Part shown: one piece after another, positions 1 to 64,000 of the stretch
How positions within the stretch are numbered: the stretch's first letter is position 1
How the letters are laid out: each line of letters begins with the position of its first letter
Origin: Halothiobacillus neapolitanus c2
GTDB taxonomy: Bacteria; Pseudomonadota; Gammaproteobacteria; Halothiobacillales; Halothiobacillaceae
Length of the DNA: 64,000 bases
Direction of reading: 5' to 3'
NCBI RefSeq assembly: GCF_000024765.1
Contig: NC_013422.1
Coordinates: forward strand, 1,631,501-1,695,500
The notes under the pieces: generated by a model
The model's input: the letters and a program-made list of their open reading frames with translations, nothing else
What the model was told of the DNA's origin: nothing
Databases searched by the model: none
Position numbers and translations under genes: made by a program

Positions 1-440
1 TAGCAATCAAAATCAATCGCCATGGAAATACCGAAGGCTAATCGAGCCCGCATCCCGGATGAGTAACTTTTTACCGGCTCTCGGAAAAAACGGCCCAGTT
101 CAGCAAAGTCTTCGACAAAAGGGCGTTTTTTTCGGTAATCCTCACCATAGATTCGGCAGATGAACTTCAGGTTATCAAGCCCCGTCAAGCTACCTTGAAA
201 ACCACCACCGAAGCCTAGCGGCCAAGATATCCGCATATCTTTATCTGCATGAATATAACCCGATGTGGGCGCTTCCACCCCACCCAGCAGGCGAATAAGC
301 GTCGATTTGCCTGAGCCATTGCGCCCGAGAATACCCAAGCGATCACCCTTGGCAAGCGTGAAATCAACATCTTTTAACACGGTAAACCAGCCTTGACGGG
401 CAAGGTATTGTTTAGTGACAGAAGAGACAACGATACTCAT
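1..440 (-). CDS. kpsT: Capsule export ABC transporter ATPase KpsT (3' end cut by window edge)
   Basis: This is the cytoplasmic ATPase that powers capsular polysaccharide export with the KpsM permease. The first 146 codons are visible from an ATG at 440; the rest lies outside the window. The sequence shows a Walker A loop (GRNGSGKST, about residues 39-47), a Q-loop region and an ABC signature near the cut ([15 protein letters not shown]). The Walker B is not visible. The start overlaps the stop of kpsM by an ATGA junction, which indicates translational coupling. The YSSGM form of the signature and the capsule neighbours favour KpsT/BexA/CtrD. A Wzt-type O-antigen ATPase is the main alternative, but those usually carry a C-terminal sugar-binding domain that cannot be checked here. 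Confidence 0.9.
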
Positions 441-1225
441 GGCGCGAGGTACTGCCGTGTTGTTTTCATCATGGCAAGGCCCAGCAGGGTGAGCCCCGCA
501 TCCCATCCCAAAAGATACATGGGATCGTAATAGGTGGGCACAGCATCTCCAAACATGCCATGGCGCAGCATTTCCACGCCGTGGACCATCGGGATCCAAA
601 GTAATAATTCGCGGATGGCCGGCGGCATCCAATCGAGCATAAAAAAGGTGCCGGAGAGAAACATCAAAGGCATGCTCATAATGCCCCAGATGCGACCCAC
701 CAATTCGTGCCGTTCGCTGGCCGCGCCAAGAACCAACCCCAAACCAAAGCCGAACCAAAGCAATAGCAGCCACGCCGTGATCATTCGCAGCACGTCATCC
801 GGTGCCGGGGATAAGCCGGTAACAATAAACACGATCATCAGCAGAATAAACGCGGCGGTAACCCCGACAAATTCCAAAAGCACGCGGGTAATATAAATAT
901 CAATCATCTTAATGTGGCGGTGGTACAGCAAAGCCGAATTCGCGCTCAACGCGCGTTGGCACTGATTGGCCGAATTTCGCCATAACATCAACGAAGAGTA
1001 ACCGGTGGCAGCAAAAGCCTCGATCGATATGTTTCCACGCTCATGCATGCCCGACATATACCAGAACGTGGAGATGGAGATGACAAACAACGCCGGTTCG
1101 AACACCAGCCAGAGCACACCAAAATTATTGCGCCCGAACCGGGTGATCATCTCGCGCAGCATCATGGCGTGGATGACTCGGAACTGGATGGCAAAGGATT
1201 GCTTAAATGTCGTGGTCGATTTCAT
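437..1225 (-). CDS. kpsM: Capsule export ABC transporter permease KpsM
   Basis: Inner-membrane permease of the ABC-2 type that moves lipid-linked capsular polysaccharide across the cytoplasmic membrane together with KpsT. It has 262 residues, close to the usual length of KpsM/BexB/CtrC. The N-terminal amphipathic stretch ([18 protein letters not shown]) is typical of ABC-2 polysaccharide exporters. About six hydrophobic segments follow, with a GxxFxLDWMPP-like loop near residue 195. The gene is followed directly by kpsT (4-base overlap). It is separated from kpsE upstream by 145 bases that hold a REP-like hairpin repeat, so the operon may be partly interrupted there. The family call is secure; the exact capsule type cannot be read from the sequence. 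Confidence 0.9.
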
Positions 1226-1240
1226 GATCCACCAAATTGA

Positions 1241-1344
1241 AGCTCGAAAAACTTGTCATTCCCGCGTAGGCGGGAATCCAGCGCCTTGATTTTTCTGGGT
1301 TCCCGCTTTCGCGGGAACGACGAATCACGGTATTTCGAGGTGCC
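1241..1344. repeat. REP-like double hairpin repeat between kpsE and kpsM
   Basis: Two hairpins lie side by side: ATTCCCGCGTAGGCGGGAAT at 1258-1277 and GTTCCCGCTTTCGCGGGAAC at 1299-1318. They are flanked by imperfect inverted ends, AGCTCGAAAAAC at 1241-1252 and its partner near TTTCGAGGTGCC at 1333-1344. The CATTCCCGC-type hairpin resembles dispersed intergenic repeats known in many proteobacteria. The outer ends resemble the ends of the 142-bp element at 35292-35433, so the two may be related. It lies inside the capsule operon and could attenuate transcription of kpsM and kpsT. Confidence 0.65.
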
Positions 1345-1370
1345 CCAAAGTGCGCGAAAAAAAGTACTCA

Positions 1371-2480
1371 TTACTCGATGTGCTCACGAATACCGGCCGT
1401 CAGCAATTCAACAATCCCCCAGATAATCAGGCCCAGCAGGAAAGTTGCCAGCACGATTTGCAGGCGATGCGGCAAAAAGGCTTCATCCGGCAAATTGGGT
1501 GCTGAAATGCGCTCAAGATAGAGTTGTTTTTTTCGGGCGTCTGCATTGGCTTGCTCCAGCGAGGCTAGTGCACTGCCCAGTTGTTGTTCGGCTAGGCTGT
1601 TTTCGAGGGTGAGACGCTGGTACTCGATCATTTTGGTGGCGATAGAACCACCGGACAAACCGGCTACTTTGTTTTCCAGTCGCTCAATTTCATTCTTTAG
1701 CAGTGTCTCTTCTCTTTTCAGCACGGGTATTTGCGGACTATTGCCACTAACTACCACCAACTGAGCCAATTGGCTGCGCACATCGAGCAACTTGCCTTGC
1801 AGTGTGCCAATCATCGTGAGCGGTAATTCCGCCTCTTTTTGCGGATCAAGTAACCCGGATTCATTGCGGAATTGCGCCAGTTTCGAGGCGGACTCGCGCG
1901 CCTGTTCTTTTGCTTTATCTACTTGATTGACTGAAAAAGAAATCGTGTCTCGTCGAGCACGGTCATTGAGTTGGTTAACCAGCTCCTCACTGTAACTAAT
2001 CAAAGAGCGGTTGATGGTTTGCGCTTCATCTGCCTTGAATGCCTTAACGGAAATAGTGAGCACCGAGCTCATCGGATCGACCGACACGCCTAGCTGCTTG
2101 ACGAAGTATTTGTAGAAGTTCGCCAGGCTGCCATCCAGCCCGAAACCATTGAAACGGCTGATTGGATCCACATTTTTGGAGGAATACCAGTTTATAACAG
2201 GGTATTGCTTGATCAAGCGATCGACGGCCGCGTGAGAGACCACATAGTTTTGTATTACATAGGCATCCGATTGCGAGTTGGAAAACCCAAAGCCTTGAAA
2301 CAATCCCGATAAACTGGCGCTGGAAATACTGGATTTATCGGCACTGCGAACCACGACTTGTGACTCGGACACATAAATATTCGAGGCAACGAGCCCGTAA
2401 TAAGCAGAAACGATTAATGTCGGGATCAGTACGAAAATCCAAAAGAAAACGTTCTTGAACAGCTTAAGAATGGAGGACAC
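1371..2480 (-). CDS. kpsE: Capsule export inner-membrane protein KpsE-like
   Basis: Member of the polysaccharide co-polymerase family (KpsE/BexC/CtrB) that links the KpsMT transporter to the outer-membrane channel. The 369 residues show a membrane segment near the N-terminus (about 12-32), a periplasmic region with long heptad-rich helices (about 175-320), and a second membrane segment near the C-terminus (about 340-360). This is the classic two-TM Wzz-fold topology. The start is a GTG at 2480 with an AAGGA ribosome-binding site seven bases upstream. It lies 17 bases after the AONS-like gene and is part of the same operon. No KpsD/Wza outer-membrane partner is in the window, so it must lie elsewhere. 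Confidence 0.85.
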   Translation of the reverse strand: MSSILKLFKNVFFWIFVLIPTLIVSAYYGLVASNIYVSESQVVVRSADKSSISSASLSGLFQGFGFSNSQSDAYVIQNYVVSHAAVDRLIKQYPVINWYSSKNVDPISRFNGFGLDGSLANFYKYFVKQLGVSVDPMSSVLTISVKAFKADEAQTINRSLISYSEELVNQLNDRARRDTISFSVNQVDKAKEQARESASKLAQFRNESGLLDPQKEAELPLTMIGTLQGKLLDVRSQLAQLVVVSGNSPQIPVLKREETLLKNEIERLENKVAGLSGGSIATKMIEYQRLTLENSLAEQQLGSALASLEQANADARKKQLYLERISAPNLPDEAFLPHRLQIVLATFLLGLIIWGIVELLTAGIREHIE

Positions 2481-2497
2481 AACAGATTCCTTTTTGA

Positions 2498-3835
2498 TTA
2501 TTTGAGCGAATCAAGCTGCGCCAATGCTTGATCGATGTGCTTGGTTTGATGACTGCAACTAATAAAAAAACGCAAACGTGCCGCACGCTCCTCGACCGCA
2601 GGGTAAATGATCGGCTGGGCATTGATACCCTGTTCCAAAAGGCTGATCGACAGTTTAACCGCTTTTAGCGAGTTTCCTAAAACCACGGGGACAACGGAAT
2701 AGCCCATGCTCAAACCCGTGTTGAAACTGTAGGCACGAGCCTGCTCCAAAAAATACCGACCGTTGGTATGCAATGAACTGACCCGTTCTGGTTCAGTCCT
2801 CAATATATTTAACGCCGCCAGCGATGCTGCCGCCACAGGCGGCGCCATGCCCACGCTGTAGACAAACCCTGGCGCACTGTAACGCAATTGCTCAATCAGC
2901 GCGGTGCTCCCTGCAATGTAGCCACCGCAGCCAGCCAGCGCTTTGCTCAAAGTGCCCATCCAGATATCTACAGCTTTTGCAGGCACGTTGGCGTGTTCGC
3001 GCAACCCTAAACCCGTGGCACCCAATACGCCGAATGAGTGCGCTTCATCAACCATGAGTAAAGCGCCGAACTGATTTTTTATCCGCACCAGTTCGGGTAA
3101 ATCTGGCGCATCCCCATCCATGCTGTAGATGCCTTCCACCACGATTAAAACGCGCTCAAAACGATCGCGCTGTTCGATGAGTAATCGCTCCAGCGCCTCG
3201 GTATCGTTATGCGGGAAGCTGCGCCGGGTAGCACCGGAAAGCTGCGCACCGACCAGGGCGCTGTTGTGAATCAGGGCATCGTGCACAATCAGGTCTTTAG
3301 CGCCAAACAGATGCCCGATGACCGAGACATTGGTGGCATGGCCGCTTACGAACACCAGCGCGTCATCCACTTGGTACGTTTCGGCCAGTGCGCGCTCCAA
3401 CTCTCGATGAATCGGTCGCTCACCCGAGACGATGCGGCTGGCCGATACCGAGGTGCCGTAGGTGCCGATGGCCTCGATGGCGGCTTGCTGCACGCGGGGG
3501 TCGCTGCTTAAGCCTAAGTAATCGTAGCTGGAGAAGTTAATGCACTCTTTGCCATTGATCACAGTGGTGGCACCCGCTGTGCCTTCATGCAGGCCAAAAA
3601 ATGGGTTTTCTGCACCGAGCAACTTGGCGGCATCGCGCAGCATTTTTTGCTGCTTGTAGCCTTCGAACTGTTCAAATTGGGTGTAGCTTGACGGGTATTT
3701 TTTAGCTGCGGGCAATACAGCTCTGTTCGATTGCCCGCCGTTGGTTTTGGGCGTGAGGAAACGCTTAATCAGCGCCGCTTTGCTGGGCTTTTCCTTGTTG
3801 GGCGCATCAGGGGGTGTTGTGTCATATCCATTCAT
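2498..3835 (-). CDS. AONS-family PLP acyltransferase, RkpG-like
   Basis: PLP-dependent alpha-oxoamine synthase fold (BioF/KBL/HemA/serine palmitoyltransferase superfamily), which condenses an amino acid with an acyl thioester and releases CO2. The 445-residue chain has an N-terminal extension of about 60 residues beyond BioF. It carries the PLP aspartate motif DEAHSFG (263-269) and the Schiff-base lysine in GTLSKALAGCGG (Lys298). Its start overlaps the stop of the large PKS gene by ATGA, so the two are almost certainly made together. By analogy with RkpG of Sinorhizobium, and with fungal PKS plus AONS pairs, it probably releases the polyketide or fatty acyl chain by condensing it with an amino acid. 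A biotin role (BioF) is unlikely given the context and the extension. The substrate is not known. Confidence 0.8.
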   Translation of the reverse strand: MNGYDTTPPDAPNKEKPSKAALIKRFLTPKTNGGQSNRAVLPAAKKYPSSYTQFEQFEGYKQQKMLRDAAKLLGAENPFFGLHEGTAGATTVINGKECINFSSYDYLGLSSDPRVQQAAIEAIGTYGTSVSASRIVSGERPIHRELERALAETYQVDDALVFVSGHATNVSVIGHLFGAKDLIVHDALIHNSALVGAQLSGATRRSFPHNDTEALERLLIEQRDRFERVLIVVEGIYSMDGDAPDLPELVRIKNQFGALLMVDEAHSFGVLGATGLGLREHANVPAKAVDIWMGTLSKALAGCGGYIAGSTALIEQLRYSAPGFVYSVGMAPPVAAASLAALNILRTEPERVSSLHTNGRYFLEQARAYSFNTGLSMGYSVVPVVLGNSLKAVKLSISLLEQGINAQPIIYPAVEERAARLRFFISCSHQTKHIDQALAQLDSLK

Positions 3836-6800
3836 GGCTTAATCAATTCCTTGAGCGCGGATTGTTCATCAATGCTTAGGCCATCGGAATGCTGTTGCAC
3901 CAGATGGTTCAAGCGCTGGGCTTCTTGCTTTGCGGGTTCGTCTTCTTCGCTGGTGGCGTGCAGCATACTCAAAAGCCGCTCCGCCAGGCGAGTCACGGTG
4001 GGGCCTTCATTCAGCGCCATCGCCGAAAGCCGAATACCCACGCGCTTTTCAATGCCCAAGGCCAGTTCAACGGCCATGAGCGAATCAAGACCCATGTCAA
4101 AAAGTGAGCGTTGGGTGTCGATTTTCGTGACCGATAAATTCAGCACCTGCGCGACTTCTTCGGCAATCACGGTCGAAAGCTGGCTTAAGGCTTCATCGGA
4201 GCTGAGGGTTTTGAGCTTCTCGATGAGTTGATCTTCTTCCAGCACCTCAGCGCGCCCGCCTTCGGCAGTTAAATAGGCAAAACGATTGAGGCTATGCGTC
4301 GGCAAGATGCGTTGCAGCGCGGTGCCGCTCAAACTCATCACAGCTAACCCGCTCTCGCCGCTACGCAGGCAGCGCGCCAATACATCCAAGGCTTGAGCGG
4401 TAGTAATGGCCTGCCCGCCGGTGCGCGCTTCCAAACTATCCAGCACTTGCTGGTGCTCGGTTAAATACCCCGCATCGCCAATGGGGCCCCACAGCAACGC
4501 GGTGCCGGGCAGCCCTTGGCTACGCCGCGTTCGTATCAGTGCTTCCATCGCGGCATTGGCGGCCACATAGTTGGCTTGCCCCGCATTACCCAGCATGGTG
4601 GTGACGGATGAATACAGTACGAAAAAATCCAGCGACTGCGTGCGTGTAGCCTGATGCAGATGCCAAGCACCAGCGACTTTGGGCGTAATTACGCGCGCCA
4701 TGCGCTCGGCATTGAGGTTTTGCATTAAAGCATCGTCCAGCACCATAGCGGCATGGATCACGCCGCGCAGCGGATAGGCCGAGGCGGACTTGTCGGCATA
4801 CTGAGCGCACAGGTTTTTCACCGCTTCGGCATCACCCACATCCAGCGCCACCACCTCAATCCGTGATTGCAGGGCACCCAACTGTTTGAGTTTTTCGGCG
4901 AGGTCTGGGGTATTCACGCCACGCCGTGCCGCTAGAATAACTTTACCCGCGCCGTGTTGCAGTAACCAGCGCGCGGTTTCAAAACCAAAGCCGGTCAGCC
5001 CGCCGGTCACCAAATAACTCGCATGGGCCTTGGCCTGCCAGCTTGCGGGAATGGGCGGCACAATGGTTTGTGGTGCGGTGGATAAATCGACCACCAGCTT
5101 ACCGATGTGCTTGGCTTGTTGCATATTGCGAAAGGCATCCACCACGCGCTCGGCGCTAAAACGCTGATACGGCAAGGGATGTAACACACCCTCGTCGAAT
5201 AAGGCCATCACGGCGCGAAACACCTCGGCGGTGAGCTCAGGGCGTGCCGCCATCAATTGATCGGCATCAATACCAAAATAGCTAATGTTGTCTTTGAACG
5301 GGCGCAACCCCATTGGGGTATTGGCATAAAAATCGCGCTTACCCAATTCCAAAAACCGACCAAAGGGGCGCAACACATCCAGATTGCGCTCGATGGCTTC
5401 GCCCGCCAAGGAGTTAAGCACAACATCCACGCCCTGCCCATGCGTATCGGCCATGATTTGATCGGCAAAACTCAGATCACGCGAGCTGTAAATATGAGTC
5501 ACACCCATCAGCCGCAGAAAATCGCGCTTCTCTTCGCTGCCCGCCGTGGCGTAAACCTCGGCGCCCAGATGCTGCGCCAGTTGAATCGCGGCGATACCCA
5601 CACCGCCCGCACCGCCGTGAATCAGCACCCGCTCACCCGCGCGCAATCGGGCCATTTCTACCAGCGCGTAATACACAGTGAAAAACACCGTCGGAACCGT
5701 CGCCGCCTGTGCAAACGACCAGTGTTCCGGCATGCGCCCCACCGCATTGCCACGCGTCATGACATGACTGGCAAAGCATTGCGGCCCAAAGCCCAATACG
5801 GCATCGCCCGCCGCGACATGATCGACCTTTGCGCCCACGCGGGTGATGATCCCCGCGCATTCCAGCCCCAAGCTCGCGCCCGAAAAGCCGTTTTCGACTG
5901 CTTCATCACCCAGCAAGCCCATGGCAAACATCACATCGCGGAAGTTAAGGCCGACAGCCTGCACCTTGAGCTCAACGTCTTCATCGCCAAGCACGGGTTC
6001 TGCCACCGATTGCCATTGCAAATTGCGCAATTGGCCGGGGGAATCGAATGTGAGGGCGTAGCGATTCAGCGAGGCATCACCCGATAAGCTGGGCTCGTCC
6101 GCTGCCGGAACCACGCGCAAACTTTGCACGCGTCCTGCTTCAAGAACCAGTTCACGCTCCTCGGCCGGTGTGCTTAAAAGTCCGTGTAGCTCAGTGCGCA
6201 GCCATTGATCTTTTGCATCGCCGCGTGGGTCAATCAGGTACAAATTCAACGCCGGATATTCATTCATCGCCACCCGCGCCATGCCCCACAGCGCGGCATT
6301 AACGGGTTGTTCACGGGCATCGGAATCACTGGCCAAAGATCCAAAGGGCAGCAAGATAAAAATTGGCTGTGTACTTTCTTGGCGCGAGAGAATTTGCAGC
6401 TGTTCAAGCAGGTGATTGGTGGCATGTAGCGGGGTGGCTGCCAAATCTTCCATGGGTGAGAGAATGCCACCGAGCAGGATGACGGGGCATTCAGATGCTG
6501 GCGTGTCGTCCGAGGCCGGTTCAAATACCGCCGTAAGATCAAGCTGATCGATAAGATCGGCACCCGTCGAGTTCAATGCGACAAATTGCGCCAACGGCTT
6601 GGCTGACATTGCAGGCTGGTTTGCGGCGCTGGTTTGATCTTCATCCGCACAAGCCGATGGAATAGAGTAGATATGCAGCGCAGCGCCCGAATGCGTTTCG
6701 TCATCGGGTTCATGCCAACAATGTGTTGTTTGCGGCGCATGCTGGGCAAACCGCGCCATGTGCTCATCGGCAACACGATGCGAATGCCATTGAGCCAAGG

Positions 6801-9800
6801 CCTCACCGCCTGCGGCAAGCCCATCGAGAAATGCCGCATAGGTGGATGACTCTGGCTGCGCGATGACGCGCAAGCCGCCGGCTGCCGCTTTGGTCAGCGC
6901 GTCAACATCTAAAGCGGGATCAAGGCTGGCTTTGCCTTTGAGCCAGAGCAGGTCAAATGCGCCCAGCGAACCGTCTGCGAGCTGTTGCTGGCCCTGTAGC
7001 CAGGGCAGCAGTTTTAAATGCTGCGGATCGTGGGCAACCCAGGTTGAAAAAGCTTCGCTATTGGGCGATGTGGTGAAAACCGTCACGCCGAGTATCGGGA
7101 AATAGGCGCGCAAAACTTGGGTAAATTGATGCGGATCGCTGTGTTCATCGCCCACCAGCAACACGCGCAGGCGACGCACCCCCGCTTGCGCCAGCCCCTG
7201 CCCAAGCTGCGTGCAGAACGCATCGCGTAGCCCGCGTTGTCCTTGGGCGGCCAGCCCATCAACCTGCCATTGGGCGAACAAGGCACTGTGCTCTGCGATC
7301 GCTTGCGCATCCGCCGCATTCGCTTGCCCACAGAATCGCTGCTTGAGGTGCGCGCCCCAGCGGGCGGTCAGGGTCGCCTCGGCATTGGCTTCGGGGTAGT
7401 CTTGATTGAGCATCGTCCAGATGTCACCGCTCGACGGCGGCGCATCGAGCAGGCGGTGCGGTGTGGTTGCGGCATCCACATATTCTTGCGCGATCAGCTC
7501 GCTGAGTACACCGTGATACAGTGCCGAATCACCGGCGATATCTTCAGGCAAATGGCCTTGCGCATCGGCAAGCTCAGCCACTGATTCATAAGCGCAAGAA
7601 ATGGCCAGCGCATCCAGCAAGGGGCGAATTTCGCTGAAATAACATGCGCGGCTGGACGAACCGGCAAGCGCCGGTTGATCAGCAACCAATGAAGGCCAAT
7701 GATCCGCTAATTGAAAACCGTTTGTTTTACTCGGTAGATCAAACACTTGAGTTTGCCATAACTGCGGCGCAGCGTTGGCCGCCGCAAAATGCGCCGCCTT
7801 GAAGCGGCAGTCGCGCAATTCGGCGATGAGCCGCCCATCCGCGTGATACAACGAGAAATCCGCCACCACCGAATGCGCCGATACGCGCTTGATTCGTCCG
7901 CGAAAGCCAGTGGGCTGCACGCCAGACTGCACCACCACAAGACGCCCCACCTGTACCGGTAAATAGCTTTGCCGCGTGGCCGAACCCACCGCCCCAGTGT
8001 GTGATAGCAAGGACTGAAAACACAGATCCAGCATCGCGGGATGCAGATGGTGCGCTCGATCCTCGGTAACCACCGTTGGCAGAGCCAGTTCTCCGCGAAT
8101 CTGGTTACCCGCAACGGTTAACTGACCAATACCACGAAAACTCGCCCCATAATCCAGCCCAAGCGCCTTGGCGGTTTGGTAATGGGTGGCGGCATCAATG
8201 ACGCGGGCATCGGCGGGCATATCCATTGAGATAGGCTGAGTGATTTGATCGAAGGGTAAATCATCGGCGATGGCACGCAATTGCCCAATCGCATGTTCCG
8301 TCCAGTCATCATCACTCAAGCGGCGGCGGCTTTGGATGGAAAAGCGCTGATCGTGGCCGAAAATACGCGTGCGCAGCGTACGGCTCTGCCTGGCTTCAAA
8401 CACCAACGGATGCAGAATACTCAACGCTCGTACTTCTGTTTTCGCCCAGCGCAAACCCAGATCGGCGGCGGCAAGCGCCAGTTCAAGATACGCCGCGCCC
8501 GGAAAGACAACCGAGCCATCGACGCGATGATCGTTGAGGTACGGCACCCGGTCGGCATCAAGGATATTTTCCCAAGCCAGTGGCGCATCTTTGAGCGGAT
8601 AACCCAACAGCGGATGCACATTAGCACGATAAATCAGGTTGTAGCCTTCGTTGGTTTCTTGTGCCCAATAACGCTGGCGCTGCCAAGGGTATTTGGGCAG
8701 ATCGACCACAGTGCGTTTTTTTTGCACCACGGAAGCATCAACGCCACGATGCAAACGAATCCGCAACTCGGCTTCTTGAATATCCAGCAAAGTATCAGCA
8801 TTTTTGCGTGCCAACGTGACCACTTGAACATTTTGCACGCCCTTTTCTTGCGCGCATTGGCTGATGTAGCGCGGCAAAATGGCATGCGGGCTAATCTCGA
8901 CAAACTGGGTGAAACCCTCGGTCAATAAATGCTCGATGGCCGGCGCAAATTGCACCGGTTCGCGCACATTGCGCCACCAATAATGCGCATTCAAGGATTC
9001 ACCCGCATGCGGCAAACCGGTCACGGTTGACACAAAACCCCTTCCCGCCTGTGGGCTCAAAGCCGCGAGATTGACATTAATCTCATCGGCAATCGGTGCC
9101 ATGGCTTCGCTATGGAAGGCGTAATCCAAATCCAATACGCGCGAGAAAATGCCAGCCTGCTCAAGGTGCGCATTCAAGGCGAGCAAGGAGGGCTCATCCC
9201 CCGACAAGGTTAAGGAATTGGGCGCATTGAACCCGGCAATCGTGCAGGATTCAGGCAGAATATCCAGTTGCGCTAGGGTGGAACTCAAGGCATCAGCCGT
9301 TAGCGCCGTGGCCAGCATGCGGCCACTGCCTGCAGTTTTGGCTTGCGCTTGACTGCGCACCGCAACCACCGTGATGGCATCCGCCAAGGACAGGCAACCC
9401 GCCGCCCAAGCCGCCGCAATCTCGCCCACACTATGACCTGCGTAGGCCTCGGCGGTAATGCCTTGCGCCTGCAACCACTCGGTATAGGCCACTTGCAAGG
9501 CGAATAACAAGGGCTGAGCCACGGCGGTATCGTTTAACCGACTCCGCTCTGGCTTTGCCTTCAACTCGGCGAGCAGCGAAAAGCCGATCAAGGGTTGCAT
9601 CTGCCGATCCAACTTGCGCAGCACACGGGCAAAACTCGGGGACTCGCGCAGTAGCGCCATCCCCATGCCCTGCCACTGCGCGCCGTTGCCGCCATACACA
9701 AACGCACAACGGCGTGGCGCAATAGCCGATGGCGCAGTGGGCACTTCGTGCAGCACTGCACCGCGCGGTAACTCATCGCCCTCACTTAGCTCGGCGATTT

Positions 9801-11355
9801 GACGCAAACGCTGCACGATCTCCGCCACCGACACGCCAACAACTCCCAAACGCAGCGGCATCCACTCTCGTTGAGTGGCGGCGGCCTGCGCCACGCTCGC
9901 GTAGTGCTCGGGATTTGCCGCAATCAAATCAGCATATGCGCACGCCAAGGCATTCAACGCGGGGCGATCCTTGGCGCTAAACATCAGCGCGGGTAGCGAC
10001 TGGGATGGTTTGCCTGGTTTGGTAGCAACCATTGGCGCAGATTCGATAATCACATGCGCATTGGTGCCGCCAAAACCAAACGAATTGACGGCAGCATACG
10101 CGGGACGATCTTGCACCCGCAAAGCCGTTGGCTGGCGCACGATTTCAATGTGATGTTTGTCCAAAGCCAACTTGGGATTCAACACGCTCGAATGGATCGA
10201 AGGCGGAATTTCACGATGCTGCAAACTCAACACGGCTTTAATCAGCCCCGCCATACCCGAAGCGGGTTCCATATGACCAATATTGGACTTTATCGAGCCG
10301 ACAAGCAGCCGGTTCGCATCGGAACGCCCCGCGCCATAAACCCGGCCAATGGCTTCGATTTCAATCGGATCACCGACCGACGTGCCGGTGCCGTGGGCTT
10401 CCAGATAATCGACATCGGTTGGGCTTACCCCTGATTTGGCCAACACCTGCTGCAATAAACGGGCTTGCCCTTCGGCGCTGGGGATGGTGATACCGGTTTT
10501 GCTGCCGCCATCGGAATTTGTGCCTGTGGCACGAATCACTGCATGGATGCGATCCTCATCGCGTTGCGCGGCGTGCAGGGGTTTAAGCAATAACACCGCC
10601 CCGCCTTCGGCGCGCACATAGCCATTGGCATCGGCGCTAAAGGATTTGGATCGTCCATCGGCCGACAACATGGACGCATGCGAAAACCCAACAAACGGAT
10701 AGGGATGCGCCAGTAAATTCGCCCCGCCCACCAAGGCGGTTTCACTCTCGCCCCGGCGGATCGACTCGCAAGCCATGTGCAAGGCCACCAATGAAGAGGA
10801 GCACGCCGTATCAATCGACAAGCTTGGGCCATGTAAATCATAGACATAAGATAGTCGATTAGCCGCGATACTCAGCGTGCCACCGAGCATGGAATAGGCA
10901 TTCATCGAGGCCAAATCATCCACCGTGCGCGTGCCGTATTCGGTCGAGGAAATACCGACAAACACCCCGCAAGCAGACCCCGCATAGGCAGACGGCGTGC
11001 TACCCGCATCTTCAAAGGCATGCCAGGCCAACTCGAGCAGCAAACGGTGCTGCGGGTCGATCTTTAAGGCCTCACGCGGCGAAATACCAAAAAAAGCCGG
11101 ATCAAAATCGCCAATATTCTCGACGACGCCCGCCTTGAAGGTAACGCTCCGCCCCGGCTCATCACGGCGATCATGCTGGTGAAATTGCGTATCAAACCGA
11201 TCGGCAGGCACCTCGGTCACAAGATCACGCCCGGCCAAAAGTGCATCCCACAACTGCGTTTGATCTGAAAGATTGCCGGGGAGCCGATGCGCAATACCGA
11301 CAATGGCAATGGGCGAACTATTTTTGACGCGATGAGGAGCAGTGTGTTTTTTCAT
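3832..11355 (-). CDS. Highly reducing iterative type I polyketide/fatty acid synthase, RkpA-like
   Basis: A single 2507-residue module. KS is at about 14-440 (catalytic Cys185 in DTACSSS, His321 in EAHGTGT, His361 in NIGHMEP). AT is at about 550-850 (GHSVGE with Ser642; YAFHS motif suggesting malonyl use). DH is at about 910-1190 (His943 in an HxxxGxxxxP motif). A non-canonical region of about 1300-1720 looks like a degenerate methyltransferase plus the structural half of the KR. ER is at about 1765-2105 (HGGAGGVG near 1913). KR is at about 2112-2350 (VTGG at 2116, Ser/Tyr in YSS and NYVAAN). ACP is at about 2385-2465 (GLDSL, Ser2425). There is no thioesterase. The order KS-AT-DH-ER-KR-ACP predicts a fully reduced acyl chain. 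Length, order and pairing with an AONS enzyme match RkpA of Sinorhizobium K-antigen loci. Location next to kpsEMT suggests it makes a lipid carrier or anchor for the capsule. Confidence 0.88.
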
Positions 11356-11787
11356 TGGGTTAAAACTTAATGGACCAATGGTTTTAATTTATGAGCCAAG
11401 TATACCTACATGAATCGCCCTGTGTTTGAACCAACCCCATAAATTGGGAAATTGTAGTTTCGCCCCTCATCTACTCCGACCAAGATATTGCAAGTTTCAA
11501 AATAATCACCAGAAAGTCAGAAAAAAGTTATCAACAAATTCTGTGGATAACCTTGGGTATAAAGTTACCATGACTTTACTTCGTCAAGTGGTTAGCGGTT
11601 CTGGTCATTTTTACGCCACCGTGACCGGTTCAAACCAAATATATATTAATCAATGGCTTATTAATTTAATATAAATTCGGTCTAACAATCCGAGCGGAAC
11701 TGGGCAAGATTTGATCGCCCACTCCTGCTCTGTGCATAGTTTTGGTGCTGTCAAGGGAAAAACTGCATCAAAATTGACTTTTTCACT
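11356..11787. other. Intergenic region upstream of the PKS-capsule operon
   Basis: This 432-base gap lies between the starts of the minus-strand PKS gene and the 3' end of gloA. It is AT-rich around 11635-11680 and holds no convincing gene. A TATACT hexamer on the minus strand (plus positions 11398-11403) is a possible -10 element for the operon, without a clear -35. Two DnaA-box-like nonamers, TTATCAACA (11528-11536) and TGTGGATAA (11542-11550), face each other five bases apart. The operon promoter is expected here but cannot be fixed. Confidence 0.4.
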
Positions 11788-12171
11788 TTATTTTTTACCA
11801 ATCAGTTCGATTGGGTAACCATCCGGATCGGCCACGAAAGCGATGATGGTGCTGCCCGCGTTCATTGGTCCGGCTTCACGCAGAATTTTTCCACCCTTCG
11901 CCTTGATTGCGTCGGCGGATGCATAAACATCCGGCACCTCGATGGCGATATGACCGTATCCCGTGCCGATGTCGTAGGTATGATCACCCCAGTTGTACGT
12001 GAGTTCGAGCACCGTGTGATCGGTTTCGTCACCGTAACCGACAAAAGCCAGGGTGAATTCGCCGGAAGGGTAATCCTGCCGACGTAAAAGCTTCATACCA
12101 AGGACTTCAGTGTAGAAGCGGATAGATACGTCCAGATCACGCACGCGCAACATGGTGTGCAACATTCTCAT
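11788..12171 (-). CDS. gloA: Lactoylglutathione lyase (glyoxalase I)
   Basis: Converts the hemithioacetal of methylglyoxal and glutathione to S-lactoylglutathione in the cytoplasm. At 127 residues it has the compact bacterial length with two VOC beta-alpha-beta-beta-beta repeats. The four metal ligands fall exactly where they do in the E. coli nickel enzyme: His5, Glu56, His74 and Glu122. The absence of the extra loops of the zinc-dependent eukaryotic form supports a nickel-type enzyme. It appears to be a single-gene unit: a 212-base gap with a short hairpin separates it from metZ, and 432 bases separate it from the PKS operon. Confidence 0.95.
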   Translation of the reverse strand: MRMLHTMLRVRDLDVSIRFYTEVLGMKLLRRQDYPSGEFTLAFVGYGDETDHTVLELTYNWGDHTYDIGTGYGHIAIEVPDVYASADAIKAKGGKILREAGPMNAGSTIIAFVADPDGYPIELIGKK

Positions 12172-12237
12172 TGTGTTTGTTCCTCTCTAGTTTCTTGGGT
12201 GTCGAATTGACGGCTTGGATTTGTTATCCAGATTAAA

Positions 12238-12262
12238 GAACCTCTATCTTAGTCGGAGGTTC
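12238..12262. repeat. Short hairpin GAACCTCT/GGAGGTTC
   Basis: An 8-base inverted repeat with one mismatch and a 9-base loop lies between metZ and gloA. The arms match the outer bases of the terminal repeats of the MITE at 22695-23013. It could be an internally deleted remnant of that element or a weak terminator for metZ. No T-run follows on the minus strand, which makes a factor-independent terminator less likely. Confidence 0.35.
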
Positions 12263-12383
12263 CGGGCGACACAGAGAAGTCCCGCCATTTCACTTAACGA
12301 TAGATTATTGGAAGATCCAGCGAATCGAAAAACGCATCGATTTGTGTCGTCTGATGACGCCAGTATGGCCTTTATTCACGTAT

Positions 12384-13574
12384 TCATTCACGATCAAGGC
12401 CTCGCTTGAGATCCCGGATGATGTCGATGGGATCTTCAAGGCCAATAGCCAGACGTACGAGCCCATCATGAATACCCGATTCTTTACGCTGCTCGGGCGT
12501 CAAACGTCCGTGCGTGGTGGTGGCCGGATGGGTGATGGTCGTTTTGGCATCACCCAGATTCGCTGTGATGGAAATCATTTGCGTGGCATTGATTACCCGC
12601 CATGCCGCCGCCTGCCCGCCTTCGACCTCGAAGGACACGATCGCGCCCGGGCCTGACTGTTGTCTGGCGATGATGTCCGCTTGCGGGTGGTTGGACAGCC
12701 CGGGGAAATAGACGCGTTTGACCTGAGGGTGAGCCGCCAGGAAATCCGCGACGGCGCTGGCGTGGGCGCAGTGCGCTTTCATGCGCAGGGCCAAGGTCTC
12801 CAAGCCTTTTGCAAAAATCCAAGCATTGAACGGTGACATAGTGGGGCCGCAGGTCCGCAGAAAACCGCGCACCTCTTCACCCACTAATTTCTTATTGCCG
12901 ACGACAGCGCCACCTATGGCCCGGCCTTGCCCATCGAGAAACTTCGTGGCGGAATGGATGACGATGTCCGCACCCAATGCCAACGGCTGCTGGAGTATGG
13001 GCGTGCAGAAGCAATTATCCACGATCAGACCGGCACCATGCTTATGCGCCAACTCTGCCAGACGAGCGATATCGACCACTTCGGTCAACGGATTGGATGG
13101 GCTTTCCACGAACACCCAGCGGGTCAGGTCCGTGATGGCGGCTTCCCACTGCGACCAGTCGGTCAAATCGACCCATTTGACCTTCAAGCCGAATTTCGCG
13201 AGGTATTTGTTGAACAGCACGGAAGTGGTGCCGAACACCTGTCGGGCCACCACCACTTCATCGCCCGCCGAGCACAAGGCCATGAAGGTACTGAGAATGG
13301 CGGCCATGCCGGAACCGGTCGCCACGCAGGATTCGCCCCCTTCAAGGGCCGCCAACCGATCTTCGAACACCTTGGTCGTCGGGTTGGTAAACCGTGCATA
13401 GATATTGCCGGGTTCGGCGCCGGAAAAACGGGCCGCAGCCTGCTCGGCCGATTCGAACTGAAAGCTTGATGTGGTGAAGATCGGCTCGCCGTGTTCACCT
13501 TCATTCGTTGGGTGATGGCCAACCCGGATCGCCCGGGTTTGGGGTTGCCATTGGGGGTCTTCAACTCGGTTCAT
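12384..13574 (-). CDS. metZ: O-succinylhomoserine sulfhydrylase
   Basis: PLP enzyme of the Cys/Met metabolism family. MetZ forms homocysteine directly from O-succinylhomoserine and sulfide, bypassing cystathionine. The 396 residues match MetZ length. Seen motifs are the N-terminal IFTTSSFQFESAEQAAARF block typical of MetZ, the YARFTNPTT substrate loop, and the PLP lysine in HSATKFLDGQGR. Family relatives MetB and MetC are alternatives, but the N-terminal block is characteristic of MetZ. A small YqcC-like gene lies 9 bases upstream and thiD further up. Direct sulfide use would fit a sulfur-oxidising lifestyle, which is inference only. Confidence 0.9.
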   Translation of the reverse strand: MNRVEDPQWQPQTRAIRVGHHPTNEGEHGEPIFTTSSFQFESAEQAAARFSGAEPGNIYARFTNPTTKVFEDRLAALEGGESCVATGSGMAAILSTFMALCSAGDEVVVARQVFGTTSVLFNKYLAKFGLKVKWVDLTDWSQWEAAITDLTRWVFVESPSNPLTEVVDIARLAELAHKHGAGLIVDNCFCTPILQQPLALGADIVIHSATKFLDGQGRAIGGAVVGNKKLVGEEVRGFLRTCGPTMSPFNAWIFAKGLETLALRMKAHCAHASAVADFLAAHPQVKRVYFPGLSNHPQADIIARQQSGPGAIVSFEVEGGQAAAWRVINATQMISITANLGDAKTTITHPATTTHGRLTPEQRKESGIHDGLVRLAIGLEDPIDIIRDLKRGLDRE

Positions 13575-13583
13575 TTTTGATCC

Positions 13584-13943
13584 TCATATTTGGTTCTCCG
13601 CGGGGAAATCGAAATAGGCGTTTATCTGCGTGTCCAGTTCGGTCAGCAGAGCCAAAAGATGGTGCGTCGGTTCGGCGTAGGTGGCGAACTGATACTCGGC
13701 CAGCGGTGCGATGCTGCATGGCGCGGCCAGGTTGCGTTCGTGTTCAATCGTCTGCTGCATGCGGGGTAGAAAAACCCACTCCAACCATGCGTGAAACTCC
13801 AGCGTATCAAAACAGAACGGCGCAGTACTAGCCAGTGCGGCATCAGAGGGGCGCTCGGTGTTCAGGCCGATTTCACGCAGGGTGTAGGCAATTTCATCAA
13901 GCAGGGTAAAAAGGTCGGACGGAGCGGGTGCTTTCAATGACAT
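13584..13943 (-). CDS. yqcC: YqcC family protein (DUF446)
   Basis: A 119-residue all-helical cytoplasmic protein of the YqcC/DUF446 family. The signature PFCFDTLEFHAWLEWVFLPRM is clear at about residues 41-61. The biochemical function of the family is unknown; in enterobacteria yqcC sits beside the pseudouridine synthase truC, which is not seen here. The gene lies 9 bases before metZ and 31 bases after thiD, so the three are probably cotranscribed. The family assignment is firm and no role is claimed. Confidence 0.85.
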   Translation of the reverse strand: MSLKAPAPSDLFTLLDEIAYTLREIGLNTERPSDAALASTAPFCFDTLEFHAWLEWVFLPRMQQTIEHERNLAAPCSIAPLAEYQFATYAEPTHHLLALLTELDTQINAYFDFPAENQI

Positions 13944-13974
13944 GAATCTTCCTTACCATCGGCGTCGCGGTATC

Positions 13975-14832
13975 TTAATGGATGCGCAGTGTCGCATTGG
14001 ATTCCTCGCCTTCATCTTCGGAGTCTGCCCAGAACAGACGATGCGGAATCCACTGCCCGCGACCGATTTGCGCCGCATGGAACAAGGCATGGCTGGTGTA
14101 TTCCTGAGCCTCATGGATGGCATTCACGTAATCCGCATCCGTAGCCTGTGCGATCAGGCCCGCAATGGCGGACGCAAGCGTACAACCCGAACCGTGGAAT
14201 TCACCCGGTAAGCGCTCGTAGGTGAATTTTCTGGGCGGTTGATGCCTGGTGTACAGCCAGTTTTCGACTTCTGTACTCTGTTCATCGCCGCCTTTGAGCA
14301 GAACATATTCAGGCCCCATCTCCAGCAAAACCTGGCCTCGCGCATCCAGATCGTTAGCGGGCACATGGGCCACCTTGACCAAGGCTCTGGACTCGTATGC
14401 ATTGGGCGTCAAAATGGTCGTCAGCGGCAGAAGCAGATTGATCATCGCCTTCGCCACGTCTTCGTTGGCCAGTGCGCCACCGCCACCTGCGATCAAAACC
14501 GGATCGAGGACAACAGGAATATCCGGGTAATCCTTGAGAATACTGTGGATCACCTCGACCAGCGCCACGCTCCCGATCATCCCGATCTTGATGCATTGCA
14601 CGGGCATGTCTTCCAGCACGGCGCGGGCCTGTTCGATCACGAGGCTCGGATCGGTCGGCACGAAGCGCTTCACGTCCACCGTATCCTGAACCGTCAGGGC
14701 AGTGATCACAGTGGCCGGATGAACGCCTTGGCTAATGATTGCCTCAATATCCGCCTGAACGCCCGCTCCACCGCTTGGATCGTGCCCGGAAAAAACGAGA
14801 ACGACGGGGACGCTCAAATCAGACTTGCTCAT
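13975..14832 (-). CDS. thiD: Hydroxymethylpyrimidine/phosphomethylpyrimidine kinase ThiD
   Basis: Phosphorylates HMP and HMP-P in thiamine biosynthesis. The 285-residue ribokinase-fold protein begins with the typical VLVFSGHDPSGGAGVQAD block (Gly-rich substrate site). It has IKIGMIGS in the middle and the anion-hole motif GSGCTLASAIAG near residue 230. A C-terminal tail of about 30 residues is rich in acidic residues (DSEDEGEESN). No other thiamine genes lie nearby, so this seems to be an isolated salvage or pathway gene. The gene is divergent from the yihY-like gene, with a 101-base spacer that probably contains both promoters. Confidence 0.92.
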   Translation of the reverse strand: MSKSDLSVPVVLVFSGHDPSGGAGVQADIEAIISQGVHPATVITALTVQDTVDVKRFVPTDPSLVIEQARAVLEDMPVQCIKIGMIGSVALVEVIHSILKDYPDIPVVLDPVLIAGGGGALANEDVAKAMINLLLPLTTILTPNAYESRALVKVAHVPANDLDARGQVLLEMGPEYVLLKGGDEQSTEVENWLYTRHQPPRKFTYERLPGEFHGSGCTLASAIAGLIAQATDADYVNAIHEAQEYTSHALFHAAQIGRGQWIPHRLFWADSEDEGEESNATLRIH

Positions 14833-14933
14833 AATTCACCATCAATTGTTCTTGAGAAAAGGGTACTGCAAATTGGCTCTGTTTGGGGTAGTTTAGAGTG
14901 CCAGAACCGTTATGACCGCACGAACGAGAGCCC

Positions 14934-16352
14934 ATGAAAAACACATCATTGCTGGGCCAGCTAAGAGCAGCCCACCACTGGATCTGGCAGTCCAAGCCGC
15001 ACCGGCGCCATCAGCGCATCGGGCAACGCCTCGGCCGCATCGGGCTGTACATGAGCCGTGAAGCGTTCAAGGGCAATCTGCAACTTAACGCCATGAGTTT
15101 ATCCTACATCACCCTGCTTTCGCTTGTACCGTTGCTTGCCGTGAGTTTTTCGGTGCTCAAGGCTTTTGGCTCCGATCAGGTGATAGAACCCTTTCTCACC
15201 ACGCTGCTCGCCCCACTGGGCAGCTCTGCCGACGGACTTACCGCACAAATTCTCACCTTCGTGGGTAATATCAAGGTCGGGGTGTTGGGTGCGGTGGGCA
15301 TTGCCATGCTTTTTTTCACCGTCGTCACACTTATGCAGAAAATCGAATCGGTGTTTAACGGCATATGGCACGTGCAGCAACTCCGACAAATCACGACCCG
15401 TTTTCCAATGTACCTGTCGGTTCTGATGGTCGGGCCCGTGCTCGTGCTGGCTGCCACCGGCCTCACGGCCAGCCTGCTTTCCAATCATTTCGTGACCGAC
15501 ATCACACAACATTCCGTATTCCGGGACGCGCTCGCGTCGGTCGCCTGGCTGGTGCCGTTTATGGTGTGGGTGGCCGTGTTCACCTTCATCTACGCCTTGG
15601 TGCCCAATACATCGGTGCGTTTTTCTTCCGCGTTGGCGGGCGGTGTCGTGGCCGCGATTTTGTGGAATGGGATTGGTCTCGCCTTCGGCAGCATGATCGC
15701 CAGTTCCACCCAATACACCGCAATTTATTCGGCATTTGCTTCGTTGATCCTGTTCATGGTCTGGCTGCAACTGGCCTGGCTGATTGTGCTGCTTGGTGCC
15801 ACGGTTTCCTATGCCTGGCAGAACATCGACCAACTCCGAATCCGTGAAGGCACGCCGGAAAATCATGCCTTCATCCTGATGACTGCGGCATTGGAATCCC
15901 TCTCCCGAATCGAAAACCGTTTTCATGATGCCCAATCCGCCCCCAGCAGTGATGACTTGAAGCAGACATTGGCCGAAACGCTGGACATAGACCCGGACGA
16001 CACCAACAAAGCGCTGGAACAATTGTCCAAAGGCGGGCTGATCAATCTTGTGGTCACCCAAAAGAGAGAAGGCTGGGTACCGGCCATGCCGGCTGAGCGA
16101 CTCAATCTGGCGCAAATCCGAGCGGCTTTATGGGGGCAACCCGAAGTTCAGAGCCATAAGCTCTATCCAGTCACACGCGCCTGGATCGAAGCGGAGCAGC
16201 AATTACTTGAACAACCCTTGGGTAGGCTTGATCTCACCCTGAATCATGCGCATGAACCGCCTGCCGAAACTTCGGTAAAGCCCCGGCCCACCGATCCTCA
16301 AGCAAACTCAATGGATAAGCAGATCAGCGATCGTGCCCATGAATTCCTCTGA
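14934..16352 (+). CDS. YihY/BrkB family integral membrane protein
   Basis: A 472-residue inner-membrane protein of the YihY family, once misnamed ribonuclease BN. Six hydrophobic segments lie between about residues 50 and 300. The family blocks MSLSYITLLSLVPLLAVSFS near the N-terminus and VRFSSALAGGVVAAILWNG in the middle are clear. After the membrane core there is a C-terminal cytoplasmic region of about 160 residues. It has a winged-helix-like segment (DIDPDDTNKALEQLSKGGLI) found in longer family members. The molecular function is not established. The 3' end overlaps the next gene, an unknown membrane protein, suggesting a two-gene operon. Confidence 0.85.
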   Translation: MKNTSLLGQLRAAHHWIWQSKPHRRHQRIGQRLGRIGLYMSREAFKGNLQLNAMSLSYITLLSLVPLLAVSFSVLKAFGSDQVIEPFLTTLLAPLGSSADGLTAQILTFVGNIKVGVLGAVGIAMLFFTVVTLMQKIESVFNGIWHVQQLRQITTRFPMYLSVLMVGPVLVLAATGLTASLLSNHFVTDITQHSVFRDALASVAWLVPFMVWVAVFTFIYALVPNTSVRFSSALAGGVVAAILWNGIGLAFGSMIASSTQYTAIYSAFASLILFMVWLQLAWLIVLLGATVSYAWQNIDQLRIREGTPENHAFILMTAALESLSRIENRFHDAQSAPSSDDLKQTLAETLDIDPDDTNKALEQLSKGGLINLVVTQKREGWVPAMPAERLNLAQIRAALWGQPEVQSHKLYPVTRAWIEAEQQLLEQPLGRLDLTLNHAHEPPAETSVKPRPTDPQANSMDKQISDRAHEFL

Positions 16353-17685
16353 GTTGCCCCATCAGTCAATAAAACAAGCCCAGCCACAACCCGTCGAATT
16401 GGAAACGGATAAGCAAGACAGCTTCACGCAAGCCGATCAAGCCGGCACCCGCAGACCAACGCCATTTCTGACGACTCGAAAACTGTGGGCCTTTGCCCTG
16501 ATCGCCGCGCTCGCGGCCAGCACAATGGCCTTCCACGCAAACCACCTGAACTATGACGACCTGCTTGTGCGCATTCAGGCTGAAAACGGTTTGGGTTATC
16601 TGGGTGAAGAGGTGTTGCAACAGCCACCGCTTGTTCAGGCGCAATTGCTCAGCTACTCGAAGAACCAGGCACTCACCATGCAGGCATGGCTGGCATTGCA
16701 AAAATACCCGCAACAAACACCCCAAATACTGGACTGGTACGGGCAGAATCCGGAGTTCCAAAACATCCTTGAGCGATTCGGCCCGGACGTCATTCCGGTC
16801 ATTGACTATTTCATAACGCATACCATCCAGAGCCTCAATGCGCTTAACGCCATCTCGCAAACCGCAACGTCGATTGCACAAGAGTCGAAGTCCATGTGGA
16901 ACAACCTGACGGGTTCTGAGCCGACGAAAACATTGCCGGATGATCAACCAACAAAACCACCTAGCGAACTCACGCCAGAACAACGCGGCTGGGCGGCCAT
17001 CCACGATATTCGTCTGGAAGGAAACCACTTTCTCGGGCAGTTTGATATCGATAACGCGGGGAACGCGCATTGGAACACCACGGATCGCATCACTCAGGAT
17101 GTGGGGCGATTCCTGACCAGCGGCATCGCCGATGTCGAACGCAAACAGGATCTGAACGAACAGATCACCGCCGCCGACATCGGCTGGGCTGCTGTCGATG
17201 CCTTGCCGGTCATAGCGGGATTGAAGCTGCTGAAATTGGGCAAGGTGGGGGCGCAAGCGGCCAAAGAGAGCAAAGCAGCAACAGCCTCAACCAAAACCGG
17301 CAAGCTGGCAGCCAAGGAAGGCAAAACGGCAAAAAGCGCGACAAAAACCGGATTGATCGAGCGCACCGGATTGTTGGCGCGTGGTCTCGCGCCGAGCTTC
17401 CTGAGAAAAGCGGCCTGGCTTGCAACCGCATACATCGTCATCACCCACCCCGAGTTACTCTCCAGCCTGTTCGTACAGTTAGGGAATCTGCTGGGCGCAC
17501 CGGCCTGGCTTTCCTTACTGCTGGGGTGGACGAGTGTGTTTTATATCCTGCTCTTTCCCTTCATCTGGCTGCTGGAAAAAATGCTGCGATATGCCGTGAT
17601 CATCCTCGGCTGGTTATCACCCGAACGGCGGCGTGTTATCCAATCCGTTCAGACAGACAGGAAACAGGAAAACGCAGACCACTGA
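16339..17685 (+). CDS. Unknown membrane protein coupled to YihY
   Basis: I do not recognise this protein. It has about 448 residues. One N-terminal membrane segment (LWAFALIAALAASTMAFHA) is followed by a periplasm-sized region rich in Gln and Asn, then a Lys/Ala/Thr-rich stretch (about 285-335) of the type AAKESKAATASTKTGK. Two or three hydrophobic segments near the C-terminus are followed by a basic tail. The start is ambiguous: GTG at 16333 or ATG at 16339. The ATG is chosen, which overlaps the yihY-like gene by 14 bases. Tight coupling suggests the two work together in the envelope. The mid region has weak resemblance to proteins seen beside toxin-like domains, but no motif supports that. 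Confidence 0.7.
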   Translation: MNSSELPHQSIKQAQPQPVELETDKQDSFTQADQAGTRRPTPFLTTRKLWAFALIAALAASTMAFHANHLNYDDLLVRIQAENGLGYLGEEVLQQPPLVQAQLLSYSKNQALTMQAWLALQKYPQQTPQILDWYGQNPEFQNILERFGPDVIPVIDYFITHTIQSLNALNAISQTATSIAQESKSMWNNLTGSEPTKTLPDDQPTKPPSELTPEQRGWAAIHDIRLEGNHFLGQFDIDNAGNAHWNTTDRITQDVGRFLTSGIADVERKQDLNEQITAADIGWAAVDALPVIAGLKLLKLGKVGAQAAKESKAATASTKTGKLAAKEGKTAKSATKTGLIERTGLLARGLAPSFLRKAAWLATAYIVITHPELLSSLFVQLGNLLGAPAWLSLLLGWTSVFYILLFPFIWLLEKMLRYAVIILGWLSPERRRVIQSVQTDRKQENADH

Positions 17686-17707
17686 CCTGTGTATTAGATC
17701 TTCAACA

Positions 17708-19009
17708 CTACCGCCCTGCTTCCTCATCCAAGCCTCTGAGATAGGCCAATTTTTCGGCGAGCTTTCCTTCCAATCCACGCGGCACCGGCTGGTACCAGCC
17801 CGGCTCCGGCATGCCTTCGGGCAGATACACCTCGCCGGCCGCATAGGCATTCGGCTCATCGTGCGCGTAGCGGTACTCATGGCCGTAGCCCAGCTCTTTC
17901 ATCAGCTTGGTTGGCGCGTTGCGCAAGTGAATCGGCACCTCGCGGCTTTTATCGCGTTTAACGAACGCCATCGCCTGATTGAAGGCGTTGTAACCGGCAT
18001 TGCTTTTCGGCGCGATGGCAAGGTAGATGACCGCCTGCCCAAGCGCCAGTTCGCCCTCCGGCGAACCCAGACGCTCATAGGTGGTGGCCGCATCGTTGGC
18101 GATTTGCAGGGCGCGCGGGTCGGCCAAACCGATGTCTTCCCAGGCCATGCGCACAATGCGGCGGGCCAGATAGCGCGCATCGGCACCGCCATCGAGCATG
18201 CGAGTCAGCCAATAAAGGGCAGCATCAGGGTGTGAACCGCGCACGGATTTGTGCAGGGCGGATATCTGATCATAAAAGTGCTCGCCGCCCTTGTCGAACC
18301 GGCGTGTACTCTGATTCAGTGCATTGTCGATAAACGCCGTGGTGATCTGAGTGCGCTTCGACGTACTGGCAGCCGTATTCAACTGCTCCAGCAAATTGAG
18401 CAACCGCCGAGCATCGCCATCGGCCAGACCGATCACCGCATCAATCGCTTCTGGATCGAACTGCAAGTGGCCCAACGCCTTGTCCTGCGCCCGCGTGAAC
18501 AACAGCCGCAATTCATCATCCGATAAGGACTTGAGCACATAGACCTGCGCTCGCGAAAGCAAAGCCGAGTTGACTTCAAACGACGGGTTTTCGGTCGTCG
18601 CGCCGATCAGCGTGACCAAACCCGATTCGGCATAGGGCAACAGCGCATCCTGCTGCGCCTTGTTGAAGCGGTGAATCTCATCGATAAAGAGCAAAGTAGG
18701 ATGCCCCAACGCCAGATTGCGTTCGGCTTCATCCATCGCCGCGCGGATATCTTTAACGCCAGAAAACACGGCAGAAAGCGCGATAAACGAACTATCAAAC
18801 GCCTTGGCCATCAGGCGGGCGAGCGTAGTTTTACCCACGCCCGGCGGCCCCCACAGGATCATGGAATGCGGTTTGCGGGCTTCGAACGCCAGCCGCAAGG
18901 GCTTGCCTTCACCCAACAGATGCGTCTGCCCGATTACCTCATCGGGTGTGTGCGGCCTGAGTGCCTCGGCCAGTGGCGGCGTGGGTTCGGTGTGAAAGAG
19001 ATCGGACAC
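17708..19009 (-). CDS. rarA: Replication-associated recombination protein RarA
   Basis: AAA+ ATPase of the RarA/MgsA/WRNIP1 family that acts at stalled replication forks. The 433 residues show Walker A (GPPGVGKTTLAR, about residue 54), Walker B (LLFIDEIHRFNKAQQDALLPY), sensor 1 (LIGATTENPSFEVNSALLSR) and the C-terminal tetramerisation region (KSNAGYNAFNQAM... PIHLRNAPTKLMKELGYG). Gene order ftsK-lolA-rarA is conserved in gammaproteobacteria. Here a GNAT gene has been inserted between lolA and rarA. Confidence 0.95.
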   Translation of the reverse strand: MSDLFHTEPTPPLAEALRPHTPDEVIGQTHLLGEGKPLRLAFEARKPHSMILWGPPGVGKTTLARLMAKAFDSSFIALSAVFSGVKDIRAAMDEAERNLALGHPTLLFIDEIHRFNKAQQDALLPYAESGLVTLIGATTENPSFEVNSALLSRAQVYVLKSLSDDELRLLFTRAQDKALGHLQFDPEAIDAVIGLADGDARRLLNLLEQLNTAASTSKRTQITTAFIDNALNQSTRRFDKGGEHFYDQISALHKSVRGSHPDAALYWLTRMLDGGADARYLARRIVRMAWEDIGLADPRALQIANDAATTYERLGSPEGELALGQAVIYLAIAPKSNAGYNAFNQAMAFVKRDKSREVPIHLRNAPTKLMKELGYGHEYRYAHDEPNAYAAGEVYLPEGMPEPGWYQPVPRGLEGKLAEKLAYLRGLDEEAGR

Positions 19010-19089
19010 GTCAGTGATTCTGAAGTTGGGGTTTGGACAGTTTGGCCCAGAGGGAGGATTGCATGATGTTCTTCAGAACAAGCACTTCG

Positions 19090-19512
19090 TTAGCTGCTGA
19101 TTTGTTGATCACGATTAAGCACCCAGCACCTTGGATTATTTGTAAACCCAAGATGCTCGTAGTAGGCGTTCGCCGCAGGAGCGGCAACCAGAATCAGCTT
19201 GCACCTAGGGCCTAATTGCGCTTGAGTCAGGCTTTGTAGTTTCTTTCCGACGCCTTTCCTCTGATAACTGCGATGAACTGCCAAATCAGAAAGATAGCAC
19301 GCGTAATGAAAATCAGTCATCGAGCGTGCAACACCGATAAGTTGTTCGCCGATCCATGCTGATACCATGAGGTTGCCATTCACCAGCATTCCGGCGATAC
19401 ACTCTCGATCATCAACAGGACGCCGCTCGCCAAGCGTAGATTCGTTAAGCAATTCAATGAATTGATCAACTGATACCGGCGCGTTGATTTTATACTCGAG
19501 ACTCATGGGCAA
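19090..19512 (-). CDS. GNAT family N-acetyltransferase
   Basis: A 140-residue acyl-CoA-dependent acetyltransferase. The acetyl-CoA loop is visible as RSYQRKGVGKKLQSLTQAQLG (about 85-105, R/Q-x-x-G-x-G/A pattern). Strand 4 precedes it (FHYACYLSDLAVH) and a YYEHLGF motif lies near the C-terminus. The substrate cannot be told. It sits 12 bases downstream of lolA and interrupts the usual lolA-rarA adjacency, which suggests a later insertion. Small single-domain GNATs of this form often modify antibiotics, polyamines or ribosomal proteins, and nothing here selects among these. Confidence 0.85.
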   Translation of the reverse strand: MPMSLEYKINAPVSVDQFIELLNESTLGERRPVDDRECIAGMLVNGNLMVSAWIGEQLIGVARSMTDFHYACYLSDLAVHRSYQRKGVGKKLQSLTQAQLGPRCKLILVAAPAANAYYEHLGFTNNPRCWVLNRDQQISS

Positions 19513-19524
19513 TATGCCTCTGCG

Positions 19525-20232
19525 TTAGCGACTATTCACCACATCCACGCCCTTGGGCGGGACAAACTGGAAAAGCGAATCATCAACCTTTTGGTTGACC
19601 TCGCGCTGGCTGAACTGGACAGTGGTGCGGTTATCGAGCTTGTCGGTGAATACCATTGCCTTGATGCCCTTGGCATCCATGCCGATTTGCACCTGATTGA
19701 AATCGCTTTTGGCCGATCGGTCTTTCAAGCTGTACCAGTTAAGGCCATCGTTCTTGCCGATACTGCTGACATCAAAGGCTTCCTGCAATGGCTGGTTGCC
19801 GAGGAAAATGCCAATCGGCGCGCCGCGATTGTCGGCCAGCGGGCTGCGCGTCACTTGTGCCAGATCGGGATCGTAGACCCACAATACACCTTCGTTTGCG
19901 ATCAGTTTTTGCACGTAGGGCTTTTCATAAGCCCAGAAGAAACGGCCCGGACGCGCCAGCACGAAATGGCCGGATGAGGCGGGTTGCTTCTGCCCGCGCA
20001 CATTCACCTGTTGCTGAACAAAATCAGCCGAGAAGGTTTTCAGCGTGCGGACAAATTCAGTCAAGGGGCGGATATCAGCAGCCGCAGATGAGGCACCCAA
20101 AGGGAACGTCTGCGCCTCGGCCGGCTGTATATCCGACGCATAAGACACGGAGCCCAAAGCACTGATCGCCAGAACCAGACCGACCAACCCATTTTTCAAC
20201 ATAGAGTGATTCAACTTGAAGGGGTGCAACAT
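19525..20232 (-). CDS. lolA: Outer-membrane lipoprotein carrier protein LolA
   Basis: Periplasmic chaperone that shuttles lipoproteins from LolCDE to LolB. The open frame extends upstream to 20346, inside ftsK. ATG at 20232 is preferred because GGCAGG precedes it at the right distance and a signal peptide follows (MLKNGLVGLVLAISALGSVSYA). An ATG at 20202 is a second option. The mature part has the LolA half-barrel features: TFSADFVQQQV, the RPGRFFWAYEKPYVQKLIANEGVLWVYDPDL block, and LDNRTTVQFSQREVNQ near the C-terminus. The position between ftsK and rarA supports the call. Confidence 0.93.
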   Translation of the reverse strand: MLHPFKLNHSMLKNGLVGLVLAISALGSVSYASDIQPAEAQTFPLGASSAAADIRPLTEFVRTLKTFSADFVQQQVNVRGQKQPASSGHFVLARPGRFFWAYEKPYVQKLIANEGVLWVYDPDLAQVTRSPLADNRGAPIGIFLGNQPLQEAFDVSSIGKNDGLNWYSLKDRSAKSDFNQVQIGMDAKGIKAMVFTDKLDNRTTVQFSQREVNQKVDDSLFQFVPPKGVDVVNSR

Positions 20233-20305
20233 AAAACCTGCCTGGCATTCCAACCGAAATATCCTGAGATATTCGATCAAAAAGATGAAGAGAACGTAAA
20301 AAAAC

Positions 20306-22666
20306 TCAGGATCGCGGCGGCGGCGCCAATACTTCACGCGAGCCATTCGTCTGCAACTGACCGACGATACCGTCGTTTTCCATTTCCTCGATTAGACGCG
20401 CAGCCCGGTTGTAACCGATCTTGAGCCGGCGCTGTACGTAAGAAATAGAGGCTTTTCGGGTTTCGGTCACGATGGCCACGGCTTGATCATAATACTCATC
20501 GACCGCTTCACCTGATGCGGATAGCGGTTTCTCGCCCGGCAATACGATGGCCGCCGCACTCTCCTCAGACAAAACCGCGTCGATGTAGTTCGGTTCGCCC
20601 AGTGCTTTCAATGCTTCGACCACGCGATGCACTTCATCGTCGCTGACGAATGCGCCGTGGACGCGAACCGGCAAACCGGTGCCGGGCGGCAGATACAACA
20701 TATCGCCATGGCCCAGCAGATTTTCTGCACCCATTTGATCGAGAATGGTCCGTGAGTCGATTTTGGAGGAAACCTGAAATGAAATACGAGTCGGAATGTT
20801 GGCTTTGATCAGGCCGGTAATCACATCCACCGAAGGGCGCTGCGTGGCGAGAATCAGGTGAATCCCCGCCGCACGGGCCTTTTGCGCCAAGCGGGCGATC
20901 AGCTCTTCGACCTTCTTGCCAACCACCATCATCATGTCCGCGAATTCATCAACCACTACGACGATATGCGGCAATCGTTCAAGTTCCGGTGCCGGTAGAT
21001 CGGGATCGAACGCCTCTGCGCGGTTATAGAACGGATCACGCAGCGGCTCGCTTTTTTCTGCCGCGGCAGAAATTTTCTCATTGCAACCGGCCAGATTGCG
21101 CACGCCCAGCGCAGACATGAGCTTGTAGCGACGTTCCATTTCACCCACGGCCCAACGCAGGGCATTGGCGGCTTCCTTCATATCCGTAACCACGGGGGCC
21201 AACAGATGCGGAATCCCTTCGTAAACCGAAAGTTCCAGCATTTTCGGATCAATCAGAATCAGGCGAACGTCATCGGCTGTGGATTTGTACAGCAGGCTCA
21301 GGATCATCGCGTTCACACCGACCGATTTCCCCGAACCGGTCGTGCCAGCCACCAGCAGATGCGGCATGCGCGCAAGATCCGCCGTAATGGACGCCCCCGC
21401 AATGTCCTTGCCCAAAGCCATGGTGAGCGATGAACGGCTGTCTCGATACGATTTCGACTCGATCAATTCGCGCAGTGCGATGATCTCGCGCACCTTGTTC
21501 GGAATCTCAAGACCCACGGTGGATTTGCCCGGAATCACCTCGACCACGCGAACGGAAACAATCGACAGCGCCCGCGCCAGATCCTTGGCAAGGTTGGAAA
21601 TCTGGCTCACCTTGACGCCCGCGGCGGGTTGCAATTCAAAACGGGTGATCACCGGGCCCGGGGTCGCCGCCACCACCGCCACACGCACACCAAATTCTTC
21701 CAATCGATCCTCAATCAAGCGAGACATCGATTCGAGCATTTCCTCACTGAAACCCGACTGCCGTTGCGGTGCGAAATCCAGCAAGTCTACGATCGGTTTG
21801 CCGCCCGAAGTCCCCAGTACAGGCTGCTGTCGTGGCGCCGCTTTAGCCGCACGAGCGGGGATCGGTTTTGTCTGCGGGGAAACAGAAGCGGGTGCCGAAG
21901 AAAATATATCCAGAACGGGATCGACAGGGGGGGCATCTTCAGCCTTTTTCTTACGTTTGCGCGAGAACGGCGGCACGTAATCTGTCTGCACGGTGGGGAT
22001 TCGAGCAGGCTCGACACCAGCGGTTTGATCTGCATCTCGGCGATTGCTGATTAGCCGGGATACGAACAACATGCTCGAATCCACGCCTCGGCCAACAAGT
22101 TCGAACAGGGCGAGCCAGGACAATCCGGAAACGGCTGAGAACGCAATCATCACAAAAGCGATCATCAAGCCGGTCGCACCCAGCGCGCCCAGGTATCGGA
22201 CCAACCCCGTTGCCAACACCTGGCCTACAACCCCACCCGCTGAGCCGCTGGCGGCCAAACCACCAACAGTTTGCGGCGCGGGTTGATGGATGGCGGCGAG
22301 CACGCTGACGGCAAAGACCGTCAGCACGACACCGCTGATTTGAATTGCAAAGAAGACATTGACAAGCCGGTCATCCGTCCGCAACCGAACGAATTGTCGC
22401 ACGGCAAACATCAGCAACATCGGCGGCACGGCATAAGCGCCGTACCCCAGCAGAAAACGCGAGAAATCAGCCAGCCATGCGCCGACCAATCCGGCCGCAT
22501 TGTGCACCGCCGATCCTTGACCCGTGGTGGTAAAACCGGGGTCACTCGGCGAGTAGGTCCACAACGACATGCCGTAATATCCGACGAGCAAAACCAGTCC
22601 GAACAAGACCATGTCGGCCATCATTCTGCGGGGCTGGAACAACACCGTATTTTTAGCTGTATTCAT
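20306..22666 (-). CDS. ftsK: DNA translocase FtsK
   Basis: Septal DNA pump that coordinates chromosome dimer resolution with division. The 786-residue protein is at the short end for FtsK. Four N-terminal membrane segments lie before about residue 195, followed by a short Pro/Ala-rich linker of about 80 residues. The RecA-like motor has Walker A ([16 protein letters not shown], near 455) and Walker B ([13 protein letters not shown]), and [22 protein letters not shown]. The DNA-reading gamma winged helix is at the C-terminus ([21 protein letters not shown]). The translation start lies only 28 bases from the end of a MITE, so the original promoter may have been displaced. Confidence 0.96.
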
Positions 22667-22694
22667 TAAAAACCAGATTTAGTTTCAGTTGATT

Positions 22695-23013
22695 AAGGAA
22701 CCTCTGATTGAATCCCTCGTGAGCCGAGTTGCTGATCCAAAAGCCTCAAAACGAGGCAGAGGCCGAAGGTCGTAGTTTGCGCTACGATGCCAAGGCCGAT
22801 AACGAAGTGTTGCGGCTTTTGGGCTGCAACCCGCATGGGACGGTCTTTTGAGGGCGATTTTACGCGTAGCTGGCGTAAGCCCGCTGTGTTGCGCCGCTCA
22901 CGAATGGAATAACCATTAACGCGGAGCTGGCGCAAGCCCGTTTCGCACCGCGCCTTGCGACTCATCCCTCAAAAGACCGTCTCGGCCACGAAGGATTCAA
23001 TCAGAGGTTCCTT
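22695..23013. mobile_element. MITE-like element with perfect 21-bp terminal inverted repeats
   Basis: A 319-base non-coding element bounded by exact 21-base inverted repeats at 22695-22715 and 22993-23013, each containing GGAACCTCTGATTGAATCC or its complement. No clear target duplication is visible. Inside are two related subrepeats of the form GCGTAGCTGGCGTAAGCCCG and GCGGAGCTGGCGCAAGCCCG (about 22862-22940) and no believable transposase. A lone copy of the end sequence occurs at 31016-31034. It looks like a MITE mobilised in trans by an insertion sequence not present here. It lies between ftsK and sspB. Confidence 0.8.
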
Positions 23014-23163
23014 GGCAAATAGCTCAAACTTTGGTTTAAAGATGTCGGCAGTATAACGGAATAAGACGAGCGGCAAAAACCGACCAGAAACTGTGATTTC
23101 GACGTGTAACCGATCGAACGGACAACACCCAACGCTTGGCGAAGAATATCGGCGTGAATCGGC

Positions 23164-23697
23164 TTATTTGACAATCCGCAGCCGGGAAGTCTTGCCCTTT
23201 TTGCCATCCGGGCGAGGTGGGGTCGGATCATCATCGGGCGGGCCATCCCCTTCATCCAAAGAGTCGGCATCCGATGATCTGTTATCCGAAACACGTCGCA
23301 GTGTCTGAACCTTGCCCGTATCGGCAAGACTGAGCTTGGGTGCGCTGTCTTGAGCGTCATCATCATCCATGAATTCCTCATCCGGCTCCGGTGGGAACTG
23401 CGCCCCACTGCCGGAATCCCGATCGTAAATCCCGACGACAGCCCGCATCGGCACAAAAATCGATTCCGCCTTGCCACCGAAACGCGCTTCAAAGGCGATT
23501 GCTGCACGATCCATCGTGAAGTAACGCACGGCGCTTGGGCTGATATTCAGATGAATCTGCCCTTCTTCGACATGCGCTTGCGGCACCTGAACCCGAGAAA
23601 CCGTGGCATCAACCACGATAATGGGCACATGCCCTTGATCGACCGTCCAGTCGTACAGGGCGCGGATCAGATACGGGCGTTTGGAAAGCATTGGCAA
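23164..23697 (-). CDS. sspB: ClpXP protease specificity-enhancing factor SspB
   Basis: Adaptor that delivers ssrA-tagged proteins to ClpXP. The 177-residue chain has the conserved folded part: KRPYLIRALYDWTVDQGHVPIIVVDA near the start, then LNISPSAVRYFTMDRAAIAFEARFGG and IFVPMRAVVGIYDRDSG. A long acidic flexible tail follows (DEEFMDDDDAQD... DEGDGPPDDDP) and ends in a short basic ClpX-binding peptide (GKKGKTSRLRIVK). It lies three bases downstream of sspA, the standard operon. Confidence 0.95.
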   Translation of the reverse strand: MPMLSKRPYLIRALYDWTVDQGHVPIIVVDATVSRVQVPQAHVEEGQIHLNISPSAVRYFTMDRAAIAFEARFGGKAESIFVPMRAVVGIYDRDSGSGAQFPPEPDEEFMDDDDAQDSAPKLSLADTGKVQTLRRVSDNRSSDADSLDEGDGPPDDDPTPPRPDGKKGKTSRLRIVK

Positions 23698-23700
23698 ACC

Positions 23701-24330
23701 TTAATAGCGATCACGCATTTCACGTTCGACTTCGGTCAGACTCATCTGAAAGGTAGGCCGATCGAACATGCGCTTCATGTAATCGAGCACGGGTTTGGCG
23801 CTCGGTCCGGACAATTCGACGCCGTAGACGGGCAAACGCCACAGCAACGCGGACAGGGTCACATCGGTCAGGCTGTATTCATCGCTCATGAAAAACGGCT
23901 GGTGGCCGAACGCTGGTGCCAATGCCAGCAGACCTTCGCGCAGTGTTTTGCGGGCACGGGCAACGGTTTTCTCGCCGCGCTCGAACTCGGGCAGCAGACC
24001 GTACCAGTCACGTTCGATGCTGTAGAGCGCGGTGCGGACCTTGGCGCGGCTGACCGGATCGACCGGCATCAAAGGAGGGTGCGGAAAACGCTCATCGAGG
24101 TATTCCATGATCACGCGGGCATTGGTGACAACAAGATCACGATCCGCCAGCACAGGCACGGTGCCTTCCGGGCTCAAATCGTGAAAGTCTTCGGGTATTT
24201 CTCCGATAGAAATATCGATCACATCAGCTGTGAGTTCTTTTTCCGCCAAAACGATACGGGTACGGTGGCAATCCGGGCTTTCAGGATTGGTAAACAAGGT
24301 CATGACCGAACGACGATTGACACTCGCCAT
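23701..24330 (-). CDS. sspA: Stringent starvation protein A
   Basis: GST-fold RNA polymerase-associated protein that affects stationary-phase and acid-stress transcription. The 209 residues show the thioredoxin-like half (VMTLFTNPESPDCHRTRIVLAEKEL) and the helical half (YSLTDVTLSALLWRLP). The conserved PHPP-type loop appears as ERFPHPPLMPVDPVSRAKVR (about 85-104). It forms an operon with sspB. The stretch before it toward 24495 is only 160 bases and shows no gene. Confidence 0.95.
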   Translation of the reverse strand: MASVNRRSVMTLFTNPESPDCHRTRIVLAEKELTADVIDISIGEIPEDFHDLSPEGTVPVLADRDLVVTNARVIMEYLDERFPHPPLMPVDPVSRAKVRTALYSIERDWYGLLPEFERGEKTVARARKTLREGLLALAPAFGHQPFFMSDEYSLTDVTLSALLWRLPVYGVELSGPSAKPVLDYMKRMFDRPTFQMSLTEVEREMRDRY

Positions 24331-24494
24331 ATGGCGTCTCCTAAAGATTCAAGCGAAATAGACGCAGCATGATAGCAAATCGCGCCGATTTAATGGGCAA
24401 CAGTAACGGGTCATATCGAGATTCCCTGTCAGAACACGGTCGTACTGACTTCGATCCGATCCAATACAGTTGCAGGAACGAAAGCATCGACTGG

Positions 24495-25307
24495 TCAGAA
24501 TGCCGGCGTGGCAATTCTGCAATCATGAGCGTAGAGCAAATCGCCGAACTCGACACTGCGCAAAAAGCCGAGTTCATTGGCACGCGCCGGGGCGATCGGA
24601 TCGTCTGTACTGGCATTCGCAAAATGACCGGGGTGACACATGATCACCGTGTCCCCCGGCGATGCACGCAGCCATTCGCCCATTAAATGCGCATAGCCGG
24701 TTTGAGATTGATCGAAGCCATAAACCCCGGCGAACGATCCATTGGTTTTGAGCCCGTGACGCAGCGCTAGCTGCCGCAATGTTTCGGCGCCCAGATGTGC
24801 AATCATCCAACCTTTTATCATTGGTTTTGGCGAGATAATCGGCGAGGTAATGCGCACCCACGGGTGAACGGCTTCTTGTGCCAATATCTCCAGCAGACAC
24901 TCACGAACCACGGGTAACTGGTGCACATGCTGATGGCCATCCACATAATCTGGTGCCCGCCCCAATGCCTGCGTGAAGCGATCCCATTGGGTTCTCAGGC
25001 TCTCACGGATGCGATCACGCGGCAGCAGCCCAGCGTGGGCACCGGAAATCAATAGGGACAAGGGGCGATGCCATGCTCCGCCGAATCTTTGTGACAAATT
25101 AAGGTGCAGCCCCACCTGAACGCCACTCGTCTCAATTGGCATTTGATCCAGTGTTTTGGCCGCATCGAACCAGCGCGGCAATTGAGTCAGACAGCCGAAC
25201 CCGCTCAAGCGTCCGTTTTCGACCAGTTCGAGAATGCCCGCATCGACGGCAGGCGACAGGCCAAAATCATCAGCGATCAGGACAATGGAACGCAAAGGAT
25301 TCTCCAC
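24495..25307 (-). CDS. ChbG/HpnK (YdjC) family carbohydrate deacetylase, NaxD-like
   Basis: Metal-dependent deacetylase of the YdjC superfamily. The metal-site aspartate pair is in VLIADDFGLS near the start, His residues sit in YVDGHQHVHQLPVVR and MCHPGHFAN lies near the C-terminus, all as expected for this fold. The frame is open up to an ATG at 25433, but that would overlap the divergent GT39 gene. GTG at 25307, directly before the first strand, is taken as start (270 residues). Family members act on chitooligosaccharides, hopanoid-linked sugars, or, as NaxD in Francisella, on undecaprenyl-phosphate GalNAc before lipid A modification. Neighbouring GT2 and ArnT-type genes favour the last role. 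Confidence 0.8.
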   Translation of the reverse strand: MENPLRSIVLIADDFGLSPAVDAGILELVENGRLSGFGCLTQLPRWFDAAKTLDQMPIETSGVQVGLHLNLSQRFGGAWHRPLSLLISGAHAGLLPRDRIRESLRTQWDRFTQALGRAPDYVDGHQHVHQLPVVRECLLEILAQEAVHPWVRITSPIISPKPMIKGWMIAHLGAETLRQLALRHGLKTNGSFAGVYGFDQSQTGYAHLMGEWLRASPGDTVIMCHPGHFANASTDDPIAPARANELGFLRSVEFGDLLYAHDCRIATPAF

Positions 25308-25425
25308 AGATAAAACAGCACGCCATTGTAAACAGATCGCGGCAACCGATTGAACATTCAGCGACGAATGATGGCTGTTTCGGTACCATGCCGACTCGAT
25401 TCCAACTTTCTGAGTTACTTCGCCG

Positions 25426-27048
25426 ATGACCACGCCCTCAGCCCCCCACTGGACCGCCCGCCTCGCTCGTTTAGGTCAATGGCTGCTCGATCACCCCGTT
25501 TGGCTCTTTGTATTATTTGCGTTTTGGTTAGCGGCAACGATCGGTTTGCGACCTTTGTTCGTACCGGATGAAGGCCGTTATGTGGGCGTTGCCCTGTCGA
25601 TGCTGCACACCGGCGACTGGCTGGTGCCGAAACTTGACGGCCTGCCATTTTTCCACAAACCACCCTTATTTTACTGGGTCACCGCGTCGTCGCTGGCTGT
25701 GTTCGGCACGCACGAATGGGCAGCCCGCGCGGCACCATTTCTGGCGGGCATGGCCTCGGCCATTACCTTGTTCTGGTTTTTGAACCAATACGCCAACCGC
25801 CGTGCGGCCGGTTTGGGTGTGTTGTTGCTCGGCACTTTTCCGTTGTTTTTCGATGCGGCGCAATTTGCGAGCATGGACATGCTGGTCGGCTCATTAATTG
25901 CCATCACCATCCTGCTGCTGGCCCATGTAAGCCAGCAATTGCAGGCGAGACGAAGTGCCAAATGGGTGCTGGTTCTGGCCTATGCCACGGCAGGGCTTGG
26001 CATGATGACCAAGGGCATGATCGGGTTTGTCCTGCCCGGCATGGTTATTACCTTTTGGCTCCTGTGGAACCGACGATTCACCCATCTTTACAGGCTGATT
26101 TCTCCGCTTGGTTTGGTCGTTTTTTTGGCGATTGTGGCGCCCTGGTTTGCTCTGATGGAACTCAAGTTCCCGGGCTTTTTGCACTACACCTTCATCTACC
26201 AGCAGTTTGATCGCTATCTCGACAGCAGTTTTAACAATCCGCAACCGATTTATTTTTACGTCATGGTGTTGTTCGGCGGCCTGATTCCCTGGGCGGTCGG
26301 TCTGTTCTGGCTGGCCTCGTTCCCGAAAAATCGTCAGCTCATGTCGTTGAAGCGCACCAATCATCTGCTGAGCCTTGGGGTGATCTGGCTCGGCAGCATT
26401 TTGTTGTTCTTCTCGATCCCGACCTCAAAACTGATCGGGTATATTTTGCCGACGGTGCCGAGTCTTGCCCTATTGTTGGCCTTGGCATTCGACAAAGCCC
26501 TCACCCACACCGCGAATGAACCGGCCGAGCAGCGCCGTTGGCAGGGGCGCATCGCGTCTATGGCCCTGATCGGTGCGCTGTTGGGCGTAACGAGCGTCGT
26601 CATTTTCGCCGTGATAGATCACAAATCGCATAAGGAAATCACCCTGGCCGTGCGTGACCGCATCGCACCCGATGCCGATGTGGTGTTTTACAACTATTAC
26701 TATTTCAGCGTGCCGTTTTATCTGGATCGCACCCAGCCAGCCCTGGTAACAGGCCCGTGGGATGACCCGAATAATTTCAGATCCGATGGTGCCAATACCG
26801 AGCTGTACACGTCGGCGAAGTTCGATCCCGAAGCCGCCAAGCGCATTTTGATTTCCACGGATCAACTCGGCGCCATGGCCACCGAAGCCAAGCAAGGAAA
26901 ACGCGCACCGGTATGGGTATTCGTTCAGCGGGATGATGCACAAAGGGCAGCATTGTTTGCAGATCAGCAACCGGTGACGCAAGACAAACGCGCCGCGATT
27001 TACTGCTTTGGCTGCACGGCAAACGCCCAGAATCGACTGGATAAGTAA
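25426..27048 (+). CDS. ArnT-like lipid A glycosyltransferase (GT39 family)
   Basis: Integral membrane glycosyltransferase that uses a polyprenyl-phosphate sugar donor on the periplasmic side. The 540 residues have about 12 hydrophobic segments. The conserved acidic motif between TM1 and TM2 is FVPDEGRYVGVALSML (DE at about 46-47) and the next loop carries HKPPLFYW, both hallmark features of ArnT/PMT enzymes. The C-terminal part is a periplasmic domain after residue about 395. It could add aminoarabinose, galactosamine or another amino sugar to lipid A. No arnA or arnB is in the window, so aminoarabinose is less supported. The last 48 bases overlap gtrA tail to tail. Confidence 0.85.
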   Translation: MTTPSAPHWTARLARLGQWLLDHPVWLFVLFAFWLAATIGLRPLFVPDEGRYVGVALSMLHTGDWLVPKLDGLPFFHKPPLFYWVTASSLAVFGTHEWAARAAPFLAGMASAITLFWFLNQYANRRAAGLGVLLLGTFPLFFDAAQFASMDMLVGSLIAITILLLAHVSQQLQARRSAKWVLVLAYATAGLGMMTKGMIGFVLPGMVITFWLLWNRRFTHLYRLISPLGLVVFLAIVAPWFALMELKFPGFLHYTFIYQQFDRYLDSSFNNPQPIYFYVMVLFGGLIPWAVGLFWLASFPKNRQLMSLKRTNHLLSLGVIWLGSILLFFSIPTSKLIGYILPTVPSLALLLALAFDKALTHTANEPAEQRRWQGRIASMALIGALLGVTSVVIFAVIDHKSHKEITLAVRDRIAPDADVVFYNYYYFSVPFYLDRTQPALVTGPWDDPNNFRSDGANTELYTSAKFDPEAAKRILISTDQLGAMATEAKQGKRAPVWVFVQRDDAQRAALFADQQPVTQDKRAAIYCFGCTANAQNRLDK

Positions 27049-27446
27049 GTCGCTACCGCCACGATGGCGATCACGATGAATAGTGCGACGGTATATGGCA
27101 AGGGTGTCCAAGCCAATAGCGCCGCATAGAGCAGTTCATTGACAACAAACCCGATCACCGCGACCAAGGCGAATCGAGGCAGTGCTCGTCGAATAGGGTG
27201 CGGGTCATCCGCCTTGAAGCTGCCGTGACGATGGCCGAAAAAACTCACCCAAAATGCCACGAAAAACCCCGCCGGGTTCGCCAGTAAAGCGGCCATCGAC
27301 CACTGGCTGACCAATGCCCAGACCACGGCCAGATGCACAGCCGCAGCCGCTACGCCAACGGCGGCGAAGATCACCAGCGATTGCAGACGAACCCAAATAG
27401 CCAGCCCGGAAGCCCGCAGCACCCGGACCTTCGAACCGTCATCCAT
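27000..27446 (-). CDS. GtrA family membrane protein
   Basis: A 148-residue protein with four membrane segments of the GtrA/DPMS family, thought to flip polyprenyl-phosphate-linked sugars. Typical blocks are VHLAVVWALV, NPAGFFVAFWVSFFGHRHGSF and a final YLSSRFWAF motif. It overlaps the start of its gene neighbour by 8 bases: the upstream GT2 gene (27439-28443) ends inside its first codons, so the pair is translationally coupled as in GtrA/GtrB systems. The convergent 48-base overlap with the GT39 coding end is unusual but both frames are well supported. Confidence 0.88.
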   Translation of the reverse strand: MDDGSKVRVLRASGLAIWVRLQSLVIFAAVGVAAAAVHLAVVWALVSQWSMAALLANPAGFFVAFWVSFFGHRHGSFKADDPHPIRRALPRFALVAVIGFVVNELLYAALLAWTPLPYTVALFIVIAIVAVATYLSSRFWAFAVQPKQ

Positions 27447-28443
27447 GTTTGCTATCGGATTCGATCAAACTCGGCAGAGGCGTGGCCATTTGTTCTTGGG
27501 CAAACGGGCTGTTATCGATCTGTTCGTCGACGATATAGCGTGGCCGTTGTTTGACCTCATCATACACTCGCCCTAGATACTCACCGAGAATCCCGATGGA
27601 GATCAACTGGATGCCGCCGAACAGCATCAGCCCGGCGACAATGGTCGTCCAACCAGCGACAGGGCGTTGATCGATGAAATAAGCCAGCGTGACGTAGCCG
27701 CCGTAGATCAGCGCCAGCAATGCGAGAATCAGGCCGAACACACTCCACAACCGCAGAGGCACATTCGAGAAGGCCGTCAAGCCGGTCAACGCCAGATTCA
27801 GCAACCGCCGCCCCGAAAAATGGCTTTTACCGTGCAGCCGGGGCTCGGGGGTATACGGCAGGGCCTGCGTGCGAAAGCCAACCCAGGCATACAAGCCCTT
27901 CATGAAGCGATTACGTTCGGGCAGCGCACGCAGGGCAGCGACCACTTTGGCATCCAGCAGCCGAAAATCGCCAGCATCTTCCGGCACCTGAACAGCCGAA
28001 CCGAAATTGATCAACCAATACAACAACCCGGAACCCCAGCGCTTCCAGAACGGTTCATCCCTGCGATGTTCCCGCACGAAATAAACCATCTGCGCACCCT
28101 CGCGCCAGGCGGCCAGCATTTGCGGCATCAAGGCGACCGGGTGTTGCAAATCGGCATCCAGCATGAAACAGACATCGCCCCGCACCCGATCAAGCCCCGC
28201 GCTCAAGGCCGCTTCCTTGCCGAAATTGCGTGAGAAATGCAGCACGACCAAACCCGGTGTATCGGCATATTCGGCCAATACGGCGCGCGTACGATCCCGA
28301 CTGCCGTCGTCGACCACGATGATTTCCCAGTGATCGGACAACTCGCCCAACTGCATGCTCAATTGAGTCAACAGATTCGGTAGGTTGGCAGCCTCATTGA
28401 AGGCAGGTACCACGCACGAAATGCGTACGGAACGATCATTCAT
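27439..28443 (-). CDS. Polyprenyl-phosphate glycosyltransferase, GT2 family (ArnC/GtrB/FlmF-like)
   Basis: Inner-membrane enzyme that charges undecaprenyl phosphate with a sugar from a nucleotide donor. The 334 residues have a GT-A domain: SCVVPAFNEAANLPNLL, the metal-binding DADLQHP (about 117-123), and ALSAGLDRVRGD. Two C-terminal membrane segments follow (LWSVFGLILALLALIYGG and a second near 265-285), then the GILGEYLGRVYDEVKQRPRYIV motif common to ArnC, GtrB and FlmF. With GtrA, the deacetylase and the GT39 it forms a plausible complete route for adding a deacetylated amino sugar to lipid A. Confidence 0.88.
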   Translation of the reverse strand: MNDRSVRISCVVPAFNEAANLPNLLTQLSMQLGELSDHWEIIVVDDGSRDRTRAVLAEYADTPGLVVLHFSRNFGKEAALSAGLDRVRGDVCFMLDADLQHPVALMPQMLAAWREGAQMVYFVREHRRDEPFWKRWGSGLLYWLINFGSAVQVPEDAGDFRLLDAKVVAALRALPERNRFMKGLYAWVGFRTQALPYTPEPRLHGKSHFSGRRLLNLALTGLTAFSNVPLRLWSVFGLILALLALIYGGYVTLAYFIDQRPVAGWTTIVAGLMLFGGIQLISIGILGEYLGRVYDEVKQRPRYIVDEQIDNSPFAQEQMATPLPSLIESDSKHG

Positions 28444-28799
28444 TCTTTTTTATCCGGAACAAAGCAAAGCGCAAGAATACACGCAAGTTCGCCAGTGCCA
28501 CCAGCAAAGTACCGCTCATTCTGCGCCTCGGATGGCCTCCACCGCGGAATCGTCAGAAGCACACCGGCGATGGCGACTGATAAAGATCTGCTAGTCAGGT
28601 ATCGAAAAACTCACTTTGATTAGTAGACTCATTAATATATTGTCAAACAATAACGCGGGGTTTTATTCTCAGCCCCATCGTTTAACAACCATCACACCTA
28701 CTTTCCGCTACGGGTTTTCATACAACGATTCGGTCTCATCAAATCAAAAAAGCGATCGGCTCATGAACCAACCCGCCTGATTTTCATTGGAGGTATGGA
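28444..28799. other. Intergenic region between the GT2 gene and cfa
   Basis: A 356-base divergent spacer holding no supported gene. The middle (about 28600-28680) is AT-rich and should carry promoters for both directions, but no strong sigma-70 pair stands out. A perfect GGAGGT ribosome-binding site at 28790-28795 fixes the cfa start. Confidence 0.4.
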
Positions 28800-29984
28800 A
28801 TGTCGCGACTGTTTGATGAATCACTGGATACAGACACATTAGATCGAAATACCGCCGCTGCGCTGCCGCGAAGTTTAAGCGAATCGACACTGGCCGACGC
28901 CCTTGCGCTGGCAGACATCCAAATCAATGGCGACCGCCCCTGGGATCTGATCATCAAGGACCGTCGCACCATCAAAAGAAGTCTGGCCTACGGCAATTTG
29001 GGCTTGGGTGAAAGCTACATGGCCGGCTGGGTGGACATCCCTGCGATCGATCAATTCATCGATCGGGTGTTGCGCGCACGGCTGGATGAACGAGTTGGGC
29101 ATTCTGTCCACGTCAAGGCCCACGCCCTCATGGCCCGTGTTTTTAACCATCAGAGTCCCGTTCGGGCTTGGCAGGTCGGGCAACGCCACTACGATCTGAG
29201 CAACGATTTTTATCAGGACATGCTTGATCACCGCATGACCTATACCTGCGGGTTCTGGGAACAAGCACATAACCTCGACGAAGCGCAGGAAGCCAAACTG
29301 GATCTGATCTGTCGCAAACTCGAACTCAAACCCGGTGAACGCGTGCTGGATATCGGGTGTGGCTGGGGCAGCTTCATGCGTTTTGCAGCCGAGCGATATG
29401 GCGTCGAATGCGTGGGGCTGACGATTTCGAAGGAGCAGGCCAAACTCGGACAAGCGCTTTGTGCGGGTTTACCGGTCACGTTCCGGCTTCAGGACTATCG
29501 AGACATCGATGAATCCTTCGATAAAATCGTCTCCATTGGCATGTTCGAGCACGTAGGGCACAAAAATTATGCTACCTACATGGATGTGGTACGGCGCTGC
29601 CTGAAACCCGACGGGTTGTTCCTATTGCATACCATCGCATCGAGCGACGTGAACCCGACGCCAGACGAATGGATTGATAAATACATTTTCCCCAACGGCG
29701 AAATCCCGTCATTTAGCCAGATTATGGACGCGGTCACCGGCAGGTTCGTTGTGGAGGACATGCATAATTTCGGCGCCGATTACGACCGCACCCTGATGGC
29801 CTGGCACGACAATTTTTCCCGCGTTTGGCCCAAATACGCGCAAAAATTCGGGGCGACGTTCGAACGCATGTGGCGCTACTATTTGTTGTCGTGTGCGGGC
29901 ACATTTCGCGCTCGCAGGACGCATTTGCTGCAACTCGTTCTCTCGCCTGCGGGCGTTGTCGGCGGTTACCACCGACCCGCCTGA
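28800..29984 (+). CDS. cfa: Cyclopropane-fatty-acyl-phospholipid synthase
   Basis: SAM-dependent enzyme that converts unsaturated phospholipid acyl chains to cyclopropanes at the membrane, usually at entry into stationary phase or under acid stress. The 394-residue protein has an N-terminal lipid-binding domain (to about 115) and a methyltransferase core with the SAM motif VLDIGCGWGSF (182-192). The family block MTYTCGFWE lies at about 145-153 and IVSIGMFEHVGHKNY follows, then the FPNGEIPS region. The length matches E. coli Cfa. The start follows GGAGGT at ideal spacing. Confidence 0.95.
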   Translation: MSRLFDESLDTDTLDRNTAAALPRSLSESTLADALALADIQINGDRPWDLIIKDRRTIKRSLAYGNLGLGESYMAGWVDIPAIDQFIDRVLRARLDERVGHSVHVKAHALMARVFNHQSPVRAWQVGQRHYDLSNDFYQDMLDHRMTYTCGFWEQAHNLDEAQEAKLDLICRKLELKPGERVLDIGCGWGSFMRFAAERYGVECVGLTISKEQAKLGQALCAGLPVTFRLQDYRDIDESFDKIVSIGMFEHVGHKNYATYMDVVRRCLKPDGLFLLHTIASSDVNPTPDEWIDKYIFPNGEIPSFSQIMDAVTGRFVVEDMHNFGADYDRTLMAWHDNFSRVWPKYAQKFGATFERMWRYYLLSCAGTFRARRTHLLQLVLSPAGVVGGYHRPA

Positions 29985-30046
29985 TCGGGTCTGTGAACCC
30001 ACGACGAAAAGCCAAACACCACGACCACGGGCCGCTTCGTTGGCTG

Positions 30047-30358
30047 TTACGATTGTTCGTCCTTTTTTGCGGCCCGTTCCCGTCGCGCGGCTTTCGGATC
30101 GGCTTGTAATGGACGGTAGATTTCGATCCGATCACGCGCCTGCAGACGTTGGTTCAGGGTGACCAGACGGGAAAAAATGCCCACTTTTTGATGCTCAAGA
30201 TCAATCTCGGGGAACTGCTCCCTGATGCCGCTGGCATCGATGGCCATCTGCACGGTGGCATCCTCGGGAACGGTGACGGCGAGAATTACCTGCCGATCCG
30301 GTTTGGCGTACGCGACTTCAACCTCGATAACACCGACTGCGGGCGAATCCAGATTCAA
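30047..30358 (-). CDS. rnfH: RnfH family ubiquitin-like protein
   Basis: A 103-residue beta-grasp protein of the RnfH family (PF03658). It shows the family sequence IEVEVAYAKPDRQVILAVTVPE, VGIFSRLVTLNQRLQARDRIEIYRPL and DPKAARRERAAKK at the C-terminus. The function is not settled; it pairs with the RatA toxin gene throughout proteobacteria. Its start overlaps ratA by four bases (ATGA). Confidence 0.93.
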   Translation of the reverse strand: MNLDSPAVGVIEVEVAYAKPDRQVILAVTVPEDATVQMAIDASGIREQFPEIDLEHQKVGIFSRLVTLNQRLQARDRIEIYRPLQADPKAARRERAAKKDEQS

Positions 30359-30813
30359 GACACACCGCCCGGCTCAATCTGATCGCCATACACAGCCACC
30401 GCCCGGTGCTGAAATGCCGTGATCAGATTTCGGACGATTTCACGGAATACCGGCCCGATCGCCATATCCACCAGCTTGCTTGAGAACTCGAACGACATAT
30501 TGAGCCGGATCATCGAACCGCCTTCGTCTAAATCGTTGAACGACCAGAAGCCATCCAAAGACTTGAACGGCCCATTGAGCAGGCTGACGACAATTTTTTT
30601 TCCCGGATCGTTGATATTGCGTGTCGTGAACACCTTGCGCAAAGCACCGACCTTGAGCGTAATACTGGCATCCATCTCGTTGTCCTGAACCCGCAACACA
30701 CGCGATGCATCGCACCACGGCAAGAACTCGGGGTAGGCGGCCACGTCATTGACCAGGTGATACATTTGAGCAGCGCTGTACGGTACGTGAATTTGTCGGG
30801 TGATGTTCGTCAT
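30355..30813 (-). CDS. ratA: RatA/COQ10 family protein (START-like)
   Basis: Member of the polyketide cyclase/START family close to E. coli RatA, reported to block 70S ribosome assembly, and to COQ10, a quinone-binding protein. The frame is open to 30975, but the family sequence begins at ITRQIHVPYSAAQMYHLVNDVAAYPEFLPWC, so ATG at 30813 is taken, giving 152 residues. ELAR-type ends are replaced by REIVRNLITAFQHRAVAVYG. Gene order ratA-rnfH divergent from smpB is conserved in gammaproteobacteria. Confidence 0.92.
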   Translation of the reverse strand: MTNITRQIHVPYSAAQMYHLVNDVAAYPEFLPWCDASRVLRVQDNEMDASITLKVGALRKVFTTRNINDPGKKIVVSLLNGPFKSLDGFWSFNDLDEGGSMIRLNMSFEFSSKLVDMAIGPVFREIVRNLITAFQHRAVAVYGDQIEPGGVS

Positions 30814-30923
30814 AAAGGCAGTCGATCGGCTCCGGCTTGAATGATCCCCAATGGAAATAGCAGTGGAAACAACTGAAATCGGCGTCAATGTCGGTCTCGG
30901 GGCTAAAATCATACTGCAAAACG

Positions 30924-30981
30924 CCCTCTTTCGCCGCATCGTTCGCGGCGAGCGAACGCCCAAATCGTGCAGCAAAGAGGG
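30924..30981. other. Nested hairpin structure in the ratA-smpB spacer
   Basis: An outer stem joins CCCTCTTTCGCCGCA (30924-30938) with TGCAGCAAAGAGGG (30968-30981). Inside it GTTCGC (30941-30946) pairs perfectly with GCGAAC (30952-30957). The structure lies in the 403-base gap between the ratA and smpB starts, in the leader of ratA on the minus strand. It may be a structured leader or part of a decayed repeat, as a MITE end follows at 31016. No coding gene is supported in the gap. Confidence 0.45.
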
Positions 30982-31015
30982 AAGTCTGCGAAACTAGGAA
31001 CCTGTGGGGCTTTAG

Positions 31016-31034
31016 GGAACCTCTGATTGAATCC
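31016..31034. repeat. Solo MITE terminal repeat
   Basis: GGAACCTCTGATTGAATCC here matches the terminal repeat of the element at 22695-23013 over 19 bases. No partner in inverted orientation was found between ratA and smpB, so this is a lone end or the remnant of a deleted copy. Confidence 0.7.
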
Positions 31035-31216
31035 CTAGGAATAGGGGCGAAAATCTAGCTGTGCGAGGGCAAATTTTGCCGCTTCTGCAGGGCATTAGCG
31101 AGTTCTATTGCCCAAAAGAGTGGTGGAATATGAGCTTTCCAGATTGATTTGCAGCCGATTTCCCTATCTAAAGCCCGACAGGCTTCTAGCACCTTATCTG
31201 ATCCGGAAATACGCGT

Positions 31217-31693
31217 ATGTCGAAGACCAAGAAGTCCGCTGGTGAATCCACCATCGCACTCAATAAAAAAGCGAAATTCGATTACTTTCTCAATGACCGA
31301 TTCGAAGCGGGCATCGCGCTTGAAGGCTGGGAGGTCAAATCCCTGCGCGAAGGCAAAGTGCAACTCACCGATGCCCACATTTTGCTCAAAAATGGCGAAG
31401 CGTTCATGATCGGCGGGCAAATCAACCCGCTGATACAAGCGTCATCGCATGTTCGCCCAGACAACACGCGCATTCGTAAATTACTGCTGCACAAGCGGGA
31501 AATCGCCCAGCTCATCGGCGCGGTCGATCGCAAGGGCTTCACCGTAGTACCCACCGCCATGTACTGGAAAAATGGCCGGGCCAAGCTCGAAATTGCCTTG
31601 GCTCAGGGCAAAAAAGATCACGACAAGCGCGCCACGCTTAAAGAAAAGGATTGGGCGCGCGACAAGCAGCGCATTTTGCGCACCAGTAGTTGA
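31217..31693 (+). CDS. smpB: SsrA-binding protein SmpB
   Basis: Partner of tmRNA in trans-translation, rescuing stalled ribosomes. The 158 residues match the family: [32 protein letters not shown] at the start, [45 protein letters not shown] in the core, and a basic tail ([18 protein letters not shown]) that mimics the anticodon arm. No ssrA gene was seen nearby. Confidence 0.96.
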
Positions 31694-31757
31694 GCCTGCC
31701 ATGCCCTAGTACTGTTTCGTTCTTGCGGGCACATTCAGCGAGTCGCTTGCCGATTAG

Positions 31758-31967
31758 ATGCAAGGCGCGCACGGCGGCAAACCCGATGCCCCTGAAAAAA
31801 CCATTCTCAATCAACCCGGCATAGTGATTATCGGCGGAGGCATTCCCATCGAAGCGGGTGGCAGCATGGTTGGTGCCATTGGCGTTTCCGGCGCGACGGG
31901 CGGTGATAACGATGACATCTGCGCCAAGGCAGTCATCGCGGCCATTGCAGATGATCTGAGTTTTTAA
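31758..31967 (+). pseudogene. C-terminal fragment of a GlcG/HbpS (DUF336) family protein
   Basis: The 69-codon frame contains the conserved C-terminal half of the GlcG/HbpS fold: a GIVIIGGGIPIEAGGSMVGAIGVSGATGGDNDD-like stretch, then AKAVIAAI. Full-length members are about 130-150 residues, and the N-terminal helices are missing. No matching sequence was found in the other frames immediately upstream. It is therefore called a truncated remnant left between smpB and the arsenic operon. A short functional protein cannot be excluded because an ATG opens the frame. Confidence 0.6.
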
Positions 31968-32042
31968 GACATCCTCTGGGCGTTGCTTTCAATGCATCCT
32001 GTTGTGTTCATTTATTTGTCACTTAGCTTCTGTACCCTCGGC

Positions 32043-32064
32043 TTCATTCGTAAAACCGGATGAA
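32043..32064. promoter_or_regulatory. Candidate ArsR operator
   Basis: An imperfect dyad, TTCATTCG (32043-32050) and CGGATGAA (32057-32064), with a six-base spacer lies five bases before the arsRC start codon. ArsR-family repressors bind such 8-8 dyads near their own start, so autoregulation of the arsenic operon is inferred. Confidence 0.4.
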
Positions 32065-32069
32065 TAACC

Positions 32070-32990
32070 ATGACGCATACAACGCTGCACGAACACCCCG
32101 AACAGCTCTTCGCCGCCTTGAGCGATGAAACGCGCCTTCGCATCTTGATGCTCCTTGAATCCGAACACCGACTTTGCGTGTGCCATCTGCAAGCTCTGCT
32201 TGACAAGCCACAGTCCACGATTTCACGGCATATCAGCATGCTGATGGAAAATCAGCTTTTATCACAAACGCATAAAGGCACCTCGAATTTATATGCACTC
32301 AATGAGCGCACACCTTTATGGGTTCGTGAGATTTTGCGCCTGTCGCGGATTAGCTGGTCGCTCAGCAATGAAGGCTTCAGGTTGCTCAAACAAGCCCGCG
32401 CGCTGTATCAAGAGAACATCGAATTATTGCAGGACACGCCACAAAACAACGAGAACATCATTCAAAAATCAGGTGAAACGACACCCTCAAACAAAGTCTT
32501 CAATGTGTTGTTCTTGTGCGTGGCCAACAGCGCGCGTTCCATCCTGGCCGAAGCGCTGCTCAACCGTTGGGGCCAAGGCCGATTCCGCGCCTTTTCTGCG
32601 GGGCAGAAGAAAGATTCCAGCGTCAACCCCAACACAATTGAAGCGTTAAAAGCGCTGGAACTACCCACCGAGCAAGCCGCCTCCAAGCATTGGGCGGTGT
32701 TCTTGGCGCCAGACGCGCCGCAGATGGATTTGGTGATCACCGTCTGCGACACCTTGCTCAATGAAGCCTGCCCCGCCTGGCCCGGTCGGCCGATCACTGC
32801 GCATTGGGGGGTAACCGATCCGGTGCGCCAGATGGCCGAACATCCCGATCGCGACCCGGTATCGTTCTTTATCGAAGCCGGACGCGCATTGGAAACTCGG
32901 GTGAAGTTGCTGACCCAACTGCCCGACTACGCCATCGAAAAAATCCGCGCCCGCGATGAGCTATCCGCTATTGGTTTAATGAGTGAGTAA
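32070..32990 (+). CDS. ArsR regulator fused to arsenate reductase ArsC (LMW-phosphatase type)
   Basis: A 306-residue fusion. Residues 1-110 are an ArsR/SmtB winged helix with recognition helix QSTISRHISMLMEN and the arsenite-sensing pair RLCVCHL (Cys36, Cys38). After a linker, residues 143-290 form a thioredoxin-coupled-type ArsC. Its P-loop is CVANSAR (Cys150, CX5R), and two more cysteines lie in VCDTLLNEACP (Cys226, Cys234), equivalent to the redox pair of the staphylococcal enzyme. So one polypeptide appears able to sense arsenite and reduce arsenate. It starts an operon with GAPDH (3-base gap) and arsJ. Confidence 0.9.
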   Translation: MTHTTLHEHPEQLFAALSDETRLRILMLLESEHRLCVCHLQALLDKPQSTISRHISMLMENQLLSQTHKGTSNLYALNERTPLWVREILRLSRISWSLSNEGFRLLKQARALYQENIELLQDTPQNNENIIQKSGETTPSNKVFNVLFLCVANSARSILAEALLNRWGQGRFRAFSAGQKKDSSVNPNTIEALKALELPTEQAASKHWAVFLAPDAPQMDLVITVCDTLLNEACPAWPGRPITAHWGVTDPVRQMAEHPDRDPVSFFIEAGRALETRVKLLTQLPDYAIEKIRARDELSAIGLMSE

Positions 32991-32993
32991 ATA

Positions 32994-34004
32994 ATGACAA
33001 TTCGAGTTGCAATTAACGGCTATGGCCGTATGGGACGCCTGGCACTGCGGGCGATGTTTGATCGCCCAGACCTCGGCTTAACCGTGGTGCACATCAACGA
33101 AATTGCCGCCGATGCCGCCTGCATGGCGCATCTGACCGAGTTCGATTCCGTGCATGGTCGCTGGCCCCAAGCCATTTCGGCCGATGAGCAAAGCATCACC
33201 ATCAACGGCCAGCGCATTGGCTTTACGATGCACAAAACCATCGATCAACTCGACTGGCGCGCCATCGGCGTGGATCTGGTCATCGAATCGACCGGCAAAT
33301 GGCGCAGCTTCGAGCAAGTAAGCGCGCATTTGACGCAAGGCGCGCCGCGTGTGGTGGTCGCCGCGCCGGTTAAACACCCTGAGGTGTTAAATGTGGTGAT
33401 GGGCGTGAACGATCATCTGTTCGATGCGGACACACACGCCATCGTGACGGCTGCTTCCTGCACCACCAACTGCCTCGCGCCGGTCGTTAAAGTGCTACAT
33501 GAGGGGCTGGGTATTGTGCGCGGCACCATGACGACGATGCACGATTTGACCAACACCCAAGTCGTTGTCGATAAAGGTGACAAAGACTGGCGGCGCGCGC
33601 GCGCGTCGAGCCTATCGCTCTCGCCCACCACCACGGGCTCTGCCAAAGCCATTGGCGAGATTTTCCCCGAGTTGAACGGCCAGTTGAACGGTCTGGCCGT
33701 GCGGGTGCCGCTGCTCAACGCCTCGCTCACCGATTTTGTGTTCACGCCATCCCGCGCTACCACGGTGGAAGAAGTCAATGCCCTGCTCAAGGCGGGCAGC
33801 GATGCCATGCCGCAGATCTTAGGCTACGAAACCCGCCCTTTGGTCTCCATGGATTTCGTCAACGATGCCCGCTCCTCGATTGTCGATGCGCCCTCCACGA
33901 TGGTGATCGACGAGCACATGGTCAAAGTGCTGGCCTGGTACGACAACGAATGGGGCTACGCCAACCGCATGGCCGAACTCGCATCCAAGGTCGGCTCGGC
34001 CTAA
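32994..34004 (+). CDS. Arsenic-operon glyceraldehyde-3-phosphate dehydrogenase
   Basis: A 336-residue type I GAPDH with the NAD motif [14 protein letters not shown] and catalytic Cys156 in [10 protein letters not shown]. ArsJ-linked GAPDHs use arsenate in place of phosphate and form 1-arseno-3-phosphoglycerate, the ArsJ substrate. Its position between arsRC and arsJ supports this rather than a glycolytic role. A glycolytic or Calvin-cycle GAPDH probably exists elsewhere. An SDGIRxxx-type start replaced by [15 protein letters not shown] is usual for this subgroup. Confidence 0.92.
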
Positions 34005-34032
34005 CCCTTATCCATCAGCCTAGAGACGCCAC

Positions 34033-35235
34033 ATGACCGCCGCCCTGCGCAACTACCTCATCATCACCGGCAACTACTGGGCGTTCACCATCACCGACGG
34101 CGCGATCCGCATGTTGGTGGTGCTGCACTTTTATCAGATGGGCTATTCGCCGTTCGCCATTGCGATGCTGTTTGTTTTTTATGAAGTATTCGGCATCGTC
34201 ACCAACTTCGTCGGTGGTTGGCTCGGCGCGCGTATCGGGCTTAACCGCACCATGCAGGTGGGCACGGCGATGCAGATTGTCGCCCTGCTGATGCTGACCG
34301 TGCCCAACCCCCTGCTCACCGTGGCGTATGTCATGGCGGCACAAGCGCTTTCGGGCATCGCCAAGGATTTGAACAAAATGTCGGCCAAGGCAGGAGTCAA
34401 ACTCGTCGCCGGTGCATCAGACGAACAGTTGTTCAAATGGGTCGCCTGGATTACCGGCTCAAAAAATGCGCTCAAAGGCATTGGCTTTTTCGTGGGCGCC
34501 GCGCTGTTGTCGCTGATCGGCTTTCAGGGCGCCAATTTCGCACTCGCCGGGCTGCTGGTGCTGGGTTTAATCGCCACCTTCACCTTGCCATCTGGCCTGG
34601 GTGCGATGAAGGACAAGGCCAAATTCAGCGCCTTGTTTTCGCAAGATGCGGCCTTTAACTGGCTGGCTGCCGCGCGGATTTTTCTGTTCGGCGCGCGGGA
34701 TGTCTGGTTCGTCGTCGCCCTGCCCGTCTATTTGGTTTCCATCGGCTGGGATTTTGAATGGGTGGGCGCGTATCTCGCGCTTTGGGTGGTGGGCTACGGC
34801 ATCGTGCAAGCCAGCGCCCCGCGCTTATTGCGGGGGCAGAAAAACCCTGTCGGCGCCGAAACCGCCCTGCGCTGGAGCCTGATCCTCGTCGGCACGCCTG
34901 CACTGATCTGGATCGGCTTTCAATTCAACCTACCGCCCGGCTGGTTGATTACGATTGGTCTGGGCGTGTTCGGTGCCGTGTTCGCCGTCAACTCGGCGGT
35001 GCATTCCTATCTGATTCTCAACTATTCCTCGCACGATAAAGCCTCGATGAATGTCGGTTTTTACTACGCCGCCAACGCCGGTGGACGCTTGCTCGGCACG
35101 GTATTATCCGGCTACGCCTACCAGACAATCGGCATCGAAGGCTGCCTGCTGATTTCCACTGGATTTATCGCCTTGGCTGCGGTGTTTACCTATCAAATGT
35201 GTCGGAGTTTGACAGCAAAGACGGTAGCGTCCTGA
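34033..35235 (+). CDS. arsJ: Organoarsenical efflux MFS transporter ArsJ
   Basis: A 400-residue MFS protein with about 11-12 membrane segments. It matches ArsJ in its start (RNYLIITGNYWAFTITDGAIRMLVVLHFY) and in motifs such as EVFGIVTNFVGGWLGARIGLN (motif A-like), GIAKDLNKMSAKAGVK and KNALKGIGFF. ArsJ exports 1-arseno-3-phosphoglycerate, which falls apart outside to arsenate. With the preceding GAPDH it forms a complete arsenate resistance pathway. No arsenite exporter (ArsB or Acr3) lies in the window. Confidence 0.93.
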   Translation: MTAALRNYLIITGNYWAFTITDGAIRMLVVLHFYQMGYSPFAIAMLFVFYEVFGIVTNFVGGWLGARIGLNRTMQVGTAMQIVALLMLTVPNPLLTVAYVMAAQALSGIAKDLNKMSAKAGVKLVAGASDEQLFKWVAWITGSKNALKGIGFFVGAALLSLIGFQGANFALAGLLVLGLIATFTLPSGLGAMKDKAKFSALFSQDAAFNWLAAARIFLFGARDVWFVVALPVYLVSIGWDFEWVGAYLALWVVGYGIVQASAPRLLRGQKNPVGAETALRWSLILVGTPALIWIGFQFNLPPGWLITIGLGVFGAVFAVNSAVHSYLILNYSSHDKASMNVGFYYAANAGGRLLGTVLSGYAYQTIGIEGCLLISTGFIALAAVFTYQMCRSLTAKTVAS

Positions 35236-35291
35236 CACCTCATCGTCAGTGGCATCGATTCGAAGTCGAACTAAGCTGTGTCTAATTCCTA

Positions 35292-35433
35292 GGCACCTCG
35301 AAAAACCGTCACGAGCATGTTCGAGTGCAAGGAGCCGCGCAGTGAGCAACGAAACATATCAAGCAGATAGGCAAGGCGCGAACGAGCACGCGACGCCGTA
35401 ATCGGACAGCGCAGTAGGTTTTTCAAGCTGTCC
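35292..35433. mobile_element. 142-bp MITE with 5-bp target duplication
   Basis: Imperfect terminal inverted repeats, GGCACCTCGAAAAACC at 35292-35307 and GGTTTTTCAAGCTGTCC at 35417-35433, bound a 142-base non-coding segment. TCCTA occurs directly outside each end (35287-35291 and 35434-35438), a likely 5-base target site duplication. No transposase is encoded. The element separates the arsenic operon from the AT-rich ATPase/PIN cassette. Confidence 0.75.
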
Positions 35434-35521
35434 TCCTATAACAACAGTTGGATAGAGCTGAACAAATTAAAACAGTAGAAGAAAATAGGCGCAGTAAAAT
35501 AATTCACATAACAAATAACAC

Positions 35522-35550
35522 TTGACAACAAGCAACACAAACTATATAAA
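35522..35550 (+). promoter_or_regulatory. Sigma-70 promoter of the ATPase/PIN cassette
   Basis: TTGACA (35522-35527) is followed after 17 bases by TATAAA (35545-35550), which is 11 of 12 consensus positions at ideal spacing. It reads toward the ATPase gene. The expected leader of about 70 bases is strikingly poor in G and T. The promoter lies just outside the MITE, within the AT-rich segment. Confidence 0.75.
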
Positions 35551-35628
35551 AACAAACTAGCACAAATAAAATATAAATATTATCAAAAACCAAACCGTAA
35601 AAAACAACAAGCCAAAAAAGGTATTGAT

Positions 35629-37002
35629 TTGAAAATCACAGAACTTCAACTTGAAAAATTTAAATCATTCGAATTGCAAAAATTCAATTTTAAAAAAATA
35701 ACCATATTGGCCGGAGCAAATAGTGCCGGGAAAAGCACAATATTAAATGCTCTAGCAACAATATTGCAAGGCAGTGAAACCAGGCCATTTCCATTTTATT
35801 TCAGTAATTATGGGGGAAATATTCACCTTGGTGGATATAAAGATATCGTCAAAGATGGCAACTCTTCTGACAAATTTGGAATTGGGGTTCGATTCGAAAA
35901 CAATGGAGCTGAAACCTATGTAAAAGGTACATACCGATACGCAACAAATGGACACCAAATACTGGTAGATTCAATCATAATAGAAATAGATGAACAAACT
36001 CTTGAAGTAAAGTGGAATGGCCAAGTAAAAGGGTATTCAGTATATAGAAAAATAAGCGAGAACAAAAAAACTGAAGATTCAAAAGTGGCAAAGGCAATAT
36101 TCACATCACTTTCTGAGTTATTTTCCAAAACGAATGATACAGAAAAAAATACCAAGATCCAGAATTCAATCGATGAATTTTTATCAAGCATATCAAAGTC
36201 AAGTGACAACTGGGAACCAGTTGAGCTGAAAAAGGCATCAAACCTATATTCATCTTTATGCAGCACCATAAGCTATAAGATAACAATTGATAGTTACATT
36301 AAAAGCCTATCAAAGCTTTCCAACTTGACAACGTATATTGGCCCTATCAGGCCATATCCCTCTAGGCACTACTACATATCAAGCCTTCAAGAGAAAATCG
36401 ACTCATTAGGAAACAATGCTTTTCAAATCCTGATAGACTGGTATTCATCAGATAAAAAAAAATTTAACAAAGTTATCAATGGACTACAAACATTAAAATT
36501 AGCCGACTCAATTATCATAGGGTCACTAAAAGATGAGTTAGTAGAAATCAATGTCGCCCCATATAATCAAAGACATACCGTCAACTTAAGCGACGTAGGA
36601 TTTGGTCTTTCTCAAATTTTACCCGTTTTGGTTGCTAATGCAGCCTCAGAAAATGACTCTACGCTCCTTATTAATCAACCAGAAGTACATTTACACCCTT
36701 CCAGCCAAGCAGAATTAGCGAATTACTTTTTCACGGAAAGTAAAAACAAGAACTTTATAATTGAAACGCACAGTGAATATTTAATAAATAGATTCCGACT
36801 TTTGGTCGCAGAAGGGAAAATTAAAAGCGAGGACATATCAATTATTTATATTGACAAAGGTGAGCAAGACCCCACATTAAGTGAAATATCGATATCAGAT
36901 AATGGCGCATTAATTTCGGCTCCCGACTCTTTCTTCAACACATATTATGTTGACAGCAAAGCCCTTGTCTTTTCCAGTATTGGAGGCGGAGAAATTGAGT
37001 AG
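35629..37002 (+). CDS. SMC/OLD-like AAA ATPase, putative conflict-system ATPase
   Basis: A 457-residue AAA_21/DUF3696-type ABC ATPase. Walker A is GANSAGKST (29-37) after KITELQLEKFKSF. A middle region (about 100-300) is mostly helical. A signature-like LSDVGFGLSQ lies at 320-329, Walker B-like LLINQPEVHLHP starts at 346, and an H-loop is ETHSEYLINRFR (from 379). The residue before QPE is Asn where relatives usually have Glu. There is no TOPRIM nuclease domain at the C-terminus, unlike OLD. The start is TTG at 35629 with AAGG seven bases upstream. The gene is much more AT-rich than its neighbours, which points to transfer. It overlaps the PIN-like gene by 8 bases. Defence or plasmid-exclusion ATPases of this class work with a separate effector; the partner here would be the PIN protein. 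Confidence 0.8.
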   Translation: MKITELQLEKFKSFELQKFNFKKITILAGANSAGKSTILNALATILQGSETRPFPFYFSNYGGNIHLGGYKDIVKDGNSSDKFGIGVRFENNGAETYVKGTYRYATNGHQILVDSIIIEIDEQTLEVKWNGQVKGYSVYRKISENKKTEDSKVAKAIFTSLSELFSKTNDTEKNTKIQNSIDEFLSSISKSSDNWEPVELKKASNLYSSLCSTISYKITIDSYIKSLSKLSNLTTYIGPIRPYPSRHYYISSLQEKIDSLGNNAFQILIDWYSSDKKKFNKVINGLQTLKLADSIIIGSLKDELVEINVAPYNQRHTVNLSDVGFGLSQILPVLVANAASENDSTLLINQPEVHLHPSSQAELANYFFTESKNKNFIIETHSEYLINRFRLLVAEGKIKSEDISIIYIDKGEQDPTLSEISISDNGALISAPDSFFNTYYVDSKALVFSSIGGGEIE

Positions 37003-37426
37003 CATAGTCATTGACACTTGCGTTATAAGACTATATGACGCGCCACTAGATCCAAAATACTGCGAATTATTCAATTGGATTAATACTGAAGGGACGCTTT
37101 ACATTAGCCAGAAACTACTAAATGAATACGTTTCAACAAAAAACAGAAACATAGACATACTACTAGCCATGTTGGTAAAAAATGAAGAAAAAATCAGAAT
37201 CGTTCGGATCTCAAAGAATCAAATCAACACCTTCAAAATAGATAAGAATTTTAATTACACATGCAATAATGAAGATATCGACCATTCACGTCTAGTATTT
37301 TTATCTCCACGAAAAAAATTGATATCACAAGATCTAAAACTAATTTCAGACATCAATAGATTCAAAAAGGTAGACGGAATAAAACCTAGCGCCACAAAAC
37401 ATCCTGATCCAGCATTTTATAAATAA
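36995..37426 (+). CDS. PIN-domain-like putative ribonuclease
   Basis: A 143-residue protein if translation starts at TTG 36995, which follows GGAGGCGGAG and overlaps the ATPase stop. An upstream ATG at 36947 is unlikely because it would add 16 residues inside the ATPase frame. PIN-like features are VIDTCV (Asp7), YISQKLLNEYVS (Glu44), NEDIDH (Asp94/Asp96) and LISQDLKLIS (Asp113), giving the expected acidic active-site set. It resembles the COG1569-type PIN proteins more than short VapC toxins. Being coupled to an ATPase rather than to a small antitoxin suggests it is the effector nuclease of a two-gene defence cassette. Function is inferred. Confidence 0.7.
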   Translation: MSSIVIDTCVIRLYDAPLDPKYCELFNWINTEGTLYISQKLLNEYVSTKNRNIDILLAMLVKNEEKIRIVRISKNQINTFKIDKNFNYTCNNEDIDHSRLVFLSPRKKLISQDLKLISDINRFKKVDGIKPSATKHPDPAFYK

Positions 37427-37532
37427 TGCGAGGGCACGGGGTGTGCTGAGAAAAATAATATAGATGATTCAATAATTAACTACACAGGCACAGCTTGCCA
37501 GCTCATCGCCTTAGATTAGATAACCTCTACTA

Positions 37533-39599
37533 TCACTTCCCCAACATCGCCCGAATACCAGCCAGATGTTCTCGGCCTTGGGCTTGGCTCACTTCCTTGG
37601 GCTGTTCGATGCCCTCGCCTTGCCATTGCAGCAGGTCGGCGGGGATGTCGTCTAAAAATCGGCTGGGTTCGGTGTCTTTCCATTCGCCGTAGCGGCGGCG
37701 GCGTTTGGTGAGGGTGAAGGTGAGTGACAGCCGGGCGCGGGTGATGCCCACAAAGCACAGGCGGCGTTCTTCGGCGAGGCGGGCTTCGTCTTCGATGCAG
37801 TCGCGGTGTGGCAGGATGTCTTCTTCCATGCCGGCCATAAACACGTGGCCGAATTCCAGGCCTTTGGCTGCGTGCAGCGTGAGCAGGGCGACGGCATTGC
37901 TGTCTTTTTCTCGGGTTTGCTGATCGAGAATACCGAGCAGGGTCATGCGCTGGGCGAGCGCGGGCAAGTCCATTTTTGTTGCGCTTTCGCCGCCTTCGGA
38001 CTCTGCTTCAACTTGGGTGTCGCTGATTTTCGCCAGCCAGTCGAGCCATTCCTCGACGTTCTGCCAGCGGCGGTCGGCGGCCTTCGGGGTACTTTCTTGT
38101 TCGCGCAGATAGGCTGGGTAGTCGATGGCATCGAACACCTGCTGGATCACATCAATGGCATCCCGATCCGGTTGGGCGCGGATGCCGTCGAGCCAGTCGC
38201 AAAAGCGGTTCAGCCGATCCGCCGCGCGGTTATCGAACACGCTTTGAATCCCGATGGAACGCGCCGCGGCAAAGAGCGAGCTGCGCCGTTCGCGGGCAAA
38301 ACCGCCTAGCTTTTCGATGGTGGTCGGGCCGATTTCGCGCCGGGGCGTGTTGACGACGCGTAAAAAGGCCGCGTCGTCGTCTGGGTTGACGAGCAATTTT
38401 AAATAACTCATCGCATCCTTGATTTCCGCTCGCTCGAAGAACGATTGGCCGCCGGTGAGGCTGTAGGGAATATTGAGTTTGCGCAGCGCTTGTTCGATTA
38501 AGCGAGCCTGATGATTGCCACGAAACAGCACGGCAAAGTCGCGGTATTCGGTTTGCGCGCGGAAGTGCCGATGCAGAATTTCTGTGGCGATGCGTTCGGC
38601 TTCGTCTTCTGCGGTGGCCGCAACGATGACGCGGTGCGGCTCGCCCATGCCGATGTCGCTCCAGAGCTGCTTGGATGCGGTGGTGGTATCCAGCGCGATC
38701 AAATGATTGGCTGCCTTGAGTACGCTGTTGACCGAGCGGTAGTTTTGTTCGAGCTTGATGCGATGCAGGTTCGGGAAATCGTCCGCCAGCCGGTTGAGGT
38801 TTTCCGGCTTGGCACCGCGCCAAGCATAAATGGACTGGTGATCGTCGCCCACGGCGGTGAGCGCGCCGATCTTGCCCACCAACAACCGCACGAGCTCGTA
38901 CTGCGTGGTGTTGGTGTCTTGATATTCATCCACCAGCAAGTAGCGCACCCGCGCCTGCCAGCGCTCGCGCACGGCGGCATCGCTTTGCAACAGTTCGACG
39001 GGGCGACCGATCAGGTCATCAAAATCCAGCGCATTGCAGGCAGTGAGTTGGCGCTGATATTGATCGAAGAGCCCGGCCAATGCGCGGGTTTCTTCATCCC
39101 ATCCCTCATTTTTGGCTTGCTCGTAGCAACTCTGCGGAGTACGCAGATCATTCTTCCACTGCGAGATCTGCCACTGGGCGGCTTTCGGCTCGATCACATC
39201 TTTGTATTCACTGTGCCCGATCAAGGATTTGAACAGGGCGAGGCTATCGTCCGAATCGAATACGGTGAAGCCTGCGCGCAAGCCGAGTGCCGCGTATTCC
39301 CGGCGAATGAAATTCAGCCCCAGCGTATGGAACGTGGAGATATTCAAGCCGCGGCGCCGCTCGGGCGGCAATCGCTCCGCCGTTCGCGCCACCATCTCCT
39401 TGGCCGCCTTGTTGGTGAACGTGACCGCGAACACCTGGCGAGCGGGGATGCCCTGCTTTTCGATCAGATACACGATTTTTTCGGTAATGACCCGCGTTTT
39501 GCCCGACCCAGCCCCGGCCAATACCAGCAGCGGACTTTCCAGATGCCGGACGGCAGCGGATTGTTGGGCATTTAGACCGAGGTTAATTTCGTGACTCAC
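37533..39599 (-). CDS. rep: ATP-dependent DNA helicase Rep
   Basis: UvrD/Rep superfamily 1A 3'-5' helicase that helps forks pass protein roadblocks. The 688 residues are close to E. coli Rep (about 673). Seen are the Q motif with Walker A LAGAGSGKTRVI, motif Ia VTFTNKAAKEM, STFHTLGLNFIRREYAALG (typical of Rep), motif II LLVDEYQDTN, motif III GDDHQSIYAWRGA, motif IV LEQNYRS, motif V LLTLHAAKGLEF and motif VI EERRLCFVGITRAR. It overlaps the DMT transporter gene upstream by four bases. Confidence 0.94.
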   Translation of the reverse strand: MSHEINLGLNAQQSAAVRHLESPLLVLAGAGSGKTRVITEKIVYLIEKQGIPARQVFAVTFTNKAAKEMVARTAERLPPERRRGLNISTFHTLGLNFIRREYAALGLRAGFTVFDSDDSLALFKSLIGHSEYKDVIEPKAAQWQISQWKNDLRTPQSCYEQAKNEGWDEETRALAGLFDQYQRQLTACNALDFDDLIGRPVELLQSDAAVRERWQARVRYLLVDEYQDTNTTQYELVRLLVGKIGALTAVGDDHQSIYAWRGAKPENLNRLADDFPNLHRIKLEQNYRSVNSVLKAANHLIALDTTTASKQLWSDIGMGEPHRVIVAATAEDEAERIATEILHRHFRAQTEYRDFAVLFRGNHQARLIEQALRKLNIPYSLTGGQSFFERAEIKDAMSYLKLLVNPDDDAAFLRVVNTPRREIGPTTIEKLGGFARERRSSLFAAARSIGIQSVFDNRAADRLNRFCDWLDGIRAQPDRDAIDVIQQVFDAIDYPAYLREQESTPKAADRRWQNVEEWLDWLAKISDTQVEAESEGGESATKMDLPALAQRMTLLGILDQQTREKDSNAVALLTLHAAKGLEFGHVFMAGMEEDILPHRDCIEDEARLAEERRLCFVGITRARLSLTFTLTKRRRRYGEWKDTEPSRFLDDIPADLLQWQGEGIEQPKEVSQAQGREHLAGIRAMLGK

Positions 39600-40531
39600 G
39601 ACGCAAGCGACTTTTGCTGGCTGGTTGCTTCAAGCAGCGCCGCAGACAGAATCATGGCGCCACCCAGCCAGACCAACAGCGACGGACTCTCGTGCCCGAT
39701 CCAGATGGCGGTCAGGCTACCCACCAGCAATTCCAGTGTCATCAGAATCGATGATCGCCCGGCCGGCAGCCGTTCAACGGCATATTGCGTGGCGAGCATC
39801 GCACCTAAGAGCAAGGTCGCGCCATACAACAGGCTATGCACAACACCGCCCATGGTAACGGCCGCGACGGGCTCGGGGAAGAAAACCAAGGCACCCAAGG
39901 CGAACAGCACCGCACCGATCTGCATGATCGACAGCTTGACCAGCATCGGTTCGCCCTGCATGTGGCGGAACAGCACGTTTGCGCCAGCCAAGGTCAAACC
40001 CGCGATCAGGGCCGCCCAATCGGGCAGAGAAAAACTAAACAGGGCTAGCCAGTGGCCCGAACCTTGACCCGAATGTGCATCCCAATGGATATCCGGCCCG
40101 AGAATCGCCACCGCACCACCGAGCGCAAGAATCACCGCCACGATGCGGATCGGGGTCAAGGGTTCGTGCAGGAAAATCCGCCCCATAATCACGCCCCAAG
40201 CGGGGATGAGGAAGAACAGCAACATGGCACGCACCACATCGCCAAACATCATCGCCATGGTAAAACCAATCCCAGAAATACCGCTAAGCAACGCCAAAGC
40301 CAGCAAACCATACCAGGCCATGGGTGCAGAGCCCGCTTGCCAGCGCGTGCGCACATGCGGCAACACCCAAGGCAGCAGCATCAAAAACTGAATGCCATAG
40401 GCCAACGCAGCCAGCAAGAGCGGGCCGATGCCCATGCCGTCGATGGCTTTGAGCCAAATCCAGGTCGTGCCCCATAGGGTCGAACCCATCATCAGCACCA
40501 GCACGGGTGGCGGATTAAATTTCAAGGACAT
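39596..40531 (-). CDS. DMT superfamily transporter (EamA family)
   Basis: A 311-residue inner-membrane protein with ten predicted membrane segments in two EamA repeats. It begins with VLVLMMGSTLWGTTWIWLKAIDGMGIGP, typical of EamA exporters. Substrates of such proteins are usually amino acids or metabolites and cannot be told here. Its stop overlaps rep by four bases, and purL ends 27 bases upstream, so the three may form one transcript. Confidence 0.88.
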   Translation of the reverse strand: MSLKFNPPPVLVLMMGSTLWGTTWIWLKAIDGMGIGPLLLAALAYGIQFLMLLPWVLPHVRTRWQAGSAPMAWYGLLALALLSGISGIGFTMAMMFGDVVRAMLLFFLIPAWGVIMGRIFLHEPLTPIRIVAVILALGGAVAILGPDIHWDAHSGQGSGHWLALFSFSLPDWAALIAGLTLAGANVLFRHMQGEPMLVKLSIMQIGAVLFALGALVFFPEPVAAVTMGGVVHSLLYGATLLLGAMLATQYAVERLPAGRSSILMTLELLVGSLTAIWIGHESPSLLVWLGGAMILSAALLEATSQQKSLAS

Positions 40532-40558
40532 AACAGCGCCCTGCCTGTTCGCAGGAAA

Positions 40559-43500
40559 TCAACCCACCCAACGGCGGGCATTACGGAACATGCGCAGCCA
40601 AGGGCCATCCTCGGTACGGTGATCGTCGAAGGCGCCCTGCGACCAGGAATCCGGGGCCCAAGAGAACTGGCTGCGGCGCCAGACGCGCTCGGGGTGCGGC
40701 ATCAGGATATTGAAGCGACCATCTTCCGTGCAAAAACCGGTTTGCCCCCACAACGAACCGTTGGGATTGGCGGGATAGGTTTCGGTGGCAATACCATAGC
40801 CATCGACATAACGCAGGGTATTGACCGCCAGTTCGGCATCCACCGGATTGCGGTAGCGAACGCGCCCCTCGCCATGCGCCACTGTGATCGGCAGCAGGGA
40901 ACCTTCCATATCGGCGAATAAGATCGAAGGCGACTGCACGATTTGAACCAAAGACAAACGCGCTTCGAATTGTTCGGAAACATTGCGCTCGAATCGCGGC
41001 CAGCTCTCGGCACCGGGGATAATGTCGTGCAGTTGCGATAGCATCTGGCAACCGTTACACACCCCGAGCGCGAACGTATCTTCCCGATTGAAGAAGGCGC
41101 TGAACGCATCAAACGCACGCGGGTTGTATCGAATGGCGTGCGCCCAGCCGGAACCGGCGCCGAGCACGTCGCCATACGAGAAACCGCCGCAAGCGGCTAA
41201 GCCTTGCATGTCGGCCAGATCAATTCGACCCGCCAGCAAATCGCTCATGTGCACATCGACGGCGGTAAACCCGGCCCGATCAAATGCAGCGGCCATCTCG
41301 ACTTCGCCATTGACGCCCTGCTCGCGCAGGATCGCCACTTTCGGGCGCTTGCCCGTCAAGATCATCGGTGCGGCCACGTTCTCGCGCACATCGAAGGTGG
41401 CTTTGGCCGCTCTGAGACCCGCATCGGATTCATCCAGCAAACCGTCGTACTCGCTTTGCGCGCAGTCCGGGTTATCGCGCAGGCTCGCCATGAGATAGCT
41501 GGTTTTCGACCAGGTGCGATGCAGTTCGCTGCGCTTGGCCGAAAAGACCGACTTGCCACGCCAGCGGATGTGTACCTCGTCACCTTTCACTGGCTTGCCC
41601 AAATCATGCAGCGCGTCTGCCAAGCCCGCTTCGGCGAACTGATCACGCACGAAATCCAAATCCTTCGCACGAACCTGAATCACCGCGCCGACTTCTTCAT
41701 TAAACAACGCAGCCAAGGGATCGCCACCCAATGGCCCGCAATCGATGTCCAGTCCGCAATGACCGGCAAACGCCATTTCCAGCAACGTGGTGAGCAAGCC
41801 GCCATCGCTGCGGTCGTGATAGGCGGCCAAGTAGCCCAAGCCATTGAGTGACTGGATGGTGTCGAACAGCGCCTTGAGCGGCTTGGCGTCGATATCCGGC
41901 GGGGTTTGCCCTGTTTGGCCGAACACCTGCGCCAGTGCGGAACCGCCCAGCCGATTCTTGCCGAACCCGAGATCGATCAAAAGCAGATGCGCGTCATCAA
42001 TCGGCTGAATCTGCGGCGTCAAAACCGCGTGAATGTCCTTGACCGGCGCAAAGCCTGTAACGACCAACGACACGGGCGAGACGACTTCTTTGGCTTCGCC
42101 ATTTTCCGCCCAGCGGGTTTTCATCGACAACGAATCCTTGCCGACCGGGATGGCGATATCCAGTGCTGGGCAGAACTCCATGCCCACGGTTCGCACAGTG
42201 GCGTACAAGGCGGCGTCTTCGCCCGGATGACCGCACGCCGCCATCCAGTTGGCAGATAACTTGATGTCGGCGGTGGATTTGATGGGTGCTGCTGCGATAT
42301 TAGTCAGCACTTCGGCAATCGCCATGCGCGCGGAGGCCGGGGCATCGAGCACGGCAATCGGCGCGCGCTCGCCCATCGCCATCGCCTCGCCGGTTTCGTG
42401 ATAAAAATCGGTCGCCGTGACGGCACAATCGGCGACGGGCACTTGCCACGGGCCGACCATCTGATCACGCACTACCAGACCACCCACGCTACGGTCGCCG
42501 ATGGTAATCAAAAAGCGCTTGTCGGCCACGGTCGGCAGGCTCAACACACGATTGATCGCTTCATCGAGACGAATATCGTCGGTTTTGAACCTGGCGAAAT
42601 GTGGGTGCAGCGATTTGGCCGTGCGCTGCATTTTCGGCGGATGGCCGAACAGGGTGTGCATCGGCAGGTCGATGGGCGCGTTATCGAAATGCGCATCGCG
42701 CACGGTGAGGTGCTGCTCGCGAGTGGCCGTACCGATCACGGCAAACGGCGCGCGTTCGCGTTCGCACAGTTCGGTGAACAACGGCAGGCTCGCGGGACGA
42801 ATCGCCAACACGTAGCGTTCCTGGGATTCGTTACACCAGATGGCGAGCGGCGACATGCCCGGCTCGTCATTGGGGATGGCGCGTAGGTTGAAATCTCCAC
42901 CCAGACCGGCATCGTGGACCAGTTCGGGGAAGGCATTGGACAATCCGCCCGCACCGACGTCATGCAGGGAAACCAGCGGGTTACGGTCGCCCAGAGCGAT
43001 GCAACGGTCGATCACTTCCTGCGCTCGGCGCTGCATTTCTGGGTTGGCGCGCTGCACCGAGGCAAAATCCAGTTCCGCCGAACCACTGCCGCTGGTTTGC
43101 GATGAAGCCGCACCACCGCCCAAGCCGATCTGCATGGCCGGGCCGCCCAGAACAATCAGCAAATCACCATCGGCGATGGGTTGCTTTTCCACAAGACCAG
43201 GGCGAATGGCACCGAGGCCACCGGCAATCATGATTGGCTTGTGATAGCCGCGAACGGTCGAATGCGTGCCATCGGTCAAGGTCGGTTGCAATTCGAAGCT
43301 GCGGAAATAGCCCGCCAGCGCCGGACGGCCGAATTCATTGTTGAACGCCGCCGCCCCGATGGGGCCTTCGAGCATGATATCGAGCGCGGTGACGATGCGA
43401 TCGGGCTTGCCCGCAGGCGTCATGGCCTCCCACGGCTGCTCGAAACCCGGAATCCGCAGATTGGAAACAGAAAAACCGCTCAAGCCCGCCTTGGGCTTGC

Positions 43501-44497
43501 CGCCCCGCCCGGTCGCGCCCTCATCGCGGATTTCTCCGCCCGAACCGGTAGCCGCACCGGGATCGGGGGAAATGGCGGTCGGGTGGTTATGGGTTTCAAC
43601 CTTGGCCAGAAAATGAATCGGTTCATCGATTTGACCATATTCGCCGATATCGACATCCACGGCGAACCGCGTGCCCGGCCAACCGGCAATCACCGCCGCG
43701 TTGTCTTTATAAGCACTCAAGGTACCGTTCGGATTATGCCGATGCGTATTGCGGATCATGGCGAACAGCGACAAATCGTGTTCCTCGCCATCGATCGTCC
43801 AGTCCGCATTGAAAATCTTGTGGCGGCAATGCTCGGAGTTCGCCTGCGCGAACATCATCAGCTCGATATCGGTCGGGTTGCGGCCTAATTCACGATAGGC
43901 ACCGTCCAGATAGGTGATTTCTTCGGTTGACAGTGCCAGACCAAGATTCTGATTCGCGTCGTGCAAGGCCGATTCGCCGTGCTGCAACAAGGCAATTTCC
44001 GTCAACGGTGCTGGTGGCTGATGGGCGAACAGCGTTTGGGCATCGCCCCAGTCTTCAAACACCGTTTCCGTCATCCGATCATGCAGCAGCGCACTTGCCG
44101 CTTCCCTGCTGGCACGATCGAGCGCATCGAGGCCGACCAGTGCGTATTCAATGCCCCGCTCGACCCGCGATACGGCATCGATTCCGCAAATATGCAGAAT
44201 CTCGGTCGCCTTGCTCGACCAGGGCGAGCGCGTGCCCGCTCTCGGCGCGACTGTCACGCTGACAACGTCGTCCGGCCAATTTTCCAGAGCGGCACCGTAA
44301 TTGAACAGATCATGCAGAACATGCGTTTGCGCATCGGATAATTCCGCCCCCGGCTTTACTTGTGCAAAATGAACAAATCGCGCAGAAATCTGAGTAACCG
44401 AAGGGGCAACCGCTTGAATTGAAGCCAATTTTTTAGCCAAACGAAAATCGGATACGGCTGCGTTGCCAAAGAAAATCTGCATAGTGGATCTGCTCAT
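40559..44497 (-). CDS. purL: Phosphoribosylformylglycinamidine synthase PurL
   Basis: Large single-chain FGAM synthase of purine biosynthesis, 1312 residues, as in proteobacteria. An N-terminal PurS-like domain comes first. Two AIRS-type halves follow, with EVETHNHP-like [28 protein letters not shown] and [18 protein letters not shown], then [19 protein letters not shown]. The C-terminal class I glutaminase has its nucleophile in [13 protein letters not shown] and the HGEGR and PHPERV blocks. The start at 44497 lacks a clear ribosome-binding site. ATG at 44482 ([14 protein letters not shown]), which matches the usual N-terminus, is a good alternative. Confidence 0.96.
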
Positions 44498-44727
44498 GGT
44501 GCATTAAATTGGGTGCATAAGGAATGCCGCGAAAAAAGGGGGCTCGCCACAAAACCGCGCCGATTGTAACACCGGGAGACGATGAATCCCTATGAAAGAG
44601 CATCACGGAAAAACTCAGAAGATCCGCCGGGAAGATTCTGACATGGCGTGTATTTTGCTATGAATAAACACAAAGCGTTTCATAGCTGAATATTTTTTCA
44701 GTTCACACTTTTGGGAAAATCCGCACA

Positions 44728-45495
44728 GTGCACATTCGACCATCACATCCTTGGCCTCATCTTCCCAAACAGCAGGGTCAAAAACCAAAGGCAATCTTCG
44801 CCTTATTTCTTGCTGCGTTGTTGGTTTTCGCGCAACCCGTGGCGGCGGCGGGGCTTGAGCAGCCAGTCTTTCAGAGCCGTGCGTCCATAGAGTCAGCAGC
44901 GCAGGATTTTCTGGAAACACACTATCAGACGGATACGAATACCCGTTTCCACATCAACCCGATTGACCCGCGACTGCAACTGAAAGAATGCGACCAGCCC
45001 TTGCAGGTGCGCAGCAATAACCTGACCCTGCCGCGCGGCGGGCGCATCACGCTGAAAATTGCCTGCGAAGGGTCAAATCCTTGGCGGATTTATGTTCCCG
45101 CTCGAATTCAAACCATGGTCAACGCCATCAGTCTCGCCCGTCCATTGGCTCCAGGCACCAGAATAAGTGCGGAGGACTTGACCACCACACCGGTGAACGC
45201 CAACCAGCAAGTCAATGCTTATTTGACCAGCCCCGATGAAGCCATCGGACAGATTGTCACAAGGCCCATGCAGGCAGGTCAGATACTGACCCAGCAGGAT
45301 TTGGGTATCGCCAAAGTGATTCATCGCGGCGATCATGTCACTGTCATTGCGGGTACCGGCAACGTGAGCGTATCCACGGAGGGTGTTGCACAGGCTGATG
45401 CGGGCGTCGGCCAACGAATCATGGTCAAAAACAGCCGATCTGGCCAGTTGGTTGAAGGTTTTGTCCGAGATGCCAACACAGTGGTTATAAAATGA
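44728..45495 (+). CDS. flgA: Flagellar P-ring assembly chaperone FlgA
   Basis: Periplasmic chaperone for P-ring (FlgI) assembly. The 255 residues include a signal peptide (FALFLAALLVFAQPVAAA), a SAF domain in the middle (ARPLAPGTRISAEDLTTTPVN... IGQIVTRPMQAGQILTQQDL), and the FlgA end GQRIMVKNSRSGQLVEGFVRDANTVVI. The start is a GTG at 44728; no other start codon precedes the signal peptide in frame. The gene lies directly upstream of flgM, a conserved neighbour. Confidence 0.93.
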   Translation: MHIRPSHPWPHLPKQQGQKPKAIFALFLAALLVFAQPVAAAGLEQPVFQSRASIESAAQDFLETHYQTDTNTRFHINPIDPRLQLKECDQPLQVRSNNLTLPRGGRITLKIACEGSNPWRIYVPARIQTMVNAISLARPLAPGTRISAEDLTTTPVNANQQVNAYLTSPDEAIGQIVTRPMQAGQILTQQDLGIAKVIHRGDHVTVIAGTGNVSVSTEGVAQADAGVGQRIMVKNSRSGQLVEGFVRDANTVVIK

Positions 45496-45548
45496 ACCGG
45501 AGCAACGAGATAGCCGCCAAGTCACCGTGATTTTTTTAATCTATACGT

Positions 45549-45575
45549 TAAAGTTTATAATTGAGTGGCCGATAT
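45549..45575 (+). promoter_or_regulatory. Sigma-28 (FliA) promoter of flgM
   Basis: TAAAGTTT (45549-45556), an 11-base spacer and GCCGATAT (45568-45575) match the enterobacterial FliA consensus TAAAGTTT-N11-GCCGATAA at 15 of 16 positions. It lies 90 bases before the flgM start, as expected for a class 3 flagellar promoter. Confidence 0.88.
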
Positions 45576-45664
45576 AACGTGCATACGTGGAATCGGGATA
45601 GGCGTGAATCTGAAGTGAAGATCGGCATCCATCCTGACCAAGACAAACTTAAAGAGGGCTAGAG

Positions 45665-45979
45665 ATGGACATTATAAATGGATTTGGCGGGAAGAACGGC
45701 TATGGCAGTTCCAACGTAGATAATCGAAATACGGGCAAGCCCACCGCTGCTGCAAGCCCAGAAGGTACTGCGCCGGAATCTTCTTCTGAGGACGCAGGTG
45801 TCAACCTGTCATCAGGTGCAACCGCCATGAAGCAACTCACACAGACACTTGCCAGCAGCCCTAGCTTCGATCAGAGCAAGGTTGATCAGATCAAGAGCAT
45901 GATCGCCAACGGTCAGTACAGCATTGACCCACAAAAAATCGCTCAGAAATTCATGGAAATGGAAAACTCCGGCTCATGA
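45665..45979 (+). CDS. flgM: Anti-sigma-28 factor FlgM
   Basis: Binds and inhibits FliA until the hook is complete, then is secreted. The 104 residues have the usual low-complexity N-terminus and the conserved C-terminal sigma-binding helices (DQSKVDQIKSMIANGQYSIDPQKIAQKFMEME). The gene is transcribed from a sigma-28 promoter just upstream, and its stop overlaps flgN by four bases. Confidence 0.93.
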   Translation: MDIINGFGGKNGYGSSNVDNRNTGKPTAAASPEGTAPESSSEDAGVNLSSGATAMKQLTQTLASSPSFDQSKVDQIKSMIANGQYSIDPQKIAQKFMEMENSGS

Positions 45980-46530
45980 GCCAAGGCACCGCTCCAGCCG
46001 TCTCACCAGCCCACATTGACACACAGGTCATGTTGGAACATCTGGCGGCAGCGGTTTCCGGTTTAACGGACGCGCATCAAAGGCTGGCCGAACTCCTCGC
46101 CACCCCAGACCGAGCGGATCGCGCGGATTCTGGGGCTTCGCTGGATGAACTGATCATCGCCATCCGAGAAGGGCACGCCCGCCTCGAAGAAGCCGAGCAG
46201 CAGCGTCAATCCTGGCTTGCGGCCCAGCCGATCAAATCATCATCTACCGAATCGAACGCCCGTCAGGACATGCATCAAGCCCTCATAGCCATTGATCAGG
46301 CAGAATTCACTAACCACCTCGCCTCGTGGCAGGCACTTCAACCACTCATCACCGAACTGGACGAACGCACCCGCGAACACCAGATGGTCATTTCCCGCTT
46401 GGGCCAGTTCATTCAGGAACGCGTCAACCTTTTGACGAATGCAGCCGACGGCAGCGACACCGCCGTTTATGCGGCCAGTGGCAAAACCAGTGCACCTGCC
46501 GACCGCCGTCGCTCCCTTGGCGATGCCTGA
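45976..46530 (+). CDS. flgN: Flagellar chaperone FlgN
   Basis: Export chaperone for hook-filament junction proteins FlgK and FlgL. The 184-residue, mainly helical protein is a little longer than the enterobacterial form (about 140). It has a long central coiled region and the family-like stretch around QALQPLITELDERTREHQMVISRLGQF. The call rests on coupling to flgM and fold character, as FlgN sequences are weakly conserved. Confidence 0.85.
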   Translation: MSQGTAPAVSPAHIDTQVMLEHLAAAVSGLTDAHQRLAELLATPDRADRADSGASLDELIIAIREGHARLEEAEQQRQSWLAAQPIKSSSTESNARQDMHQALIAIDQAEFTNHLASWQALQPLITELDERTREHQMVISRLGQFIQERVNLLTNAADGSDTAVYAASGKTSAPADRRRSLGDA

Positions 46531-46554
46531 ACACGCCCAGAAAGGTCGCCCCCT

Positions 46555-47274
46555 CTACTCGCTTGCCGACGGTGCCCTTTCCCGCTGCCATAGCGCAAAC
46601 GCACTCTCTCCGGCTCGACCTTCGCGCAACCTGACCCAACCCACGGGTTGAACGCTCGCCTCTTGGGCACTTTGCTCGATATATAAATACGCGTCATCCG
46701 CCAGCCAATCGGCCTGCTGCAAGCGCTCAACCGCTTGTGACAACAAGTCGAGACGCGCAAACGGTGGATCAAGAAATACCAGATCGATCCGCTCCCCCGA
46801 TACGAATTGATTCGGGGCCTGACGCAGCCAACCCAATGCATCCTGCGACCAAACCCGTGCCCGATCATCTGCTACCGACATTGTTTTCAAACTGTTGCGA
46901 ATCTCGGCGGCAACGCGTGCCGATTGCTCGATCAAACCCACCCACTGCGCACCTCGCGAAAGGGATTCGATACCGAGAATGCCGCTACCAGCGAACAAAT
47001 CCAGCACCCGCCAGCCATCGAGATTTTGCCCCAGCCAGTTGAACAGCGTTTCTCGCACCCGGTCGGGCGTGGGGCGCAAGCCCGGCATGGCAGGAAAATG
47101 CAAACGCTGAGAGCGCATCGTCCCACCCGTCACGCGCACGACCTGTTTGCCACGTACAGTCTGGCCGGATAAGGAGCGAGGTGAGGATTTCACGAACGTG
47201 TCGCCAAATACCGCCCCGGATTCTTCACCATGAGGGATTTTCGATTTCAGCGATTTCCTTGATTTGGCACTCAA
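46555..47274 (-). CDS. rsmD: 16S rRNA (guanine(966)-N(2))-methyltransferase RsmD
   Basis: Rossmann-fold methyltransferase acting on assembled 30S subunits. The 239 residues include a basic N-terminal extension (about 45 residues, start uncertain), then the RsmD core VRVTGGTMRSQRLHFPAMPGLRPTPDRVRETLFNWL. The SAM motif LDLFAGSGILGIESLSRGA and the catalytic DPPF (about 170) follow. It is convergent with flgN and divergent from ftsY, the usual arrangement around ftsYEX in gammaproteobacteria. Confidence 0.95.
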   Translation of the reverse strand: MSAKSRKSLKSKIPHGEESGAVFGDTFVKSSPRSLSGQTVRGKQVVRVTGGTMRSQRLHFPAMPGLRPTPDRVRETLFNWLGQNLDGWRVLDLFAGSGILGIESLSRGAQWVGLIEQSARVAAEIRNSLKTMSVADDRARVWSQDALGWLRQAPNQFVSGERIDLVFLDPPFARLDLLSQAVERLQQADWLADDAYLYIEQSAQEASVQPVGWVRLREGRAGESAFALWQRERAPSASE

Positions 47275-47469
47275 AATTCACCCCGGAGGTTTTAGGAATC
47301 AATGCCACGCCTGAGTTCTTGACGATCAGCGATTGAAGAACTGCGGAGATGTGAAACCATATTCATCATCCGCTTCGCCCATTCAGGGCATGATGCCCAT
47401 GTTAATATGAACCGATGACGGTGTAGTGCGCACCCCGTATGAATTATCTCATTCACGAAGGCCTTTTAA

Positions 47470-48645
47470 ATGTTTGGATTTCTCCGTCGAAAAAAAAATC
47501 AGGTGCCTGGCGACGCAGCGATCGAATCACCGGTTGATTCTTCAGTCGACGCTCCTGAAGTCGACACTCTTGGCACCGATACATCACCCATAACAGAACC
47601 GGTCGAAGCGCCAAGCACCATCGAACCCGAGCCTCTTCCCGCGGTCATCACCGCAGAACCAGAACCGGCGCAAACGTCGACACAGATAGCCATCCAATCG
47701 GCACCACAACCCGTTACACAGGAAAAGCCCAAGTCCCGCTTCTGGCAACAACTGGCCAGGGCACGCAACAACTTCACCGAAGGCTTGGGCGATCTGTTCC
47801 TTGGCAAAAAGGCCATCGATGACGAACTCCTCGAAGAAGTCGAAACCCGATTGATCATGGCCGACGTCGGGCAAGCGACGACGCGCGCGCTGATCGATGC
47901 CTTGCATCAACAGATTTCTCGCAAGCAGATCAACGATACCGAAGCCTTGTTCGAAACGCTCAGCCAACTGATGATCGAGCGGCTGGAGCGCGTCCAGAAA
48001 CCCCGCCCCGCCCCAACGGAGCAGCCACACATTATCGTCGTCTGCGGCATCAATGGTGCAGGGAAAACCACGACCATCGGCAAACTGGCACACCATTACA
48101 AACAATCTGGGCACAAGGTCATGCTGGCCGCGGGCGACACATTCCGTGCCGCCGCCGTCGAGCAACTGATCACCTGGGGCGAGCGCAATCAGATCCCGGT
48201 CATCGGCGAACCGGGCCGACAAGATTCCGCTTCGGTACTGTTTGATGCCGCACAATCCGCGCGCGCTCGTAATATGGATGTGCTGATTGCCGACACCGCC
48301 GGTCGACTGCACACCCAAGGCGGCCTGATGGACGAGTTGAAGAAGCTTATTCGCGTCGTCAGCAAATCGATTCCCGGCGCGCCGCACGAGATCCTGCTCG
48401 TGCTGGACGCCAGCATCGGCCAGAACGCCCTAAATCAGGCTCGCCAGTTCCATGAGGCGGTCGGCGTAACTGGATTGATCGTTACCAAGCTCGATGGCAC
48501 GGCCAAGGGCGGCATCCTGTTCGCCATTGCCGATGAATTGAAGCTGCCCATCGACTTCATCGGTGTAGGGGAGCAAATCGCTGACTTACGACCGTTCGAC
48601 CCGAAAGGTTATGTCGATGCTCTGCTGGATCGCGAGGACATATGA
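47470..48645 (+). CDS. ftsY: Signal recognition particle receptor FtsY
   Basis: GTPase receptor that brings SRP-bound ribosomes to the membrane. In its 391 residues an acidic, Pro/Glu-rich A domain (to about 100) precedes the NG domain. G1 is GINGAGKTTTIGKLA, G2 region is AAGDTFRAAAVEQL, G3 is ADTAGRLHT and G4 is TKLDGTAKGG. The stop overlaps ftsE by four bases in the conserved ftsYEX operon. Confidence 0.96.
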   Translation: MFGFLRRKKNQVPGDAAIESPVDSSVDAPEVDTLGTDTSPITEPVEAPSTIEPEPLPAVITAEPEPAQTSTQIAIQSAPQPVTQEKPKSRFWQQLARARNNFTEGLGDLFLGKKAIDDELLEEVETRLIMADVGQATTRALIDALHQQISRKQINDTEALFETLSQLMIERLERVQKPRPAPTEQPHIIVVCGINGAGKTTTIGKLAHHYKQSGHKVMLAAGDTFRAAAVEQLITWGERNQIPVIGEPGRQDSASVLFDAAQSARARNMDVLIADTAGRLHTQGGLMDELKKLIRVVSKSIPGAPHEILLVLDASIGQNALNQARQFHEAVGVTGLIVTKLDGTAKGGILFAIADELKLPIDFIGVGEQIADLRPFDPKGYVDALLDREDI

Positions 48646-49310
48646 TCGAATTCGATGGCGTTAGCCGCCGCTTCAGTAACGGCCACTTCGGTTTGCAGGA
48701 CGTTAGTTTTCACATTCCCGAAGGGCGGATGGTGTTCATTACCGGCCATTCCGGTTCGGGAAAATCCACCTTGCTGCGACTGATTCCCGCGCTGGACCAC
48801 CCCACCAGTGGCACGGTGCGCATTGGTGGGCATGATCTGCAAAAAATGCCCAGGCATCAGTATCCGAAGTTACGTCGTCAAATCGGCGTGGTATTTCAGG
48901 ATCATCACCTGCTGCCCGATCGGCGCGTGTTCGATAATGTGGCCTTGCCCATGCAGGTGGCCGGCTTCGAGCCAAGAGACATCCGCCGACGCGTCGAAGC
49001 GGCCCTCGACAAGGTCGGCCTGCATGCGCGCCAGCGTGCGCGTGTGGATGAACTCTCCGGTGGTGAACAACAGCGGGTCAACATCGCCCGCGCCTTGGTC
49101 AATCGCCCCAAGATCCTGCTGGCCGATGAGCCGACGGGCAACCTCGACCCCGAACTCTCGCGCGAAATATTCAACCAGTTCGCCGACTTTCACGCCATCG
49201 GCGTAACCGTGCTGATCGCCAGCCATGACCTGCACTTGTTAAAGACCTTCGCCGTGCCCCGCATCGTATTGAATCAAGGGCGGATTGCCCAGATAGAGGA
49301 AGCTTTCTGA
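48642..49310 (+). CDS. ftsE: Cell division ATP-binding protein FtsE
   Basis: ABC ATPase of the FtsEX complex, which activates septal peptidoglycan hydrolases during division. The 222 residues have Walker A GHSGSGKSTLL, the FtsE-like sequence VVFQDHHLLPDRRVFDNVALP, signature ELSGGEQQRVNIARAL and Walker B ILLADEPTGNLDP. It is followed two bases later by ftsX. Confidence 0.96.
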   Translation: MIEFDGVSRRFSNGHFGLQDVSFHIPEGRMVFITGHSGSGKSTLLRLIPALDHPTSGTVRIGGHDLQKMPRHQYPKLRRQIGVVFQDHHLLPDRRVFDNVALPMQVAGFEPRDIRRRVEAALDKVGLHARQRARVDELSGGEQQRVNIARALVNRPKILLADEPTGNLDPELSREIFNQFADFHAIGVTVLIASHDLHLLKTFAVPRIVLNQGRIAQIEEAF

Positions 49311-49311
49311 C

Positions 49312-50295
49312 ATGGACCAGGACCACTCAACCTCGGCCCGAATCCCGAGCGGCACAGCGACCCGAACCGCCAAGACCCAGACCAGTGCATTGAACGCCTG
49401 GAAACGCCACCATGCCCGCTGCCTCAAGGACGGCTTATGGCATCTGGTGCGCCGCCCGCTGAGCGCCTGGGCGACCATTTTCGCCATAGCCATCGTGCTG
49501 GCGCTGCCGGGGTTTTTGATGACACTGGCCGCCCAAATCAAGCACATCGGTGGTGCTTGGGCATCCGAGCAGGGTCAGGTGAATGTGTATCTCAAAACGG
49601 GCACCGATGAAACCCATGTAAATGGCTTCACCCAATGGCTGAAGGGCCAACCCAATGTCCGCAGCACCGACGTCATTCCGCCGGAACAAGGGCTGAAAGA
49701 TCTCGCCCGCCGCCTGAACATCGATAGTCTGGACAGTGATATCGCCAACCCGCTTCCGACCGTCGTCGTACTCAAGCTCAAAAATCCGACCGACCAGGCC
49801 AGCCTCACGCTGCGGGAAGAGATCCGCAACAACCCTTTGGTCGAGAATCTCTCCGATAGCGGCGCATGGGTCAAGCGACTGCAAACCATCAGCAAGTTTT
49901 TCGACCAGTTGAGCTGGTGGTTGATGTTCCTGTTCGGCTTTACCGTGGTTTCTGTGATCGGCAACACACTGCGGCTCGAATTACAGAAACGTCGGGAAGA
50001 GCTGGCGTTGATCGCGCTGATCGGCGGTACACGGCGGTATATGATTCGCCCGCTGCTCTATGACGGCGCCATCATGGGATTGCTCGGCGGCATTGTGGCC
50101 AGCGGCTTGATCTACACGCTGTTGACGATGCTCACGGCACCCATCAATCAATTCGCGGCAGAATACGGTACTCAGATCACCGTGATCACACCGATGATGC
50201 TGACCGCCTTACTTGGGATAATCGGGCTTTCACTGGGCTGGCTCAGCGCCCAACTGATCGGGCAGAATTTCCTGCGCCACGCGGTGTCGGCGTAA
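49312..50295 (+). CDS. ftsX: Cell division protein FtsX
   Basis: Permease-like partner of FtsE. The 327 residues have four membrane segments (first near 52-75, then three between about 200 and 320) and a large periplasmic domain between the first two, where EnvC-type activators bind. Seen are the start HARCLKDGLWHLVRRPLSAWATI and the GAWVKRL... RREELALIALIGGTRRYMIRP region. The usual downstream rpoH is absent; a chemoreceptor gene on the other strand follows. Confidence 0.95.
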   Translation: MDQDHSTSARIPSGTATRTAKTQTSALNAWKRHHARCLKDGLWHLVRRPLSAWATIFAIAIVLALPGFLMTLAAQIKHIGGAWASEQGQVNVYLKTGTDETHVNGFTQWLKGQPNVRSTDVIPPEQGLKDLARRLNIDSLDSDIANPLPTVVVLKLKNPTDQASLTLREEIRNNPLVENLSDSGAWVKRLQTISKFFDQLSWWLMFLFGFTVVSVIGNTLRLELQKRREELALIALIGGTRRYMIRPLLYDGAIMGLLGGIVASGLIYTLLTMLTAPINQFAAEYGTQITVITPMMLTALLGIIGLSLGWLSAQLIGQNFLRHAVSA

Positions 50296-50300
50296 CTGAT

Positions 50301-50331
50301 CCGAGCCCCTGCTCTGGAGAACGGGGTTCGG
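50301..50331. terminator. Possible shared terminator of ftsX and the chemoreceptor gene
   Basis: CCGAGCCCC (50301-50309) can pair with GGGGTTCGG (50323-50331) across a 12-base loop. It lies in the 37 bases between two convergent genes. No clear T-run follows on either side, so its strength is doubtful. Confidence 0.4.
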
Positions 50332-50332
50332 C

Positions 50333-51514
50333 TTAAATTCTGAAACCGCTGACCATCGAGCCCAGCTTTTGCGCATCCTGCTGCACGCTGGATACCGCGA
50401 TCTGCGCGGCTGTCATATGTTCTGCGTTGGCAGTAATCACGTCGATCAAGGCGTGCAGATCGGCATTGAGCTGTTCGATGGTTTCCTGATGTTCCTGACT
50501 GTTGCTTTCCACGCTCAACGTGGCCGACACGGAATCGTCGATGGCAACCAGGACTTGTTCCAACTCACCTTGCGCTGCGCTCATCGCCGCTTCGGCCTGC
50601 TGAGAGTAGTCCACGACTTCGGTCATGGTTTGATCCGTCTGGCTGACCTCGCGAGTCAAGCGCTCCATCACAGCCGAAATCTGCACGGTGGCGTCCTGAC
50701 TGCGCAAAGCCAATGCCCGAACTTCTTCGGCAACGACGGCAAACCCCCGCCCATGCTCACCTGCGCGGGCGGCTTCAATCGCTGCATTCAGTGCCAAAAG
50801 GTTGGTTTGGTCGGCCACCGAGCTGATGGTGCGTGTCATGGATTCGATTTCTTCCTTGGCCGACACCAGAGAATGTATATGCCGGGTCGCCGTATCAACA
50901 CGGGCAAGTGCAGAATGAATCGAATCGACACTTCGGCTGATCTGCCCTTGACTCTGTTCAGAACGCGATTGCATCGCCACCGCCTGCTGGCCCACACGTT
51001 GCAACGCACTACGCAGTTCGCTCCCGCTTTCGGCTAGCCGGGAAACCTCAACCAGCACCCGATCACGTTGTGACTGCACACGATTCTGTTCGGTCATCAC
51101 CTGGCCGATGCGGCGATCGAGCGAATTCGCCGCTTCCTGCATCGATGCACTGCCGTGGTTGATGTCGCCGATCTGGCGATGCAGCGTGTCGATCATGCCG
51201 TTGAAACTATCCGAAATTTCGCCGATGGCATCGTCGCTTTTCAGGGCGCATTTGCTCGTCAGGTCGCCCTGACGTACTAAGCCGGCCAAAATGGCCATTT
51301 TCGACAATTGCCGCAACAACACGACCTGGGCCACCCAGTAATTTACAAAACCGACGGTAATCCCCGCCACCACACAGCCCAACACGAACCAGCTCAACAT
51401 CCCTTCCCGGAAATTGACGAAGAAACTTGCAAATACAGGAAAGATGGCCCCCATGCCAAACCCCATGGCGATAAAGGACCATTTCAGACGACGCAAAATA
51501 CTTGTTTTTTTCAT
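50333..51514 (-). CDS. Methyl-accepting chemotaxis protein without a periplasmic domain
   Basis: Chemoreceptor-type signalling protein. The frame is open to 51556, but ATG at 51514 ([14 protein letters not shown]) is preferred because it follows a GGGG-rich site and gives a normal cytoplasmic start; 393 residues result. Two close membrane segments (about 15-60) are joined by only a few residues, so there is no periplasmic ligand domain. A HAMP region, helical bundle and the signature hairpin [35 protein letters not shown] follow. It ends without a pentapeptide tether. A sigma-28-like promoter lies upstream, tying it to the flagellar regulon. Confidence 0.88.
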
Positions 51515-51598
51515 AGGAACCCCGTTAAAACCCCATAAAAGATGGGGACACATCATCCTTGAACGCCTAACTTTGGATACCTGAACGATGCAGATGAG

Positions 51599-51625
51599 GT
51601 ATCGTCACATAGGTGAAATACTTTA
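51599..51625 (-). promoter_or_regulatory. Sigma-28-like promoter of the chemoreceptor gene
   Basis: Read on the minus strand: TAAAGTAT (51618-51625), an 11-base spacer, then GACGATAC (51599-51606). This matches TAAAGTTT-N11-GCCGATAA at 13 of 16 positions with exact spacing, and sits 84 bases before the start codon. Confidence 0.7.
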
Positions 51626-51670
51626 GCCAATTCGGCATTTCAGGTGCCCCGAAACAACCGCGTTGCTATC

Positions 51671-52552
51671 ATGCCCGCCATGAATCAACACAGCCCCACG
51701 AGTCACGATGCCGAGTGCGAACGGATTGCCCGCCCGATTGGCAGCGGCTTTCGATATGCCAGCCTGCCGCTGCGTGGTCAAGAACGCTATGCGATCACCG
51801 CAATCAAGGCCCTCGACAAAAGCCTCGAAGAGATCGTTCAGACCGTGGCAGAACCCCAGGTTGCCCGTTCCAAACTCGATTGGTGGCGTGGCGCCTTGCA
51901 CCAGGCAACAACCGAAGGTAGCAGTAATCACCCGGTTTTGATTTCACTGCTTGAATCAACGCCCCCCACCACCCTTGAAAAATTGGTTCCGCATCTGGAA
52001 TCTCGACTGGGCAGCGCGCTTTTGGCGCTGGATTATCAGGGATTCGATACCGAAGCGGATCTGAATGCCTATCTCGACGCCAAAGGTGGCGCCCTGTTTA
52101 GGTTGTACGCCCAGGCGCTCAATCTACCAGAGGAAACGTCGATCAAGCTCGGCGCACTTGGCGCGCTCGGTCACCGCATCGACAACCTCCAGTGGCTCGG
52201 GCGTGATGTGGCTCGGGGCTTTATTTACCTCTCTGCGGAGCAACTCGAAAAGCACGGCATCAATGAAGCGGATTTTCACCGCCCGGATCGATCCACTCGC
52301 TTGGTGCCTCTGCTGCAAACGGAATATGAACACATTCGGTCAGAACATAATCGGCATCTGCTTGAGCTCAAACAAACCTGTCGTCGGCCACCGGCTTTTT
52401 TCCGTGCACTGATCGCACTCGACCAGTCCCGCTTGGTTCACCTTCACCGAAGTGGATTGCGCCTGCTCGACGAGCGCCCCGAGCGCTCCCCCTTTACACA
52501 ACTGCTTACCGCCTGGTGGGCAACCAAACGGGCTCCGCGGCCGTTGCGTTGA
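51671..52552 (+). CDS. Squalene/phytoene synthase family protein, degenerate active site
   Basis: A protein of about 293 residues with the all-helical trans-isoprenyl synthase fold. The family blocks FRYASLPLRGQERYAITAIKALDKSLEEI and KLDWWRGALHQA... HPVLISLL are seen, then RIDNLQWLGRDVARGFIYL, the counterpart of the second Asp-rich motif. The first Asp-rich motif (DxxxD in true synthases) is replaced by KSLEEIV, so prenyl-transfer activity is doubtful. Relatives of this form (NDUFAF6-like) are thought to be assembly factors or of unknown role. The frame opens at GTG 51644; ATG at 51671 is taken. It is followed 52 bases later by an SDR gene. Confidence 0.75.
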   Translation: MPAMNQHSPTSHDAECERIARPIGSGFRYASLPLRGQERYAITAIKALDKSLEEIVQTVAEPQVARSKLDWWRGALHQATTEGSSNHPVLISLLESTPPTTLEKLVPHLESRLGSALLALDYQGFDTEADLNAYLDAKGGALFRLYAQALNLPEETSIKLGALGALGHRIDNLQWLGRDVARGFIYLSAEQLEKHGINEADFHRPDRSTRLVPLLQTEYEHIRSEHNRHLLELKQTCRRPPAFFRALIALDQSRLVHLHRSGLRLLDERPERSPFTQLLTAWWATKRAPRPLR

Positions 52553-52555
52553 ACT

Positions 52556-52587
52556 ACCTGAAACAAACATGGACCTGAAACAAACAT
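52556..52587. repeat. Tandem 15-bp direct repeat
   Basis: ACCTGAAACAAACAT occurs at 52556-52570 and again at 52573-52587 with two bases between. The first copy begins at the stop of the squalene synthase-like gene, and the second ends 17 bases before the SDR start codon. It probably arose by slippage duplication. Confidence 0.8.
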
Positions 52588-52604
52588 AGAATTGAGATAA
52601 CGAT

Positions 52605-53360
52605 ATGAACAGCGAAAAAAATGACGCATTTGCCGGTCGCATCGTCGTCATCAACGGCGCCACTGGCACGATCGGCGAAGCCATGGCATTCGCGCTGCAA
52701 CGCCAAGGCGCGCAGTTGATCCTCTTCGGGCGCAAAAGCGACCGACTCAACCACTTGGCCGATGAACTCACCGCCGAGTTGGGTGCCGAGGCCGAACACC
52801 GCGCGCCTGTCATTCAAACCGTGGATTTTTCCGGAGCCGCCATCGAGGATTACCAGACACTGACCGATGCAATTGAAAACAACTTTGGCCGGATCGACAT
52901 CCTGATTCACGCCATGGGCCAAGGCGGGCAACTGAGCCCGTTGGCCCACAGTGATCTGATGAAATTCCAGGAAAGCCTGCACCTGAATCTGATTGCCCCG
53001 TTCGCACTCACGCGCAGTCTCTGGCACCTGCTGGAGCGACCCGGGAAACAGGTGGAGGCCAATCGCGCTCAGGTCTTGTTTTTCACGGATCGAGGCACAC
53101 CCGCCTTCGGCAACGCCTACACACTTGCCCACGCCGCCATAGAACGCATGATCGATCAATGGGCGAATGAAACGACCAGCGTGCGCATCAATGGGCTGGA
53201 CCCTGGCCCGACCCATAGCGGCTTGCGGCAGTACCGATTCCCCGGCGAAGCCCGATCAGAGCGTGCCGATGTCTCGGTCCTGCTGCCGACGGCGCTCGCT
53301 TTGCTGGCCAACGAACAGGCACATGGGCAATTGATTCGCCTGCAACCGGATCGGATTTGA
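52605..53360 (+). CDS. SDR family protein, YciK-like, with altered catalytic residues
   Basis: A 251-residue Rossmann protein of the short-chain dehydrogenase class. The cofactor loop is NGATGTIG (17-24), FGRKSDRL suggests NADP use, and NGLDPGPTHSGLRQ lies near the C-terminus as in YciK. The catalytic triad is unusual: at the YxxxK site it reads YTLAH (Tyr172, His176), so the lysine is replaced by histidine. The serine site reads FFTDRG, and the NAG motif reads HAMG. Reductase activity is therefore uncertain. A role as a non-catalytic regulator is possible. Confidence 0.8.
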   Translation: MNSEKNDAFAGRIVVINGATGTIGEAMAFALQRQGAQLILFGRKSDRLNHLADELTAELGAEAEHRAPVIQTVDFSGAAIEDYQTLTDAIENNFGRIDILIHAMGQGGQLSPLAHSDLMKFQESLHLNLIAPFALTRSLWHLLERPGKQVEANRAQVLFFTDRGTPAFGNAYTLAHAAIERMIDQWANETTSVRINGLDPGPTHSGLRQYRFPGEARSERADVSVLLPTALALLANEQAHGQLIRLQPDRI

Positions 53361-53402
53361 TATATTGCCAGTGCTTTTTAATAAAAGATGAAAGGAAATC
53401 TT

Positions 53403-53585
53403 ATGCTTTCAATGCAAGTCGGCGGCCTGTTTGGCTTTATTCTTCTCGCGCTCGATATCTGGGCCATCATTAAGGTGATTCAAAGCAACGCAGGCGCGGG
53501 CGTTAAAACGCTCTGGGTATTGTTGATCATCTTCCTGCCCCTATTGGGTCTCATCCTCTGGGCTTTGTTAGGCCCCAAAGGGTAA
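53403..53585 (+). CDS. Small PLDc_N-type membrane protein
   Basis: A 60-residue protein with two membrane segments (GGLFGFILLALDIWAIIKVIQS and TLWVLLIIFLPLLGLILWALLGP). This matches the phospholipase D N-terminal domain (PLDc_N) found as a stand-alone protein in many bacteria. ATG at 53403 is chosen over 53388 because AAGGAA lies just before it. The function is unknown. It lies between the SDR and the HerA-like gene. Confidence 0.8.
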   Translation: MLSMQVGGLFGFILLALDIWAIIKVIQSNAGAGVKTLWVLLIIFLPLLGLILWALLGPKG

Positions 53586-53636
53586 AAAGCCGGTCCGATT
53601 GAATCGGAGCGCCCTTGCACTGAAAGGATCAGACAG

Positions 53637-55109
53637 ATGAGCGAACACGCCCCCTCGATTCTGCTTGGCGCGGGCACGCATCCGGCCAGTATTCAAACCC
53701 GCATGATCAACCGGCATGGCTTGATCGCGGGCGCTACCGGCACCGGAAAAACCGTGACCCTGCAAGTGCTCGCCGAACAATTTGCCCAACTTGGCACCCC
53801 TGTGTTCGTGGCGGACATCAAAGGCGACTTGTCCGGCATCGCCGCAACAGGTACGCCCCACCCCAAAATCAGTGCACGCGCCGAAAAAATGGGCCTTGAG
53901 CCCATGCACTTTCAGGCCAACCCGGTCATCTTCTGGGATGTACACGGTGAAAAAGGTCACCCCTTCCGACTGACGATTTCAGAGATCGGGCCTGTTGTTC
54001 TGGCTCGGCTGTTGGGGCTGAATGAGCTTCAGGAAGACGTGCTCAATATGGCATTCCAGATCGCTGACGATCAAGGTCTGCTGCTGCTCGATTTCAAGGA
54101 TTTCGAGGCGTTGCTGCGCCACCTCGATGAAGCGGGCGAGGAATATCAATCGCAATACGGTCGTATTTCCAGCGCCAGTTTGGGCGCCATCATGCGCGCA
54201 GTCACCGGTTTCAAGCGAGAAGGGGCGGAAAAACTCTTCGGCGAACCAGCCATCGCGCTTGATGATCTGCTCATTCAATCCGACACGGGCGCGGGCATGA
54301 TCCACGTGCTGGCCGCAGATCGGCTTTATCGGGAAAGCCCGAAGGTCTACGCGGCCTTATTGCTCTGGCTGCTCTCGGAATTATTCGAGCAGATGCCCGA
54401 GGTCGGCGACCTTGATGCGCCAAAATTCGTGCTCTTCTTCGATGAAGCGCACCTGTTGTTCGACGATGCCCCCAAACCGCTGATCGACAAGATCGAACAG
54501 GTGGTTCGTCTGGTGCGTTCCAAAGGCGTAGGCGTTTATTTCGTCACCCAGAATCCGCTCGATCTGCCCGAAACCGTATTGGGCCAACTCGGCAATCGGG
54601 TGCAACATGCATTGCGCGCATTTACGCCACGCGATCAGAAAGCCGTGCGTGCCGCCGCGCAGACCTTCCGTAGCAACGAAGCGGTGGACGTAGAAACCGT
54701 CATCACTCAATTGGGCGTCGGTGAAGCCTTGGTTTCTTGCCTCGATGCCAAAGGCATGCCCACACCGGTCGAGCAGGTACTCATGCGCCCGCCGATGAGC
54801 CGCATCGGCCCGCTCACTGATGAAGAACGCGCCGCCATCATGCAACGCTCACGTTATCGGGGGCGGTTTGACACGCCCGTGGATCGTGAATCGGCGTTTG
54901 AGCTGCTCAAGCAGCGTACGGAAGAAATGCACCGTCAGGCCCAACTGAGCGCACAAAACGCCCAAGAGGAAAAAAATGCGCAGTCCCCCGGTCGAACCAG
55001 CCGTCGACAAACACCGATGGAGGCGTTCATCAGCAGCACAGTCCGCGCCATCGGCAGCCAGATCGGACGGCAATTGATCCGTTCGCTGCTGGGTAGCTTG
55101 AAACGCTGA
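53637..55109 (+). CDS. HerA/YjgR-like ATPase (DUF853)
   Basis: A 490-residue RecA-like ATPase of the HerA-FtsK class, DUF853/YjgR family. Walker A is AGATGTGKTVTLQVLAEQFA (about 32-51), followed by VFVADIKGDLSGIA. Walker B is FVLFFDEAHLLFDDAP, and VYFVTQNPLDLPETVLGQLGNRVQHALRAFTPRDQKAVRAAA covers the sensor region. The C-terminus ends in a basic helix. The biological role of YjgR is not established. NurA is absent, so an end-resection pair like that of archaea is not supported. Confidence 0.85.
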   Translation: MSEHAPSILLGAGTHPASIQTRMINRHGLIAGATGTGKTVTLQVLAEQFAQLGTPVFVADIKGDLSGIAATGTPHPKISARAEKMGLEPMHFQANPVIFWDVHGEKGHPFRLTISEIGPVVLARLLGLNELQEDVLNMAFQIADDQGLLLLDFKDFEALLRHLDEAGEEYQSQYGRISSASLGAIMRAVTGFKREGAEKLFGEPAIALDDLLIQSDTGAGMIHVLAADRLYRESPKVYAALLLWLLSELFEQMPEVGDLDAPKFVLFFDEAHLLFDDAPKPLIDKIEQVVRLVRSKGVGVYFVTQNPLDLPETVLGQLGNRVQHALRAFTPRDQKAVRAAAQTFRSNEAVDVETVITQLGVGEALVSCLDAKGMPTPVEQVLMRPPMSRIGPLTDEERAAIMQRSRYRGRFDTPVDRESAFELLKQRTEEMHRQAQLSAQNAQEEKNAQSPGRTSRRQTPMEAFISSTVRAIGSQIGRQLIRSLLGSLKR

Positions 55110-55234
55110 AACGTCCAAACAGGGAACGGGAAATACACGCTGGCGAGGGACATTCAGCAAAAATTTCCGCATAATGCCACCTGTTGCGCCAACGGAATCG
55201 ACCGTTCGAGTCCGAAGCCGCCTGTTAATAACGA

Positions 55235-55295
55235 GGCGAGGCAATAAAGCCCCGCCAAAGCCCGCATGTTTGCTGCGAGGGCTTGTTACCTCGCC
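55235..55295. promoter_or_regulatory. Structured leader upstream of aceE
   Basis: GGCGAGGCAATAAAGCCC (55235-55252) can pair with GGGCTTGTTACCTCGCC (55279-55295). A second, competing helix can form between AAAGCCCGCA (55257-55266) and TGCGAGGGCTT (55274-55284), which uses part of the same right arm. The two structures exclude each other. This could be an attenuator or protein-binding leader for the pyruvate dehydrogenase operon. No PdhR site was found. Confidence 0.4.
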
Positions 55296-55375
55296 AGAAC
55301 ATCGCCCTACATTTGATATGAATGCTGCTGGCCTTTTGCCCGCAGGTGACAGCCCGATTCCAAAGGAGTACCCGA

Positions 55376-58045
55376 GTGACTGCATACCAAGATCAAGATC
55401 CGCAAGAAACCCGCGAATGGCTCGAAGCCCTTGAAGCGGTCGTTGCCGTTGAAGGCACTGACAAAGCGCGGCACCTTATCGGCAATCTGATCGAGGCGGC
55501 CCGCAAACACGGTATCGACACGCCCTACTCGGCGACTACTCCGTACATCAACACCATTCCCACTGAAAAAGAACCCACCTACCCCGGCGATCGCCAGTTG
55601 GAACAGCGCCTGCGCGCCTTGATCCGCTGGAATGCCATGGCCATGGTCGCTCGTGCGAACAAGCACACGTCCGTGGGCGGTCACATCGCCACCTTCCAAT
55701 CCAGCGCCACCATGTATGAAGTGGGTTTCAACCATTTCTTCAAAGGCCACGATCACCCCGATGGGGCGGATATGGTGTTCTTCCAGGGCCACGCCGCGCC
55801 GGGCATGTATGCGCGTGCTTTCCTCGAAGGCCGCATCAGCGAAGAACAACTCGCCAATTTCCGTCAGGAAGCCCATCTCGATGGCGTGTCTTCCTATCCG
55901 CATCCCTGGTTGATGCCAACCTTTTGGCAGTTCCCGACCGTTTCGATGGGTCTGGGTCCGTTGCAAGCCATCTACCAAGCACGCTTCATGAAGTACATGG
56001 ACGCCCGCGGCATGTCACCGATGAACACCCGCAAGGTCTGGGCGTTCCTCGGCGACGGCGAAATGGACGAACCGGAATCCACTGGCGCCATTGGCTTGGC
56101 CGTGCGCGAAAAGCTCGACAATCTGGTGTTCGTCATCAATGCCAACCTGCAACGCCTCGATGGCCCAGTGCGCGGCAACGGCAAAGTGGTTCAGGAACTG
56201 GAAGGCAGCTTCCGTGGCGCAGGCTGGAATGTCATCAAGGTGCTCTGGGGTCCTGGCTGGGACGTGTTGCTGCAAAAGGATACGTCCGGCAGACTCATGC
56301 AGTTGATGATGGAAACGGTCGATGGCGAATATCAGGCCTACAAGGCCAAAAACGGCGCTTTTGTTCGTGAAAACTTCTTCGGCAAATATCCTGAAACCGC
56401 CGAACTCGTCAAGAACATGACCGATGAAGAAATCTTTGGCCTGACCCGCGGCGGCCACAGTCCGCGCAAAATGTACGCGGCGTACAAGGCAGCCACCGAA
56501 CACAAAGGCCAGCCGACCGTCATCATCGCCAAAACCATCAAAGGTTATGGCATGGGGCCATTCGGCGAAGGCGCGATGACGGCGCACAATCAGAAGAAGC
56601 TGGATGTCGACGGCCTCAAATACTTCCGCGACCGCTTCGGCCTGCCCATTTCCGATGCGCAACTGGAAAACGACGTTCCCTTCTACAAACCGGAAGATAG
56701 TCACGAACTAATCAAGTATCTGCACGAACGCCGCAGCGTGCTGGGTGGCTACCTGCCCAGCCGGGTGGATCGCGCGTCATCCCTGCCAACACCGGAACTG
56801 TCTGCCTTCGACATGATTCTCAAAGGCACGGCCGATCGCGAAATGTCGAGCACCATGCTGTTCGGCCGGATTCTCGCCATCATCTTGCGTGATAAAGAGC
56901 TTGGCAAACGCGTTGTCCCGATCATCCCCGATGAAGCCCGCACCTTCGGTCTGGAAGGTTTGTTCCGCCAGGTCGGCATCTACGATCCGGCCGGACAGTT
57001 GTACGAACCCGTCGATGCTGATCAAGTGTCATGGTACAAGCAGGCCACCAACGGCCAAGTTTTGCAGGAAGGCATCAACGAAGCCGGTTCCATGTCCTCC
57101 TGGCTGGCCGCCGCCACTGCCTACGCCAACTACGGCGAGGCTATGATTCCGTTCTATATCTACTACTCGATGTTCGGCTACCAGCGCGTGGGCGATCTGG
57201 TCTGGCTCGGCGGCGACATGCGCGCGCGCGGCTTCATCATCGGTGGTACCGCCGGCCGCACCACGCTGGAAGGTGAAGGCCTCCAGCATCAGGACGGTCA
57301 CAACCTCGTCTTCTTTAGCGCGGTGCCCAATTGCAAGGCCTACGACCCGACCTACGGCTATGAGATGGCCGTCATCATCCGTGCTGGCCTGCAGGAGATG
57401 TTCACCGATAAAAAAGACGTGTTCTATTACATCACCGCGATGAACGAGAACTACCCGCACCCTGCCATGCCCGAAGAGAATCGGGATCAAATCGAGCAAG
57501 GCATCCTGCGTGGCTTGTATCCGTTCTCCAAATCCAAGGCGAAGCACAAAGCGCGTGTTCAACTGCTCGGTTCCGGCACCATTCTGCGTGAAGTGGAAAA
57601 AGCCGCCGCAATGCTGGAAGCAGATTGGAAAGTGGCCACCGATGTCTGGTCGGCTACGAGCTTCAGCGAATTGGCAAGAGAAGGTCAGGCCTGCGTTCGC
57701 GAGAACCGCCTGAACCCGGAAGCACCACAAAAAGTGCCCTACGTGACGGCCACATTGGAGCCCACCCAAGGCCCCATCATCGCCGCAACCGACTACATCC
57801 ATCTGTATACCGAACAGGTGCGCTCATTCATGCCGCGCCGCTACGTCACGCTGGGCACAGACGGCTTTGGTCGTTCCGATACCCGCGAAGCATTGCGTAA
57901 ATTCTTCGAAGTGGATGCAGCCAACATCGTGATCACGGCGCTCAAGGCACTGGCAGACGAAGGCACCATCGCCGCGTCGGTTGTCTCGCAGGCCATCAAG
58001 AAGTACGACATCAACCCGACTCTGGGTATGCCTTCTTCACGTTAA
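55376..58045 (+). CDS. aceE: Pyruvate dehydrogenase E1 component (homodimeric)
   Basis: Thiamine-diphosphate enzyme that decarboxylates pyruvate and acetylates the E2 lipoyl group. The 889 residues fit the homodimeric AceE. The frame opens at 55322, but GTG at 55376 is favoured because AAGGAG precedes it at eight bases and the protein then begins VTAYQDQDPQETREW, like E. coli. Visible are the TPP motif GDGEMDEPES (about 223) with NLQRLDGPVRGNGK, and HQDGHN (about 640). It heads the aceE-aceF-lpdA operon. Confidence 0.96.
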   Translation: MTAYQDQDPQETREWLEALEAVVAVEGTDKARHLIGNLIEAARKHGIDTPYSATTPYINTIPTEKEPTYPGDRQLEQRLRALIRWNAMAMVARANKHTSVGGHIATFQSSATMYEVGFNHFFKGHDHPDGADMVFFQGHAAPGMYARAFLEGRISEEQLANFRQEAHLDGVSSYPHPWLMPTFWQFPTVSMGLGPLQAIYQARFMKYMDARGMSPMNTRKVWAFLGDGEMDEPESTGAIGLAVREKLDNLVFVINANLQRLDGPVRGNGKVVQELEGSFRGAGWNVIKVLWGPGWDVLLQKDTSGRLMQLMMETVDGEYQAYKAKNGAFVRENFFGKYPETAELVKNMTDEEIFGLTRGGHSPRKMYAAYKAATEHKGQPTVIIAKTIKGYGMGPFGEGAMTAHNQKKLDVDGLKYFRDRFGLPISDAQLENDVPFYKPEDSHELIKYLHERRSVLGGYLPSRVDRASSLPTPELSAFDMILKGTADREMSSTMLFGRILAIILRDKELGKRVVPIIPDEARTFGLEGLFRQVGIYDPAGQLYEPVDADQVSWYKQATNGQVLQEGINEAGSMSSWLAAATAYANYGEAMIPFYIYYSMFGYQRVGDLVWLGGDMRARGFIIGGTAGRTTLEGEGLQHQDGHNLVFFSAVPNCKAYDPTYGYEMAVIIRAGLQEMFTDKKDVFYYITAMNENYPHPAMPEENRDQIEQGILRGLYPFSKSKAKHKARVQLLGSGTILREVEKAAAMLEADWKVATDVWSATSFSELAREGQACVRENRLNPEAPQKVPYVTATLEPTQGPIIAATDYIHLYTEQVRSFMPRRYVTLGTDGFGRSDTREALRKFFEVDAANIVITALKALADEGTIAASVVSQAIKKYDINPTLGMPSSR

Positions 58046-58124
58046 GACTGGATCGTCGATCGCCCCGCCAAATGGGGCGCATCACATTGAACAATTTTGG
58101 ATTGAACATTTTTGGAGCACGCGA

Positions 58125-59453
58125 ATGACCGTGAAATCAGTCCCCTTGCCGGATATCGGCAACTTCAAAGACTTGCCTGTCATCGAAGTCCTGGTTGCCG
58201 CAGGCGACCGGGTTGAAGCCGAGCAATCACTGATCACGCTCGAATCCGACAAGGCCACCATGGAAATCCCCGCGCCGTTCGCCGGCGTGGTGAAAAAGGT
58301 GCTGGTCAAAACGGACGACACCGTCAACGTTGGCGACATCATTGTCGAAATGGATGCAGATGACGCGGCAAGCCCAGCACCGGAACCAGCCAAGACAGCA
58401 CCAGCCGCGGTAAGCGCACCGGCGCCTGAACCAGCCGCACCTGCTCCCGTAGAAGCTGCGCCTGAGGTAGCTCCGGCAACAATGCCCGCAACTGCTCCAG
58501 CGAACGAAGAGAATACAACCTACCCCATCAACTCACCGACGCCAGGTGCTGTGTTTCACGCCAGCCCTTCCGTACGCGCATTTGCCCGCACGCTGGGCGT
58601 GGACCTTGCCAAAGTCAGCGGGACCGGGATAAAAGGACGTATCCAGAAAACCGACGTCACTGCATTCGTCAAAAACACACTGACTCAAGCGACAAGCCCG
58701 GCGGCAACAGCCGGTGGCTCGATTCCACCGCTGCCCAGCATCGACTTCAGCCAGTTCGGCGAAATCGAAACCGTGCCGTTATCCCGGATTCAAAAGCGTT
58801 CGGGCAAGCATTTGTCTACCTGCTGGCTGAATATTCCGCACGTCACCCAGTTCGATGAAACCGACATCACCGATCTCGAAGCTTTCCGCCAATCGCTGAA
58901 GGCACGCGCGGAAAAAGCTGGCGTCAAGCTCACCCCGTTGGTATTCATTCTCAAAGCGGTTGCGCGCGCACTCGCCGACTACCCCAAATTCAACGCCTCA
59001 CTCGATGTCAGTGGCGAGAACCTGATTCTCAAGAAATACATCCACATCGGCGTGGCTGTCGACACACCCAATGGCCTCGTCGTCCCCGTCATCCGCAACG
59101 TCGATCGAAAGGGCCTGTTCGAACTTTCAGCCGAACTCGCCGAAGTGAGCGCCCGTGCGCGGGATGGCAAATTGAGCCCGGAGGATATGTCCGGCGGCTG
59201 CTTCTCGATCTCCAGCCTCGGTGGCATCGGCGGCACACAGTTCACTCCAATTGTGAACGGGCCGGAAGTTGCCATTCTCGGTGTTTCCCGCTCGAAAATG
59301 AGCCCGGTCTGGAACGGTGAAACCTTCGAACCGCGCCTGATGCTACCGCTCGCCCTGTCCTACGATCACCGCGTGATCGATGGCGCTCAGGGTGCCCGCT
59401 TCATCACCGCTCTCTCGGCTGTGCTGAGTGATTTGCGCGAACTCATTCTCTAA
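58125..59453 (+). CDS. aceF: Pyruvate dehydrogenase E2, dihydrolipoyllysine acetyltransferase
   Basis: Core of the pyruvate dehydrogenase complex. ATG at 58125 after TTTTTGGAG gives 442 residues. One lipoyl domain is at 1-78 (Lys43 in ESDKATMEIP), then an Ala/Pro linker (about 85-130). The E1/E3-binding domain follows (SPSVRAFARTLGVDL... GTGIKGRIQKTDV, about 147-185). A catalytic domain ends with the HxxxDG motif YDHRVIDGAQ. E. coli AceF has three lipoyl domains; this form has one, and the E3 in the next gene carries another. Confidence 0.95.
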   Translation: MTVKSVPLPDIGNFKDLPVIEVLVAAGDRVEAEQSLITLESDKATMEIPAPFAGVVKKVLVKTDDTVNVGDIIVEMDADDAASPAPEPAKTAPAAVSAPAPEPAAPAPVEAAPEVAPATMPATAPANEENTTYPINSPTPGAVFHASPSVRAFARTLGVDLAKVSGTGIKGRIQKTDVTAFVKNTLTQATSPAATAGGSIPPLPSIDFSQFGEIETVPLSRIQKRSGKHLSTCWLNIPHVTQFDETDITDLEAFRQSLKARAEKAGVKLTPLVFILKAVARALADYPKFNASLDVSGENLILKKYIHIGVAVDTPNGLVVPVIRNVDRKGLFELSAELAEVSARARDGKLSPEDMSGGCFSISSLGGIGGTQFTPIVNGPEVAILGVSRSKMSPVWNGETFEPRLMLPLALSYDHRVIDGAQGARFITALSAVLSDLRELIL

Positions 59454-59478
59454 ATAGATTCTCACAAGGGACACCGAC

Positions 59479-61248
59479 ATGGCATCACTTGAAACCATCA
59501 AACTGCCCGACATCGGCGTGTCCGGCAAGGTCGAAATCATCGAAGTTCTGGTTGAAGCCGGGCAGATCGTCGAAGCCGAAACCTCGATGCTCACGCTGGA
59601 ATCCGACAAGGCCACCATGGAAATTCCGGCGCCCAAATCCGGCAAGATTGTCGAATTGCTGATCAAGGTCGGAGATCAAGTCGGCACGGGCGACCCGATC
59701 GCCACCATGGAAGTCGCCACAGAATCCGCTGGCGAATCAGCCCCTGCGGCCGCAGAACCGGCACCCGCCGCACCCAAGGCCGAGGCGACTGCCGCAACGG
59801 CAACACCCGTCGCCGCACCTGCCGATCTAAATGCAGATCATCAATGCGACGTGGTGGTTCTGGGTGCAGGCCCCGGCGGTTATACCGCCGCGTTCCGTGC
59901 AGCGGATCTGGGCAAGAAGGTCATCCTGATCGAGCGCTTTGAAAAAATTGGTGGCGTGTGCCTGAACGTTGGCTGCATCCCGTCCAAGGCCCTGCTGCAC
60001 GTATCCGGCATTCTCAACGAAACCCGCGAAATGGGCAGCCACGGCATTACTTTTGCCGAGCCGAAAATCGATCTTGATGGCCTGCGGGGCTTCAAGAACG
60101 GCGTGATCGACAAGCTCACCGGCGGCCTCAAGCAATTAGCCAAACAGCGCAAGGTCACCATCCTGCACGGTGTCGGCCACTTTGCCAGCGCCAACCACAT
60201 CCGCATTACCGCAGCCGATGGCAGCCAGAGTACCGTTCAATTCGAACACGCCATCATTGCCGCTGGCTCTCAGCCGGTAAAACTGCCCTTCATTCCGCAC
60301 GATGATCACCGCGTTATCGACTCGACCGGTGCGCTCGAATTGGCGGATATCCCCAAGCGGATGCTGATCATCGGTGGCGGTATCATCGGTCTGGAAATGG
60401 CGCAGGTCTATGCCTCACTCGGGAGCAAGATCACCATTGTCGAACTGGCGGACAACATCATCCCCGGCGCGGATAAGGATCTGGTTCGCCCGCTGCTCAA
60501 AGACATCAAGAAGCGCTACGAGAACATTTATCTCGGCAGCAAGGTCACCGGTGTCACCGCCACCGCCGACGGCTTGGATGTGACCTTTGAAGGCAAATCC
60601 GCCCCGGCAACCGATCGTTTCGACAGGATTCTGGTCGCTGTCGGCCGCGCGCCAAACGGTCGCAAGCTCAATCTGGAAGCGGCCGGTGTCACCGTCGATC
60701 AGCGCGGCTTCATCCCCGTAGACGCGCGGATGCAGACCAATGTGCCGCACATCTTCGCCATTGGCGACATCGTCGGCCAACCCATGCTGGCCCACAAGGC
60801 TGTGCATGAAGGCAAAGTCGCCGCGGAAGTCATCTGCGGCATGAAATCCGCCTTCACGCCGATCACCATCCCGAGCGTGGCCTACACCGACCCGGAAATT
60901 GCGTGGGCTGGCAAAACCGAAGATCAACTCAAGGAAGAAGGCATTGCCTATGAAAAAGGTGCCTTTCCGTGGGCGGCATCTGGCCGATCGCTCAGCATCG
61001 GTCGAGATGAAGGCCTGACCAAGGCGCTGTTCTGTGCAGAAACCCACCGCCTGCTCGGCGTCGGCATCGTCGGCCCGAACGCAGGTGAGCTGATTGCCGA
61101 AGCCGTACTCGCCATGGAAATGGGCGCCGACATGAGTGATATCGCCCTAACCATCCACCCCCACCCGACGCTCTCGGAAACCCTGGGCTTCGCAGCGGAA
61201 ATGGCCGAAGGTACGATTACAGATTTACTGCCGCCCAAAAAACGGTAG
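59479..61248 (+). CDS. lpdA: Dihydrolipoyl dehydrogenase with N-terminal lipoyl domain
   Basis: E3 flavoprotein of the complex. The 589 residues are about 115 longer than usual because of an N-terminal lipoyl domain (1-80, Lys44 in ESDKATMEIP) and an Ala/Pro linker. The FAD motif is GAGPGGY (about 129-135) and the redox disulfide is GGVCLNVGCIPSK (Cys161, Cys166). The NAD motif is IGGGIIGLEMAQ and the C-terminal His-Glu is in HPHPTLSE. Lipoyl-fused E3s are known in some beta- and gammaproteobacteria and in Neisseria. Confidence 0.95.
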   Translation: MASLETIKLPDIGVSGKVEIIEVLVEAGQIVEAETSMLTLESDKATMEIPAPKSGKIVELLIKVGDQVGTGDPIATMEVATESAGESAPAAAEPAPAAPKAEATAATATPVAAPADLNADHQCDVVVLGAGPGGYTAAFRAADLGKKVILIERFEKIGGVCLNVGCIPSKALLHVSGILNETREMGSHGITFAEPKIDLDGLRGFKNGVIDKLTGGLKQLAKQRKVTILHGVGHFASANHIRITAADGSQSTVQFEHAIIAAGSQPVKLPFIPHDDHRVIDSTGALELADIPKRMLIIGGGIIGLEMAQVYASLGSKITIVELADNIIPGADKDLVRPLLKDIKKRYENIYLGSKVTGVTATADGLDVTFEGKSAPATDRFDRILVAVGRAPNGRKLNLEAAGVTVDQRGFIPVDARMQTNVPHIFAIGDIVGQPMLAHKAVHEGKVAAEVICGMKSAFTPITIPSVAYTDPEIAWAGKTEDQLKEEGIAYEKGAFPWAASGRSLSIGRDEGLTKALFCAETHRLLGVGIVGPNAGELIAEAVLAMEMGADMSDIALTIHPHPTLSETLGFAAEMAEGTITDLLPPKKR

Positions 61249-61292
61249 AGAGGGACAACGCCCCCTCAACTATCAATTAGGCTGGACGTGTG

Positions 61293-61862
61293 TCAACTTG
61301 GCATAGCCGATGAGTGATGATGCGAGATGAGCCACTGCCCATGATGATTCTCGTACACAAAGGTGTAACGCGCAGGCACATCCGCAGTTGAGCCATCAGC
61401 CAACTCGACTCGAAAAGTATACGTTCCCGCATCGGTTATTTTGTTGCAGCCCAGCCGTACGGTGCGGTGGGTGATAAAGCCAACCGGTTTTTTCTCCAAA
61501 AAATGAACGAAATAGTCGGTGATTTCATCACGATTTGTCCGTGGAATATTCGACACCGTGGGCAACAAAACCGCGTCGTCTGCATAGCATTCTGCGACCC
61601 GACGAGCGTCTAGCGACTTCAGTGCGTTGTTCCAACGATTAAACAACTCCTCCGCCAATTTGCGCGTTGCAGGAGCACACACTGCAAGCGATCGCTCACC
61701 TGCAACTGCATCAATCGCCTCGGTTGAGTTGGTTCTTGTTTCACCTGTGATGGCATGTCCTTTACCCCGAAACGAAGCGCTGAGACTTACACGCTCATGT
61801 CCTTCCGAATCGTCATTTAAAAAACGCGTTCCGCTGACGCGAATGGGGTTAGGCTTAATCAA
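61293..61862 (-). CDS. SgcJ/EcaC-type NTF2-like (SnoaL) protein
   Basis: A cone-shaped NTF2-like protein, probably with the core from about residue 62 (APATRKLAEELFNRWNNALKSLDARRVAECYADDAVLLPT) to VYENHHGQWLISHHHSSAMP at the end. That pattern is typical of the SgcJ/EcaC and CaMKII-association families. The start shown is TTG at 61862; the first 60 residues have no clear similarity, so a later start is possible. No enzymatic role can be assigned. It stands alone, convergent with lpdA. Confidence 0.7.
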   Translation of the reverse strand: MIKPNPIRVSGTRFLNDDSEGHERVSLSASFRGKGHAITGETRTNSTEAIDAVAGERSLAVCAPATRKLAEELFNRWNNALKSLDARRVAECYADDAVLLPTVSNIPRTNRDEITDYFVHFLEKKPVGFITHRTVRLGCNKITDAGTYTFRVELADGSTADVPARYTFVYENHHGQWLISHHHSSAMPS

Positions 61863-62169
61863 GGGATGCTCCAGCAGATCAATGGAATTAATTAGGCGCC
61901 TAGTTTCGCGTTATTTCGCAGTAACCACAAGCGATGAATCTCGCAAGGACGAGCCCCACGTAAACTTGATACCGTCAGGACGCACAGACGGCACGCCATG
62001 CCCTGAATCCCTGCGGATATTTTGTATCGATCATAATAACCAAGCCTGCTTTATACATAAATATTATTCATTATAAGTTTTTTATGAAATTGATTATTCT
62101 ACTGACCCCATGTGCCAATAACGATCTCGTTTGACTTGAGACACCTTAACCGCCCAAGAGTGACCTATC
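61863..62169. other. Intergenic region between the NTF2-like gene and tauE
   Basis: This 307-base divergent spacer holds no supported gene. An AT-rich stretch at about 62035-62095 could carry promoters for both directions, but no clear sigma-70 pair was seen. Confidence 0.4.
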
Positions 62170-62961
62170 TTGATTGAATACAGCGTTTTTATTTTGCTTG
62201 GTATTTTTTCTGGGCTGATTGCCGGGCTCCTCGGCATCGGAGGCGGGCTGATCGTGGTGCCCGTACTGCTTTTTTTGTTTCCTCTGATTGGTCTGGGCGA
62301 CAGCCCGCATTTGGTGCATTTGGCGATTGGCACATCATTGGCGACCATCCTGTTCTCATCGATGGCTTCCATTTATACCCACCACAAAAATAAGGGCGTC
62401 CTTTGGGATGTGTTTATCCGCATCGCGCCCGGCATTGTGATTGGTTCGATTTTGGGTTCCACCATCGCCCATCTTTTGCCCGGAGAAATTCTCAAGAAGG
62501 TGTTTGGTGTTCTTGAAATTCTGATTGCCCTTCAGATGGCTTTTGGCCGAAATCCAGCGCCGACACGGACGCTACCCTCCGGTGTGCCCTTAAGTTTTTT
62601 TGGGGTTTCTGTCGGTGCGGTTGGCACGATCATGGGTATGGGCGGCGGCGCACTGACGACGCCTTTTTTCATGTGGTGTAATGTTGCCGCGCGCAACGCA
62701 ATGGCAACCAGTGCGGCCATTGGTTTGCCCAATGCGCTCGCAGGCGCTATCGGTTACATTGTAACGGGATGGGGCCAACCGGATTTACCGAGCTGGTCCA
62801 TTGGTTATATTTATCTGCCTGCACTGTTGGGCATTGTGATTCCCAGCCTCTTTTTTGCACCGATTGGCGCCACTTTGACGCACCGGCTGCCCGCCAAATT
62901 ACTCAAACGCTTTTTTGCCATTATGCTCGTCCTACTCGGTCTGAACATGTTGATACACTAA
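62170..62961 (+). CDS. TauE/SafE family sulfite or sulfonate exporter-like permease
   Basis: A 263-residue integral membrane protein with eight predicted segments. The two TauE/SafE repeats are clear: GIFSGLIAGLLGIGGGLIVVPVL at the start and SVGAVGTIMGMGGGALTTPFF in the second half. The family exports sulfite, sulfoacetate and related anions, but many members are uncharacterised. The start is TTG at 62170. It lies 19 bases before coaD and may be cotranscribed. Confidence 0.88.
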   Translation: MIEYSVFILLGIFSGLIAGLLGIGGGLIVVPVLLFLFPLIGLGDSPHLVHLAIGTSLATILFSSMASIYTHHKNKGVLWDVFIRIAPGIVIGSILGSTIAHLLPGEILKKVFGVLEILIALQMAFGRNPAPTRTLPSGVPLSFFGVSVGAVGTIMGMGGGALTTPFFMWCNVAARNAMATSAAIGLPNALAGAIGYIVTGWGQPDLPSWSIGYIYLPALLGIVIPSLFFAPIGATLTHRLPAKLLKRFFAIMLVLLGLNMLIH

Positions 62962-62980
62962 GACGGGGACTCGATAGAAG

Positions 62981-63505
62981 ATGAAACGCGCCATTTACCC
63001 CGGTACCTTTGATCCCATTACCTTCGGCCACATTGATGTCGCAAGGCGGGCAGCCCACCTCTATGATGAGGTCATCGTGGCAGTCGCTGCCGCATCAACC
63101 AAAACACCTTTATTCAATCTTGATCAACGATGCGAGCTAGCCCTGAAGGCACTTGAATGCTATCCCAATATTCGTGTCGAGCCGTTTGGTGGCTTGCTCG
63201 TTGATTTTGCCCGTCAATCTCAATCCTGCTCGATTGTACGGGGATTGCGTGCCGTGTCTGATTTCGAGTCCGAGATCCAGATGGCGGCCGTCAACCGTCG
63301 ACTGGCGCCGGAAATCGAAACGGTTTTCCTTTCCCCCACCGAGGAACTGGGCTTCGTTTCGTCCAGTATCGTGCGTGAACTGGCCCGTCTGGGCGGAAAC
63401 GTCGCCAGTTTCGTGCCATTGCACGTGGTGGATGCGTTAAAAGAAATCATCACGCATGAACAGGCCACAAAAGCCGGGGCAAACATGCTAAATTCACCCC
63501 ACTGA
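62981..63505 (+). CDS. coaD: Phosphopantetheine adenylyltransferase
   Basis: Penultimate step of coenzyme A biosynthesis. The 174-residue protein has the nucleotidyltransferase motif YPGTFDPITFGH at the start, RGLRAVSDFESEIQMAAVNRRL in the middle and the ISSTxxR-like FVSSSIVRELARLGGNVASFVP. Followed after 31 bases by a YfhL-type ferredoxin, a common gammaproteobacterial order. Confidence 0.96.
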   Translation: MKRAIYPGTFDPITFGHIDVARRAAHLYDEVIVAVAAASTKTPLFNLDQRCELALKALECYPNIRVEPFGGLLVDFARQSQSCSIVRGLRAVSDFESEIQMAAVNRRLAPEIETVFLSPTEELGFVSSSIVRELARLGGNVASFVPLHVVDALKEIITHEQATKAGANMLNSPH

Positions 63506-63533
63506 TTTTCGACATAGTGCCTGAGAGGAGTGA

Positions 63534-63782
<249 letters not shown>

Positions 63783-63816
63783 TCCATTCCCGGTTAAAAG
63801 CCGGGACAGAACGACA

Positions 63817-63851
63817 AAACCCGCCCAGGAAATTCTTGGGCGGGTTTTTTT
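63817..63851. terminator. Bidirectional rho-independent terminator
   Basis: AAAACCCGCCCAGGAA pairs with TTCTTGGGCGGGTTTT with almost no loop mismatch and is followed by a run of seven T on the plus strand. On the minus strand a run of four T follows. It ends the coaD-ferredoxin transcript and probably the convergent gene as well. Confidence 0.92.
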
Positions 63852-63880
63852 GTTGCATTCCAATCAAGGAAATCGAGAAA

Positions 63881-64000
63881 TCAGTATGGCAGACGCGATT
63901 CGATCGCCAGCGTCAATGTACCCAAAGTCTCAAACCAAGCCGAGTCGATTTCATCATCTGAAAGGACAAGATCAAAATGATCTTCAAGCGCCGTGAGCAG
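63881..64000 (-). CDS. C-terminal end of an acyl-carrier-like protein (cut by window edge)
   Basis: The final 39 codons and TGA of a minus-strand gene are visible: LLTALEDHFDLVLSDDEID followed by a helix ending TLAIESRLPY. This resembles helices 2-4 of acyl carrier proteins (LEDxFxxxLxDxE), but the phosphopantetheine serine lies outside the window, so the family call is tentative. Confidence 0.55.
   Translation of the reverse strand: MLTALEDHFDLVLSDDEIDSAWFETLGTLTLAIESRLPY

Follow-up and report, generated by a model that had tools for sequence, protein, structure and literature searches.

A polyketide synthase/oxoamine synthase pair in the capsule locus of Halothiobacillus neapolitanus and a sphingoid lipid as a proposed acceptor of the Kdo linker

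The window, a stretch of 64,000 nucleotides from the environmental sulfur oxidiser Halothiobacillus neapolitanus c2, contains a gene for a polyketide synthase (PKS) and a gene for an alpha-oxoamine synthase (AONS) next to capsule export genes. Capsule loci of other bacteria carry such pairs, RkpA/RkpG in the RkpA-RkpG-RkpH-RkpI-RkpJ set of S. meliloti and WcbR/WcbT in Burkholderia. The rkpA/rkpG-type genes are reportedly needed for capsule production in S. meliloti. The nature of the lipid that RkpA/RkpG and WcbR/WcbT produce, and the reason for its requirement in some ABC-transporter capsules, have been a question since these genes were discovered. We propose, with a probability of about 0.64, that the Kdo linker of the capsule is built on a sphingoid lipid derived from the PKS/AONS pair.

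The PKS and the oxoamine synthase

The PKS, assigned from its ORF and Pfam matches to the RkpA/WcbR/SgaA-type iterative type I enzymes, consists of 2507 residues encoded at positions 3832 to 11355 on the minus strand, with the order KS-AT-DH-(degenerate MT)-ER-KR-ACP. Pfam detects the KS, AT, DH, ER (ADH_N/ADH_zinc_N), KR and ACP domains, and no thioesterase at E ≤ 0.001. When this PKS is aligned with 66 full-length PKSs from the survey described below, 13 of 14 active-site and specificity positions are identical in all 67 proteins, and the 14th, in the nucleotide loop of ER, is Gly or Ala. The phosphopantetheine serine of ACP, S2425 (codon at 4081 to 4083 on the minus strand, as derived from the residue number), is invariant in 67/67. 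It is followed by 82 residues in the window PKS and by 67-104 residues in the 66 survey PKSs, so that the tail is too short for a release domain. The ORF, the Pfam matches and the conserved catalytic positions thus agree with the original prediction of a 2507-residue, fully reducing PKS without a thioesterase, and give the protein the features of an RkpA/WcbR capsule PKS, namely a single reducing module without thioesterase in which the catalytic residues are present. The swf PKS of sponge symbionts has the same mono-modular KS-AT-DH-ER-KR-ACP order, but the swf operon consists of swfA, swfB (reductase and sulphotransferase) and swfC (radical SAM), without wcb/rkp neighbours in the available part of the report (PMC3908369). 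Membership of the window PKS in the swf group was rejected, because the partners described there differ. A stretch of about 600 residues between DH and ER, absent from the original prediction, is probably a decayed C-methyltransferase region (residues 1188-1785; positions 6001 to 7794, minus strand). Pfam identifies this stretch as a methyltransferase domain in the PKSs of Nitrosomonas (L069) and Burkholderia lata (L112), and gives no match even at E<1 for the window PKS and the Pseudomonas PKS of locus L090.

AONS (RkpG/WcbT/SgaB-type, PLP-dependent, 445 residues) is encoded at 2498 to 3835 on the minus strand and is proposed to condense serine with acyl-ACP. Its gene shares the 4-bp ATGA with the stop of the PKS gene (3832 to 3835, minus strand), an overlap typical of co-translation and in accord with the coupling that had been predicted. 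The same overlap is found in 34 of 73 survey pairs, and the spacing lies between −10 and +25 bp in 60 of the 73. The PLP-binding lysine K298 (codon at 2942 to 2944, minus strand, derived from the residue number), D263, H266 and H190 are invariant in the alignment. AONS is 49% identical to the AONS of S. meliloti pSymB, and this identity and the kps neighbourhood bear out the assignment of the pair as RkpA/RkpG. The best NCBIfam matches are to the bioF and SPT/KBL models, with bioF scoring highest and every match under its cut-off. A role as BioF was nevertheless rejected, because AONS sits among PKS and kps genes and a separate paralogue, the sole other one in the genome (36% identical, L050, 2.21 Mb), is presumed to be BioF. 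In a tree, which is given no weight here, the 92 capsule-type rows require 2 changes, with long branches meeting.

It is most likely that AONS releases the PKS chain by condensation with an amino acid, with L-serine favoured. This release had been predicted, and its chemistry has been demonstrated for PfSgaB and L-serine: PfSgaB of P. fluorescens MYb115 is a serine palmitoyltransferase almost exclusive for L-serine, and sgaA and sgaB mutants lose C24-28 sphinganines, phosphoglycerol-sphingolipids being found as well (PMC12134224, 2025). SPT activity and the lipids have been demonstrated by others for SgaB; the use of serine by the window enzyme is inferred by analogy. SgaA/SgaB form a two-gene unit of PKS and oxoamine synthase like that of the window, a likeness that rests on annotation and gene order, MYb115 being known here from the paper. 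It is improbable that AONS uses glycine or alanine instead, to give an aminoketone or 1-deoxy base that lacks the C1 hydroxyl and is linked to the capsule otherwise, perhaps only in species without a phosphoglycerol transferase, among them H. neapolitanus. In favour of this alternative, family scores and fold comparison do not separate SPT from KBL/AONS (3a2b gives Z 50.1, the others 49, so that AONS is not nearer SPT than other oxoamine synthases), and the H. neapolitanus genome does not encode an LTAS-like enzyme, for which a C1 hydroxyl would be required. This use of glycine or alanine disagrees, however, with the specificity of PfSgaB and with the 49-73% identity of the window AONS to orthologues whose genome or locus carries an LTAS-like gene.

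Capsule genes and the recurrence of the pair

The AONS gene is followed on the minus strand by genes for KpsE (BexC/CtrB/KpsE inner-membrane export protein; 1371 to 2480; TIGR01010, E 2.6e-101, below the curated cut-off), KpsM (ABC-2 permease; 437 to 1225; NF050053, below the curated cut-off) and the 5' part of KpsT (1 to 440, with ATG at 440; Pfam ABC_tran), the rest of which lies to the left of the window (L008 19266-19940). KpsM matches the solved capsule permease 8tsh with E 4.3e-19. A KpsC-like protein (PF05159) is encoded beyond the window after KpsT (L008 17084-19243). The order PKS, AONS, KpsE, KpsM, KpsT and KpsC-like is that of an ABC-transporter capsule locus, in which kpsE, kpsM and kpsT follow AONS as predicted. 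Rfam gives no match in the whole window at the gathering threshold.

The genome contains relatives of KpsM, KpsT, KpsE and KpsD of the E. coli group 2 capsule, and both Kdo-linker enzymes, KpsS (NF050054, below the cut-off) and KpsC. The proposal that the anchor is unlike phosphatidylglycerol-Kdo therefore needs revision: an anchor without Kdo was rejected in that form, because KpsS and KpsC are present. Probably the linker still consists of Kdo, and the difference from E. coli is confined to the lipid beneath it. E. coli group 2 loci need no dedicated lipid-making PKS/AONS, a difference from the window that counts against an acceptor made by the pair.

The recurrence of the pair was examined in the best 80 of 586 loci ranked by similarity to the query, which are not a random sample; 54 have both 10-kb flanks and 26 do not have full flanks. 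Of these best 80 of 586 loci, 78 have PKS adjoining AONS, 33 have a KDSR-like SDR no farther than 10 kb from the pair, and 36 encode an LTAS-like protein. Because the iterated HMMs behind these counts were grown from survey sequences, the SDR and LTAS counts were compared with those of a search from seeds outside the survey, and the two are the same. In control regions, an SDR, LTAS-like or KpsE/M/D/S/C gene occurs in 1 of 20. Within the best 80 of 586, the SDR and LTAS-like genes are adjacent in 26 of the 29 loci carrying both, and SDR and KpsS are adjacent in 12/14 loci. The presence of a reductase gene near the pair suggests that the final lipid is probably not the amino-ketone that had been envisaged. 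KpsE/M/D/S/C are present in 27 of the 54 full-flank loci of this set (10-kb flanks). Of the other 27, 25 (all but L114 and L121) were followed up, and PF05159 (KpsS/KpsC) is found in 24 of their 25 genomes. Counting against the acceptor proposal, no kps gene is near the pair in the full-flank loci L098, L099, L105, L129 and L130; the genome of L098 has a KpsS/C/D/E-LTAS-SDR cluster on a separate contig, and that of L129 (G397) has no PF05159 match. Each of the 20 follow-up regions read shares sequence with its own survey locus, and region L252 overlaps survey locus L101.

KpsC-KpsS-SDR-LTAS-PKS-AONS form one run in 12/12 halomonad-type loci read (10 from Halomonas/Vreelandella/Salinicola and 2 from other gammaproteobacteria), and KpsS-SDR-LTAS-PKS do so in 6/6 Burkholderiaceae loci read. 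In Bordetella/Achromobacter, KpsS/C/D/E/T/M are present in 2/2 regions, about 10 kb from AONS in L101. The Pseudomonas loci L029, L118 and L090 have the order PKS-AONS-(PhyH)-KpsC-GNAT-LTAS-SDR-KpsS, and the locus-tag spacing of PKS, AONS and SDR in the capsule locus L029 equals that of sgaA, sgaB and sgaC. The S. meliloti Ak57 pSymB locus (L031) reads KpsD / PKS-AONS-SDR-LTAS-KpsS / KpsF; rkp and wcb share both the pair and the kps neighbourhood with the window. A Halomonas report names WcbR beside KpsC/D/S in its accessible part (PMC10752968). The gammaproteobacterial setting, pointed out at the outset, is nothing special, because the pair also occurs in Halomonas, Pseudomonas, Salinicola, Marinobacterium, Thiothrix and others.

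The PKS-AONS-KpsE-KpsM-KpsT order recurs in the sister genomes G006, G007 and G008. In G006 and G007, AONS and KpsE are separated by an additional GDP-mannose enzyme, and in G008 by an ORF of equal size; KpsE of G006 is split across two ORFs. Sixteen relatives were chosen by hand, namely all 10 members of the genus and, outside it, 4 that have the pair and 2 that do not. PF05159 and an AONS orthologue occur together in 7 of the 16 and are both missing from another 7, and 2 (G004, G030) have just one of them. A class sample of 369 genomes, less biased than the survey, contains 11 with AONS at E ≤ 1e-110. PKS adjoins AONS in 9 of these 11, G030 and G118 being the exceptions, and KpsS or KpsC is encoded within the stretches read in only 6/11 (G000, G012, G016, G100, G105, G388); both points weigh against the acceptor proposal. 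A KDSR-like SDR or an LTAS-like gene is found in 9/11, and an epimerase-type SDR in the remaining two (G000, G118); flanks are short for some genomes (G330, G118). G030 (C19) and G313 (C10) each have a second AONS copy, with no PKS, SDR or LTAS partner.

A sphingoid lipid as the Kdo acceptor

The proposed pathway starts with the PKS, which would load malonyl units and, on its ACP, extend them into a long acyl chain that is fully reduced. AONS would free this chain by decarboxylative condensation with an amino acid, most probably L-serine, to give a 3-ketosphinganine-type base, and a reductase would convert this base to a sphingoid alcohol. The next step, in many relatives, would be the addition of phosphoglycerol by an RkpI-type transferase to produce a single-chain lipid resembling lyso-phosphatidylglycerol. 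KpsS would start the Kdo linker on the sphingoid lipid, KpsC would extend it, glycosyltransferases would build the polymer, and KpsMT-E-D would export the capsule. The sequence itself shows which genes are present, that the catalytic residues are intact, how the operon is built and that it recurs, as well as the exchange of the KpsS block described below. We infer the decisive step, the capsule acceptor role of the PKS-made lipid, as well as the order of the steps. A role of the lipid as a carrier or anchor of the capsule is supported by gene context, and the resemblance of phosphoglycerol-sphinganine to lyso-phosphatidylglycerol suggests an acceptor role, because KpsS of E. coli adds Kdo to (lyso)phosphatidylglycerol according to the accessible text (PMC10148158).

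RkpI, represented by the LTAS-like protein of the relatives, is proposed to be a phosphoglycerol transferase of the LtaS/GacH family. Its predicted model (pLDDT 88) is closest to the phosphoglycerol transferase GacH (Z 29.0 and 27.6), followed by LtaP/LtaS (24.5 and 23.4), sulfatases (best 21.3), EptA (19.8) and MCR-1 (19.1). E248, T290, D472 and H473 (L118 numbering), for which we assume the catalytic roles assigned from LtaS, do not vary among the 21 rows of the alignment. Enzymes of the LtaS type work outside, at the periplasmic surface of the inner membrane. A phosphoglycerol lipid made there would have to be flipped back to KpsS and KpsC, which are inside, and this counts against the acceptor role.

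An unlikely alternative is that the PKS/AONS pair makes, in parallel with the capsule, a sphingolipid that stays free in the outer membrane or serves as a signal, and that the capsule itself is built on ordinary phosphatidylglycerol-Kdo. This alternative would account for the sphinganines and phosphoglycerol-sphingolipids of MYb115, which are free, extractable and active on the nematode host, and which are assigned to SgaABC as a secondary-metabolite cluster in a main text that mentions no capsule, rkp or wcb (PMC12134224). It would also fit the spt-acp-epi-ligase cluster of E. coli BL21, which adjoins genes annotated lptF/lptG and thereby indicates that sphingolipid genes may sit away from kps. 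In P. gingivalis, deletion of serine palmitoyltransferase lowers but does not abolish the K-antigen capsule, as expected of an indirect membrane effect. The lowering is equally in line with the acceptor proposal, and an anchoring of surface polysaccharides by sphingolipids is already raised by the authors as a speculation; their system has a stand-alone SPT and dihydroceramides, without a PKS, and the accessible part of the report mentions neither polyketide nor Kdo and shows no gene linkage to Kdo transferases (PMC5126122). A free lipid leaves unexplained, however, why KpsC and KpsS lie in the SDR-LTAS-PKS run of the halomonad-type loci, and KpsS in that of the Burkholderiaceae loci, and why PF05159 and AONS are co-distributed in the relatives.

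Older work on S. meliloti reportedly proposed a 'special lipid' for the K antigen. This proposal favours a lipid that serves only as an undecaprenol-like biosynthetic carrier, or as an acyl decoration of the polymer, and is lost again, be it ahead of export or afterwards. We regard such a transient role as very improbable, because the lipid is bound by KpsMT along with Kdo in the solved ABC-transporter system, as far as the accessible text describes it (PMC11041684), and because Arg35 and Trp45 of the solved KpsM are each retained in 27 of 29 rows, the window and the solved reference included.

If the sphingoid lipid is the Kdo acceptor, capsule genes and polyketide-sphingolipid genes, which have been studied separately, appear to form one pathway. 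Joining rkp/wcb to the SgaAB chemistry would give a concrete answer to the question of the lipid product, a sphingolipid that mimics lyso-phosphatidylglycerol under the Kdo linker, with RkpI as the missing phosphoglycerol transferase. The 'PKS sphingolipid clusters', which are currently classed as secondary metabolism and of which 6,101 have been reported (PMC12134224), would thereby gain a role in physiology, and sphingolipids are predicted in many proteobacteria that are not known to make any. Among the matches listed in searches of the literature, with most subscription journals and all preprints outside their scope, no paper links a PKS-made lipid or rkp/wcb/sga genes to a capsule anchor, and none treats a PKS/AONS capsule lipid of Halothiobacillus.

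The KpsS block of Halothiobacillus

Compared with rkp/wcb and with SgaABC, the H. neapolitanus genome lacks a kps-linked KDSR-type SDR (best match E 3.4e-46, at 2.02 Mb) and an LTAS-like, RkpI-type gene (0 matches at E ≤ 1e-10), whereas G006, G007, G008, G012 and G016 have one LTAS-like gene each in the same search. These absences weigh against the acceptor proposal. KpsS is adjoined instead by a FemAB-like (N-acyltransferase-like) protein, present in 1/57 relatives, and by an SDR of the epimerase type. Because the SDR and the phosphoglycerol transferase are swapped for these two proteins, the Halothiobacillus anchor probably bears another head group, perhaps a ceramide-like one.

The ceramide pathway of Caulobacter and E. 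coli BL21 (Spt, AcpR, AasR, CerR/epi, bCerS/aca) is related to this arrangement by AONS, which is 34% identical to E. coli Spt, and by the pairing of KpsS with an epimerase-type SDR. An alignment of this SDR with E. coli epi covers 206 positions at 25% identity (E 2e-14), and one with an AONS-linked SDR of G118 covers 184 aa at 35%, both values being generic within the SDR superfamily. The two systems differ in that the acyl chain of the window would come from a PKS, not from AcpR/AasR. The canonical ceramide pathway was considered as well, but the FemAB-like protein does not qualify as bCerS/aca: it has no significant BLAST alignment with YghO, the candidate ceramide N-acyltransferase of E. 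coli.

We tentatively consider, as a possible though doubtful extension of the acceptor proposal, that sphingolipid anchors are exchangeable. Many of the relatives would use PKS-made phosphoglycerol-sphinganine, the lyso-phosphatidylglycerol mimic, as the Kdo acceptor, and the species of the window and its sister G004 would have swapped the KpsS block and use a phosphate-free, ceramide-like anchor. The swapped block would comprise KpsS and the epimerase-type reductase, with the FemAB-like N-acyltransferase in the window's species, and the flanking P450 and LpxL-like genes would be kept, as would KpsD in the window's species.

The window KpsM retains Arg35, Trp45 and Arg89 of the solved KpsM at the aligned positions and has Gln in place of Arg94. 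Arg94 is close to the lipid phosphate in the solved transporter, according to the accessible text (PMC11041684). This position is Arg in the sisters G006, G007 and G008 and Gln in 9/29 rows overall, the window among them; it is no clean marker of phosphate loss, because L067 KpsM has Gln there despite an LTAS-like gene. KpsS is 79% identical to that of G004, 33% to that of G008 and 41% to that of S. meliloti. This divergence fits an exchange of the block, yet does not follow the presence of LTAS. The G+C content of L048 shows a mild dip only.

The PKS-AONS operon and its enzymes

The window (G000:C1:1631501-1695500, in a single-contig genome of 2,582,886 bases) contains the genes of a 2507-aa polyketide synthase (PKS; 3832-11355, minus strand) and a 445-aa alpha-oxoamine synthase (AONS; 2498-3835), which overlap by 4 bp. 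KpsE, KpsM and KpsT follow the AONS, and a KpsC-like protein and glycosyltransferases lie further left, outside the window. The open reading frames, domains, overlap and gene order bear out the original prediction that a PKS without a thioesterase is arranged with an AONS and kpsE/kpsM/kpsT. The pair belongs to the known RkpA/RkpG (WcbR/WcbT) family. The kpsE-kpsM gap (window 1226-1370) contains a GC-rich palindromic repeat with pattern matches at 1255, 1261 and 1300 (at most 2 mismatches) and more elsewhere in this genome, in regions L008, L048, L155 and L156; it looks like a dispersed REP/MITE-type element within the operon.

The PKS has KS, AT, DH, ER, KR and ACP domains (Pfam), and 13 of the 14 active-site or specificity positions checked do not vary in any of the 67 sequences compared. 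Judged from the sequence, the room behind the ACP is too small for a thioesterase. The AT motif is YAFH, which we take to be malonyl-specific. The DH-ER stretch (residues 1188-1785; window 6001-7794) contains a methyltransferase in L069 (Nitrosomonas) and L112 (Burkholderia lata) and has no Pfam match in the window PKS or in the Pseudomonas locus L090. A linear chain is expected here, because this region has no methyltransferase match. The C-methyltransferase domain is decayed in the window PKS, so that branching of the chain may differ among species. Elsewhere, the genome encodes another reducing PKS, of 2134 aa, together with an AMP-ligase (L009 11089-19082; G000:1027089-1035082), near a KS-like protein and a TauD dioxygenase; no kps genes are labelled in L009.

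The closest solved relatives of the AONS are Sphingobacterium serine palmitoyltransferases (SPT; E 5e-61), with other oxoamine synthases close behind. Its model (pLDDT 86.4) matches SPT 3a2b with Z 50.1 and rmsd 1.8 over 387 residues, but this score is tied with those of other oxoamine synthases at Z 49, so that serine use is not proven by the fold. In genome G118, an epimerase-type SDR adjoins an acyl-AMP ligase-ACP-AONS fusion (L231 5428-9820; ligase and ACP read from sequence), which would be a non-PKS route feeding the same enzyme family. LptF/LptG-family genes adjoin sphingolipid-type genes in E. coli BL21 (L183 29282-37066) and G030 (L045 16575-19998), and possibly represent a dedicated sphingolipid exporter.

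Linkage of the pair to kps genes

A profile scan of genome contigs with the AONS alignment gave the 80 loci analyzed, the best 80 of 586. Among these best 80, the PKS adjoins the AONS in 78, and a ketosphinganine-reductase-like (KDSR-like) SDR is found in 33, an RkpI-type (LTAS-like) protein in 36, KpsE in 22 and KpsM in 21; these last four counts are identical with seeds from outside the survey and with iterated HMMs. Iterated HMM search detects KpsS in 20, KpsC in 12 and KpsD in 19 of the same 80. Where both genes are present in these loci, the SDR lies within 300 bp of the LTAS-like gene (26/29) or of KpsS (12/14). KpsE/M/D/S/C and LTAS-like proteins are found in none of 20 control regions, 9 of them around a different oxoamine synthase; KDSR-like and KpsT-like proteins are each found in 1/20. 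In 8 of the best 80 loci, all from Burkholderiaceae (L106, L112, L114, L120, L121, L128, L131 and L136), the gene of an LpxC-like deacetylase separates the PKS from the AONS.

KpsE/M/D/S/C are missing within the 10-kb flanks of 27 of the 54 full-flank loci among the best 80 of 586. Much of the kps linkage is concealed by this flank limit. Twenty-five of the 27 were followed further (L114 and L121 were left out), and PF05159, the family of the Kdo-linker enzymes KpsS and KpsC, is present in 24 of the 25 genomes, the exception being G397. Twenty wider regions were read, each having sequence in common with its survey locus. KpsC-KpsS-SDR-LTAS-PKS(-AONS) is one run in all 12 halomonad-type loci (10 from Halomonas, Vreelandella or Salinicola and 2 from other gammaproteobacteria), the order is KpsS-SDR-LTAS-PKS(-LpxC-like-AONS) in 6/6 Burkholderiaceae loci, and KpsS, KpsC, KpsD, KpsE, KpsT and KpsM are present in L252 (Bordetella) and L253 (Achromobacter). 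Thus, kps genes are located nearby on the same contig in 47 of the 54 full-flank loci (27 + 20; best 80 of 586; L114 and L121 left out). The stretches read for L098, L099, L105, L129 and L130 contain no kps genes; the L098 genome carries KpsD, KpsE, KpsS, KpsC, LTAS-like and SDR genes together on a different contig.

Among 16 relatives chosen by hand, PF05159 occurs in G000, G004, G006, G007, G008, G012, G013 and G016, and AONS orthologues (E<=1e-110) in G000, G006, G007, G008, G012, G013, G016 and G030; both are present in 7, neither in 7 and one alone in 2, although these genomes are kin to each other and not 16 independent trials. In a class-wide sample, the AONS is found in 11 of 369 genomes, with the PKS beside it in 9 of the 11; for 6 of the 11, the stretches read contain KpsS or KpsC.

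A sphingoid lipid as the proposed capsule acceptor

We propose from these gene arrangements, with a probability of 0.64, that a PKS-made sphingoid lipid serves as the capsule acceptor. LtaS-type enzymes act on the periplasmic face and KpsS on the cytoplasmic face, so that the lipid would have to be flipped, which counts against this proposal. Annotations assign the RkpI-type protein to either the LTA synthase or the alkaline phosphatase family. The model of that from the Pseudomonas locus L118 (pLDDT 88.0) is closest to the phosphoglycerol transferase GacH (Z 29.0, 27.6), followed by LtaP/LtaS (24.5/23.4) and a Vibrio alkaline-phosphatase-superfamily protein (23.5); its scores are lower against sulfatases (21.3 at best) and against two phosphoethanolamine transferases, EptA (19.8) and MCR-1 (19.1). 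This likeness fits the phosphoglycerol-sphingolipids reported from P. fluorescens MYb115 (PMC12134224). The lipid of relatives with an RkpI-type gene would then be phosphoglycerol-sphinganine, which resembles (lyso)PG, the reported substrate of E. coli KpsS (PMC10148158).

In MYb115, the two-gene PKS/oxoamine-synthase unit sgaAB is reported to yield C24-28 sphinganines, SgaB being an SPT that prefers L-serine near-exclusively and the SDR SgaC a proposed ketosphinganine reductase; 6,101 homologous clusters, mostly from Burkholderia, are reported, and the main text makes no mention of capsule, rkp or wcb (PMC12134224). L029 has four genes between the AONS and the SDR that follows it, L118 has three ORFs there, and L090 has five labelled ORFs, two of them KpsC pieces; the MYb115 layout is presumably similar to that of these Pseudomonas loci. 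In P. gingivalis, an SPT mutant is reported to have a reduced, not abolished, capsule, and sphingolipids as surface-polysaccharide anchors have already been suggested there (PMC5126122). The link drawn between the Kdo-capsule and PKS-sphingolipid pathways, the assignment of a candidate enzyme to every step of the joined pathway, and a head-group swap within Halothiobacillus appear to be new.

Left of the window, L008 4218-14510 (G000:1616218-1626510) encodes CysD, CysN, CysC, a CysQ-like phosphatase and a CitMHS/sulfate-type permease, adjoining a protein that combines a sulfotransferase domain with a GT61 domain; the capsule is therefore probably sulfated.

The second kps cluster of the window genome

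The second cluster, L048 (genome 1601806-1609193, about 22-30 kb left of the window), has the order KpsD, FemAB-like (PF04339), epimerase-type SDR, KpsS, P450, LpxL-like acyltransferase. In contrast, the order in the sister Halothiobacillus genomes G008 and G006 is (KpsD)-KpsC-KpsS-KDSR-LTAS-P450-LpxL-like, with KpsD seen in G008 only, whereas a contig edge of the sister G004 holds the end of an epimerase-type SDR, followed by KpsS-P450-LpxL-like. The window genome's own proteins are 70% (P450), 50% (LpxL-like) and 33% (KpsS) identical to those of G008, and 94%, 84% and 79% to those of G004; its KpsD is 52% identical to that of G008. No LTAS-like match is found in G000. In Halomonas urumqiensis (L066), P450 and LpxL-like genes adjoin the AONS, which independently ties the L048-type cluster to the lipid made by the pair.

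The simplest reading of these gene orders is that head-group enzymes were exchanged around KpsS in the window genome, where a different reductase and, perhaps, N-acylation would replace phosphoglycerol. A swap to a ceramide-like anchor is a tentative and rather doubtful extension. The role of the FemAB-like protein is a guess, because it is found in only 1 of 57 relatives and has no BLAST similarity to YghO. KpsC-like open frames are only 357-367 aa (one module) in the sister Halothiobacillus genomes G006, G007 and G008, as compared with 720 aa (two modules) in G000.
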